Assembly: GCA_030653035.1 (NCBI GenBank)
Contig: JAUSAB010000043.1
Span: 1 to 45,012 of the forward strand
DNA: 45,012 bases
Reading direction: 5' to 3'
From: Desulfocapsaceae bacterium
GTDB lineage: Bacteria > Desulfobacterota > Desulfobulbia > Desulfobulbales > Desulfocapsaceae
Numbering within the stretch: position 1 is the first letter of the stretch; every line of letters begins with the position of its first letter. The notes beneath the pieces were generated by a model. That model searched no databases, was not told where the DNA came from, and saw nothing but the letters and a program-made list of their open reading frames with translations. Below are positions 1 to 45,012 of this stretch, one piece after another. Made by a program: the position numbers and the translations under genes.

Positions 1-560
1 ACGGTCCGTGGCAATCCAGTAGATCTTGTCATCTACAGTATAACCAACAAGCCGAACCGGGGTTTTGCTTTGATTAACGCCTGGGGTGCCAAGCAACACC
101 CTGGAATCTGAAAAGATATGAGATTTTTCCGCCAGAGGATACGCTTCCAAAATTTCTTTTTGTGTGTTTTCTTTGATACGGCAGACAAAATGACAGCCAT
201 CATCCTGCCACTGATCAAAAAGAGGGTGGGCTTGATAACCACGATCCATTACTGCTGTTTGGTCTGGTTCAATAATCTTTCTGACAAAAGGTCTTTCCGC
301 TCCCTTACCCTCTGTCAGAAACAGTTTATGGGGGATGCCCTGTATTCAGGTTGAAACCCAGATGCAGCTTTGCCTTTCTGGAGTTGGTTCGATAGTCAGC
401 CCAGTGCATGGAGAGAACAGAATCGATAAATATCAGTCGGATAGAACGGCACAGATTGATCTGTGATTTATATGACGCGATGACCAACACACCAATCAGA
501 TAACGTCCAGGGCGAAAAGAACCTCGATGCCTTAAGCGAAGACTCAAAAATTACCAACGG
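1..560 (-). pseudogene. IS4-family transposase, frameshifted and cut by window edge
   Basis: Reading the minus strand gives a DDE transposase of the IS4 type in two frames. The first part (from about 547) contains FIDSVLSMHWADYR with the first catalytic Asp region. The second part (about 335 down to 1) contains TAVMDRGYQ, the conserved second Asp region, and ends at YWIATDR at the window edge, just before the expected Glu region. The frames join near position 337, where one extra base breaks the reading (NTG then IPHKLFLTEGKG after correction). The protein would have moved its own insertion sequence. The frameshift means it is probably inactive unless there is a sequencing error or programmed slippage. 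The N-terminus is not clearly definable; terminal repeats were not identified. Family assignment is from motifs only. Confidence 0.8.
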
Positions 561-620
561 CTGACCTCGCCAAGGCATGAAATGAAAGCGATTCCACCAG
601 AGCACAATCATACTGCAATC

Positions 621-750
621 GCTTAAACTAGCGCCATTCTGGTCTGTCCTCTATTGCAAACTGAGGATTAAAGAGAAGCTGTTAGCTGACCATTTCCCCG
701 ACTATTTTCACTACCAGAGACGCTCTCGTATGCTATTCCCCTGGTTCTAA
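621..750 (+). pseudogene. C-terminal remnant of an isoprenylcysteine methyltransferase-like protein
   Basis: An open frame without its own start ends at TAA 748-750. Its last residues, RIKEKLLADHFPDYFHYQRR followed by a short Phe/Pro tail, match the C-terminal pattern of the ICMT/phospholipid methyltransferase family (an R-I-x-x-E-x-L-L core, then an F-x-x-Y-x-x-Y motif and a basic patch). Family members are integral membrane SAM-dependent methyltransferases. Upstream sequence is replaced by the minus-strand IS4 transposase, so the gene seems to have been truncated by that insertion. A weak terminator-like hairpin follows the stop codon, which fits a real gene end. The match is short, so this is a moderate-confidence inference. 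Confidence 0.45.
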
Positions 751-949
751 TTCCCCCCTCTTTTTTGGGGTGTTTTTGTCGTGTGCATCAGGTATCATCA
801 AATGGAACAGAGATGTTATATGGGAAAGACATCCACATACCCGCTAAATTGCAAACGACACGGGGAAACAAGGGTATCCAACGTGGTCTACCCTTTATTC
901 TTTCTCAACCAGAACCAGAACCTAGTCAAGATCTTACCCGGAGTAGTCA
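751..949. other. Intergenic region without a recognised gene
   Basis: About 200 bases between the transposon-damaged left end and the HDOD gene. Two short overlapping open frames (765-953 and 781-972) show no recognisable motif and no good ribosome binding site. Apart from the hairpin at 753-777, nothing was seen here; the promoter of the HDOD gene is probably inside but has no clear consensus. Confidence 0.4.
753..777 (+). terminator. Weak terminator-like hairpin after the ICMT remnant
   Basis: A C-run at 753-758 faces GGGG at 767-770 across a T-rich loop, followed by TGTTTTT. The stem is only four to five G-C pairs, but position right after the stop codon at 750 and the T-tract suit an intrinsic terminator. 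Confidence 0.35.
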
Positions 950-2533
950 ATGACGGCCAGCAAAGCACGTAAAATCACCGCCGAACAATTACTTGACCGG
1001 ATGAGCAAACAAAGTGATTTTCCGGCGGTGTTCCAACACATCACCGAAATAAACATGAAGACCTCTCCTTCAAGCAACTCTTCAGCCAACGAACTGGCCG
1101 GCATCATTCTGAAGGATTATTCCCTGACCAGTAAATTGCTAAAAGTAGTAAATTCGGCGATGTACTGTCAATTTTCAGGCCAGATTTCCACCATCTCACG
1201 GGCCGTGGTTATTCTTGGATTTGAACAAGTACGGCTTACCGCCACCGGCCTTATTTTTTTCGCACATCTGCAGGACAAATCCACAGCAAATTATGTCAAA
1301 GAGGCGGTGCTCTCCTCTTTTCTCTCTGGAATACTGGCCCAGGATCTCTCTAAACATTTGAAAATGGAAGACTGGGAGGATCATTTCATCTGTGCCATGT
1401 TCCACAATTTTGGCCGCCTGTTGGTCATGTTCTATTTTCCGGAAAAGTATGAGGCATACCTGAAATTGGTAGCAGAGGGGAAAATAACCGACCAGATGGC
1501 CATGCTGGAAACTATTGGCACAACCTTTGACAAACTGGGAATGGAGGTAGCCGATTTATGGAATCTGCCGGAATTAATTGTTACCAGCATGAAAACAATT
1601 TCGGAAAAAGATATCAAGGACACAAACAAAAAAATCGATCGACATAGAAGTCTGACCAATTTTGCCAATGAACTTTGTGATATCACCATTAACTACTCAC
1701 CTCACCAGCGGCAAGACCAGCTCCGCATAGTTCTCAATAAATACCAGCCCGCCTACGATATCCCTGAGGAGGACATTGTCAAGATGATGGACTCGGCCCT
1801 CACCACGATGCGGGACTTTGCCGATGTGCTCAACCTCAAACAGACCGATCTGTGCGAACTAGACCAGCGCAGCTTCAAGACACAATCCGACCTGGCCGCC
1901 GTTAATACCCTTGATCAAGAGGCCATGTCCACCGATACGGCTGTGGCCCTTGAGCGTTTTGAGATCAGCGCCGGAGCGTCGCCATCACCGTGTAACACCA
2001 GCAGTAAAAACAGACATCTGCTGATGTTGGATGCTATCCAGGAAATCACTAATGTCATGCTGGATGATTTCACTCTCGATACCGTGCTTACCATGATCAT
2101 GGAAGCCTTTTTTCGCGGAATCGGGTTTGACCAGGTCCTCATTTTCTTTCGCAACCCAAAAACGGATATCATGCAGCCCCGTTTCGGTCTTGGCCGGAAT
2201 ATTGAGGAATTGCTGAAGGAGTTCAGCTTTCCGGTGCAGGAATCTTCTAAAGATCTTTTTAATCTGGCCCTGGCTGAAGGCCGGGATCTCTACATTGACA
2301 ACATCTCTACTCCTGACATCAACCAACGCCAACCCACCTGGTTTCAGGGTGTGATTTTTTCACCAAATTTCGTGCTTTATCCGATCATGATTAACAAAAA
2401 AGCTATCGGCCTTATCTACGGTGCCCATATTTCAACGGACCACCATCTTAACCAGGACCAGTTTGACGCCCTGAAAACCCTGCGCAATCAGGCGGCTCTT
2501 GCCATCAAACTATGCCCCACCAATATCTTTTGA
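950..2533 (+). CDS. HDOD-GAF signalling protein
   Basis: A 527-residue cytoplasmic protein with no membrane segment. Residues about 15-215 form an HDOD domain: the residues that would be the HD metal site read FHNFG (151-155), the degenerate form typical of HDOD proteins, so hydrolase activity is not expected. Residues about 350-520 form a GAF domain, usually a small-molecule or regulatory module. HDOD proteins act in signalling, often linked to c-di-GMP or two-component pathways and control of motility or stress; the ligand here is unknown. The ATG start is preceded by GGAG seven bases upstream. The gene stands alone: upstream is transposon debris and downstream a 174-base gap to the SnoaL gene. 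Confidence 0.85.
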   Translation: MTASKARKITAEQLLDRMSKQSDFPAVFQHITEINMKTSPSSNSSANELAGIILKDYSLTSKLLKVVNSAMYCQFSGQISTISRAVVILGFEQVRLTATGLIFFAHLQDKSTANYVKEAVLSSFLSGILAQDLSKHLKMEDWEDHFICAMFHNFGRLLVMFYFPEKYEAYLKLVAEGKITDQMAMLETIGTTFDKLGMEVADLWNLPELIVTSMKTISEKDIKDTNKKIDRHRSLTNFANELCDITINYSPHQRQDQLRIVLNKYQPAYDIPEEDIVKMMDSALTTMRDFADVLNLKQTDLCELDQRSFKTQSDLAAVNTLDQEAMSTDTAVALERFEISAGASPSPCNTSSKNRHLLMLDAIQEITNVMLDDFTLDTVLTMIMEAFFRGIGFDQVLIFFRNPKTDIMQPRFGLGRNIEELLKEFSFPVQESSKDLFNLALAEGRDLYIDNISTPDINQRQPTWFQGVIFSPNFVLYPIMINKKAIGLIYGAHISTDHHLNQDQFDALKTLRNQAALAIKLCPTNIF

Positions 2534-2707
2534 TGTAAAAACGATCTTACAAACCGAAATAAAGACCGAAAAGGCATCGAATATGGACTTTGTCAGGTTC
2601 CGTTCCACAATCCCGACCTAAGAGACTTTTTCATGGAACATTTGCCCCAATTGGGTATAGTCAAATCAACCGTTTTTATTCAGACAAATTAAAAAGGAGA
2701 ACAGGTT

Positions 2708-3286
2708 ATGGTCTACCGTAAGTTATTCCGCATGTTGACCGCTGGGCTGTTTGTTCTTGCCGCTTCAATCCCGGCAATGGCGAGTGACCAAAACGCCCCT
2801 GTCGAAAAGGAGATCCAGGCCCTGGATATGTCCTGGGGCCAGGCTGCCGCCAAGGCAGACGGCACAGTTCTTGGTAAACTCCTGGCTGACGATCTCTATC
2901 ATGTCCATGCCTCGGGGAACATCGAGACCAAGGCCGCTTATATCGATTCCCTGGTCAGCGGCAAAAGGAAACATGAGCCGATTGTCCCGCAAGAGGTGAA
3001 TGTCCGGGTCTATGGCGATACCGCAGTCAGTACCGGTAAATTCAAAATGGTGGCCTACAAAGAGGGCATGCCCAAGCCCATGGTCGATCAGGTCAATGTC
3101 TATGTCCATGTCTGGCGAAAAACCCCAACAGGCTGGCAACTGGCGATCCACCAAGCCACGGCCGAAGGCGGCATGAAGATGATGCCCGGCATGGACCACG
3201 GTGCCATGACCCCTGGTAGTATGGATCACGGTGCAATGGGGCATGAGGGAATGAGTCACGGCGGGATGACTCCTCCAGCCAAGTAA
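2708..3286 (+). CDS. Secreted SnoaL/DUF4440-like protein with Met/His-rich C-terminal tail
   Basis: A 192-residue protein with a clear signal peptide (cleavage expected after AMA, residue 25). Residues about 33-150 look like an NTF2/SnoaL-like (DUF4440) cone fold: a Trp near the start, the LLADDLYHVHASG motif and a final VWRKTPTGWQLAIHQ strand. From residue about 154 a low-complexity tail carries nine Met and four His in units such as MDHGAM and GHEGM. Such Met/His runs bind Cu(I) or Ag(I) in periplasmic resistance proteins. The gene converges on the cusA end of a copper/silver efflux operon, supporting a periplasmic metal-binding accessory role (inference). The ribosome binding site AAAGGAG lies about eight bases upstream of the ATG. 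A strong terminator follows. The reaction of the SnoaL part, if any, is unknown. Confidence 0.75.
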   Translation: MVYRKLFRMLTAGLFVLAASIPAMASDQNAPVEKEIQALDMSWGQAAAKADGTVLGKLLADDLYHVHASGNIETKAAYIDSLVSGKRKHEPIVPQEVNVRVYGDTAVSTGKFKMVAYKEGMPKPMVDQVNVYVHVWRKTPTGWQLAIHQATAEGGMKMMPGMDHGAMTPGSMDHGAMGHEGMSHGGMTPPAK

Positions 3287-3310
3287 AACCGCTGCCTGGA
3301 TTGTAGTCGC

Positions 3311-3345
3311 AAAGGGGGGAAGAGTGATCTTCCCCCCTTTTTTTT
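3311..3345 (+). terminator. Rho-independent terminator after the SnoaL-like gene
   Basis: A 13-bp perfect stem (3311-3323 with 3328-3340) with a GC core and a short loop is followed by a T-run to 3345. It ends the plus-strand gene. The hairpin also lies just beyond the cusA stop on the minus strand and could act in both directions, although the T-tract there is only three bases. Confidence 0.85.
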
Positions 3346-3402
3346 AGAATTGAAAATGGCGCTACTTCCCCCTGACAACCTGAGCCCAAACACCGTTCTG
3401 CT

Positions 3403-6400
3403 TCAGCCAAGGCTATTTCCAACTGAAACAGAGCTATCCACTGTCTTTTTAAATCCCCGCTGTTTCCAAAGAAGATAGATTGCCGGATAGATGAGCAGTT
3501 CGAGAATGGTTGAGGTGCCGATCCCTCCGACCATGGGCGCGGCGATCCGTTTCATCACATCGGAGCCGGCCCCGGTGCTGAACATGATAGGGACCAGGCC
3601 GAGCAGCGTGGCCGCCACCAGCATCAGTTTGGGGCGAATCCTCTTGACCGCCCCGTACATGATCGCCTCTTTCAGGTCGGCCAGGGTCTGCAATTTTCCG
3701 GATTTTTTCCATTTATCACAGGCGAGATCAAGATAAAGAAGCATGACCACCCCGGTCTCCGCATCAATTCCGGCCAGGGCGATGATTCCCACCCAGACCG
3801 CAATACTCATGTTATAGCCAAGGACATACAACAACCAGAAGGAGCCGACCAGCGAGAAGGGTACGGCCAGAAAGACAATCGCGGTCTTGATCACCGACTG
3901 GGTGTTGAAAAAGATGAGCACGAAGATAATCAGCAGGGTCAGCGGAATCACAAGCTTCAACCGCTCGTGGGTCTTCACCAGATGTTCATATTCTCCGCTC
4001 CACTCCAGATGGTAGCCCGCGGGAATTTTCAGCGAGGCAACCCGCTGCTTCGCCTCGTCCACGAAACCGCCCACATCCCGGCCGAAAAAATCAATGTACA
4101 CATACGAGGCCAGCAAACCGGCCTCGCTCTTGATCATGGGCGGCCCTTTGACGATCTTGATATCGGCAAGAGAACCCAGGGGAATCTGGAGAAGATTGCC
4201 GGTCGGAGGCGGTGCAGGCAGGACCGAAGACATGCCGCCCGGTGCCTGCGCCCCCATGGCCGCAGGCACCGGAACCAGCACCATTTTCAACTGTTCAACG
4301 TCGCCCCGCAGCTCACGGGCATACCGGACATTCACCGGATAGCGCTCCCGGCCCTCCACCGTCGTGGTCAGGTTCATCCCGCCGATCGCCGACTGGATCA
4401 CCTCCTGGACCTCATCTACCGACAAGCCGTAGCGGGCCGCCTCGGCCCGCCTGATGATAAAATCAAGGAAATAGCCGGTGGTCACCCGCTCCGCATAGAC
4501 ACTCCTAAGGCCGGACATACCGGCCAGCCGGGCCTCGATGGCGGTCCCCAGCCGCTCAAGCTCGGCAAGGCCTGGCCCCATGATCTTGATCCCCACCGGG
4601 GTTCTGATACCGGTGGAGAGCATGTCGATCCGGGCCTTGATCGGCATGGTGAAGGAGTTGGCCACCCCCGGAATGGACAGGGCGTCATTCATCTCATTTT
4701 TCAGGGTCTCCACCGTCATCCCCGGCCGCCATTCCGACTCGGGCTTGAGATTGATCACCGTTTCAAACATCTCCAGCGGCGCTGGGTCCGTAGCCGTATC
4801 CGCCCGCCCGGCCTTGCCAAAGACCTGGGCCACCTCCGGAATATTTTTGAGAATCCGGTCCTGGAGCTGAAGTAACTTCGACACCTCTGAGATGGCGGCG
4901 CCAGGCGAAGTCACCGGCATATAGAAGAGCGCCCCCTCGTACAGCGGCGGCATGAATTCGGAACCGAGCTTCAGGAAGGGATAGACGCTCACAGCCATGA
5001 TGATGAGCGCGACAAGGATCACCGTTCTTTTAAAACGGAGGACAAAATGGACGATGGGCGTATACAGCCAATGGAGAAAGATACTGATGGGATTCTTCTC
5101 TTCGGCCATGATCTTGCCCCGGATAAAAAACGTCATCAGAACCGGGGTCAAGGTAATGGCAAGGAAGGCCGCGAACAGCATGGAAAAGGTCTTGGTGTAG
5201 GCCAGGGGCTTGAACAGCCGCCCGGCTTGGGCCTGCAGGGTAAAGACCGGTAAAAAGGCAATAGTGATCACCAGCAGAGAAAAGAACAGGGACGGTCCCA
5301 CCTCCTTGGCCGCCTCGATGATCACCTCGGCGCGGCTGCCCGGCCGGCCCGCGATTTCCCACTCCTCCAGTTTCTTATGGGCATTCTCGACCATGATGAT
5401 CGAGGCGTCCACCATGGCCCCGATGGCGATGGCGATGCCGCTCAGGCTCATGATATTCGCCGTCACCCCCAGATAATACATGCAGATAAAGGAGATGATG
5501 ATCGCCACCGGCAGGGTGCAGATTACAACAAAGGCGCTGGGCAGATGAAAGAGAAACACCAGGCAGACGGCGCTCACCGCCAGGGAGATCTTGATCAGTT
5601 CGTCGGTCAGGGTGTCAATGGCCCGGTGAATAAGGTCGGAGCGGTCATAGGTGACAACAAGTTTCACCCCCTTGGGCAGGCTCGGTTCAATACTTTCGCT
5701 GATCTTTTGTTTCACCCGGTCAATGACACTGAGGACATTCTCGCCGAACCGGACCACCACGATTCCGCCGGCAACCTCGCCGCGGCCGTCAAGATCGGCA
5801 AGGCCGCGCCTGATCTCCGGGCCAAGCTGAATACTGGCGACATCCCGGAGGAGCACAGGGGTGCCGCGGCCGTTACCGCCCACCACAATTTCCTCCAGAT
5901 CCTTGATCCCTTTAAGATATCCGCGACCACGCACCATGTACTCGACCCCGGAGAACTCCAGCACCCTCCCCTCGACGTCCTTGTTGCTCTTGCGGATGGC
6001 ATCCATGACCACGGTGATGGGCAGGTTGTAGGCCTGGAGCCGGTTGGGATCAATGCTCACCTGATACTGGCGGACGAAGCCGCCGATGCTCGCCACCTGC
6101 GCGACCCCCGGCACGCTTTCCAGGGCCAGCTTGATATTCCAGTCCTGGAGGGAACGCAGTTCCGCCAGATTCTGCTGCCCGCTCTCATCGACCAGGGCAT
6201 AGGAAAATCCCCAGCCCACGCTGGTGGCATCCGGGCCCAGCACCGGATTCACCCCGGCAGGGAGCTTGTTCTTCACCGCCTGGAGATATTCCAGCACCCG
6301 GCTCCTGGCCCAGTAGATGTCAGTGCCTTCGTCAAAAATGGCATAGATGAAGGAAGTGCCGAAAAAGGAGAAGCCGCGCACCACCTTCACCTTGGGCGCG

Positions 6401-6624
6401 GCGAGAAGGGTGGAGGTGATCGGATAGGTGATCTGGTCCTCGATAAGATCGGGACTCCGTCCTTCCCATTCAGTAAAGACGATGACCTGGGTGTCGCTCA
6501 AATCAGGGATCGCATCAAGAGGCGTATTGCGGATAGCCCAGATCCCCCAACCGATGAGCACACACATCAGTAGCAAGATGAAGAGCCGGTTCCGGGCGCT
6601 GAAATCAATGACCCGGGCGATCAT
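3403..6624 (-). CDS. cusA: Copper/silver efflux RND transporter, inner-membrane pump
   Basis: A 1073-residue heavy-metal-efflux RND pump, full length for the family. The first transmembrane helix is at about residues 13-30, followed by the highly conserved RNTPLDAIPDLSDTQVIV stretch and APKVKVVRG. The second membrane half begins around residue 870 after large periplasmic loops. The early sequence resembles CusA (Cu/Ag) more than CzcA (Co/Zn/Cd), and the window also holds a copper ATPase. It would take Cu(I)/Ag(I) from the periplasm or cytoplasm and pass it through CusBC to the outside, driven by protons. The start ATG overlaps the cusB stop by four bases (ATGA), so the two are translationally coupled. 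The metal is inferred from family resemblance. Confidence 0.9.
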   Translation of the reverse strand: MIARVIDFSARNRLFILLLMCVLIGWGIWAIRNTPLDAIPDLSDTQVIVFTEWEGRSPDLIEDQITYPITSTLLAAPKVKVVRGFSFFGTSFIYAIFDEGTDIYWARSRVLEYLQAVKNKLPAGVNPVLGPDATSVGWGFSYALVDESGQQNLAELRSLQDWNIKLALESVPGVAQVASIGGFVRQYQVSIDPNRLQAYNLPITVVMDAIRKSNKDVEGRVLEFSGVEYMVRGRGYLKGIKDLEEIVVGGNGRGTPVLLRDVASIQLGPEIRRGLADLDGRGEVAGGIVVVRFGENVLSVIDRVKQKISESIEPSLPKGVKLVVTYDRSDLIHRAIDTLTDELIKISLAVSAVCLVFLFHLPSAFVVICTLPVAIIISFICMYYLGVTANIMSLSGIAIAIGAMVDASIIMVENAHKKLEEWEIAGRPGSRAEVIIEAAKEVGPSLFFSLLVITIAFLPVFTLQAQAGRLFKPLAYTKTFSMLFAAFLAITLTPVLMTFFIRGKIMAEEKNPISIFLHWLYTPIVHFVLRFKRTVILVALIIMAVSVYPFLKLGSEFMPPLYEGALFYMPVTSPGAAISEVSKLLQLQDRILKNIPEVAQVFGKAGRADTATDPAPLEMFETVINLKPESEWRPGMTVETLKNEMNDALSIPGVANSFTMPIKARIDMLSTGIRTPVGIKIMGPGLAELERLGTAIEARLAGMSGLRSVYAERVTTGYFLDFIIRRAEAARYGLSVDEVQEVIQSAIGGMNLTTTVEGRERYPVNVRYARELRGDVEQLKMVLVPVPAAMGAQAPGGMSSVLPAPPPTGNLLQIPLGSLADIKIVKGPPMIKSEAGLLASYVYIDFFGRDVGGFVDEAKQRVASLKIPAGYHLEWSGEYEHLVKTHERLKLVIPLTLLIIFVLIFFNTQSVIKTAIVFLAVPFSLVGSFWLLYVLGYNMSIAVWVGIIALAGIDAETGVVMLLYLDLACDKWKKSGKLQTLADLKEAIMYGAVKRIRPKLMLVAATLLGLVPIMFSTGAGSDVMKRIAAPMVGGIGTSTILELLIYPAIYLLWKQRGFKKTVDSSVSVGNSLG

Positions 6625-7904
6625 TGTTGCACCGCCCCCTTAAGACGCGCCTCGGAATCAATCAGGAAGGTGGCGGCCGAGGCCACTTGCTCCCCAGCAC
6701 GCATACCGCTGAGGATCTCCGCCATCCCCTCAGCCTTGACGCCGACACTGACCGTTCGAGGCTCAAAATAACCGTCGCCCTTATCCACATAGACAAGCTG
6801 CCGGGCACCGGTATCGATCACGGCGGTATCGGGGACAACAAGCCGTTGGCCCAGGGAAATTTTGATTTCCACATTGGCAAACATCTGGGGCTTTAAATTT
6901 CCATCCTGATTATCCAGGGTGAAACGGGCCTTAGCCGTTCTTGTTTCACCGGCAAGAAGCGGGGATACATACTCGATAGTGGAAGTGAACACCTTGCCCG
7001 GCAGGAAATCCAGGGTGATCTCCGCCTTCTGCCCGATCCTTACCAGCGCCAGGTCCTGCTCGTAGATATCGGAGACCACCCAGACCGTGGAGGTATCGAC
7101 CAGATCAAAGAGCTTCTCGCCCGGCTGCACCTTCATGCCTTGTACGGCAGCTTTCTGCACCACATACCCATTCACCGGGCTGAACAGGGCCAGGGTCCGC
7201 AAAGGCTGACCTGCCTTCTCAATTTTTTGAATCTCCGCCTCGCTGATATCCCAGGATCTCAGACGCTGCCGGGCGGCCTGACGCAAAGCCTCAGCGTCCT
7301 GGGCCAGCATCCGGCTTAAAGTAGAGGGCTTCTCTGAATCGGCTGGTGCAACCCCCTGCTGCGACCACTTAAGGATATTGAGATATTCCTGCGGGCTGGC
7401 AACCAGTTCCGGGCTGTAAAATTCGGCAAGCACTTCACCTTGTTTCACATATCTGCCCGTATAGTTGACCCGCAAATTTTCAAGCCAGCCCTCGATCTTG
7501 GTGTTGACCGTGGCGATCTTTCTTTCGTCATACTCAACGCGGCCAACGGTCCTGATGGTTTTATTGAGGGATTTTTCTGCGGCAACAGAGGTTTTCATCC
7601 CAATGAACCGCTGCCCAGCCTCGAGGATCTCAATGGTCTGCGGTTGTTCTCCCGCCACAACGGTAATGCCTTGCTCATTGCCATTGCCAGGGGAAGACGG
7701 AGAAACCGGAGAGATTGCATCACCACCAGATTTCTGATGCTCGGCAGGAACTGCCTGTTCCGGCACGGCCAGTTTAATCTGTGCCGGAGGTTCCTGAACT
7801 TTTTTACGAAAAATCTCAATCCCCTTACCGGATAGACCGAAAAAAAGGACAACCGCGACACAAAGAAAAATGGCCGCCATGATCATGCTGTTCTTCTTGT
7901 TCAC
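6621..7904 (-). CDS. cusB: Copper/silver efflux periplasmic adaptor (membrane fusion protein)
   Basis: A 427-residue HlyD/CusB-type adaptor. It has an N-terminal membrane anchor (residues about 7-24), a long linker, a barrel-sandwich hybrid and a hairpin region, then beta-barrel and membrane-proximal domains ending with LVYVDKGDGYFEPRTVSVG. It links the pump CusA to the outer membrane channel CusC and delivers metal. The chosen start is GTG at 7904-7902: it overlaps the cusC stop (GTGA) and sits about ten bases after GGAGG. The longer frame beginning at 7994 would overlap cusC by 90 bases and has no anchor logic, so it was rejected. The gene lies second to last in a four-gene minus-strand operon. 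Confidence 0.88.
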   Translation of the reverse strand: MNKKNSMIMAAIFLCVAVVLFFGLSGKGIEIFRKKVQEPPAQIKLAVPEQAVPAEHQKSGGDAISPVSPSSPGNGNEQGITVVAGEQPQTIEILEAGQRFIGMKTSVAAEKSLNKTIRTVGRVEYDERKIATVNTKIEGWLENLRVNYTGRYVKQGEVLAEFYSPELVASPQEYLNILKWSQQGVAPADSEKPSTLSRMLAQDAEALRQAARQRLRSWDISEAEIQKIEKAGQPLRTLALFSPVNGYVVQKAAVQGMKVQPGEKLFDLVDTSTVWVVSDIYEQDLALVRIGQKAEITLDFLPGKVFTSTIEYVSPLLAGETRTAKARFTLDNQDGNLKPQMFANVEIKISLGQRLVVPDTAVIDTGARQLVYVDKGDGYFEPRTVSVGVKAEGMAEILSGMRAGEQVASAATFLIDSEARLKGAVQQ

Positions 7905-9193
7905 TGTCGCCCTTCCTCCATATGGAGATCTGTCGTCCCGGTCAAGGCCTCCAACCTGGCCTTTGCCTTCTCCCATTCCACCAGCTGCCCCCAATAAGAG
8001 GTCTCGATCTCAGTAATGGTTTTAATCCGGGAGATCACAGTAAAGGTATCGGTTTTACCCGTGGTGTACGAGGCCAGCGCCGCTTGAAAGTCCTGCTTGA
8101 TCTTCTGATTGAGACCTTGTCGATAGAGTTCCATCAGCCGCTCGGTCGTCTGCAACATGGCATAGTTTTCACGGATAGCAGAGGAAAGCCGCAGCCGGAC
8201 TGCCTGCAACTCATTTTTCGCTTCAGTCAAGGAAGCCTGGGCCTCATGAACCGCTGGCTGCTGCTTGGTGGCATAATAAAGAGGAATGTTGACGGTGGTG
8301 CTCAGGCTCCACATATCGTCAAAGGTCTGGCCCTTCAGACCATAATTGCCGGTGACGGTAATATCGGGATAATACTCCCTCTCAGCCACCCGCACCTTGG
8401 CGTCAAGCGAGGCCACCATCTTTTCCCTGGCCTTGACCTCGGGAGAGTTCTTATAGGCCGCGGCAACAAGTTCATCCAAGGTTTGAGAATACGGCACAAA
8501 CACAGGCGCCACCGGCCTGTCCAGCGGCGCGTCATACTCCCTCCCCACTGTGGAGTTCAGTGCGGCCTCCAGGGCCAGGATCTTCTGTTTCAGCATCTCT
8601 TCCCGTTCAAACAGCATGTACTTCTCGGTTTGTGCCATGAGGACATCCTGTTGCATGCCTCCCCCGGCACCATACCGTGCCAGGGCCGCGTCTTCGAGCT
8701 TGTGGAGGATAACACCTTTCTCCCTGATCAGATCCATGCTCTGGCGGGCAAAGAATAGATCATAATAAAATTCCTTGATCATGGCGACTGTCCGCAGCCG
8801 CACCGCTGATGCGGAAGCGAAAAGGCTTTCCTCTTCCCTGGCCGCGACCTCACCTTTCAAGGCCTGCTTGCCCGGAAAGAAGAACTGCTGGGATGCGGAA
8901 AACATAAACTGGGAATCTGACATTTCATTAAAGGTGAAACGATTGGTGCCTGCATTCTGATATCCGGCCATGACCATCGGATCCGGCAAGCTCATTGTCT
9001 GGGGTACCCGAAAACCGGAAGCCGCGGCCTTGGCACGGGACGCCTGGATTTCAGGACTGGCTTGCAACGCCTCATCAATAAGGTCCTGCAGTTGCAACTC
9101 CCCGGCCCAGACCGATGCCTGCGGGACACACAGAAAAAGCCCGGAGACAAACAGGGGGAAAAACCGCTTTATCCCCCCAAAGCTATATCCCAT
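7901..9193 (-). CDS. cusC: Outer membrane efflux channel (TolC/CusC type)
   Basis: A 430-residue TolC-family protein with an N-terminal signal peptide (residues about 1-30, ending near VWAGE). It shows the duplicated outer-membrane-efflux pattern: LQLQDLIDEALQASPEIQAS at the start and a second repeat near SPEVKAREKMVA. Long helical stretches form the periplasmic tunnel. It lacks the Cys lipid site of E. coli CusC, so it is probably not a lipoprotein. It completes the CusCBA tripartite pump across the envelope. It is third in the order YtkA-like, cusC, cusB, cusA, with a 29-base gap after the YtkA-like gene and a four-base overlap with cusB. Confidence 0.88.
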   Translation of the reverse strand: MGYSFGGIKRFFPLFVSGLFLCVPQASVWAGELQLQDLIDEALQASPEIQASRAKAAASGFRVPQTMSLPDPMVMAGYQNAGTNRFTFNEMSDSQFMFSASQQFFFPGKQALKGEVAAREEESLFASASAVRLRTVAMIKEFYYDLFFARQSMDLIREKGVILHKLEDAALARYGAGGGMQQDVLMAQTEKYMLFEREEMLKQKILALEAALNSTVGREYDAPLDRPVAPVFVPYSQTLDELVAAAYKNSPEVKAREKMVASLDAKVRVAEREYYPDITVTGNYGLKGQTFDDMWSLSTTVNIPLYYATKQQPAVHEAQASLTEAKNELQAVRLRLSSAIRENYAMLQTTERLMELYRQGLNQKIKQDFQAALASYTTGKTDTFTVISRIKTITEIETSYWGQLVEWEKAKARLEALTGTTDLHMEEGRQ

Positions 9194-9222
9194 ATGGATT
9201 CCTCCCCCATTTTCATCCGAGG

Positions 9223-9612
9223 TTACTGCACATCGACGCTAAACTTTGTTGACAAAGTCTTGCCGCCGCGCACGATCTTGACCACGATGTTCCAGGGACC
9301 GGACATGGAATAATTCAATTTCCCCTGATACGACTTTTCCTTCAATGCTAGAGCTGACTGGTAATTCATGGCCGGCATTCCCGACATGGCAGGCATGGAA
9401 TATTCGATCTTCACCTCCGCATCCGTCACCTCTTTGCCGGCAAGGTCTTTGACGGTCACAATTGCCCCGTTCTCGCCAATCACTGCTGGATTTTTGTCCA
9501 TTTTTACGACAACACTCAAGTCCCCAGCCTTTTTCTGGATCTCATAATCCTTGGCCCAGACAATCCCGGCAGTCAACAGAAGCATACAGGTCAACACCAA
9601 TATTTTTTTCAT
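9223..9612 (-). CDS. Secreted YtkA/FixH-like protein with Met-rich loop
   Basis: A 129-residue protein with a signal peptide (residues 1-20, cut near VWA-K). The rest is a single immunoglobulin-like beta domain of the YtkA/FixH type: KMDKNPAVIGENG, then VTVKDLAGKEVTDAEVKIEY, and a closing GPWNIVVKIVRGG strand. Its central loop reads YSMPAMSGMPAMNYQ, with four Met spaced like a Cu(I) site. It is first in the cus operon, where many bacteria have the CusF metallochaperone, so a periplasmic copper-binding role is a reasonable inference. The ribosome binding site GAGGAG lies seven bases before the ATG. A palindromic operator and a promoter precede it. Confidence 0.8.
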   Translation of the reverse strand: MKKILVLTCMLLLTAGIVWAKDYEIQKKAGDLSVVVKMDKNPAVIGENGAIVTVKDLAGKEVTDAEVKIEYSMPAMSGMPAMNYQSALALKEKSYQGKLNYSMSGPWNIVVKIVRGGKTLSTKFSVDVQ

Positions 9613-9630
9613 TTGTTTCTCCTCGTGTTG

Positions 9631-9652
9631 CGTACCCCTTATATGGGGTACG
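9631..9652 (-). promoter_or_regulatory. CsoR-like palindromic operator before the cus operon
   Basis: A perfect inverted repeat CGTACCCC-N6-GGGGTACG lies 18 bases upstream of the first gene of the cus operon. TACCCC/GGGGTA half-sites with an AT spacer resemble operators of the CsoR/RcnR family, which release DNA when bound by Cu(I) or related ligands. No csoR gene is in the window. It also sits in the 5' leader of the transcript predicted from the upstream promoter, so it could alternatively be an RNA hairpin. Confidence 0.55.
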
Positions 9653-9684
9653 TTTTACTAAAAAATCCAGGGAGACAACCTGAT

Positions 9685-9714
9685 ATTATACAAATTCCTC
9701 ACTGGCGCTTACAA
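9685..9714 (-). promoter_or_regulatory. Sigma-70-type promoter for the cus operon
   Basis: On the minus strand TTGTAA (9714-9709) and a perfect TATAAT (9690-9685) are separated by 18 bases. Transcription would begin near 9678, about 65 bases before the first start codon, passing over the palindrome at 9631-9652. A second -10-like TATAAG lies inside that palindrome and could be an alternative promoter. Confidence 0.55.
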
Positions 9715-10026
9715 ATTAGAGATACAAAAAAAGAAATAAAGTCAACTCCCTCCGGTAAAACCGAAGACTTAAACGTATGGACCACTCAAAATAGTTGTCC
9801 GCTTATTACTTTTATCAACAGTACGTTCAATCAAAAACATACTGTTGATAAAAGGATACTTCTTTTTAAGAATAGTTGTCAAATAAAAGGGAAGAAAACG
9901 CAAGATGTTCCAGGCTGTAACACATTGATTTCCCATCATTATCCCGCAAAAAATGGGTTGATGGAACCCAACGGGATCAGAACAGGATTATGCAAACACA
10001 AGCTGATAAAGCCAGAGCTGTCTGGA
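9715..10026. other. Non-coding region upstream of the cus operon with small palindromes
   Basis: No credible gene was found; the plus-strand open frame 9613-10107 has no conserved motif and begins inside the cus leader. The stretch is AT-rich and holds a long inverted repeat (9809-9854), a ten-base direct repeat aatagttgtc at 9790 and 9871, and a small GGGTT/AACCC hairpin near 9955. This resembles decayed mobile DNA. Confidence 0.4.
9809..9854. repeat. 15-bp perfect inverted repeat, 16-base loop
   Basis: CTTTTATCAACAGTA at 9809-9823 is repeated as its exact reverse complement at 9840-9854. No T-tract follows on the plus strand, so it is unlikely to be a terminator. It is flanked by the direct repeat aatagttgtc (9790-9799 and 9871-9880). 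It may be a recombination site, a regulatory dyad or a decayed transposon end. Confidence 0.6.
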
Positions 10027-10090
10027 CTTGAACGAAAGGCCTTTCACCAAGACCTTTCAGATGAAAAAAGAAAATTCGAGACTGGCAACT
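10027..10090. repeat. Dispersed repeat, copy A
   Basis: About 64 bases resembling 14902-14963, with shared blocks cgaaaggcc, acctttca, atgaaaaa and attcgag in the same order and spacing within one base. Copy A ends right at the ISAzo13-type element. See the finding on the paired copy. Confidence 0.5.
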
Positions 10091-10092
10091 TA

Positions 10093-10770
10093 GGGGCTGT
10101 TCATTAATTATTCATGCTTTTTAATGGAATAATCCCACTCACCATGAAATGATTCCGGGTGATGACGGAGAGCCTTCATTTCTGCATCCGCCACCTTGAT
10201 TCCCTTGGCATAACAATTCGTATCTAACAAAGCGCGAACTTTGAGCCCGGTGCGCGTAGTTGCGGATTCGATCAGGTTGATAATTATCTCATGATTGATG
10301 AGTGGCTGTCCTCGCCAGTTCAGACTGATTGCACTGAACAAGCGATGCTCAATCTTATTCCATTTGCTGGTTCCTGGTGGAAAATGGCTAACATGAATTT
10401 CAAGTCCTGTCTCGTTGGCAAATTTTTGCAATTCCACCTTCCAGAGTCTGACGTGAGCGCCGTTACTTCCACCACTATCCGCGTTGATCATCAATTGCTT
10501 AGCATTGGATATCTTGCTTTACCCATCATCTGCCACCAACGACGGATACTCTCCACGGCAAACGCTGCTGTATCGTGATCGGTGCCAACATTCACCCATG
10601 CCTCATTGTTCTTCACATCATAGACCCCATACGGCGCAACCTTGCCAAGTTCCTTATCTATGAAATCATGAACCTTGACCTTGACAGGGTCACCCTTGGG
10701 ACGATAAGATTTTCCACCGTTCTTGTACGGCCCAACAAGTTCCTTTTTCTTTGTATCCACCGAGATCACA
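10093..10770 (-). pseudogene. ISAzo13-family transposase, N-terminally truncated and frameshifted
   Basis: Minus-strand frames encode the C-terminal two thirds of an ISAzo13-type DDE transposase. The first frame begins at VISVDTKKKELVG (first catalytic Asp) and runs to KARYP near 10508. A one-base loss then shifts into a second frame reading NAKQLMINADSGGSNG (second Asp) and WNKIEHRLFS (Glu), ending at 10108. The catalytic triad is therefore present but split over two frames. The N-terminal part is missing, replaced by the start of an IS3-type orfA. The end of the element may be the GGGGCTGTTCATTAATTA sequence at 10093-10110, which overlaps the stop region. The copy should be inactive. Confidence 0.8.
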
Positions 10771-10863
10771 GGCAGCTTCAGATATCTTATAACCCTGTTC
10801 AGTTATCAGCTTGACTGCCGAATCCCTGAATTCCTGCGTGTAATCCTTTCTTTTCTTTGTCAT
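10759..10863 (-). pseudogene. IS3-family orfA, first 35 codons only
   Basis: From ATG at 10863 the minus strand reads MTKKRKDYTQEFRDSAVKLI and continues to SEAACDLG, the typical N-terminal helix-turn-helix start of IS3-family OrfA, which binds the transposon ends. A good ribosome binding site AGGAGG lies six bases upstream. After residue 35 the homology stops and the ISAzo13 reading (VISVDT) continues in another frame, with about ten bases shared between the two. The rest of the IS3 element is absent. Likely formed by deletion or recombination between two nested elements. Confidence 0.75.
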
Positions 10864-10886
10864 TGAACACCTCCTGATGGGGATCT

Positions 10887-10910
10887 AACCCGCTCTTAAA
10901 AAAGTGTCCA
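10887..10910 (-). repeat. Probable left terminal inverted repeat of the IS3-type remnant
   Basis: On the minus strand TGGACACTTTTTTAAGAGCG begins at 10910, about 47 bases before the orfA start. A TGGACACTTTTTT-type end at this distance is usual for IS3 elements. The other end is missing. The NapH-like pseudogene begins immediately outside it. Confidence 0.5.
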
Positions 10911-11529
10911 TTTTTTTCATACCACTTCAATGCTCCTCGGCAGTGTATTCTGCAGCTGGCTCTGCCCGATCAGTTTTCTTCGGAGATTCTTGATACACTC
11001 CATCGCCGCCTGATTGGCAAAAAATGGCTGCAAGACCAGCTCTTGCTTCCCAGGCACCTTCTCTGCTATACTTTATTAGGAGAACTGATACTCACCATGA
11101 TCCTCGGGGGATCGATCTTTGTCTTTGTCTCCCCGCCGGGGCTGGTTGGCCGGGATATCATGACCCTGGTCTTTTTTTCACACCCTGGCCCTGGAAGGAG
11201 TGATTCTCCTGCTGGTGCTGGGGATAAACCTGGTGACCAGGAGATTTTATTGCCGCTACTTCTGTCCCTTGGGGGCAACCCTGAATCTCATAGGCTCCCG
11301 ACGCAAACTCAGGGTCAGGATGGAGCATGACCGATGCACAGCCTGCGGCCTGTGTGACCGTAGGTGCCCGCTGGGACTCAGTCCGGTAAACGGCATGGCG
11401 GTATCTCTCTATTGCTGGAACTGCGGTGAATGCGTTGATGTATGCCAATCGCAGGCCCTCGCTTTCCAATGGCGGCATGGCTCTGAAATGACAAATAAAG
11501 GAACAGAACTCGACCAAGTGCTGAAATAA
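10911..11529 (+). pseudogene. NapH-like 4Fe-4S membrane protein, 5'-truncated and frameshifted
   Basis: Three consecutive frame segments together match the NapH/polyferredoxin family. The first (about 10930-10970) reads SMLLGSVFCSWLCP, a CxxxCP motif after a membrane helix. After a frameshift near 10970 comes EILDTLHRRLIGKKWLQD and a membrane helix. A second frameshift falls in a run of seven T near 11172: removing one T joins LVFF to HTLALEGVILLLVLG. The last segment has CRYFCPLGA and ferredoxin clusters CTACGLCDRRCPLGL and CWNCGECVDVCQ. Such proteins carry electrons from quinol in the membrane. The start is cut away exactly at the IS3-type end. Intergenic sequence follows to the pilin gene. 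Confidence 0.75.
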
Positions 11530-11648
11530 ACTGTACTTCCTCGTAAACATTAAAAAAATCACCCTGTTCTTCACTTATAGGCAAAGCTCATTCTCTGTAT
11601 TGGAACGATAAGATTCTTATCAAATTTCACGCAAGGCTATTTCCTACC

Positions 11649-12128
11649 ATGACATTTCACCATATCATTCGAAAAAAATATGTGGTTTGTGACTGCGGAT
11701 TTACCCTTGTCGAACTTCTTGTCGTCATTGCCATCATTGGGACCCTGGCCGCTATTGCCACGCCATTGTTTTCCCAATACATTCATACGGTAAGGATTAG
11801 TAAGGCCAAGATTGAAATCGGGATGCTGTCCAAGGAAATTACAATCTATTTCATCGAAAACAACCGCTACCCAAACAACTTGGCCGAAATCGGTTTGGGA
11901 GCCATACTTGACCCATGGCGCAACCCCTATAGATATCTGCCGGTTGCCGGTACCCCTCCGGGCCAACTTCGTAAAGACCATTCCATGGTCCCTGTCAATC
12001 AAGACTATGATCTTTACAGTATGGGGGAAGACGGCAAAAGCCAGGCTCCATTCACGGCAAAAGCCAGTCGCGATGACATTGTCCGGGCGTATAACGGTTC
12101 ATATATCGGACTTGTCTCACAATTTTAA
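11649..12128 (+). CDS. Type II secretion/type IV pilin-like pseudopilin (GspG-like)
   Basis: A 159-residue protein with a prepilin leader of about 16 residues ending at Gly before FTLVELLVVIAIIGTLAAIA, the classical prepilin-peptidase site, Glu at +5 and hydrophobic helix. The C-terminal part has a GspG-like layout: NNRYPNNLAEIG, DPWRNPYRYLP and YDLYSMGEDGK, the last resembling the calcium-binding loop of major pseudopilins. It would be processed at the inner membrane and form or cap a pseudopilus. No other secretion or pilus gene is nearby, so it is an orphan. It lies 11 bases upstream of an HD-GYP gene, probably the same operon. Confidence 0.85.
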   Translation: MTFHHIIRKKYVVCDCGFTLVELLVVIAIIGTLAAIATPLFSQYIHTVRISKAKIEIGMLSKEITIYFIENNRYPNNLAEIGLGAILDPWRNPYRYLPVAGTPPGQLRKDHSMVPVNQDYDLYSMGEDGKSQAPFTAKASRDDIVRAYNGSYIGLVSQF

Positions 12129-12139
12129 AGAGAAGAAGC

Positions 12140-14245
12140 ATGAAACCCTCTCGGATTGACTCCACTTTTCTGAAAAGCAAAATAGCCCGGAGAATTTTTT
12201 TTCTCTTTATCGGCTGCGCCTTGCTGCCCATTGTCGTCTTGACGGTACTTACTTTTTTCCATGTCGCAACACAAATAAAAACCCAAAGCCTCGATCGCCT
12301 GCAACAGTCTTCAAAAACCTATGGAGTCAGCATCTATGAACGCTTCCTGGCCTTAGAAAGCGACATGCTCTTCGTTGCCTCAACTCGCTTAAATAACGAT
12401 AATGAAAAATTTGACCCCACCGCTTTTGGCAAGCCATTTCAGATACGGATCCAAGAACGTTTTTCTTCTCTACATCTGATCAAAGATGGCGAATCGCCTC
12501 AACTTCTATTCGGATCAGATTCGCTTAATGCAAACATAATAGAAGATTTTTCCGCCGAAGACGAAAAGAATCAAATCTTGTTAAAAAAACAAAATGATAG
12601 GCCTGTAGAAGTCTATATCGTTATCCCCATAGAGAAGAATAAATCACAAAAAAGTTTTTTGCTTGCCCGGATCAATAATATTTTCCTCTGGGGTTTAGGC
12701 CACGAAAACATACTGCCTCCCATGACAGAGCTTTGTGTCCTTGGCCAAGCACGCGAGGTCATTGTCGGTTCATTTCAAACCAACCCGGAGCTGCTGCAGA
12801 AAATCGCCTCCCGCGAGGGCGGGCAAGATGCGAGGCAGTTTGAATACCAGGACAGCGACAGAGAAGAATTTCTTGTCAGTTTCTGGCCGCTGTACCTGAA
12901 GGGCAACTTCCAGGCGCCAAATCTCACCATCATCCTAAGACAATCAAAACGGGATGTGCTTGCCCCCATGGAGAATTTTAAAACAATTTTTCCGCTGGCC
13001 GTGCTTTTATCGCTCTGGATCGCCCTTCTGCTCAGCATGGTCTTTATCAGACGGTATATGGTGCCGGTTGAAAAACTGAAAGAGGCAACAGTTCATATTG
13101 CCCAGAGAGACTTCAGCCGAAAAATCGATATCAAGAGCGGCGATGAATTCGAAACCCTGGCCCAATCCTTCAACACCATGAGCAGCCGGCTCAACAAACA
13201 ATTCAATGCGCTGGAAACCATCTCCGATATCAGTCAAACGATTCTTTCTTCTCTCAATACCCCGCAGATAATCCAGACCGCACTCATGCGGCTTTCCCAA
13301 TTTTTCGAAAGCGATACCAGCCAGATTATCCTCTTTAAGGACCCCAAATCACAACTTGCTTTTGCCTACAACTATTCAGCAGACCAGCGGATTGAAAACG
13401 TGGAAGGTTCCATAGAAATAACCAAAACCGATACAACACAACTTCAAAAGCAGCAATATATCATCCGTACAGACGAAGAAGCCTTGCCCACATACCTGAC
13501 GGATTTTCCGGAAAGTTGCATGAAGATGTTTCTGCAGTTTCCACTTTTGCACAATAAAGAACTCAAGGGCATGATCAACCTTGGATTTAAAGAGCAGAGC
13601 CCTCTGGCTGAAGAGGATCGCGACCATGCCCGCCAGCTCGCAGATCAGATAACTATCGCGCTGAGCAATGCCGACCTCATAGAAACCCTTGAAAAATTTA
13701 ACTGGGGAACCCTTGAGGCCTTGGCGCGCACTGTTGATGCCAAATCTCATTGGACAGCCGGTCACTCAGAGCGTGTGACCGACCTGACCATCAAAATTTC
13801 CAGAATCATGGGCTTCAGCAACAGGGAAACAACCATTCTCCACCAAGCGGCCCTGGTGCATGATATTGGCAAGATCGGCATTCCGTCTATTATTCTCGAC
13901 AAACCCGGAAAACTTACAGACGAAGAATATCACTTTATCAAGCAACACCCGGTCATCGGAGCCCGCATCCTCGAACCCATAACGGCATTTGCCGACGTCT
14001 TAAATATTGTTCTCCATCACCATGAGCAATACAACGGGTCTGGATATCCGGAAGGTCTGAAAGGTGAGGAAATCGGCATTGGCGCACGAATTCTTGCCAT
14101 AGCCGATGTCTATGATGCCCTCATTTCAGCGCGCCCCTATCGGGCGGGATGGGTGAAGGACAAGGTTGTCGAGCTTATTCAAAAGGAAAGTGGAAGCATG
14201 TTCGACCCTGAGGTTGTCAAGGCATTCCTGCGTGCCGTTCAGTGA
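12140..14245 (+). CDS. Membrane sensor with HAMP, GAF and HD-GYP domains
   Basis: A 701-residue inner-membrane protein. Helix 1 is at about residues 15-40 and helix 2 at about 278-300, enclosing a periplasmic sensing region of some 240 residues. A HAMP linker follows (about 300-350), then a GAF domain (about 360-515) and an HD-GYP domain (about 520-701). The active site is intact: VHDIGKIGIP near 574, HHH near 625 and NGSGYPEGLKG near 634. HD-GYP enzymes hydrolyse c-di-GMP to pGpG or GMP, so this should lower c-di-GMP on a periplasmic signal. A ribosome binding site GAGAAG lies just before the ATG. It follows the pseudopilin with an 11-base gap, suggesting c-di-GMP control of that pseudopilus (inference). 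Confidence 0.9.
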   Translation: MKPSRIDSTFLKSKIARRIFFLFIGCALLPIVVLTVLTFFHVATQIKTQSLDRLQQSSKTYGVSIYERFLALESDMLFVASTRLNNDNEKFDPTAFGKPFQIRIQERFSSLHLIKDGESPQLLFGSDSLNANIIEDFSAEDEKNQILLKKQNDRPVEVYIVIPIEKNKSQKSFLLARINNIFLWGLGHENILPPMTELCVLGQAREVIVGSFQTNPELLQKIASREGGQDARQFEYQDSDREEFLVSFWPLYLKGNFQAPNLTIILRQSKRDVLAPMENFKTIFPLAVLLSLWIALLLSMVFIRRYMVPVEKLKEATVHIAQRDFSRKIDIKSGDEFETLAQSFNTMSSRLNKQFNALETISDISQTILSSLNTPQIIQTALMRLSQFFESDTSQIILFKDPKSQLAFAYNYSADQRIENVEGSIEITKTDTTQLQKQQYIIRTDEEALPTYLTDFPESCMKMFLQFPLLHNKELKGMINLGFKEQSPLAEEDRDHARQLADQITIALSNADLIETLEKFNWGTLEALARTVDAKSHWTAGHSERVTDLTIKISRIMGFSNRETTILHQAALVHDIGKIGIPSIILDKPGKLTDEEYHFIKQHPVIGARILEPITAFADVLNIVLHHHEQYNGSGYPEGLKGEEIGIGARILAIADVYDALISARPYRAGWVKDKVVELIQKESGSMFDPEVVKAFLRAVQ

Positions 14246-14261
14246 GGACGAAGGTGACACT

Positions 14262-14690
14262 ATGAATGACTCTGCCGACACAGGCTGCCCCAGACCTTGG
14301 CGGTACATTGCCTTGCTGTACATTGCGGCAACAATCTACATTGTTATCTCTTATTTCTTTATTTTTACAACCAAGGCACCCCAACAACTCCCTGAAGGCA
14401 TTTTAGGTGAATGGCGTTCCAATGATCCCCGATACCAAAACTGCTTCATGACTATCAGCACAAACTCCTTTATCATTGGAGGAGCCGACTGGAACATCAA
14501 TTCCTATGGCCTCAAGTCATTTACGGAAGAAGCTCTGGATAACGACAAGGGACGCTTATACATCGTGCGCTATGAAGATAAGAACGGGTTGGAGTTGGAG
14601 TCTCGTATCTATTATAATGCTAAGGCAGGAGTGCTCTCCTATAAAAATCAACGGGATGTGATCTGGCGAAAGATAAAAAAGAATGACTGA
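14262..14690 (+). CDS. Small membrane-anchored protein of unknown function
   Basis: A 142-residue protein. The chosen start is ATG 14262, with GAAGGTG six bases upstream; the longer frame from 14166 lies inside the HD-GYP gene and was rejected. One membrane helix (residues about 15-37, ALLYIAATIYIVISYFFIF) is followed by a soluble domain with ILGEWRSNDPRYQNCFMTIS and a C-terminal VLSYKNQRDVIWRKI. The GEW and repeated beta strands suggest a lipocalin-like or small beta-barrel domain on the periplasmic side, but no family was recognised. It starts 16 bases after the HD-GYP stop, so it is probably co-transcribed and may be a partner of that sensor. Confidence 0.7.
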   Translation: MNDSADTGCPRPWRYIALLYIAATIYIVISYFFIFTTKAPQQLPEGILGEWRSNDPRYQNCFMTISTNSFIIGGADWNINSYGLKSFTEEALDNDKGRLYIVRYEDKNGLELESRIYYNAKAGVLSYKNQRDVIWRKIKKND

Positions 14691-14901
14691 AGGAGGATGG
14701 GAGGGCAAGATCTTCGTGCCCGCAATATCGCCGTTGTGACGTTTTACACAGTTACCCCCTCTGAAGACGGGAAGAGATATCGCCTCTTTGACCATTTTGC
14801 TGACGGACACAAAAGGCGAAGTGCTCCTATAATCTTATAGTATTTTATAGTCACCGCTTTCAATTTTACTTCCCCCATCATTGAACGGTCAGGTGGTTGA
14901 A

Positions 14902-14963
14902 CTGAAACGAAAGGCCATCAGCAAAACCTTTCAAATGAAAAAGGCACATTCGAGCCGGCGACT
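14902..14963. repeat. Dispersed repeat, copy B
   Basis: About 62 bases similar to 10027-10090, in the same orientation. It ends at the aroB stop codon (minus strand), so it would be the 3' flank of aroB. The 210 bases between the small membrane protein gene and this repeat contain nothing recognisable; a 47-codon frame at 14697 has its start codon directly on an AGGAGG and was not accepted. Confidence 0.5.
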
Positions 14964-16045
14964 CACCTCCTGGACAACACCGCATCCACCTGCGCCTCAC
15001 TGACCTCATTGGTGATCACCACACTGCCGATGGCAGTCGGCAGGACATAAAAGACGGAACCGGCGACGGTCTTCTTGTCGGTCAGCAGATATTTCTTTAT
15101 CCGCTCCCGATCAAGATCGGCCGGGATCTCGGTGGGCAGGCCAAAGGCATTGATCAAAGCAGCAACCCGGCCGGCATCACTTTTCTTGCAGAGCTCGCAA
15201 GCCACTGCCAGACGCAGGGCGGCAACCATGCCGATGGCCACGGCCAGGCCATGGATAATGGAAAAATCTGAGGCCGCCTCCACGGCATGGCCAATGGTAT
15301 GGCCAAAATTGAGGATCCGGCGCAGATCGGACTCCCGCTCATCCGCGGCCACCACATTGGCCTTGATTCGGCAGCAGGTGGAGATCATCTCCTGGATGCT
15401 CGCCTGATCAAGACAGAGGATCTTGTCCAGATGACGTTCCAGGAAGACAAAAAAATCAAAGTCCCGGATCACCCCATATTTAATGACCTCAGCCAGACCG
15501 CCAAGCAACTCCTGCAAAGGTAGGGTGGTCAGCACCGCCGTATCGATATAGACGGCCTTGGGCTGATAAAAGGCCCCAACCAGATTTTTCCCCTCCGGGA
15601 TATCCACCCCGGTCTTACCACCCACTGAACTGTCAACCTGCGAGAGCAGAGTAGTTGGCACCTGGACAAAAGGAATGCCCCGCAGATAAGAGGCCGCCAA
15701 AAAGCCGGTCAAGTCTCCGGTGACCCCGCCGCCGAGGGCGATCAAACCATCCTTGCGGTCAATCCCCAGTTGCGCCAGACGGCTGGCAAGCTCGGCAAAG
15801 ACCTGGAGATTCTTGCTCGCCTCACCACGGGGGAAGCTCAGCAGCTCGGCCGCAATCCCGGCATCACTCAGGGATCGCAGCAGGGTACTGCCGTACAGAC
15901 GGGCCACATTGTCATCGGCAATCACGGCAAAGCGCTTGGCAATCTTGCGTTTAGCCAGATCCGCGCCAACTGAGGCCATAATACCATCTTCAATAAAAAT
16001 CGGATAACTACGGTCGCCAAGACCAACATCGAGGGTATGTGTCAT
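14963..16045 (-). CDS. aroB: 3-dehydroquinate synthase
   Basis: A 360-residue enzyme of the usual length. It converts DAHP to 3-dehydroquinate, second step of the shikimate pathway, using NAD and a divalent metal. Visible motifs are GGGVTGDLTGFLAASYLRG for the nucleotide site, DSSVGGKTGVDIPEGKNLVG for the substrate loop, and metal ligands GHTIGHAVE and IIHGLAVAIGM. The protein begins MTHTLDVGLGDRSYPIFIEDG, the standard N-terminus. The ATG lies after the sat terminator, so aroB is probably transcribed on its own rather than from sat. The downstream flank is repeat copy B. Confidence 0.95.
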   Translation of the reverse strand: MTHTLDVGLGDRSYPIFIEDGIMASVGADLAKRKIAKRFAVIADDNVARLYGSTLLRSLSDAGIAAELLSFPRGEASKNLQVFAELASRLAQLGIDRKDGLIALGGGVTGDLTGFLAASYLRGIPFVQVPTTLLSQVDSSVGGKTGVDIPEGKNLVGAFYQPKAVYIDTAVLTTLPLQELLGGLAEVIKYGVIRDFDFFVFLERHLDKILCLDQASIQEMISTCCRIKANVVAADERESDLRRILNFGHTIGHAVEAASDFSIIHGLAVAIGMVAALRLAVACELCKKSDAGRVAALINAFGLPTEIPADLDRERIKKYLLTDKKTVAGSVFYVLPTAIGSVVITNEVSEAQVDAVLSRR

Positions 16046-16064
16046 GATTCAACGAGGGCAGAGG

Positions 16065-16110
16065 AACAAAAATAAAAAAAAGGAGATACCACCCAGGGGC
16101 GGTATCTCCT
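16065..16110 (-). terminator. Strong intrinsic terminator after sat
   Basis: On the minus strand a 10-bp stem AGGAGATACC / GGTATCTCCT (16110-16101 with 16090-16081) has a GC-rich loop and is followed by a run of T down to about 16071. It lies 35 bases beyond the sat stop and separates sat from aroB. Confidence 0.92.
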
Positions 16111-16144
16111 TGTACAGACTCAAAAAACCAGTCTTGAAATCGTA

Positions 16145-17425
16145 TTACATGGCGGAGCCAGAGGCAGCACCCTGCATTTTAACCTCAACCTTCTCGGTCA
16201 GACCTGCATAGTACTCTTTCAACAGGTCAAGAACCTCGTTACGACCAAAGTGGTCAACGATCTCCTCGCCAGCGGAAAGGGCCTTACGCAGTTTGGTACC
16301 GGAAAGGATTACACGGGAAGCCTTGTCATGTGGGCAGGTACGCAGAGAAGCCATACCATCACACTCTTTACAGTAGAAGGTCCAGTCGATCTTCATTGCA
16401 CGACACTGCAGGTCTTTGCTGGTGTCACCGGTCTTGGGAATACGATCAAAGATCTCCTGGGCCTCGAACAGACCATAAAAGTCACCAACACCGGCATGGT
16501 CACGACCAATCAGCATGTTGTTGACGCCATAGTTTTGACGGAAAGTGGCATGAAGCAGGGCCTCGCGAGGACCGGCATAACGCATATCCAAAGGATATCC
16601 AGCGTTGATGACATTATCTTTCACAAAGTAGCCGTTAATCAGGATGTCAATGGCTTTAACACGAACATTGGCAGGAATATCACCAGCCTTCAGGTTACCG
16701 ATGAGAGAGTGGATCAGAACACCGTCACAAACCTCAACGGCGATCTTGGCCAGATACTCATGGGAACGATGCATGGGGTTACGCAGTTGCAGGGCAGCAA
16801 CGTTGGCCCAACCACGCTCGTCAAACATGCGGCGGGTCTGGGCTGGGGTCAGGAACACGCCAGGATACTCGACTGGGTACTCACCCTGAGAAAGAACCTT
16901 AACAGGACCAGCAAGGTTGAACTCTTTCTGAGCCATAACCATGATAACGCCTGGATGATCTTTGGGAGCGATCTCCCAGAATTTACCGCCAACAGACTCT
17001 TCACCCTGGCCGATAAAGACCTTCTCGCACTCCCAACGCTTATCAGCATCGGTCATCTCGTATTTCTCGGCAATCTTCATAGTGGCGAAGATCTCACCAT
17101 CTTTTACCAGAGCAACGTGATCGCCAAGATTGATACCAGAGGCGTCAGCTGCAGTTACGTCAAGGGTAATGGGAACGGGCCAGAAGGTGCCATCTGCCAG
17201 CTGAAAGTTCTCACAAACACCTTTCCAGTCAGCCTTGGTCATAAAGCCATCAAGAGGGCTGAAACCACCAATTCCCAGCATGATGAGATCGCCTTTGGCA
17301 CGGGCAGAAATCTCTATCTTCTTCAAGCCTTTCGCTACTGCAAGCTCTGCCTCAAGCTCTTTACCATCGAGCAAAGCACAAACCAAACCTCTTCCGCCAT
17401 GTGGTGCAACCAATTTTGAGAACAT
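16145..17425 (-). CDS. sat: Sulfate adenylyltransferase (ATP sulfurylase)
   Basis: A 426-residue ATP sulfurylase of the single-polypeptide type. It makes APS from sulfate and ATP, the activation step of dissimilatory sulfate reduction in the cytoplasm (or the reverse in sulfur oxidisers). An N-terminal PUA-like domain (residues 1-165) precedes the catalytic domain. [11 protein letters not shown] (213-223) is the nucleotide-binding HxxH motif, and GRDHAGVG near 305 follows. [18 protein letters not shown] segment could hold a structural zinc, as in related enzymes. No kinase domain is fused. The ribosome binding site GAGGAG lies five bases before the ATG. It is transcribed alone with a dedicated terminator. 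This gene is the main reason to call the host a sulfur-metabolising Desulfobacterota. Confidence 0.96.
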
Positions 17426-17490
17426 AGGACTCCTCTTTTGTTAATTTTTTCATGAATAATAACGCCAACCCCAACCATGAAGTGGCAACT

Positions 17491-17510
17491 TAATGAACAA
17501 CCATTCATTA
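17491..17510. promoter_or_regulatory. Inverted repeat upstream of sat
   Basis: TAATGAA-N6-TTCATTA, a perfect 7-bp dyad, lies 65-85 bases upstream of the sat start codon. Spacing and symmetry suit a helix-turn-helix regulator. It does not exactly match the HcpR or Rex consensus I know, so the regulator is unassigned. Confidence 0.35.
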
Positions 17511-17556
17511 CAAACAGTCATATATATAAAGCTGTTTAAGGAAACAGTCAAGAAGA

Positions 17557-17581
17557 AAAAAGGGAATAATTTACCCTTTTT
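17557..17581 (-). terminator. Terminator after copA
   Basis: Minus strand AAAAAGGG-N9-CCCTTTTT (17581-17574 with 17564-17557) with further T downstream, 20 bases after the copA stop. The symmetric A/T flanks could also stop transcription from the other side. It separates copA from sat. Confidence 0.65.
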
Positions 17582-17600
17582 CTACCCTTTTCATTTCCTC

Positions 17601-20093
17601 TTATTTTGTTCCAAAACGCCTTAGGCGTAGTGCGTTACTGACTACCGACACCGAACTCATGGCCATAGCCGCCCCGGCAATCATCGGATTCAAACTTGGG
17701 CCGCCAAAAAGAACCAGCACACCCGCCGCCACCGGAATACCAATCACATTATAGGCAAAGGCCCAGAAAAGATTTTGGCGGATATTGCGCATCACCGCCC
17801 TTGATAAACGCAGGGCAACAATCACCCCCTCCAGGTTCCCTTTCATCAGGACGATATCCCCGGATTCGATAGCAATATCGGTGCCGGTACCCATGGCAAT
17901 CCCTACATCGGCCAAGGCCAGAGCCGGGGCATCATTGATCCCGTCGCCGACCATGGCGGTCAGCAAGCCCTGCTGCCGCAATTCCTTGATCTTGTCAGCC
18001 TTTTTATCAGGCATCACCTGGGCAATCACCTCATCAATCCCCGCCTGGGCGGCAATGGCCCGGGCCGTAATCTCCTGATCACCGGTGAGCATGATCAGGC
18101 GCAACCCCATCTGCCGCATCCGGGCCACCGCCGCCGGTACCTCCGGTTTGAGCTTATCGGCTATGGCCAGCAGGGCCGCAAAGCGGCCATCAACGGCCAG
18201 AAACAGCACCGTCTTCCCCTGCCCTGAAAGGTGGGCAACCTCGCTATCCACACCCTCCACTCCAACCTGCCTTTCTGCCAAAAGCTGCTTATTGCCCAGC
18301 AGGATTTCCTGACCATCCACCCAGCCAACAACTCCTCGGCCAGGCAGGGCCTCAAAGCTCTCAGGCTGTCTCAACTCGCATCCTTTCGCCTTCGCCGCGG
18401 CTACCAGGGCCTCGGCCAGAGGATGCTCGGAAGACTGCTCAACAGACGCCACCAGTGCAAGCAACCGTTCATCATTCTCATCATTTGCCACCTTGATCAG
18501 ATCGGTAAGCTCAGGCCGGCCATAGGTCAGAGTACCGGTCTTGTCAAAGACCAGCACTTGGATCTTTTCCGCCATCTCCAACGCCTCGCCGCTTTTGATC
18601 AGGACCCCCAGCTGCGCGCCGCGCCCGGTTCCCACCATGATTGAGGTTGGGGTGGCAAGACCCATGGCACAAGGACAGGCAATCACCATCACCGCAATAA
18701 AAAAGCGCAGGGCCACGGTGAAATCCACCTCGCCAAAAAAATACCAGGCCAGGCCGGTCAGCACCGCCACGACCATGACCACCGGCACAAAATAGAGGCT
18801 GATCCGATCCGCCATCCCGGCAATAGGAGCTTTGGAGCCTTGCGCCTCCTGCACCGTCCTGACGATCCGGGCCAGCAAAGTATCCTGCCCCACCTGCTCG
18901 GTGCGAACCTGCACCGCTCCGCTTTTATTGAGGGTGCCACAGGTAACCCGGTCCCCTTCGCCTTTGGACACCGGCAGACTCTCGCCGGTGAGCATCGACT
19001 CATCCACCACCGTTCGCCCTTTGGCAATCACTCCGTCCACGGGAATCCGCTCGCCAGGGCGCACCAGCAACACGTCTCCGGCCTCAATCTCCTCCACCAG
19101 GATCTCGGTCTGTTCCTCACCCTTGAGCAGGATGGCCTTATCCGGGGTGAGTTGCATCAACTTGGCGATGGCATCTGAGGTGTGCGATTTTGAGCGAGTC
19201 TCCAGATATTTACCCAGTGAGACCAGGGCAATCAGCACCCCTGCCGACTCAAAATAGAGATCCATGGCCAGCATCCCCAGCCTGTGCGCGTCCCCGCCCA
19301 GCATAATCTCCACCAGATTCCAGGTGGAATAGACAAAGGCGGCACCGGTACCCATGGCAATCAGGGAATCCATATTGGGCACCCGGCGCAGGAGGGCCGG
19401 AATACCGATCAGATAAAAACTCCGGCCCAGCCACATGATAGGTACCACCAGACAAAACTGGATCAGGGCAAAGCGTAAGGGATAATGATGGGGGTTAATG
19501 ACAGGCGGCAAGGGCAGCCCGAGCATCTCGCCCATGGAGATACACAGCAGGGTCGCAGCCAGCCCGAGCGACCAGAAGAGCCGCGTCTTCATGGCCGCAA
19601 GACGCAGCAGGGTCTCCTTACGTTTTCTGGCAAACTGGTCAGTCCGGGCGCTCACCGGTCGGGCCTCAAATCCCAGGTTGGCAATGGCCTCACGGATCTG
19701 GCGCTGACTGACCTGCCCCTTGCGGCACACCACTTTTCCGGTCTCGGTCACCAGATTGATCGCAACCGAGACCACCCCTGCCATCCCGGAGAGCACCTTT
19801 TCAATCCGGGTAGAACAGGCGGCACAGTGCATGCCGGTAATGGCAAGATCAAGGGTCACATCCTCGCCCTCCTCTTCCTGCTCCAGCTCAAAGCCCAAAT
19901 CCTTGACCTTACCGGCAATCAGATCAAAAGAGACAATACCGTCGTCCCAAACCAGCTCCATGGTCTCCGCCGCCAGATTAACCGCCGCCCGTTCAACCCC
20001 ATCGAGCCCCTGCACCACCCGTTCTATGCGGCTGGAACAAGCGGCACAGTGCATCCCCTTTACCGCCACGGTTCTTTTCTGATTGGGCTGCAT
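17601..20093 (-). CDS. copA: Copper-exporting P1B-type ATPase with two metal-binding domains
   Basis: An 830-residue P-type ATPase. Two N-terminal HMA domains carry GMHCAACS motifs (Cys16/19 and Cys90/93). Then come eight predicted membrane helices, the actuator motif TGES, the membrane copper site CPC in the sequence [13 protein letters not shown], the phosphorylation loop DKTGTLT, the nucleotide-domain SEHPLAEA and the hinge [11 protein letters not shown]. The C-terminal helix [18 protein letters not shown] has the Met and Ser residues typical of Cu(I) pumps. It exports Cu(I) from the cytoplasm to the periplasm, where CusCBA can remove it. It is divergent from sppA with a 235-base gap. No CsoR- or CueR-like dyad was seen upstream. 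Confidence 0.96.
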
Positions 20094-20328
20094 TTTTACA
20101 CCTCAACTCTTTTTCAACGAAAAAAATTTATTCCTTGCTCCACGACAACAGGAAAACATGATTTTATTACTTTATACATCGCGCCCTCTTTACACCACCG
20201 CAAAATTCCTTTCCAATAACAACCCACGCACCAGCAAGAAGGTTTACTTCCCGCGCCGGGATTGTTATTATCCTTATTTATTCACCTTCAGATACAAAAC
20301 CCTTTTCCCTTTTACGCTCCACACATCC

Positions 20329-22194
20329 ATGAAAAATATCTTTACTGGTGTCGCAACCCTCTTCCGCTGGATAGGAAAATTTCTTTCCACCACCCGAAGC
20401 ATCCTGGGAAATCTCTTCTTTCTCTTGATAGTGGTGATAATTCTTACCACATTTCTCTTTGAAAAAAAGCCGCCAATTATTCATAATGCCGCCCTTGTCC
20501 TTTCTCTTGCCGGCAACATCGTTGAAGAAAAACAGAACGCAAACCCTGTTTCCGAGTTGTTGGGTGAACTCAGCCAATCCAAGCAAACGCCCGCTGAAAC
20601 CCGGTTTCAGGATATCCTTGACGCCATTCACTTTGCTGCCACCGACAGCCAGATCAAATGCATCCTCCTTGATCTCCATGATCTGGGAACAGTAGGGCTC
20701 GACCAGATGCAGACCATTGGCGAGGCCCTGAACCAATTTAAAAAGAGCGGCAAAAAGGTCATTGCCGCCGAAGACTACTACCGGCAAAAGGCGTATTATC
20801 TTGCCGCCTTTGCCTCGGAGATTTACCTGAACCCCATGGGCGGTGTGGATCTCCACGGTTTTGGCGCCTATCACCTCTTCTTCCGGGAAGCCCTGGAAAA
20901 ATTACGGATCAATTACCACGTCTTTCGGGTTGGCACCTACAAATCAGCCGTTGAACCCATCTTACGTGACTCGATGTCAGGGGAATCCAAAGCACAAATG
21001 CGTGGGATGCTGACCTCGCTGTGGTCTCTCTTCACCAGCGATATCACCAGGGAACGCAAGCTCCCTGCGGACGCTATTGATCAATACGCCAATGACATCT
21101 CCGTAAAACTTACAACCGCAGGCGGCAGCACCGCTCAATTGGCCTTGGACTGCAAACTGGTGGATGGCCTCAAGACCAGAGAAGAGATCCGCGACTATCT
21201 GGCACAACAAAGCTCCGCAGCCCCTGACCGTGGATTCAGCCAGGTTTCCTTGAACGAGTACCTGCGCACCATCACCCTTTCCTATCAAACGCCACTGGTT
21301 GCATCTGCCAACACCATCGGGATCATTATCGCCGAAGGCATGATCCTTGATGGTGAGCAACCGGTGGGCACTATTGGCGGCGACACCCTGGCGGCTCTGA
21401 TCCGCAAGGCCAGGATTAACCCTGCAGTCAAGGCAGTTGTGCTGCGCGTCAACTCCGGCGGCGGCTCTGCCTTTGCCTCGGAGGTTATTCGCCAGGAAAT
21501 TCTGGAGCTGAAAAAAGCCGGCAAGCCCCTGGTGATATCCATGGGTTCTACTGCCGCCTCCGGCGGATACTGGATCGCCGCCAATGCCGATGAGATCTGG
21601 GCCTCGGCCGCGACCATCACCGGTTCCATCGGTATATTCGCGGCCATCCCTACCTTTGAGAACAGTCTGGCCGCTCTGGGTATTCATAACGACGGAGTCG
21701 GCACCACGCAACTGGCCTCCGGTCTTGACGTCAGCCGCCCTCTGGCACCACCCTTGAAGGAAGCAGTCCAGATGACCCTCAATCACGGCTACCAGCAGTT
21801 TCTCTCACTCGTGGCCAAGGGCCGCAACTTGAACGAGGGAAAAGTTGAGTCCATTGCCGAAGGACGGGTCTTCCACGGCAAAGAGGCCCAGCGTCTTGGT
21901 CTGGTGGATAAAATCGGCACCCTGGCCGACGCCATCGAGTCTGCCGCAAACAGGGCAAAAGTAAAAGAATACTCAGCAAGTTACATAGAAAAGCCACGGA
22001 CTCTCCGTGATGAAATGCTGGGACTCTTCAAGGGAGATGCCGCTGCCGCCATCCTGGGCCAAACGATGTCACAACCTGTCGCCCGGCAACTGATTCACCT
22101 GACCGCACCCTTGCGAGAGATCCTGCTCTTCAACGATCCAACGGGACTGTACGCCCATTCGCTGATTCAAGGTGCATCATTGCTTGAGCCTTGA
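20329..22194 (+). CDS. sppA: Signal peptide peptidase SppA (protease IV), 67-kDa type
   Basis: A 621-residue inner-membrane serine protease with a Ser-Lys dyad that degrades cleaved signal peptides. The start was placed at ATG 20329 (MKNIFTGVATLFRWIGKFLS) because it gives the family's usual length (about 618) and puts the single membrane helix (residues about 28-48) at the N-terminus; the frame remains open to 20083 but that part has no conserved sequence. The N-terminal repeat has YYRQKAYYLAAFASEIYLNP with the catalytic Lys. The C-terminal repeat has STAASGGYWIAANADEIWA with the catalytic Ser and the TGSIGI motif. Downstream genes follow closely (21 bases), so it may lead the plus-strand operon. 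Confidence 0.92.
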   Translation: MKNIFTGVATLFRWIGKFLSTTRSILGNLFFLLIVVIILTTFLFEKKPPIIHNAALVLSLAGNIVEEKQNANPVSELLGELSQSKQTPAETRFQDILDAIHFAATDSQIKCILLDLHDLGTVGLDQMQTIGEALNQFKKSGKKVIAAEDYYRQKAYYLAAFASEIYLNPMGGVDLHGFGAYHLFFREALEKLRINYHVFRVGTYKSAVEPILRDSMSGESKAQMRGMLTSLWSLFTSDITRERKLPADAIDQYANDISVKLTTAGGSTAQLALDCKLVDGLKTREEIRDYLAQQSSAAPDRGFSQVSLNEYLRTITLSYQTPLVASANTIGIIIAEGMILDGEQPVGTIGGDTLAALIRKARINPAVKAVVLRVNSGGGSAFASEVIRQEILELKKAGKPLVISMGSTAASGGYWIAANADEIWASAATITGSIGIFAAIPTFENSLAALGIHNDGVGTTQLASGLDVSRPLAPPLKEAVQMTLNHGYQQFLSLVAKGRNLNEGKVESIAEGRVFHGKEAQRLGLVDKIGTLADAIESAANRAKVKEYSASYIEKPRTLRDEMLGLFKGDAAAAILGQTMSQPVARQLIHLTAPLREILLFNDPTGLYAHSLIQGASLLEP

Positions 22195-22215
22195 GAGATT
22201 AAGGAATACCCGCCC

Positions 22216-23199
22216 ATGTCCTTTCCGGCCACCACCCTCCTCTCTCTCTGGCACGACCTGATCTGGCCGCTGATCCGGCTGCTTGGCTATGTTTCGCTCA
22301 GCCTTTTTCTTGCCAACCTGATCGAGTCCCTGAACTGGACCAGCAAGATTGCCGCCCTGGCCCGCCCCCTGCTGCGCCTGGGGAATCTCTCCGACATCTC
22401 AAGCGCCTCCTTCACCATGGCGCTTTTTTCCGGCATCAGCGCCAACACCATGCTCTCCGAGGCCTATGAGCAGAACAAGATCTCCCGCAAAGAGCTGATC
22501 CTGGCCAACCTGTTCAACTCCATGCCCACCTATTTCCTGCACCTGCCCACGGTCGCCTTCATCACGGCGCCGATGATCAAGGGAGCGGCCATCATCTATG
22601 TGGGCATCACCTTTAGTGCGGCTATTCTCCGCACCTTTTCCATCCTTGTTATCAGCCGTTTTATCCTCCCCAAACCGGAACGGCAAAACGACATAAAGGT
22701 GGAAGGCCCCATAGAGACAAATGGCGGCTGGAAAAGCGGCTGGAACGCCATCCTGCAAAAAAGCTGGATGCGCTTTAAAAAACGCATCCGCTCGATCATC
22801 CGCTTTACCATTCCCATCTACATCGCCATCTTCTGGCTCCACAAGGAAGGAATCTTCACCGCCATGGAAAAGATGATGGCCACCTACTTCTCTTTCCTGC
22901 CCTGGCTCACCCCTGAATCCATGGGGATCATCACCCTGCAGATTGCCGCCGAATTCACAGCCGGCCTGGCTGCGGCCGGGGCCCTGCTCCAGGCGGGCAG
23001 CATGACCTACCGGGAAATCATCCTGGCGCTTCTGGTCGGCAATATCCTTTCGTCCCCGATCCGGGCCATCCGCCACCAGTTCCCCTATTATGCCGGGATC
23101 TTCCAGCCAAAGGTGGCCGCCGAACTGATCTTTTACAACCAGATTTTCCGTATCGGCAGTCTGATGATCATGGGAAGTATCTACTTTTTCCTGTCGTAA
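22216..23199 (+). CDS. Nucleoside-recognition (Gate) domain membrane protein
   Basis: A 327-residue polytopic inner-membrane protein with about eight helices. The first third contains ALFSGISANTMLSEAYEQN and LILANLFNSMPTYFLHLP, the signature of the Gate/nucleoside-recognition fold shared with spore-maturation proteins and concentrative nucleoside transporters. The second half has a matching AEFTAGLAAAGALLQAG and LVGNILSSPIRAIRHQFPYY. The substrate is unknown. It follows sppA by 21 bases and precedes the CDP-alcohol phosphatidyltransferase by 39 bases, which suggests one transcript. A link to nucleotide or lipid transport is plausible but not shown. Confidence 0.78.
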   Translation: MSFPATTLLSLWHDLIWPLIRLLGYVSLSLFLANLIESLNWTSKIAALARPLLRLGNLSDISSASFTMALFSGISANTMLSEAYEQNKISRKELILANLFNSMPTYFLHLPTVAFITAPMIKGAAIIYVGITFSAAILRTFSILVISRFILPKPERQNDIKVEGPIETNGGWKSGWNAILQKSWMRFKKRIRSIIRFTIPIYIAIFWLHKEGIFTAMEKMMATYFSFLPWLTPESMGIITLQIAAEFTAGLAAAGALLQAGSMTYREIILALLVGNILSSPIRAIRHQFPYYAGIFQPKVAAELIFYNQIFRIGSLMIMGSIYFFLS

Positions 23200-23238
23200 A
23201 ACAGCAGATCCATACTTCTCCATGAGGACACACCTACA

Positions 23239-23787
23239 ATGAAACGCTACTTGGCCCTCATCCCCAATATCCTGTCCATGTTGCGACTGGGGCTGGCCTG
23301 CCTCTTTCCTTTCTGCCCAGAGGAGCTGTGGGTCTGGCTTATTCTCGGCAGCGGCGCCAGTGATTTTCTCGACGGCTGGTGCGCCAGACGCTGGAAAGTG
23401 GCGAGCTGGCAGGGCGGCCTGCTCGACGCCGTTGCCGACAAGATGTTCATGCTCGTGGCCCTGACGACCTTTGCCATGACCGGCAGATTCGCCGTCTGGT
23501 GGATTCCGGCCGTGATAGCCCGCGATCTGACCGTGGCCATTGCCGCCGGCTATGCAGCGCTGAACCACTCCTGGGATTCGTTTCGCAATATGGAGGCACG
23601 ATGGTCAGGCAAGCTGGCAACCGCTGGACAATTTATCCTTTTGCTCACGGTGGTCCTTTTTCCAGGGGCAATCCCGGTGGCCCTGCTGGCTACCATCCTT
23701 TGCAGCGTCTTTGCCGCCAGAGATTACGGACGACTCTTTTATCAGGCGCTCCGCCAGCGAAAAAGTCGGGTTGAAACCCGACTTTAG
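23239..23787 (+). CDS. CDP-alcohol phosphatidyltransferase family protein
   Basis: A 182-residue membrane enzyme with five to six helices. It contains the full family motif DxxDGxxARx8GxxxDxxxD: SDFLDGWCARR, then GGLLDAVADK, with the four Asp that bind metal and the CDP-lipid. The enzyme transfers a phosphatidyl or similar group from CDP-activated lipid to an alcohol acceptor (glycerol-phosphate, inositol, serine and others); the acceptor cannot be read from sequence. Length is shorter than PgsA's usual, but the motif is intact. It is sandwiched between the Gate protein and a CarS-like/phosphoesterase fusion, which suggests a shared lipid role. A hairpin overlaps its stop codon. Confidence 0.88.
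   Translation: MKRYLALIPNILSMLRLGLACLFPFCPEELWVWLILGSGASDFLDGWCARRWKVASWQGGLLDAVADKMFMLVALTTFAMTGRFAVWWIPAVIARDLTVAIAAGYAALNHSWDSFRNMEARWSGKLATAGQFILLLTVVLFPGAIPVALLATILCSVFAARDYGRLFYQALRQRKSRVETRL
23762..23785 (+). terminator. Hairpin overlapping the end of the CDP-alcohol transferase gene
   Basis: A perfect 10-bp stem AAAGTCGGGT / ACCCGACTTT with a TGAA loop covers the last codons. No U-tract follows, so it may be an mRNA-end stabiliser or a weak terminator rather than a full intrinsic terminator. Confidence 0.5.
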
Positions 23788-23883
23788 GCTGAAGGCTGAA
23801 GGCTGAAGGGAATTTTACCCAAGCCCTACTACAAACCTCACCTTCTGTCTTCAGCCTTTCACCTTCAACCTTTACCTTCAGCC
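23787..23883. repeat. Heptamer repeats in inverted arrangement
   Basis: GGCTGAA is repeated three times in tandem at 23787-23807. Its complement TTCAGCC appears at 23850-23856 and 23877-23883, with related ttcaacc and ttcacc between them. The mRNA could fold into a long imperfect hairpin between the two genes. It is too short and irregular to be a CRISPR array. Confidence 0.6.
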
Positions 23884-23901
23884 TTTTCCAAAGAAACCAG
23901 C

Positions 23902-25305
23902 ATGATCGCGGCAGCCATACCTGTTCTCTCTCTTGTTCTCTTTCTCCTGTGGGTCAACGGACTGCCGCCTTTGATCAGTATGTTCTGCGGCGACCGCTGG
24001 AACAGACCGCTTGATGGCGGCAAGGTCTGGCGAGACCAGCAACCCATCTTCGGGCCTCACAAAACCATCCGCGGCATCGTCGCCAGTCTGCTCGGGGGAA
24101 TCCTGGCCGCACATCTTCTGGGCGTTTCCTGGTGGGTCGCAGGTCTTGCCGCTCTGCTGGCCATGAGTGGCGACCTGTTATCCAGCTTTATCAAACGTCG
24201 CCGCACCCTGAAAAGCGGCACGGAAATCGTCATCCTCGACCAGATCTTCGAATCCCTGCTCCCCACCCTGTTCCTGGGGGCAATTTTAAATCTCACCTGG
24301 GGGCAGATCGCGGCTATCCAGGTCGTGTTCGTTACTATTGCCTACTGGAGTTCCCGCTTCTGGCAGTTTATTCTCAACCGGCCGCCGCTGGCCAATTACC
24401 CCCGCCAGGTGCGCTCCACGGTGCGCCTGCGTGAATGGCGAGCCTGCCACACTCCACTGGCCCGGTGGCAGTCCCTGTTTAATCTAAGCAGCTTTCTTTC
24501 TGAACAGGTCTTTCTCACCGCCGTGTTCAAAATGACCGGCCTCTACAAAAAGGGGAAGCGCAATGCCCTCAAGATCAAGGTGGTGGAAAAGACATTTTGT
24601 TTTCCAACGCTGCCTGACTCCTTTGACCAGTTCCGCATCCTTCTGCTGACCGATCTCCACCTGGATGGCCTGGGTGGCCTGACCGATACGCTCATCACTC
24701 ACATCCAAGGACTTGAGGTCGATCTCTGCCTGATCGGCGGAGATATCCGAATGTTAACCTACGGGCCCATCGCCCCCTGCCTCAGACGCCTGCGCCGCCT
24801 CCTGCCCCATGTCCGTGCCAAGGACCGCCTGCTCGGTGTTCTGGGAAATCATGATTGCCTGGAAATGACCCCGGATTTCGAAGAGGCCGGCCTGATCATG
24901 CTGATCAACGAATCATGGCCCATTGACCGCAACGGCGAACGGATCTGGGTGGTTGGCGTCGATGACCCCCATTTCTACAAAACAGCAGATGCCCAATCCG
25001 CCTTCCGTGATGTGCCGGCTCAGGCCTTTACCATCTTCCTGGCCCACTCGCCGGAGGCCTACCAACAAGCGGCACAATGCCAGGCCCAACTCTATCTCTG
25101 CGGCCACACCCACGGCGGACAGATCTGCCTGCCGGAGCGCGGCCCCATCCTCACCAACTCCCGAGCGCCCCGCTTTACCGCATCGGGGAGTTGGCAATAC
25201 CAAAACATGCAGGGCTATACCAGCCGGGGAGCTGGTCCATCCGGTATCCCCCTGCGTTTTAACTGCCCCGGCGAGATCGCGCTTATTACCCTGCGTAAAG
25301 GGTGA
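23902..25305 (+). CDS. Fusion of a CDP-archaeol-synthase-like membrane domain and a metallophosphoesterase
   Basis: A 467-residue two-domain protein. Residues 1-165 resemble CarS/DUF46, the CTP-dependent CDP-lipid synthase family: several membrane helices, PIFGPHKTIRG (49-58), SGDLLSSFIKRR (89-100) and LDQIFESLLP (112-121), which match the family's conserved KTxRG, GDxxxSFxKRR and LDQ stretches. Residues about 220-467 are a calcineurin-like phosphoesterase with all metal motifs: TDLHLDG (250-256), GGD (279-281), GNHD (315-318), HSPE and GHTHGGQ (401-407), of the YkuE/LpxG-like kind. It may both activate and hydrolyse a nucleotide-linked or phosphorylated lipid. No frameshift separates the domains. 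It follows the CDP-alcohol transferase by 114 bases. The substrate is unknown. Confidence 0.8.
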   Translation: MIAAAIPVLSLVLFLLWVNGLPPLISMFCGDRWNRPLDGGKVWRDQQPIFGPHKTIRGIVASLLGGILAAHLLGVSWWVAGLAALLAMSGDLLSSFIKRRRTLKSGTEIVILDQIFESLLPTLFLGAILNLTWGQIAAIQVVFVTIAYWSSRFWQFILNRPPLANYPRQVRSTVRLREWRACHTPLARWQSLFNLSSFLSEQVFLTAVFKMTGLYKKGKRNALKIKVVEKTFCFPTLPDSFDQFRILLLTDLHLDGLGGLTDTLITHIQGLEVDLCLIGGDIRMLTYGPIAPCLRRLRRLLPHVRAKDRLLGVLGNHDCLEMTPDFEEAGLIMLINESWPIDRNGERIWVVGVDDPHFYKTADAQSAFRDVPAQAFTIFLAHSPEAYQQAAQCQAQLYLCGHTHGGQICLPERGPILTNSRAPRFTASGSWQYQNMQGYTSRGAGPSGIPLRFNCPGEIALITLRKG

Positions 25306-25312
25306 GCTCAAG

Positions 25313-25337
25313 GCAAAAAATTCCGCTTCAGCGGAAT
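25313..25337 (-). terminator. Small hairpin with T-tract on the minus strand
   Basis: ATTCCGC-TTCA-GCGGAAT at 25320-25337 is preceded on the plus strand by six A, giving a minus-strand terminator shape. No minus-strand gene ends here, so it may act simply as a 3' structure of the plus-strand gene, which stops at 25305. Confidence 0.4.
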
Positions 25338-25518
25338 AAGCACATGCCATAAAACATGAGCTGAAAAAATGTTTCTTTATTGTCTTGCTTCCAGTACGTT
25401 ACTCTCTCCTTTTATGGTATTTTTTTATTTTTTTGGTGATGATCCAACTTCTTAAAAGAAAGAGTACTTTTTGCTCCCGTTGTTCCGAATTCACCCAAAA
25501 CATTTCACTCTCTGCCCT

Positions 25519-27873
25519 ATGAGCTACAACGAAGCCGACACCAGGTCCAAGCTGATTGACCCCGCCATATACACTCGCGGTTGGTCGGAAGACCACATCA
25601 AGCGCGAAGAGAGCGCCGGAACCATTGAAATCGTTACCGGCAAGGCCAGACGTAACGCCAAAGGAAAAGTTGACTATACCCTGCGGCTCAAGGTGGCCAG
25701 CTCTACCCAACCCGTTGCCGTCGCTATCATCGAGGCCAAGGCGGAAGGAAAACACCCCGGTCACGGTCTGGAACAAGTTAAGGCCTACGCCGTCTGCAAG
25801 CGCCTCAACGTCCCCTTTGCCTTCTCCTCTAATGGCCATCAGTTTGTCGAGTTCGACCGCTTTTCAGGAATAACAACCGCCCCTCGTCCAATGGCTGAGT
25901 TTCCGTCCCCGGATGAGCTCCGTCATCGCTACGAAGCCGGAATGGGCTTCTCTCTGGACTCCCAGGCTGCCAAACCGTTGCTTGCTCTCTATCACGGCGG
26001 TGAAGCTGGCAGGCGCTACTATCAGGATGCCGCGATTCGAGCCGTACTGGAGAAAATTGCCCGCTGTGACGCCCAGGGAGAAGCCAAACGCGCCCTCCTC
26101 TCTCTGGCCACTGGCGCAGGGAAGACCTTTATTGCGGTCAATCTCCTTAAAAAAATTGCCGATGCCGGTTTACTCCGCAGGGCCTTGTTTATCTGCGACC
26201 GCGACGAACTGCGCACCCAGGGGCTTGCCGCCTTGCAGAAAGTCTTTGGTTCAGACGCGATGGCGGCCACCGGCAGCAATCCTGAGAAGAACGCCCGCGT
26301 GGTGGTTGCCACCTATCAAACCTTGGATGTGGATTCAGACGAGGCGGATGCCAACTTCCTGACCACCAACTACCCGGAGAACTATTTTTCCCATATCGTG
26401 ATCGACGAGTGCCACCGCTCGGCTTGGGGAAAGTGGTCACAGGTACTGACCCGCAACCCGGCGGCGGTGCAAGTGGGCCTCACCGCCACCCCCCGCAAGT
26501 TAGTTGTGCCCCAGGGAGACAAAGACGCCGAGGCTGACGCCAATATCAGCGCCGACAACTTCAAGCATTTCGGTGAACCGGTTTACGAGTATGACATGGC
26601 GCAAGCTATCGAGGACGGCTATCTGGCGGCCTGCGAGATCATCAAGGGACGGGTCAGCCTGGATGCTAACAAGCTCACCAGAGAAGAAATCTTCAACCAT
26701 CAGGTAAAAAATGCCAAGACTGGCCTTGAAGTCAGCACGGCAGAGGTGAAAGAGGAGTACGAAAACACGCACTTCGAGGGGCAAATCCTGCTGCCGGACC
26801 GGGTCAACGCCATGTGCGAAGACCTTTTTAAATACTTGTGTGAAAGCGGCGGACCGGAACAGAAAACCATCATCTTCTGCGCCCGCGACCGTCATGCCGA
26901 CGACGTCGCAACAGCCTTGAACAACCTCTATGCCGCCTGGTGTCAGCAGGAAGGCAAGACCCGCAAAGAGCCTTACGCCTTCAAGTGTACAGCGGCAAAC
27001 GACGGCAACGACTATCTGCCCGACCTGAAAGGGGCCTCTCGCCACCACTTTATCGCCACCACCGTCGATCTGCTGTCCACCGGGATTGACGTTCCCTGCG
27101 TGCGGAACATCGTCTTCTTCAAGTACGTCAAGTCCCCCATCTCCTTTTACCAGATGATTGGACGCGGCACCCGCATCGACATCCCCAGCAATAAACTGAT
27201 GTTCCGGGTCTATGACTACACCAACGCCACCCGCCTGTTCGGCGAGGATTTTGTGACACTCCCACCCCGTCCCGGCGGTGGCGGAGGTGGCGGTGGAGAC
27301 GGGCCGACGATCATTCAGGTGGAGGGGTTTGATGTGGTGGTGACACCGGCGGGACGTTACATTGTCACCCAGGTGGATGGCAAGGCCATGCCGGTAACAG
27401 TCGAAGAATACAAGGCCAGGTTGGCGGCAAAGCTGGTGGCAGAGGCCCCAACCATCGACAAGTTCCGCAGCCAGTGGATAGAGCCGGTCAATCGCCAGCC
27501 ACTGATTGCCCGGTTGGTCATGTCAGGCTACAACCCAGGCGTGTTGCGGATGGTGGAAGAGATGGAAGAGTACGACCTCTACGACGTACTGGTGGATGCG
27601 GCCTACGGGGCAGTCCCACGCACCCGGACCGATCGCGCCTTCGCTTTCATTTACAAAAATGAGGGGTGGTTGACCGACCTGCCAGCGGCAGCCACTGCCG
27701 TAGTCAAAGCCGTTGCCAGGCAATTCGAGAAAGGTGGCACTGATGGCTTAGAGAGTCGGGAGATTTTCCAGACCCCCGATGTCAGGAATGCCGGCGGATT
27801 GGCAGGGCTGAAGGCTGCCGGGAATCCAACGGAGTTGTTGAAAGAGACTAAGGCGAGGATGTTTGCGGCATGA
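25519..27873 (+). CDS. hsdR: Type I restriction enzyme, R (nuclease/translocase) subunit
   Basis: A 784-residue EcoEI-type HsdR. It cuts DNA after ATP-driven translocation, in complex with HsdM and HsdS. The start ATG 25519 gives MSYNEADTRSKLIDPAI, the usual N-terminus; the frame is open to 25471 but without homology. The nuclease domain shows Asp52 and IEAK (71-74). The helicase has Walker A ATGAGKT (197-203), DECH in VIDECHRSAWG, GLTATPRK and later motif VI QMIGRGTR. A glycine-rich linker (PRPGGGGGGGG) joins the helicase to the C-terminal domain that contacts HsdM. Its stop overlaps the hsdS start (ATGA). The AT-rich 200 bases upstream probably contain the promoter. Confidence 0.93.
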   Translation: MSYNEADTRSKLIDPAIYTRGWSEDHIKREESAGTIEIVTGKARRNAKGKVDYTLRLKVASSTQPVAVAIIEAKAEGKHPGHGLEQVKAYAVCKRLNVPFAFSSNGHQFVEFDRFSGITTAPRPMAEFPSPDELRHRYEAGMGFSLDSQAAKPLLALYHGGEAGRRYYQDAAIRAVLEKIARCDAQGEAKRALLSLATGAGKTFIAVNLLKKIADAGLLRRALFICDRDELRTQGLAALQKVFGSDAMAATGSNPEKNARVVVATYQTLDVDSDEADANFLTTNYPENYFSHIVIDECHRSAWGKWSQVLTRNPAAVQVGLTATPRKLVVPQGDKDAEADANISADNFKHFGEPVYEYDMAQAIEDGYLAACEIIKGRVSLDANKLTREEIFNHQVKNAKTGLEVSTAEVKEEYENTHFEGQILLPDRVNAMCEDLFKYLCESGGPEQKTIIFCARDRHADDVATALNNLYAAWCQQEGKTRKEPYAFKCTAANDGNDYLPDLKGASRHHFIATTVDLLSTGIDVPCVRNIVFFKYVKSPISFYQMIGRGTRIDIPSNKLMFRVYDYTNATRLFGEDFVTLPPRPGGGGGGGGDGPTIIQVEGFDVVVTPAGRYIVTQVDGKAMPVTVEEYKARLAAKLVAEAPTIDKFRSQWIEPVNRQPLIARLVMSGYNPGVLRMVEEMEEYDLYDVLVDAAYGAVPRTRTDRAFAFIYKNEGWLTDLPAAATAVVKAVARQFEKGGTDGLESREIFQTPDVRNAGGLAGLKAAGNPTELLKETKARMFAA

Positions 27874-29132
27874 GTGGGGGACTGACGGAACAAACGCTGC
27901 CTGCTGGGTGGCGATGGGTAAAACTTGAAGACCTGGTAGATCCTTTCAATGGCTATTGGGGAGAAGATGCCCCCTTCGATATGTCAACAGAGATGACAGT
28001 TCTTGGTGTTGGCAACATAACGAACAACGGATATATACGCCTTAAAGGTGCCACAATTCGTCATTTCTCTCTGCAAGATATGGAAGCTGTTGTGAGTGAG
28101 GGCGACTTGTTAGTAGTAAAGTCAAGTGGCTCAGCCGCGAATATCCGCTCTGGAAAAACCGGAATCTGTTCGCCTGAGTTAGATGGGAAAATAGCATATT
28201 CAAACTTCATGATTCGGTTATCTTCACGAAGAAGTATAGTCGACCCTTATTTGCTGTGGCATATTTTGAATAGTGATATTGCCAAGGAGTTTATCAAGAA
28301 AATAGTTGGAGGATCTACCTATCCAAACATCAAATGGTCAACCTACAAGGATTTTACTTTCCCCCTCCCAGCTCTCCCCGAACAAAAACGCATAGCTGCA
28401 ATCCTGACCGAGCAGATGGCGGCAGTCGAGAAGGCTCGAGCAGCGGCAGAGGCACGGCTGAAAGCGGCAAAAGAGCTGCCAGCGTCTTACCTGCGTGAGG
28501 TTTTTAAGAGCGAAAAAACTCAGGGGTGGCATACAATGGCACTAGGCGACGCGGGCGAAGTAGTATCCGGGGTCACCTTGGGTAGCAAGATAAAAAAGGT
28601 CAAGGTTCGAGCAGTCCCTTACCTACGGGTGGCTAATGTCAAGGACGGGCACTTAGACCTTAATGACGTCAAGACCATCGAAGTAACAGAAAATGAAATA
28701 CAAAGATGGCGGCTGCAAGCTGGTGACCTATTACTGACAGAAGGCGGCGATCCCGACAAGCTTGGACGAGGCAGCTTTTGGAACGATGAGATTCCTGAGT
28801 GTATCCACCAGAACCATATCTTTCGTGTTCGTTTTCCCCAAGATAGATTCCTCCCGGAATTCCTCTCTGCTCAGATGTCTTCTGAGTACGGCAAATCCTA
28901 CTTTCTGGCACATGCAAAGCAAACGACCGGTATCGCAACGATAAATCAGAAAGTTCTGAAAGCTTTCCCTTTGCTCGTGCCTCCCATAAAAGAACAGATG
29001 GAGATCGCAGAGGCCATCTCGTCCAAGATCAGCACTGCGAACCAAATATGCACCATGCTTTTTGAAGAACTTACCACCATCAATAAACTGCCCGCAGCCT
29101 TACTGCGTCAGGCATTCGCGGGAGAACTATAA
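27870..29132 (+). CDS. hsdS: Type I restriction enzyme, S (specificity) subunit
   Basis: A 420-residue specificity subunit, which chooses the DNA target for both methylation and cutting. It has two target-recognition domains: residues about 5-165 and about 210-370. Each is followed by a long helical spacer beginning with PLPALPEQKRIAAILTEQMA and LVPPIKEQMEIAEAIS respectively; the paired spacers form the coiled coil that holds two HsdM copies. The second spacer ends KLPAALLRQAFAGEL. Codon use and GC in the recognition domains are poorer in G+C than hsdR and hsdM, as usual for these exchanged domains. The start is coupled to hsdR and the stop is four bases before hsdM. Confidence 0.93.
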   Translation: MSGGLTEQTLPAGWRWVKLEDLVDPFNGYWGEDAPFDMSTEMTVLGVGNITNNGYIRLKGATIRHFSLQDMEAVVSEGDLLVVKSSGSAANIRSGKTGICSPELDGKIAYSNFMIRLSSRRSIVDPYLLWHILNSDIAKEFIKKIVGGSTYPNIKWSTYKDFTFPLPALPEQKRIAAILTEQMAAVEKARAAAEARLKAAKELPASYLREVFKSEKTQGWHTMALGDAGEVVSGVTLGSKIKKVKVRAVPYLRVANVKDGHLDLNDVKTIEVTENEIQRWRLQAGDLLLTEGGDPDKLGRGSFWNDEIPECIHQNHIFRVRFPQDRFLPEFLSAQMSSEYGKSYFLAHAKQTTGIATINQKVLKAFPLLVPPIKEQMEIAEAISSKISTANQICTMLFEELTTINKLPAALLRQAFAGEL

Positions 29133-29136
29133 AAAC

Positions 29137-30906
29137 ATGGCACGAGGCAGCAAAAAGAACGGCAACGGCAAGGTGCTGGCCACCCAACAATCGGTCAACT
29201 CGACCGTCAAGAGCATTTGCGACATCATGCGTCGATCCAACTGCGCCGGGGCCATGCAGTATGTCCCGGAGCTGACCTGGATTCTTTTTTTGCGTATCCT
29301 CGACGAGCAGGAGACGCATGAAGCAGAGGAGGATGCCGCCCTCGGCATCGACTTTACCCCGTCGCTCCAAGCCCCCTACCGCTGGCAGGACTGGGCGGCC
29401 CCGTTCAATGAGGACATAGCCGTTGCCGCTGATGGTCAGCATAAGCGGGGATGGAAGCGCAAAGAGCTGCATGAGGATGGCGGTTCCGGTGATTTATTCA
29501 ACTTCGTCAACACCGAGCTGTTGCCGCACCTGAAAGCGCTCAAAGACAAGGCGGGGGCCACCCCCCGCCAGAAGGTGATCAGCGAGATCATGTCCGGTGT
29601 CGAGCGGATCAGGATCGACACGGAGCGGAACTTCTGCGAGATTCTGGACCGGGTCCACATGGTCAGCTCGGATACCGTGGATGACACCCATGTCTTCACG
29701 ATTTCCCAGGTGTACGAAGGGTTGCTCCTGAAAATGGGCGAGAAGGGCAACGACGGCGGCCAGTTCTTCACCCCCCGCGAGGTCATCCGGGCCATGGTCC
29801 GGGTCATTGACCCGCAAGCAGGACAGACGGTCTATGATCCCGGTTGCGGCACCGGCGGTTTTTTAGCCCAAAGTTTCGAGTATATGCGTGACCAGTTGGG
29901 AGACGCCGCGACCGCCGAACGACTGGACACCCTCCGTCACCAGACCTTTTTCGGCCGGGAAAAAGAAAACCTGATTTTCCCCATTGCCCTGGCCAATCTG
30001 GTTCTCCATGGCATCAGCCAGCCCAACCTCTGGCACGGCAACACCCTTACCGATGAAAAGAGCTACGACGGATTGTTCCTGGACGCCCCGGCCCAGTTCG
30101 ATGTCGTGCTGACCAATCCTCCCTTCGGCGGCAAGGAAGGCAAGGCGGCCCAGACCCATTTTGCCTACAAAACTGGCGCCACCCAGATGCTGTTCCTGCA
30201 ACACGTCATGGATTATCTGAAAGATGGCGGACGCTGCGGGATCGTTATGGATGAGGGGGTGCTGTTCCGCACCAACGAGACCGCCTTTGTCCAGGTCAAG
30301 CGGAAGCTCCTGGAAGAGAACGACCTGTGGTGCATCGTCAGTCTCCCTGGCGGCGTCTTCACGGCGGCAGGCGCCGGCGTCAAGACCAATCTGCTTTTTT
30401 TCAGCAAAGGCAAGCACACGGAGAAGATTTGGTACTATGACCTATCCGATATTAAAGTCGGCAAAAAGACGCCGATGACCCTCGATAAGTTTGAGGAGTT
30501 CTTTCAGCTCCTGCCGACACGGGGAGACAGCGAGAAAAGCTGGACCATCGACATGGTGGGCCGCAAGCAAAAGGCGACTGAAGAGACCGCGCCGTTTAAG
30601 CAGCAGGCCCGTAAGAAAGAACAGGAGGCCGCCCAATGGTCCGACCTGGTCAAAGAACTCAAAAAAGCCAAGCCGACCGATACTGCCGCCGTAAGCGAGG
30701 CCATGGAAAAGGCAGCAGGCCTGGCCAAGGAAGCGAGGGAACAGGCCGCCAAAGCTGAGGGAATCGAGAACGCGGTCTACGATCTGAAGGCCGTCAACCC
30801 AAATACCAAGAACGAAGAAGACAAGCGGACGTCTGAACAGTTGCTGGATTTCATTGAGGCAAAGGGACGGGAGATCGCCGAGGCATTGGCTCTGCTGCGG
30901 GGCTGA
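29137..30906 (+). CDS. hsdM: Type I restriction enzyme, M (N6-adenine methyltransferase) subunit
   Basis: A 589-residue HsdM. It methylates adenine at the HsdS-defined site with SAM as donor. The start ATG 29137 (MARGSKKNGNGKVLATQQS) lies five bases after hsdS with GGGAG upstream; the earlier frame start at 29062 is inside hsdS. The N-terminal HsdM_N helical domain contains CAGAMQYVPELTWILFLRIL. The SAM motif is DPGCGTGGFL and the catalytic motif is NPPFGG (residues about 328-333). A charged C-terminal helical region (EKAAGLAKEAREQAAKAEG) closes it. Order R-S-M is less common than M-S-R, but all three subunits are intact, so the system should work. Confidence 0.94.
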   Translation: MARGSKKNGNGKVLATQQSVNSTVKSICDIMRRSNCAGAMQYVPELTWILFLRILDEQETHEAEEDAALGIDFTPSLQAPYRWQDWAAPFNEDIAVAADGQHKRGWKRKELHEDGGSGDLFNFVNTELLPHLKALKDKAGATPRQKVISEIMSGVERIRIDTERNFCEILDRVHMVSSDTVDDTHVFTISQVYEGLLLKMGEKGNDGGQFFTPREVIRAMVRVIDPQAGQTVYDPGCGTGGFLAQSFEYMRDQLGDAATAERLDTLRHQTFFGREKENLIFPIALANLVLHGISQPNLWHGNTLTDEKSYDGLFLDAPAQFDVVLTNPPFGGKEGKAAQTHFAYKTGATQMLFLQHVMDYLKDGGRCGIVMDEGVLFRTNETAFVQVKRKLLEENDLWCIVSLPGGVFTAAGAGVKTNLLFFSKGKHTEKIWYYDLSDIKVGKKTPMTLDKFEEFFQLLPTRGDSEKSWTIDMVGRKQKATEETAPFKQQARKKEQEAAQWSDLVKELKKAKPTDTAAVSEAMEKAAGLAKEAREQAAKAEGIENAVYDLKAVNPNTKNEEDKRTSEQLLDFIEAKGREIAEALALLRG

Positions 30907-30943
30907 GTGAAAATATTGCAACAGAACCGAGTTTATCAACTGT

Positions 30944-31084
30944 TAATTGAGCCTGTTGCAAAAGTATAATTAGTGGTTCGACAGGCTCACCACGAGCGGG
31001 AAAAGGCTAATAAATCCAATAAAGATACCTTTCACCCTGAGCTTGTCGAAGGGTATTACCGGAGTTTTGCAACAGGCTCAATTA
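30944..31084. repeat. MITE-like element with 20-bp perfect terminal inverted repeats
   Basis: A 141-bp element begins TAATTGAGCCTGTTGCAAAA (30944-30963) and ends with its exact reverse complement (31065-31084). A second, inner inverted repeat (TTCGACAGGCTCA at 30977-30989 versus TGAGCTTGTCGAA at 31038-31050, one mismatch) is nested inside. It contains no gene. Perfect ends plus short size suggest a non-autonomous transposable element; an outer TA pair may be the target duplication. It lies between hsdM and the BRO-like gene, ending 13 bases before that gene's ATG. No transposase for these ends is in the window. Confidence 0.7.
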
Positions 31085-31097
31085 TCCATTGAAAAAC

Positions 31098-31958
31098 ATG
31101 AATATTCAACCCACCCTTTTCGAGAATCATACAATCCGCCGAATCTATGATGAGAAAACCGAAATCTGGTGGTTCTCAGTAGTGGACATCGTTCAGGTGC
31201 TGATCCAGCAGCCGGATTATCAAGCGGCAAGAAATTACTGGAAGGTACTGAAAAACCGTCTGGCCAAGGAAGGGAGTGAGTCGGTTACAAACTGTAACCG
31301 ACTGAAATTACCTGCCGCCGACGGCAAGAACTACCTCTCTGACGTGGCCACAGCCGAAACCCTGCTGCGTCTGGTGCAATCCATCCCCAGCCCGAAGGCG
31401 GAGCCGATCAAGCTGTGGCTTGCCAAAGTAGGCTACGAACGTATGCAGGAAATGGCTGACCCTGGACGCTCTTTAGACCGCGCCCGCGAGACATGGCAAA
31501 AACATGGTCGCAGCGAAAAATGGATACAACAGCGCATGACCGGTCAGGAAACGCGCAACAAGTTGACCGATTACTGGGCAAATCATGAAATCAAGAAAGG
31601 CGACGAATTCGCCATTCTCACCAACATCATTCATCAGGAATGGTCGGGCGTAAGCGTGAAGACGCACAAGGAGATGAAGGGTTTACAGGATCACAATCTG
31701 CGCGACCACATGAGCGAGGCGGAACTGATTTTCACCGCATTGGCGGAATTGTCAACGCGGCAGATCGCCGAGACGAAGGACGCAACCGGCATGACCGAAA
31801 ACAAGGTGGCCGCCACCAAAGGCGGAGCGATTGCCAAACAGGCACGCAAGGCGCTGGAGGCCAAAACCGGCAGGCCGGTAGTATCTGGGGAGAATTTCCT
31901 GCCGCCAGGCAAGGGTTCACGTCCCAAGGTCGTGAAGAAAGATGGAGAGGACACATGA
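31098..31958 (+). CDS. BRO/DinD-like DNA-binding protein
   Basis: A 286-residue protein with an N-terminal BRO-N domain: FENHTIRRIYDEKTEIWWFSVVDIVQVL, then the ARNYWKVLKNRL helix, a DGKNYLSDVATAETLLRLVQSIPS loop and LWLAKVGYERMQE. The C-terminal half (about 120-286) contains DNA-damage-inducible protein D (DinD)-like sequence and a basic tail. Such proteins are often near type I restriction systems and phages and bind DNA as antirepressors or regulators. The start is ATG 31098; a TTG nine bases earlier is possible. No Shine-Dalgarno sequence is visible because the MITE-like element ends just upstream. The gene overlaps the PNP start by four bases (ATGA). Confidence 0.82.
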   Translation: MNIQPTLFENHTIRRIYDEKTEIWWFSVVDIVQVLIQQPDYQAARNYWKVLKNRLAKEGSESVTNCNRLKLPAADGKNYLSDVATAETLLRLVQSIPSPKAEPIKLWLAKVGYERMQEMADPGRSLDRARETWQKHGRSEKWIQQRMTGQETRNKLTDYWANHEIKKGDEFAILTNIIHQEWSGVSVKTHKEMKGLQDHNLRDHMSEAELIFTALAELSTRQIAETKDATGMTENKVAATKGGAIAKQARKALEAKTGRPVVSGENFLPPGKGSRPKVVKKDGEDT

Positions 31959-32839
31959 ACGACACTCAAACTCACACCAAAAACACAAACCATATCCAGC
32001 AGGTAGAAGAGTGTGTTGCCTTTCTGCAAAAGAAGCTGCCCTTTATCCCACCCCTGGTAATCCAGCTTGGCACCGGCCTCGGCGCTCTGGCCAGGCAGGT
32101 GCAGCCGGCGCTGATCCTGCCCTATCGCGACATCCCCAATTTTCCGGTCTCCACGGTGAACAGCCATCCGGGCAATTTGATTGTCGGCCATCTGCACGGA
32201 ACCCCGGTGATCGTCCTCCAGGGCCGTTTTCATTGCTATGAGGGCTACTCCAGCAAGGAAGTGGCCTTTCCCATCCGCGTCCTCTCCCTGCTTGGGGTCA
32301 AAACCCTGGTCCTGACCAATGCGGCGGGCGGACTCAACCCGGCCTTTGCTCCCGGTTCGATCATGATCTTCAGCGATCACCTGAATCTCTTGGGCGACAA
32401 CCCCTTGCGCGGCCCCAACGTCGATACCTGGGGACCACGTTTCCCCGATTTTTCGGTGCCCTATGCGCCGGAGTTGATCAAAATTGCCCAGGAGAGCGGT
32501 CAGAGCTGCGGCCTTGACAAGGTCGTCACCGGCGTCTATGCCTGCATCCCCGGCCCCAGCCTGGAGACTCCGGCCGAGACCCGCTGGCTGCGGGGATGCG
32601 GGGCTGATGCCGTCGGCATGTCCTCCATCCCGGAGATCCTTGTCGCCCGCCATGCCGGCATGGATGTGCTGGGCCTGTCGGTGATCTCCAACGTCAATGA
32701 TCCTGACAACCTGCAACCGATCATCCTCGAAGAGATCATCGCCGCCGCCGCGGCAGTGGAACCGCAACTGGAACGCCTTATTATTGAAATCATCAGGAGA
32801 AAATATCATGACGCCTCTCTCACAGACCCCGCGCGCTGA
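31955..32839 (+). CDS. Purine nucleoside phosphorylase
   Basis: A 294-residue enzyme of the trimeric PNP (DeoD2/PunA) family. It splits purine nucleosides with phosphate to base and ribose-1-phosphate; some members accept methylthio-nucleosides. Visible motifs: QLGTGLGAL phosphate site, FHCYEGYSSKEVAFPIRVL, NAAGGLNPAF, and GPSLETPAETRWLRGCGADAVGMSS with the purine-binding Glu and SVISNVND near the end. The start ATG 31955 is within the BRO stop (ATGA); the longer frame from 31640 lies inside the BRO gene and was rejected. It overlaps the following deaminase by 32 bases. Coupling to a restriction-associated gene upstream is unexpected for a housekeeping enzyme and may show where a defence island joined this operon. 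Confidence 0.9.
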   Translation: MNDTQTHTKNTNHIQQVEECVAFLQKKLPFIPPLVIQLGTGLGALARQVQPALILPYRDIPNFPVSTVNSHPGNLIVGHLHGTPVIVLQGRFHCYEGYSSKEVAFPIRVLSLLGVKTLVLTNAAGGLNPAFAPGSIMIFSDHLNLLGDNPLRGPNVDTWGPRFPDFSVPYAPELIKIAQESGQSCGLDKVVTGVYACIPGPSLETPAETRWLRGCGADAVGMSSIPEILVARHAGMDVLGLSVISNVNDPDNLQPIILEEIIAAAAAVEPQLERLIIEIIRRKYHDASLTDPAR

Positions 32840-34148
32840 CCTGCTCATCACCGGCCTCTGGCTCCTGCCCACCGCCCGCCACCAGGATGCGATTGCCGGC
32901 GGTGGCGTGGCCGTGGCCGGAGACCGCATCATCGCCATCGGAGAAGCAGACGAACTTGCTAAACGCTATCCCCAAGCCAAGCGCCTCCATGAGGAACACG
33001 GCTTGATCATGCCGGGGCTGGTCAACACCCACACCCACGCCCCCATGGCCTGTTTCCGGGGGCTGGCCGATGATCTGCCACTCATGACCTGGCTTCAGGA
33101 GCATATCTTCCCGGCCGAGGCCAAACTCACCCCAGAGATCGTTTACCACTCTACCCTGCTTTCGCTGGCTGAGATGATTAAATCGGGCACCACCAGCTTC
33201 TGCGACATGTACCTCTTTGCCAAGGAGGTAGCCCGAGCCACTGAAGAATCCGGGATGCGCGCTTGGATCGGCGAGGTGCTGTATGACTTCCCCTCACCCA
33301 ATTACGGCGAGCTGGAAAACGGCTTTACCTATGTAGACGAGATGTTCACCCTCTATCAGGACCACCCCCTGATCACCATCACCGTTGATCCCCATGCCGT
33401 GTACACCTGCTCACCAGCGCTCCTGCAACGACTGGGCGAACTTGCCCATGACCACAACTGCCCCTACGTGATCCACCTCTCCGAGAATGCCGCTGAGGTC
33501 GCCACCTGCCGGGAGCGTTACGGCTGCACGCCGGTACAGCATCTGGACAGACTGGGCCTGCTGGACGAGCGGACCCTGGCGGTTCACTGTGTCATATTGG
33601 ATGATCAGGAGATCGAGACCTTAGCCGCACGCAAAGTCAAGGTAGCCCACTGCCCGGAATCCAATATGAAGCTCGCCTCCGGCGCCGCCCCGGCAGTCCA
33701 GATGCTCAAGGCCGGTATCACCCTGGGGCTCGGCACCGATGGCAGCGCCAGCAACAACGATGTCGACATGTTCGGCGAGATGAACACGGCAGCCAAGCTC
33801 CACAAGGTGATCCACATGGATCCCACCGCCATGAACGCCGAGACCACCCTTCATGCCGCCACTCTTGGAGGAGCAGCCTGCCTGCACGCCGCAAGCGATA
33901 TCGGCACGCTCGCCGTCGGCAAAAAAGCCGATATCATCGTCCTCGACCTCAACCAGCCGCACCTGACCCCACTCTACAATATCCCCTCGCATCTGGTCTA
34001 TGCGGCACGGGGGGCGGATGTGATCCATTCCATCATCAATGGCAGACAGGTCATGCACAACCGGAAGCTCCTGACTCTGGACGAAGAGGCCATTCTGGCC
34101 AGGATGGGGGAGATCAGCCGGGGCATCCTGACCGCGAGAAATCGTTGA
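32808..34148 (+). CDS. mtaD: 5-methylthioadenosine/S-adenosylhomocysteine deaminase
   Basis: A 446-residue amidohydrolase of the TRZ/ATZ family. It deaminates MTA or SAH to the inosine forms. Metal site motifs: THTHAP and RGLADDLPLMTWLQE, HLSEN near residue 223, and GTDGSASNNDVDMFGEM near the C-terminal metal Asp. The C-terminal composite domain ends at LARMGEISRGI. Start ATG 32808 has AGGAGA seven bases upstream; the frame is open to 32697 inside the PNP gene. It overlaps the PNP by 32 bases, so the two are co-translated. PNP plus deaminase would let the cell deaminate and then split MTA to hypoxanthine-like products, a route used where MTA phosphorylase is absent (established for some bacteria; inference here). 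Confidence 0.88.
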   Translation: MTPLSQTPRADLLITGLWLLPTARHQDAIAGGGVAVAGDRIIAIGEADELAKRYPQAKRLHEEHGLIMPGLVNTHTHAPMACFRGLADDLPLMTWLQEHIFPAEAKLTPEIVYHSTLLSLAEMIKSGTTSFCDMYLFAKEVARATEESGMRAWIGEVLYDFPSPNYGELENGFTYVDEMFTLYQDHPLITITVDPHAVYTCSPALLQRLGELAHDHNCPYVIHLSENAAEVATCRERYGCTPVQHLDRLGLLDERTLAVHCVILDDQEIETLAARKVKVAHCPESNMKLASGAAPAVQMLKAGITLGLGTDGSASNNDVDMFGEMNTAAKLHKVIHMDPTAMNAETTLHAATLGGAACLHAASDIGTLAVGKKADIIVLDLNQPHLTPLYNIPSHLVYAARGADVIHSIINGRQVMHNRKLLTLDEEAILARMGEISRGILTARNR

Positions 34149-34190
34149 CTTTCTGCCCAAACTGCTCTAAACTCTGAGATGATTTGTTTC

Positions 34191-34208
34191 TATCGGATTG
34201 TTCCGATA
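34191..34208. promoter_or_regulatory. Small inverted repeat upstream of tatA
   Basis: TATCGGA-TTGT-TCCGATA, a perfect 7-bp dyad with a four-base loop, lies about 42 bases after the mtaD stop and 42 before the first tatA start. No T-tract follows; it may be an operator. Confidence 0.35.
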
Positions 34209-34250
34209 CAACTGTCCTTTCCCCACCACACAAGCACGCGAGGTGTCATT

Positions 34251-34439
34251 ATGTTTGGACTTGGAATGCCGGAACTTGTTATCATTCTGGTGATTATTGT
34301 CATTATCTTTGGCGCGGGCAAACTTCCTGAAATTGGTTCCGGGATTGGCAAGGGAATTAAAAACTTCAAGAATGCCACAAGATCAGAAGATGAAAAGAAA
34401 AAGATAGACGATGATACCAACGGTGGCCCTGCCACCTGA
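34251..34439 (+). CDS. tatA: Twin-arginine translocase TatA/E-family subunit (first copy)
   Basis: A 62-residue protein with one N-terminal membrane helix ([30 protein letters not shown]), the conserved FG-x-x-KLPE hinge and an amphipathic helix, then a charged tail ([10 protein letters not shown]). TatA subunits polymerise to form the pore that moves folded proteins with twin-arginine signals. Start ATG 34251 with GAGGTG upstream was preferred over the longer frame from 34179. A second paralogue follows 60 bases later. tatC is not in the window, so this pair is unlinked to the rest of the machine. Confidence 0.93.
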
Positions 34440-34499
34440 TCCTTCAAAAACACATCCTATCATCCATAAACTTTCACCTTATTAAAATAGGAGCATACT

Positions 34500-34745
34500 A
34501 TGTTTGGACTTGGAACCCCTGAGCTGATCATTATCCTTGGTATTGCCTTTCTCGTTTTTGGCGGCAAGAAACTTCCGGAAATCGGTTCCGGCCTCGGCAA
34601 GGCTATCTCCTCATTCAAGAATGGCCTCAGTGAAGTGAGTAAAGACGGGAAAGATCTTGTGGACGGAATTCCCGGGGTTAAAGAAGTTGCGGCAGTAAAA
34701 GAACAGGTACAGCAGGTCAAAGATCTTGGTAACGTTCTAAAATAG
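34500..34745 (+). CDS. tatA: Twin-arginine translocase TatA-family subunit (second copy)
   Basis: An 81-residue paralogue of the first copy, sharing the N-terminal MFGLG.PEL.II pattern and [20 protein letters not shown]. Its longer tail (SEVSKDGKDLVDGIPGVKEV and on) is helical and could make it TatB-like, but a clear TatB motif was not seen. A ribosome binding site AGGAG lies seven bases before ATG. A strong terminator follows. Two tandem TatA-type proteins suggest different roles, such as the main pore and an accessory or TatB-like role. Confidence 0.9.
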   Translation: MFGLGTPELIIILGIAFLVFGGKKLPEIGSGLGKAISSFKNGLSEVSKDGKDLVDGIPGVKEVAAVKEQVQQVKDLGNVLK

Positions 34746-34793
34746 CGGTTACCACTGTTAAAATAAAGTTTTCTCTCCACAAAACCTGCCTGA

Positions 34794-34845
34794 AAAAGAG
34801 GCTGGAATATTCATATAATGAATGATCCAGCCTCTTTTTATTTTT
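34794..34845 (+). terminator. Strong terminator after the tatA pair
   Basis: A 13-bp stem (AAAAGAGGCTGGA at 34794-34806 with TCCAGCCTCTTTT at 34826-34838) is followed by a T-rich run to 34845. It ends the tatA transcript. Confidence 0.9.
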
Positions 34846-34890
34846 TCACATTTTTCCTGGTTCACCCTAAAGAAAAACCCCTCTCCTGTC

Positions 34891-34910
34891 GATAGATAAG
34901 AATATCTATC
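34891..34910. promoter_or_regulatory. Palindrome upstream of the EF-hand gene
   Basis: GATAGATA-AGAA-TATCTATC is a perfect 8-bp dyad about 100 bases before the next start codon. Operator-like, regulator unknown; no T-tract on either side. Confidence 0.35.
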
Positions 34911-35007
34911 CAGCAATGATATCTCAGCAGCCAAGGAAGGCTTACTGTGACTATCATCAGCGACCATCACCCCATTCGTTGTTCATGAAAGCCAGGGAGG
35001 GCATGCC

Positions 35008-36111
35008 ATGAAGATCGCCGATTACGCCATCAATCTCTATTCCCAACACCTCTCCGTGGAACAACATCAAAAGCGTGAGTCCCTTACTGTCTGGGACCAG
35101 GGACAGGATCGAAAAACAACCACGGACAATGACGGCCGTGGACGGGAATTAAAGATTCGACACCTGAATATATCCCAACAATCCAGCCAGGTCTCAATCT
35201 CCGCTGAAGCAAAAAAGGTCCAGTCGGCCAATGAAGTGACGGCCCCAACCACTGAAGATGACGAGGTCATGGGTGATCTGAACATGCGGATATTAAAGGC
35301 TCTGTTCGAGCGTATTACCGGGAGAAAGTTCCATCTTACCACCCCGCAGACCCCCGTGGCACCCGCCCCCACCACCGCAGCCACTCCTCCCCCTACAACA
35401 AGCCCGGCGACCACGACTGATACTCCTGCAGCCCCTGCCCAGCAAGGATCAGGACTTATCTACGACTACTACGAATCCCATCAGGAATATGAATCCACCA
35501 GCTTCGGGGCCGAGGGCAAGATTGTCACCACCGATGGGAAAGAGATCGATTTTTCCGTGCAACTGAATATGAGCCGTTCGTTTATCACCGAACAGAGCAT
35601 CAATATCAGGGAAGGAGATGCCTTGAAGGATCCGCTGGTAATCAACTTTGACGGCAAGGCGACGGAGCTGACCCAGACAAAATTCAGCTTTGATATTGAT
35701 GCTGACGGCCAGACCGACCAGATCTCTTTTGTCGGCAGCAGCAGCGGCTTTCTGGCCCTGGACAAAAACGGTGACGGCGTCATCAATAACGGTTCAGAAC
35801 TCTTCGGCACCCAAAGCGGCAATGGTTTCAGCGATCTGGCGTCCTATGACCTGGACGGCAACAACTGGATCGACGAGAACGACTCCATCTACAACAACCT
35901 GCGGATCTGGAGCAAAGACGCCGAAGGCAATGACACCTTGATAGCCCTTGGCCAGAAAGGGATCGGGGCTATCTACCTGGGGAACATCAGCACCCCGTTC
36001 TCCATCAAGGACATAGAGAATACCCTTCAGGGCCAGGTCCGCGCCAGCGGCATTTTCATCAATGAAAACGGCACAGTGGGCACCATCCAGCAGGTAGACC
36101 TGGTGGCCTGA
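35008..36111 (+). CDS. EF-hand/VCBS-like calcium-binding protein with proline-threonine linker
   Basis: A 367-residue protein with no obvious signal peptide. Residues about 1-100 are polar and variable, then a low-complexity Pro/Thr/Ala stretch (about 110-150), then a folded half. Three Asp-rich loops follow the DxDxDG calcium pattern: DIDADGQTDQ, DKNGDGVINNGSELFG and DLDGNNWIDENDS. The middle one matches EF-hand/dockerin loops of VCBS-type surface proteins. Similar proteins are widespread but mostly unnamed. The ribosome binding site GGGAGGG precedes the ATG. It stands alone between the tat pair and trpB2. Function unknown; export could be through a type I or other route without a classical signal. 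Confidence 0.7.
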   Translation: MKIADYAINLYSQHLSVEQHQKRESLTVWDQGQDRKTTTDNDGRGRELKIRHLNISQQSSQVSISAEAKKVQSANEVTAPTTEDDEVMGDLNMRILKALFERITGRKFHLTTPQTPVAPAPTTAATPPPTTSPATTTDTPAAPAQQGSGLIYDYYESHQEYESTSFGAEGKIVTTDGKEIDFSVQLNMSRSFITEQSINIREGDALKDPLVINFDGKATELTQTKFSFDIDADGQTDQISFVGSSSGFLALDKNGDGVINNGSELFGTQSGNGFSDLASYDLDGNNWIDENDSIYNNLRIWSKDAEGNDTLIALGQKGIGAIYLGNISTPFSIKDIENTLQGQVRASGIFINENGTVGTIQQVDLVA

Positions 36112-36299
36112 TTGTAATTACTCGTTCATGTTATCACCCGCAGGGACGGACTCCTACGCACATATTTTACAGGAGCCCGCCACTGTGGACGACTGTCAAT
36201 CGAACGCACGCCTTTTCCCACGCCTTCATCCCCTCTCGTACTCGTCTCCAAGCCGTCGTTCAAAAATAACTCATATAATCCGATATCATTCACGGCATA
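36112..36299. other. Intergenic region before the hairpin element
   Basis: No gene was recognised between the EF-hand gene and the hairpin at 36300. A 60-codon frame at 36128 has no motif. The remaining gap to the trpB2 start (36352-36490) also carries no recognisable leader peptide or riboswitch; the reading frame of trpB2 happens to be open back to 36392. Confidence 0.4.
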
Positions 36300-36351
36300 A
36301 GGGGCCGTAAAGAAATGGATAAAAAGTAAATGTTATTTCTTAACGGCCCCT
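36300..36351. repeat. 52-bp hairpin with 17-bp arms, transposon-end-like
   Basis: AGGGGCCGTAAAGAAAT (36300-36316) faces ATTTCTTAACGGCCCCT (36335-36351), with one mismatch and an 18-base AT loop. The outer GGGGC-C/T-GTT-like end resembles the end of the ISAzo13-type remnant at 10093. It may be a miniature element or an unusual terminator for the EF-hand gene; no T-tract of useful length follows on the plus strand. Confidence 0.6.
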
Positions 36352-36490
36352 AAAAAGCATCGACACAAAAAGCGGGCAGACTTCACAAGGGTTGCAAATT
36401 GAGCCCGGATATGCTACCGAGAAAGTTCATTTCGTAACGTATCCAGGCCGCAAGCCAAGACCGCAACAACTACCCCCAAAGGAGAAAACC

Positions 36491-37834
36491 GTGATCAAGA
36501 AAATAGTCCTTCGCGATGATGAAATGCCCACCCAATGGTACAATGTGGTTCCCGACATCCCTGGCGGGCTGCTACCGCCACTTGACCCCGTCACCAAACA
36601 GCCCATGGGCCCGGAAAAACTGGGCGCCATCTTCCCTATGGGCCTGCTTGAACAGGAGATGTCCTCTGAGCGCTTCATCGATATTCCGGAAGAGGTCATG
36701 GATGTCCTGAAAATATGGCGGCCCTCACCTGTGGTCCGGGCCTACAGTCTGGAAAAGGCCATCGGCACCAAGGCCAAGATCTATTTCAAGAATGAAGGGG
36801 TCTCACCCGTTGGTTCGCACAAACCGAACAGCGCCGTAGCCCAAGCCTACTATAATGCCAAAGAAGGTGTTAAACGTATAGCCACCGAGACCGGCGCCGG
36901 GCAGTGGGGCAGCGCCATGTCGTTTGCCGCCGGTAAATTTGGGTTAGAATGCAAGGTCTATATGGTACGAGTCTCCTTTGATCAGAAGCCCTACCGTAAA
37001 TCGATGATGCAGACCTTTGGTGCAGACATCGTCTCCAGTCCCAGCATGGACACCAATATTGGTCGCAGGATCAGGGAAGAATACCCCGACACTGCCGGCT
37101 CACTAGGCATCGCCATCTCCGAGGCCATCGAAGATGCCTTCTCCCGAGAAGACACCAAGTACGCATTGGGCTCTGTGCTCAACCATGTGGTGCTCCATCA
37201 GTCCATCATCGGCCTTGAGGCCAAAAAGCAGATGGAGATTGCCGGGGACTATCCCGATGTCATCGTCGGCTGCTGCGGCGGCGGCTCCAACTTTGCCGGC
37301 CTGGCTACCCCTTATCTCCCTGATTATCTTGAAGGCAAGAAGATCAAGTTCGTGGGCGTCGAGCCTGCCTCCTGTCCGTCGCTGACCATGGGCAAGCTGG
37401 CCTATGACTTTGGCGATGTGGCCCAGACCACCCCGCTGCTCTACATGTACACTCTCGGCCACGACTTTATCCCCCCGGGCATCCATGCCGGCGGCCTGCG
37501 CTACCATGGCATGTCCCCCATTGTCTCGGCCATGGTGCGGGAAAAAATCATCGAGCCAATAAAGGTGCATCAGCTCGAATGCTTTGAGGCTGGCGTCCTT
37601 TTTGCCCGCACAGAGGGCATCATCCCCGCCCCCGAAACCTGTCACGCCATCCGCGGCGCGATCATCGAGGCCATGCATGACAAGGATGATCCCAAGACCA
37701 TCCTCTTCAACTTCTCCGGCCATGGCCTGATCGATATGGCCTCCTACGATCGATATTTTGCAGGCGATCTATTCAACTACGATTACCCGGAAGAGGAAAT
37801 TGCCAAATCCCTGGCCCGGCTGCCGGAGGTCTGA
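36491..37834 (+). CDS. trpB2: Tryptophan synthase beta chain, TrpB2 type
   Basis: A 447-residue PLP enzyme of the TrpB2 branch. It condenses serine with indole to tryptophan. The GTG start at 36491 has AAAGGAG six bases upstream and gives the usual N-terminus [17 protein letters not shown]; the open frame back to TTG 36392 is unlikely. Key motifs: GRPS-like [19 protein letters not shown]-lysine in [13 protein letters not shown] (Lys111), [10 protein letters not shown] and the phosphate loop [11 protein letters not shown]. TrpB2 lacks the usual TrpA-contact pattern and often acts alone or in other contexts. No trp operon gene is nearby. It overlaps dacB by one base (TGATG). Confidence 0.93.
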
Positions 37835-39084
37835 TGACGCAACCGGCCACCAGGACAGCACTACTTCTGGCTGCCGTCCTGATCTACCTTCATCCGTGTT
37901 GTCCTGGTCTGCTCCATGCCGGCCAGGCCAACACGACTTCACCTCTGGTCAATCAAGGTGGCTATGCCCTGGCTCCCAATGGCCACATTACCGCAGCCAA
38001 TAACAGCGAAGCACCCTTTGTTCCAGCCTCGACCCTCAAGATCATCACCAGCCTTGCCGCCCTCGACATCCTGGGGCCGGATTATCGTTTCCCGACCCGA
38101 ATATTCCGGGACCAAGAAAGCAATCTCTATATCCAAGGTAGCGGCGACCCCTTTCTGCTTACCGAAAACATCACCGCCATTGCCCAGAAACTGCACGATG
38201 CAGGGATTCAGGAGGTAGGCAATCTGATTGTGGACGACAGCGCCTTTGCCATCGACAGCCTGACAGACGGCTGCGACAACACCACCAATCCCTATGACGC
38301 CTGGAACAGCGGTCTGGCCGTCAACTTCAATGCCATCGCCATCCGGGTTGACCCGGACCGCACCGTTGCCGCCGATGACCCCAAAGTTCCCTTTCTGCCA
38401 ATGATGCAGGCCATCGGGGCCACCCTGCCATCCGGTCACCATCATGTCAATGTCAATGCCTTTGCCGCGACCGGATCGCTCTCCAACACCCAGCGCTACA
38501 CCGGCGAACTGTTCGCTGCCCTGATGGAAAGAGGGCAGATTGTCATCAAGGGGAAAATCAGGGCGGGACAGACACCAGCCCAGGCCCAAGCCGTTCTCAC
38601 CTACTGGTCGGAAAAAACGGTACGGGAGATGATCCGGCAGTGCCTGAAATACTCCAATAACTTTATCGCCAACCAACTCTTTCTCGCCTGCGGCGCCAAC
38701 CGATTCGGTGGCCCCGCCACCTGGGACAAAGGGCGGACGGCGCTGCGGATATACAATAAAGAGAAACTAAAACTGCCGGAGACAGAACTGGTGATGATTG
38801 AAGGCTCCGGCCTGTCTCGCCAAAACCGGGTCACCGCCAGGGCGATGATTACCGCCTTGCAGAAATTTGCCCCTTACAAGGAGCTGCTGCCGGTAAAAAA
38901 TGGCATCCCGCTTAAGTCCGGGACACTGACCGGGGTCTATTGCTACGCCGGATACCTGCCGCAGCAACAAGACGCACCCTTTGTCATCCTCCTCAACCAG
39001 ACCCAAAACAATCGTGATGAGATCCTGCAGATCCTGACGACAAAAAAGGACACAAAGACCATAGTGGCCGCGAAAAAACGCTGA
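37834..39084 (+). CDS. dacB: D-alanyl-D-alanine carboxypeptidase/endopeptidase, PBP4 type (S13)
   Basis: A 416-residue S13-family peptidase that trims or cuts peptidoglycan cross-links. An N-terminal signal peptide (residues about 1-30, ending near LLHAGQ) sends it to the periplasm. Active-site motifs: STLK (66-69), SNN in KYSNNF (about residue 277) and KSG in LKSGTLTGV (KTG in many relatives, so a Ser variant). The middle insertion NLIVDDSAFAIDSLTDG is typical for PBP4. It is translated right after trpB2 through a one-base overlap, an odd pairing of amino-acid synthesis with cell-wall turnover. No terminator was found in the 345 bases after it. Confidence 0.9.
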   Translation: MTQPATRTALLLAAVLIYLHPCCPGLLHAGQANTTSPLVNQGGYALAPNGHITAANNSEAPFVPASTLKIITSLAALDILGPDYRFPTRIFRDQESNLYIQGSGDPFLLTENITAIAQKLHDAGIQEVGNLIVDDSAFAIDSLTDGCDNTTNPYDAWNSGLAVNFNAIAIRVDPDRTVAADDPKVPFLPMMQAIGATLPSGHHHVNVNAFAATGSLSNTQRYTGELFAALMERGQIVIKGKIRAGQTPAQAQAVLTYWSEKTVREMIRQCLKYSNNFIANQLFLACGANRFGGPATWDKGRTALRIYNKEKLKLPETELVMIEGSGLSRQNRVTARAMITALQKFAPYKELLPVKNGIPLKSGTLTGVYCYAGYLPQQQDAPFVILLNQTQNNRDEILQILTTKKDTKTIVAAKKR

Positions 39085-39368
39085 TCCCCAGTTGCCTTTC
39101 CAGCACCCTTCTATCTATTACCCATCAGACTCGATAAGAAAGTCCGCACCATCAGCAAATTGACGCGGAGACGCCCATACACCTTCCTCATTCCAAAAAG
39201 CATTTAAGTTGACACCGAAGAAGGCAAACGAGCAGCGACGAAGCAGTACGGGTGGTACGGTGAGGAGCCGCGCAGTGCAGCCGACGAAGTGAACGCTTGA
39301 TTTAGAAATGGAATTACTCGATATTTCGTGTTCAACCAGCTCCTCAGGAAAGACCACAAAATATTCCC
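39085..39368. other. Intergenic region with a GC-rich unassigned patch
   Basis: Between dacB and padR. The part at about 39209-39300 is unlike its AT-richer flanks (acgaag twice, cgcgcag, gccgac) and translates on the minus strand to a Cys/Val/Leu-rich stretch resembling repeat-derived spurious proteins. No intron, tRNA or known repeat family could be named. Possibly a fragment of a dispersed or mobile repeat. Confidence 0.3.
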
Positions 39369-39398
39369 TTGACAGTAGATATTCATTTCCCCTATATA
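39369..39398 (+). promoter_or_regulatory. Promoter of the padR operon
   Basis: A consensus TTGACA (39369-39374) and TATATA (39393-39398) are 18 bases apart, about 35 bases before the padR start. This is a good sigma-70 promoter. Confidence 0.7.
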
Positions 39399-39413
39399 TA
39401 CTTTTATATATTC
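39393..39413. promoter_or_regulatory. Palindromic AT box overlapping the -10 region, possible PadR operator
   Basis: TATATATA then CTTT then TATATATT covers the -10 box and start site. PadR repressors often bind AT-rich dyads over their own promoters, so autoregulation is plausible. The sequence is low complexity, so this is weak evidence. Confidence 0.35.
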
Positions 39414-39429
39414 AAAGGAGAGTAATACA

Positions 39430-39987
39430 GTGTCTATTAAATACGCCCTGCTCGGCATCCTGGCAGAAAAAGATATGCACGGCTACGAGCTGAAGAGCAG
39501 ATTTGACGAAAAGGTCGGTGAGTTCTGGAGTCTCAATTTCGGCCAGATCTATTCCACCCTTGACCGCCTGGAGAAAGACAATCTCGTCTCCCATGACCGG
39601 GAGATCCAGGAGCGCCGCCCGGACCGCAAGATCTTCCGTATCACCCCGGAAGGCAGGGAGGAGCTGGCAATCTGGCTGTCAACGCCGGTGGGCAAGATCC
39701 GGGCGCTCCGCGACGAATTCTTCATCAAACTCGTTTTCCTCGACCAGTCCAACCCCGGAGCCATCCTCGAACTGATCGAAAGGCAGAAGGTGCTGTACCT
39801 CAAACGCATGAACCAGCTGACCCGTCGCAAACTGACCCTGAAAAAAGAAAGCCGGAACCTTGAGGGACTAACTGCCGAGTTACTTGTGGACGCGGCGATC
39901 TTTCACGCCGAGGCGGATATCCAGTGGTTGACCCTCTGCGAAGCGAAGATCAGGGACGCGACCAAAGTTTCGAGAGAACAACACTGA
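39430..39987 (+). CDS. PadR-family transcriptional regulator
   Basis: A 185-residue regulator. Residues 1-90 form the winged helix of PadR proteins: [20 protein letters not shown] and [20 protein letters not shown], then [17 protein letters not shown]. The rest is the helical Vir_act_alpha-type dimerisation region. The GTG start has AAAGGAG 11 bases upstream (an internal ATG would delete the recognition helix). It is the first gene in an operon with an ABC exporter, so it probably represses that operon until a ligand binds. A consensus promoter and AT palindrome precede it. Confidence 0.92.
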
Positions 39988-40034
39988 CCGGATAAAAGCC
40001 AACTCCACCATCAACCAGAAACCAGGGGACACCG

Positions 40035-40724
40035 ATGATCGAACTTAAAAATGCGAGCAAACAGTACCGGCAAGGCGGCCGCGAGATTGTGGCCTTACGG
40101 GATATTTCCCTCCATATCGGCAAAGGCGAGTTTCTCAGTATCATGGGGCCGAGCGGCTCCGGCAAAAGCACGCTCCTTAACCTCATGGGCGGCCTGGACC
40201 AACCGACATCAGGAGAGGTGTTCATCAATAACCGGCCGCTGCATAACATCTCTGACAACGAACTAACCCTGATCCGGCGGCGGCATGTGGGGTACATTTT
40301 CCAGTTCTTCAATCTCCTGCCCCTGCTCACCGCCGCGGAAAACGTCGGCCTGCCGTTGTTGCTGGATGGCATCCCTTTTTCCCGGATCAAACCCATGGCC
40401 GTGGCCCTCCTTGAAAAAGTCGGCCTCGGCCAGCGGATCGAACACCGTCCCGAGCAGCTCTCCGGCGGGGAGATGCAGCGGGTGGCCATTGCCCGGGCGC
40501 TGATCACCACTCCCGCCGTTATCCTCGCCGACGAACCCACCGGCAATCTCGATTCCCACACCAGCGAAGAGATCTTTCTCCTGCTCAAGGCCTTAAACGA
40601 TCAGGGCCAGACCATCGTCATAGTCACCCACGACTCCAAGGCCGCGGCCTACGGCACCCGGATCATCACCCTCAAAGACGGCGCCCTGGCCGAAGATATC
40701 GTCCTCGGGGAGTGTGCGCCATGA
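40035..40724 (+). CDS. ABC transporter ATPase, LolD/MacB type
   Basis: A 229-residue ATPase. Walker [10 protein letters not shown], signature LSGGEMQR, Walker [13 protein letters not shown] and the switch His in IVTHDSK are all intact. The LolD/MacB/FtsE family works with FtsX-type permeases that push substrates in the periplasm rather than transporting across the membrane. It overlaps the permease start by four bases (ATGA). The operon context (PadR regulator, FtsX permease, LolA-like protein, barrel) supports an outer-membrane-directed export or sorting role. Confidence 0.94.
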
Positions 40725-43312
40725 AGCTTCTGAACCTCCTGCGCCATATCAGCCTCAAGCATGTAAGGCTCCAGAAGGCGCAACTGCTCATGGCGGTGTC
40801 CGGAATCTGCCTGGGAGTGGCGGTTATGGTCTCCATCGATCTGGTGAACCGCAGTGTGCTGAGTTCCTTCGAGGATTCGATCAACCAGATCACCGGCCGG
40901 GCCGTACTCCAGATCACCGGGGCGGATTCGGGATTCCCCGAGGAGATGCTCGACCGGGTCCAGGGTGTTGCCGGCGTCGAGTACGCCGTGCCGGTGATCG
41001 AGACCACCGCCAACTTCTCCGGCGGCAAGGAGCGCGCCCTCATGATCCTGGGCATTGATGTGCTCCAGGATCACAAGATCCGCGACTACAGCATCACCGA
41101 CGAGAGCGCTGATATCCCCGACCCCCTTCTCTTTCTGGCCAAGCGCGATTCCATTCTCCTCACCCGCACCATGGCTGCGCAGGAAGGGATCAAGATCGAT
41201 GACGAGATCAAGGTCCAGACCGTGGCCGGGATCAAGACCTTCAAGGTGCGCGGCCTCCTGAACCCCGAAGGCCCGGCCCGGGTGGCAGGCGGCGACATCG
41301 CGGTCATGGATGTCTATGCCGCCCAGATGGCCTTCGGCAAGGAGGGCCGCATCGATCGCATTGACGTCAGCTTCCTGCCCGGCGAGAACTACGACACCAT
41401 GCAAGAACGCATCGCCAAGGTGTTGCCGGAAGGCTACAGCATCGACACCCCGGCCGGCCGGACCAAGCAGGTCGAGGTGCTGCTCGGCCGCTTCCGCAAC
41501 AGCATGGATCTTATCGGCGGCATGGCCCTTTTTGTCGGCATGTACCTGATCTACAACGCGGTCTCGATTGCGGTCGTACAGCGGCGCAGAGAAATCGGCA
41601 TCCTGCGGGCGCTTGGCGCCGCCAAATCCCAAGTCGCCGGCATGTTCCTGACGGAAACCGTTGTCGTCTCGGTCATCGCCTCGCTCCTGGGTGTTTGCCT
41701 GGGGGTCGTCTTTGCCAAAGCGGCGGTCGGCCTGGTGGCCCAGAGCGTGACGGATATGTACGTGAAGGCCTCGGTTGCCGAGATCTCCTTCTCCTGGTCG
41801 GCAGGCATCGGCAAGGCAGGCATCGGCGTACTGGCCAGTCTTGTTGCCGCTGCCATCCCCTCTTTGGCCAGTGCCCGGATCTCTCCGGTCTCAGCCATCC
41901 GCTCCTTACCCTTTACAGACAATGGCTTCCTGTCAGGGAAGGGAAGCAAGATTGCCTCGATCCTTTGTTGCTTATTGGCGGTGGTGATCATCGTCGCTTA
42001 TGAGACTGCGCCGATAACTTCGCCGATCAAGAGCCTCGGGGTCATCTCCAGCGCCGTGATTGTCCTGCTGATCGGCATTTCACTTGCCACCCCGATGCTC
42101 CTCGGCCGTGCAGTGTCACTATCCCACGGTTTTCTGGCATCTTCTTTAGGCGCCAGCGGCAGGCTTGCCGGACTGAACCTGCAAAAAAACATGGCTCGGA
42201 ACAGTGTGGCGGTGGCCGCCATTCTCTGCAGTATCGCCCTGTTTGTCAGTTCGGCAAACACGGTCCACAGTCTGCGCCGATCAATGTTTGATTGGATCGA
42301 CTCGATCATCCGCGCCGACATCCTGGTCAGCTCCGGTCATCCTCTGGCCACCGGCGGCTCGCCGGTGATCCCCATGCCGGGCGAGATGCTCACCGAAATC
42401 GAAAAGGTCCCCGGGGTCCTGTCGGTCGAGCCGTTCCGCAAGGGATACCTGACCTACAACGGCAAGAAGGTCCTTCTTGAGGTCTTTGACGTGGCGCTGC
42501 GGATGGAGTACTGCCCGACCATGATCACTCAGGGTACCAGGGAGGATATGCGGCAGCTCTTGCCCGACCAGGACAATATCGTCGTCAACGAAGGCTTTGC
42601 CGCTAAATACCAGGTGGCCCCTGGCGACTCCCTAGTTCTGCCTACCCCGCTTGGCCCGAAGCGCTTCGGGGTGGCGGCGGTGGTCGTAAGCTACACCTCG
42701 GACTCGGGCTGCATCTGGATGGATGTCAGCACCTACCGGCACCATTGGCACGATCCACTGGTTGACACCTTCGAGGTGCTGGTGCAACCCAAGGCTGACA
42801 TCGACACCGTGCGCCAGGATATCCTTAAGCGGTTTGGCGGGGAGCGGAAGCTCTTTGCTTTGTCGGGAGCAGCGTTCAAGGTCGAAGTCAGGAAGATGCT
42901 TGACCGCTCCTTTGTCCTGACCAACGCGGTGAACATTATAGCCTTGAGCATCGCCGGATTCGGGATCATCGTCACCCTCCTCGCCTCCATCCTCGAACGG
43001 ACCCGTGAGATCGGCATCCTCAGGGCCATCGGCATGGAAAAGAGACAAGTTGCCGGGATGGTGATCATCGAGTCGATCCTGATCGGGGTGGTGGGCGGGG
43101 TGTTGGGCTCGGCTACCGGCGTCCTGATCGGCTGGATCGAACTGGAAGGCGTCTTCCGGCTCGATTTAGGCTCAAGCATCACCTACCATATTCATTACGT
43201 GGCCATGGCCGGGGCGCTCCTGCTCGCGGCCGGACTTTCGGCCCTGGCCGGGCTCTATCCGGCCCGGCGGGCGGCAAAAACCAATATCGTGGAGGCATTG
43301 ACCTATGAATAA
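40721..43312 (+). CDS. ABC transporter permease with two FtsX domains
   Basis: An 863-residue permease. After a first helix (about 20-45) comes a large periplasmic MacB-like domain, then three helices (about 265-390) with AVVQRRREIGILRALGAAKSQV; further helices follow (about 410-520), then a second periplasmic domain and another FtsX block with LASILERTREIGILRAIGMEKRQV near the end. Two halves are fused where LolC/LolE are separate proteins. The chosen start ATG 40721 is coupled to the ATPase stop; a GTG nine bases earlier is possible. Its last eight bases overlap the LolA-like gene. It probably moves a lipid or lipoprotein from the inner membrane to a periplasmic carrier. Confidence 0.9.
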   Translation: MKLLNLLRHISLKHVRLQKAQLLMAVSGICLGVAVMVSIDLVNRSVLSSFEDSINQITGRAVLQITGADSGFPEEMLDRVQGVAGVEYAVPVIETTANFSGGKERALMILGIDVLQDHKIRDYSITDESADIPDPLLFLAKRDSILLTRTMAAQEGIKIDDEIKVQTVAGIKTFKVRGLLNPEGPARVAGGDIAVMDVYAAQMAFGKEGRIDRIDVSFLPGENYDTMQERIAKVLPEGYSIDTPAGRTKQVEVLLGRFRNSMDLIGGMALFVGMYLIYNAVSIAVVQRRREIGILRALGAAKSQVAGMFLTETVVVSVIASLLGVCLGVVFAKAAVGLVAQSVTDMYVKASVAEISFSWSAGIGKAGIGVLASLVAAAIPSLASARISPVSAIRSLPFTDNGFLSGKGSKIASILCCLLAVVIIVAYETAPITSPIKSLGVISSAVIVLLIGISLATPMLLGRAVSLSHGFLASSLGASGRLAGLNLQKNMARNSVAVAAILCSIALFVSSANTVHSLRRSMFDWIDSIIRADILVSSGHPLATGGSPVIPMPGEMLTEIEKVPGVLSVEPFRKGYLTYNGKKVLLEVFDVALRMEYCPTMITQGTREDMRQLLPDQDNIVVNEGFAAKYQVAPGDSLVLPTPLGPKRFGVAAVVVSYTSDSGCIWMDVSTYRHHWHDPLVDTFEVLVQPKADIDTVRQDILKRFGGERKLFALSGAAFKVEVRKMLDRSFVLTNAVNIIALSIAGFGIIVTLLASILERTREIGILRAIGMEKRQVAGMVIIESILIGVVGGVLGSATGVLIGWIELEGVFRLDLGSSITYHIHYVAMAGALLLAAGLSALAGLYPARRAAKTNIVEALTYE

Positions 43313-44078
43313 ATGGCTTTTCATTTTGCTGGCGACACTGCTGTCCGGAGTCACGGCCGCCCATGGAGGTATGACCGGCCGCGAGGTGTACGCAAAGGTC
43401 CACGAGGTGCGCATCCGGTCTCTGGACCGGCAGACCGAGGCCACCATGACCCTCCTCGACAAGGGCGGTGGCACCCGCTCCCGTTCTCTCGTCGAATACA
43501 GCAAGGCGGCAGGGCCTGAGGCCTACAAGGTTCTCGTGGTCTTCAAAACCCCGGCGGACCTCAAGGATGTGGGCTTCCTGATCCATGCCCGGACCTTTTC
43601 CGACCGGGACCTGTGGGCCTATTTCCCCGAACTGAAGCGGATCCGGCGGATCCCCACCAGCTCGCAGGACGACTCCTTCTTCGGCTCCGATTTCTCCTAC
43701 GACGACTTCGGCGGCCCCCCCAACCTCGACGACTACTCCTTCACCATCCTGCGGGAAGAGGTTCTGGACGGCATGCCATGCCATGTGATCGAGGTAACCC
43801 CCAAGGTCCACAGAAAGTGGAGCCGCTATGTGGCCTGGGTGGCCAAGGGGCAATGGATCCACCGCAAGATCGAGTATTACCATGACAAGGAGCTGTACCG
43901 GGCCGGGACCTTTGCGGATGTACGGATCATTGACGATATCCCCACCCCGTTTACGATGAAGATGGAGAACATCCCGACCAGGCATAAAACCGATCTGGTC
44001 ATCGACAGTATCCGCTACCACACCAGCTTTCCCGACGAGCTCTTCACCCAGCGGGCGCTGGAACGGGCCGGAAAATGA
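43305..44078 (+). CDS. LolA-like outer-membrane lipoprotein-sorting protein
   Basis: A 257-residue protein with a signal peptide (residues 1-20, cut near AAHGG). The fold is the LolA-like half-barrel of the pfam17131 type: TLLDKGGGTRSRSLVEYSK, the VLVVFKTPADLKDVGFLI strand, DLWAYFPELKRIRRIP and the C-terminal VIEVTPKVHRKWSRYVAWV. Such proteins carry lipids or lipidated proteins across the periplasm. Between permease and the next barrel-like gene it would be the soluble shuttle. Overlaps are eight bases at the start and four (ATGA) at the end, giving strong translational coupling across the operon. Confidence 0.88.
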   Translation: MNKWLFILLATLLSGVTAAHGGMTGREVYAKVHEVRIRSLDRQTEATMTLLDKGGGTRSRSLVEYSKAAGPEAYKVLVVFKTPADLKDVGFLIHARTFSDRDLWAYFPELKRIRRIPTSSQDDSFFGSDFSYDDFGGPPNLDDYSFTILREEVLDGMPCHVIEVTPKVHRKWSRYVAWVAKGQWIHRKIEYYHDKELYRAGTFADVRIIDDIPTPFTMKMENIPTRHKTDLVIDSIRYHTSFPDELFTQRALERAGK

Positions 44079-45012
44079 GATGGCAAAACCCGGCGACAGG
44101 GGTTCTTGCGGCAGGCCGCCTCCAGTGCAGGATGCGAGGCCGATCCTTGAGGGCGGCGTTGTTGATCTCGTTGTCGCTTCTGGGTGCCGGTGTCCCGCCC
44201 CTTGGGGCGGAAGAGAGCACCTCCGTTTCCGGACGCATCTCCTCCCGCGCCGTTCTGGCCCTTGACGACAGCAGCCGCAAGGAAGATCCGAGCCTGACCG
44301 GCCGTCTGGTGATCGATGCCCGAGAATCGTCATGGCGTCTGTACACCTGGCTGGAAGGAGGATGGGACGGAACCGTCGCCAGCCAGAACCACGATCATGC
44401 GCTCCTGAAAGACCTTGATAGCGTCTACCAGGACAACAACCCCTACCTGGAGGTCAAGGATCTCTATGCCGAGCGAGCGCTGGCGGGCATCGAGACCAGG
44501 GTCGGTATCCAGCGCTTTGCCTGGGGCCGGCTCGACGAATACCCGATCAATGATCTGTTCAACCCCTGGGATTACCGGCAGTTCCTCCTCAAGTCTCTGG
44601 AAGAAAGAAAGATCGGTGTGCCCGCCCTCTCGGCGACGATCAGCCGGTCTGACTGGTCCGGCCAATTCGTCTGGGTGCCGTGGCTGGTGCCCTACCGTCT
44701 GCCCGGCCCGGATGAGCGCTGGTCGCTGTTCCCGGCCGGATCAGCATTTCCGGGGGCCGCAAACCCTGGGCTGACACCTCTGGAGCCGGACCTCCCGCCC
44801 CGCAACCTGCAAAATGGCTCGGCTGGTCTGCGCTTACAAACACTCGGTGAAGTCGAATGGGCGGTCAACCTCTTTCACGGCTTCGATCCCCGCCCGGTCT
44901 TCAACGCAACCGCGCTCACCACTACCGGAACCGACCATGGCCAGGATACCACCTTCGGAATTGTCCCCTCATTCCACAAGATCACCTCCATCGGCCTGGA
45001 CTCGGCCATGGT
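44075..45012 (+). CDS. Outer membrane beta-barrel-like protein (cut by window edge)
   Basis: At least 312 residues; the gene runs off the right edge. ATG 44075 overlaps the LolA-like stop (ATGA). A signal peptide (residues about 20-50, ALLISLSLLGAGVPPLGAE) is followed by alternating beta-strand sequence with Trp, Tyr and Gly: VGIQRFAWGRLDEYPINDLF, NPWDYRQFLLKS and WSGQFVWVPWLVPYRLPG. This pattern resembles alginate-export-like or DUF1302-type barrels with an N-terminal recognition region, but I could not assign a family. It would be the outer-membrane endpoint of the PadR operon. The first frame in the track for this region (44080) is a spurious overlap. Confidence 0.72.
   Translation, partial: MRWQNPATGVLAAGRLQCRMRGRSLRAALLISLSLLGAGVPPLGAEESTSVSGRISSRAVLALDDSSRKEDPSLTGRLVIDARESSWRLYTWLEGGWDGTVASQNHDHALLKDLDSVYQDNNPYLEVKDLYAERALAGIETRVGIQRFAWGRLDEYPINDLFNPWDYRQFLLKSLEERKIGVPALSATISRSDWSGQFVWVPWLVPYRLPGPDERWSLFPAGSAFPGAANPGLTPLEPDLPPRNLQNGSAGLRLQTLGEVEWAVNLFHGFDPRPVFNATALTTTGTDHGQDTTFGIVPSFHKITSIGLDSAM

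Follow-up and report, generated by a model that had tools for sequence, protein, structure and literature searches.

A CarS-like membrane domain and a metallophosphoesterase in one reading frame

We analysed a 45,012-nt stretch of DNA from a Desulfocapsaceae bacterium (the window, meaning the whole of this stretch) in which a single gene on the forward strand (23902..25305) joins a CarS-like membrane domain to a calcineurin-like metallophosphoesterase (MPE). The gene starts with an ATG at 23902, is conserved among relatives and translates as one frame of 467 residues plus stop with zero internal stops. Residues 1 to 156 (23902..24369) form the CarS-like domain with five predicted transmembrane helices, recognised by Pfam (PF01864 at residues 34 to 148, 39.7 bits against a cut-off of 22), by alignment to the archaeal CarS structure 5guf and in a structure model. 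A conserved basic and helical linker follows (residues 157 to 222; 24370..24567), and residues 223 to 467 (24568..25302) make up the MPE domain, with the Pfam Metallophos family PF00149 matched at residues 244 to 405 (35.4 bits against a cut-off of 21.5) and the motifs DLH, GGD, GNHD, AHSP and GHTHGGQ. A sequence-only reading of this DNA had claimed one intact frame with these two domains, which the 467-residue frame and both Pfam matches bear out, and all motifs that it had listed were found in place: KTIRG (54 to 58), GDLLSSFIKRR (90 to 100) and LDQIFESLLP (112 to 121) in the CarS-like part as well as TDLH (250 to 253), GGD (279 to 281), GNHD (315 to 318) and GHTHGGQ (401 to 407) in the MPE part. 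Mean pairwise identity among fusion proteins is 0.54 in the CarS part, 0.61 in the linker (residues 161 to 222) and 0.67 in the MPE, and the fusion is the sole PF01864 match of the window genome in a Pfam profile search.

Directly upstream on the same strand lies a gene for a CDP-alcohol phosphatidyltransferase of 182 residues (23239..23787; PF01066 with 72.1 bits against a cut-off of 22), which fails the NCBIfam equivalogs for pgsA (62.3 versus 109.1 bits) and ClsA (56.7 versus 240 bits), and before it a gene for a Gate-domain membrane protein (22216..23199, forward strand), whose PF07670 score of 31.6 bits is just over the cut-off of 29.6. Both neighbours had been named in the sequence-only reading and were recovered here, though our open reading frame maps (longest frames with an overlap filter) are crude and missed these two genes behind an antisense frame. 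Between the phosphatidyltransferase and fusion genes, positions 23780-23900 contain GGCTGAAGG repeats along with their complement. The genome has 13 copies of the 16-mer GGCTGAAGGCTGAAGG (overlaps counted) versus 0 of a reversed control, which marks it as a dispersed repeat. Downstream, positions 25471-30906 carry a type I restriction-modification set with HsdR-like (ResIII, 107 bits), HsdS (Methylase_S, 84 bits) and HsdM (N6_Mtase, 197 bits) genes, and no type I restriction genes were seen near the fusion in the neighbourhood maps of relatives, which were compared by cluster and length only.

Fold, active-site motif and topology of the CarS-like domain

For structure modelling, the window protein was combined with 16 relatives taken from named records, and the resulting model (mean pLDDT 73.6, pTM 0.60, with residues 157 to 202 mostly below 50) shows five long helices, then short helices and an alpha/beta domain. 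Three comparisons point to the same relative: phmmer against the PDB (E up to 1) returned one match, archaeal CarS 5guf, over residues 30 to 156 (E 2.2e-8), Foldseek of the fusion model retrieved 5guf at E 9.6e-5, and VIA-align superposed model residues 3 to 154 on it with Z 15.7 and 2.6 Å over 145/158 residues at 25% identity. As modelled, the N-terminal half of the fusion thus has the CarS fold, in line with the earlier assignment and not that of an unrelated membrane family. The Aeropyrum pernix enzyme of 5guf shares with the fusion this fold and the KTxxG, GDxxxSFxKRR and LDQ motifs but has DQLD where the fusion has DQxxE and lacks an MPE; the carrier genomes tested, for their part, have no GGGP synthase over cut-off. 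The match to the CdsA-type family PF01148 of the same CTP-transferase superfamily is weak (15.8 bits, under the cut-off of 24). A shared CarS fold still does not name the substrate, and since CarS of Archaeoglobus prefers DGGGP over phosphatidic acid (excerpt of PMC9385802), the lipid substrate of the fusion cannot be assumed.

The DQxxE motif (D113 and E117 in the window protein) is found in the fusions, in CarS genes linked to a PHP-type phosphoesterase and in plasmid CarS genes, and could be read in every one of the 36 phylum genomes that carry such a CarS, with Q replaced by H in at least two proteins. DQxD, in contrast, is present in 5guf (as DQLD) and in six canonical bacterial CarS proteins of the phylum. 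In the CTP-transferase superfamily, the Mg-K centre is held by two aspartates (excerpt of PMC5898192), and the second of these would be the residue changed in the DQxxE type. Such a change could mean a changed reaction, and dolichol kinase, a member of the same cytidylyltransferase family according to that excerpt, has the two catalytic aspartates in common with it; one might thus picture the fusion as a CTP-dependent lipid-alcohol kinase of the dolichol or phytol kinase kind, enzymes that have the CTP-transferase fold too, joined to an opposing phosphatase, the pair controlling a pool of polyprenol phosphate or another lipid-alcohol phosphate. The closest matches of the CarS-like domain are CarS proteins and not kinases, however, and the neighbouring phosphatidyltransferase uses CDP-lipids, so that we regard a kinase as improbable.

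The loops of the CarS-like domain differ sharply in charge: both active-site loops carry five K/R each, the other two loops carry none, and the linker following helix five holds twelve K/R against two D/E. These charges fit a predicted topology with the N-terminus outside and the C-terminus inside. Together with the topology of ApCarS (excerpt of PMC9385802), they would place the MPE on the cytoplasmic face of the membrane, together with the CarS active-site loops.

The metallophosphoesterase domain

VIA-align of the C-terminal part gave Z scores of about 15 to Mre11, aq_1956, TT1561, Rv0805 and others. The metal-binding motifs DxH, GD, GNHD and GHxH are present in 32/32 fusion proteins, and a further motif of the xHSP type was found by pattern in 27/32; with Metallophos over cut-off, the phosphoesterase can be called complete, as had been proposed. 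Its best named profile matches are the phosphodiesterase YaeI (NCBIfam equivalog NF008460, 77.2 bits, far under the cut-off of 188) and Chlamydia LpxG (NF033458, 53.6 bits, far under the cut-off of 350), families annotated as phosphodiesterase and diphosphatase, not as phosphomonoesterases. LpxG is membrane-associated too (excerpt of PMC4807358), but neither of these models includes a CarS domain. The weak LpxG match and the LpxH structures among the Foldseek matches of the fusion model would be compatible with an MPE that hydrolyses UDP-diacylglucosamine in lipid A synthesis, substituting for LpxG or LpxH. Against this stand an LpxI (LpxI_C) in 20/20 carrier genomes chosen for a census of lipid enzymes, which covers the step, and the many relatives that lack the fusion, and we find this explanation barely credible.

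Distribution and origin of the fusion

The fusion is no accident of one genome: the search for it among relatives found it in full length in 20/58 related genomes and in 22/395 sampled genomes of the phylum, one of these copies (G439) beginning at a contig end. Three more related genomes carry partial versions, in pieces on two contigs (G007), cut by a contig end (G048) or as the last 67 residues only (G005). The latter stretch (G005:C372:43942-44142, locus L025), from the genus of the window, is 72% identical to the end of the fusion and lies well inside a 108-kb contig, so that it is perhaps a remnant. The 17 named records of the fusion come from Desulfobulbaceae, Desulfocapsaceae, Desulfurivibrio and metagenome-assembled genomes (MAGs) labelled Deltaproteobacteria or Proteobacteria.

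Across 24 aligned proteins, K54, T55, G58, G90, D91, S95, K98, R99, R100, D113 and E117 are invariant in the CarS part, as are D251, H253, D281, N316, H317, D318, H382, H402 and H404 in the MPE part. In genome G402, the fusion reads KTSRR at the KTxxG motif, and upstream of it the same short contig (C246; L124) holds a second CarS piece. Phylogenetic trees group the CarS halves of the fusions in one clade that is not fully supported (ultrafast bootstrap 92, SH-aLRT 99) and the MPE halves likewise in one clade (97/87), beside standalone MPEs within a wider clade (100/99); the CarS tree leaves out 3/32 fusion proteins that the cut motif missed (L122, L123 and L125), and the MPE tree includes them. 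A single fusion event would be the simplest reading of both trees. In the CarS tree, 5guf is represented by a fragment on a very long branch that groups with the DQxxE side; its placement is unsure and does not show archaeal and DQxxE types as cleanly separated.

A phosphoesterase partner for every DQxxE-type CarS in the phylum sample

When 395 phylum genomes were searched with a profile of the standalone CarS type (A4), 36 of them matched, 22 with the fusion and 14 with standalone genes of about 165 residues. All 14 standalone genes are followed on the same strand by a gene for a PHP-type phosphoesterase, 13 of them with gaps of 2 to 134 nt and one with a gap of 1456 nt that contains a frame of 133 codons or more. 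Every one of the 36 genomes with a DQxxE CarS therefore has a phosphoesterase partner, a fused MPE in 22 and a PHP-type enzyme in 14. MPE and PHP phosphoesterases have different folds. Within the phylum sample, the partner of the DQxxE CarS is thus always a phosphoesterase, and its type varies.

Counted at E up to 1e-30, which leaves out weaker PHP proteins, the PHP family (A3) occurs in 25/395 phylum genomes, the 14 with a standalone CarS and 11 without an A4 match, and in 0/22 fusion genomes. Two PHP proteins that we scanned exceed the cut-off of PHP_C (29.8 and 27.6 bits versus 21.3) and stay under that of PHP (23.4 and 20.3 versus 26.4), and their nearest named families, CehA/McbA, TrlF and nucleoside bisphosphatase, are all under cut-off. 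HxH, TNH, E69, H109 and SDAH are invariant in 10 aligned PHP partners.

Outside the phylum, the search covered a plasmid collection with three CarS genes of the DQxxE type. On plasmids of Methylobacterium nodulans and Bosea, the CarS gene stands tail to tail with a separate MPE gene (12-nt gap and 7-nt overlap, respectively) whose product belongs to the MPE subfamily of the window, with 45.5% and 42.7% identity to the window MPE. The third, from a Variovorax plasmid, has no adjoining phosphoesterase recognisable by eye and is an exception to the partner rule. Conversely, the MPE subfamily also occurs without CarS, both in phylum genomes and on a Bradyrhizobium plasmid where no CarS lies beside it. 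The sequence-only reading would have been refuted if the two domains were common separately without any conserved neighbourhood, and this is half the case: such separation was found for the MPE, while 0/36 phylum genomes with a DQxxE CarS lack a phosphoesterase.

Canonical bacterial CarS proteins of the same phylum (L166-L171) share the PF01864 family with the fusion but have DQxD, and the next gene is never a phosphoesterase in these six cases. Three of them lie in a run with HMG-CoA reductase, UbiA, phosphatidyltransferase and PS decarboxylase genes, and two beside a radical SAM gene, which the canonical CarS directly adjoins in L169 and L170 (by Pfam on L170, by eye on L169). The former three genomes (L166 in G342, L167 in G322 and L168 in G414) carry a CarS-PHP pair in addition to the canonical CarS, which is part of a conserved six-gene run of HMG-CoA reductase (903 residues, 350 bits, with a kinase-like C-terminal part), a PPDK_N/PEP-utiliser protein, UbiA prenyltransferase, CDP-alcohol phosphatidyltransferase, PS decarboxylase and CarS. 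This run looks like a bacterial isoprenoid phospholipid pathway, though GGGP synthase is not over cut-off there. For Cloacimonetes MAGs that may make archaeal lipids, no CarS is reported in the excerpt of PMC7852524.

Neighbouring genes vary outside the genus of the window

Adjacency was counted for the phosphatidyltransferase, Gate and SppA genes by tblastn over distinct loci, several of the 34 loci outside the window genus having short flanks. The phosphatidyltransferase gene lies directly upstream of the fusion in 11/12 loci of the genus, with L039 as the exception, and adjoins it in 5/34 other loci, upstream in L151 and L153 and downstream in L045, L046 and L047. The adjacency therefore holds almost throughout the genus but rarely elsewhere, and since the order of the two genes differs among the loci that have it, the link between fusion and phosphatidyltransferase is not one inherited block. 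No phosphatidyltransferase was seen beside CarS-PHP in the loci mapped. Gate and SppA adjoin the fusion only in the window genus among the loci examined, so that the Gate gene, earlier offered as a clue to the pathway, says little about it, and a role of its product in the system is doubtful.

Other neighbours outside the genus vary, including a sigma factor (four loci, one family) and a TIGR04013 radical SAM gene (five loci), and overall the neighbourhood gives little information as a route to the substrate. An ABC transporter gene ends just before CarS-PHP in L129, L130, L134, L136 and L139 (ABC_membrane plus ABC_tran in L130). For PHP relatives without CarS, the gene was located in eight of ten neighbourhoods, and in one of these (L181) it adjoins a CDP-alcohol phosphatidyltransferase gene (87.6 bits).

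Lipid enzymes of the carrier genomes

For a census of lipid enzymes, we chose 13 genomes that carry the fusion and 7 that carry CarS-PHP, 20 in total. CdsA, PgpA and LpxI are each present in 20/20, every genome has between two and seven CDP-alcohol phosphatidyltransferases, and GGGP synthase (PF01884) is over cut-off in 0/20, with two partial matches under cut-off and the controls detected. The separate CdsA sets the fusion apart from bacterial CdsA despite their common superfamily and speaks against a housekeeping CDP-DAG synthase, just as PgpA does against a PGP phosphatase for ordinary phosphatidylglycerol; a lipid A step and archaeal-type lipids were set aside on the counts for LpxI and GGGP synthase. 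A defence system was likewise discarded, as PADLOC gave no match for the fusion and none for the standalone CarS, the phosphatidyltransferase or the Gate protein, with only 20.7 bits to PDC-M49A for the PHP protein. The presence of CdsA and PgpA throughout argues for a branch beside the housekeeping pathway, and the proposal of a lipid pathway outside the housekeeping ones was a fair inference.

DQxxE-type genes of Methylobacterium nodulans and Bosea are annotated as "CDP-archaeol synthase", a name that suggests archaeal lipids. The CarS fold and the Pfam name would fit an enzyme making CDP-archaeol for archaeal-type ether lipids, but the fusion misses the NCBIfam CDP-archaeol synthase equivalog NF003114 (63.3 versus 148 bits), has DQxxE instead of DQxD and occurs in genomes where GGGP synthase stays under cut-off. 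The activity named in the earlier reading thus finds no backing, and we consider CDP-archaeol a highly improbable product; judged by motif, partner genes and the GGGP synthase lacking in the genomes tested, the annotation is probably wrong for the DQxxE type.

A possible accessory CDP-lipid pathway

We suggest that CarS-like cytidylyltransferases of the DQxxE type are functionally bound to a phosphoesterase whose place has been filled at least twice by unrelated folds, and that the pair may convert a lipid phosphate in two steps within an undescribed pathway, a proposal that we hold to be only a little short of an even bet. Our preferred, still tentative reading of the fusion, at a probability of a little over one in three, is that of a membrane-anchored two-enzyme unit in an accessory CDP-lipid pathway of cytidylyl transfer, phosphatidyl transfer and dephosphorylation. 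The CarS-like domain, facing the cytoplasm, would move CMP from CTP onto a lipid phosphate to give a CDP-lipid; the CDP-alcohol phosphatidyltransferase, encoded by the next gene here and elsewhere in other genomes, would swap CMP for a phosphorylated alcohol; and the MPE domain, on the same side of the membrane, would take the terminal phosphate off the product, like a PGP phosphatase in the synthesis of phosphatidylglycerol. Sister lineages would use the PHP phosphoesterase from the following gene instead of the MPE. The logic is that of PgsA and PGP phosphatase, from CDP-lipid over phosphatidyl transfer to dephosphorylation, but the fusion would hold the first and last steps, the phosphatase would be of MPE or PHP type, and PgpA is present besides. 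Cytidylyltransferase and phosphomonoesterase activities are what the conserved motifs of the fusion suggest, the order of steps is the one that we infer, and the middle step is included because of the neighbouring phosphatidyltransferase gene in Desulfobulbaceae.

The preferred reading is consistent with the retained CTP-site motifs, CarS fold and MPE motifs, with a phosphoesterase partner in 36/36 genomes, with the tail-to-tail CarS and MPE genes of two plasmids, with CdsA and PgpA being present separately, with loop charges that put the MPE beside the CarS active-site loops and with a phosphatidyltransferase link that was kept through changes of gene order. Against it, the phosphatidyltransferase is not adjacent in 29/34 loci outside the genus, the MPE subfamily occurs without CarS, PHP relatives are found in 11 genomes without a DQxxE CarS, and the nearest MPE families are annotated for phosphodiester or diphosphate cleavage. 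Were a third enzyme to act before the phosphoesterase, one would expect it to accompany CarS just as constantly, which the transferase does not. This much closer tie between phosphoesterase and CarS is the strongest objection to the preferred reading, and it would fit a direct cleavage of CDP-lipid or pyrophosphate as well or better.

One way in which such cleavage could work is as a switch, with CarS making a CDP-lipid, the phosphoesterase cutting the pyrophosphate bond in it and both together controlling how much of one CDP-lipid or lipid phosphate is present. The phosphoesterase is indeed the only constant partner that we found, and enzymes of the MPE superfamily can act on related substrates: LpxG on UDP-diacylglucosamine (excerpt of PMC4807358) and ADPRibase-Mn on CDP-alcohols (excerpt of PMC3407115), with LpxG among the NCBIfam matches, far under cut-off, and LpxH among those of Foldseek. 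Yet a switch would amount to net CTP hydrolysis unless the two sites were regulated apart, no regulatory domain was seen in the fusion, and the phosphatidyltransferase link in Desulfobulbaceae would be left without explanation; we judge it unlikely, if far from negligible. Alternatively, the phosphoesterase might hydrolyse the pyrophosphate that the CarS domain sets free and thereby pull the reaction forward, which would account both for the equal suitability of two unrelated folds and for the partner's bond to CarS itself. Inorganic pyrophosphatase is not an activity of the characterised MPE and PHP families named by the profile matches, however, and CdsA and canonical CarS (by the canonical CarS neighbours checked) manage without such a partner, which makes this role distinctly improbable.

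What the pairing may mean

Both domains were already known, and the new part appears to be the fusion, the DQxxE type and the partner rule: among the titles and abstracts listed by searches of open-licence PMC papers, there is no description of the fusion, of the DQxxE type or of a CarS-phosphoesterase pairing, and a search of the same literature for CDP-archaeol synthase with Desulfobulb found no papers. The use of two unrelated phosphoesterase folds narrows the reaction to something that a CarS enzyme and a phosphoesterase do jointly, and since the fusion holds both parts, the question is testable with one purified protein.
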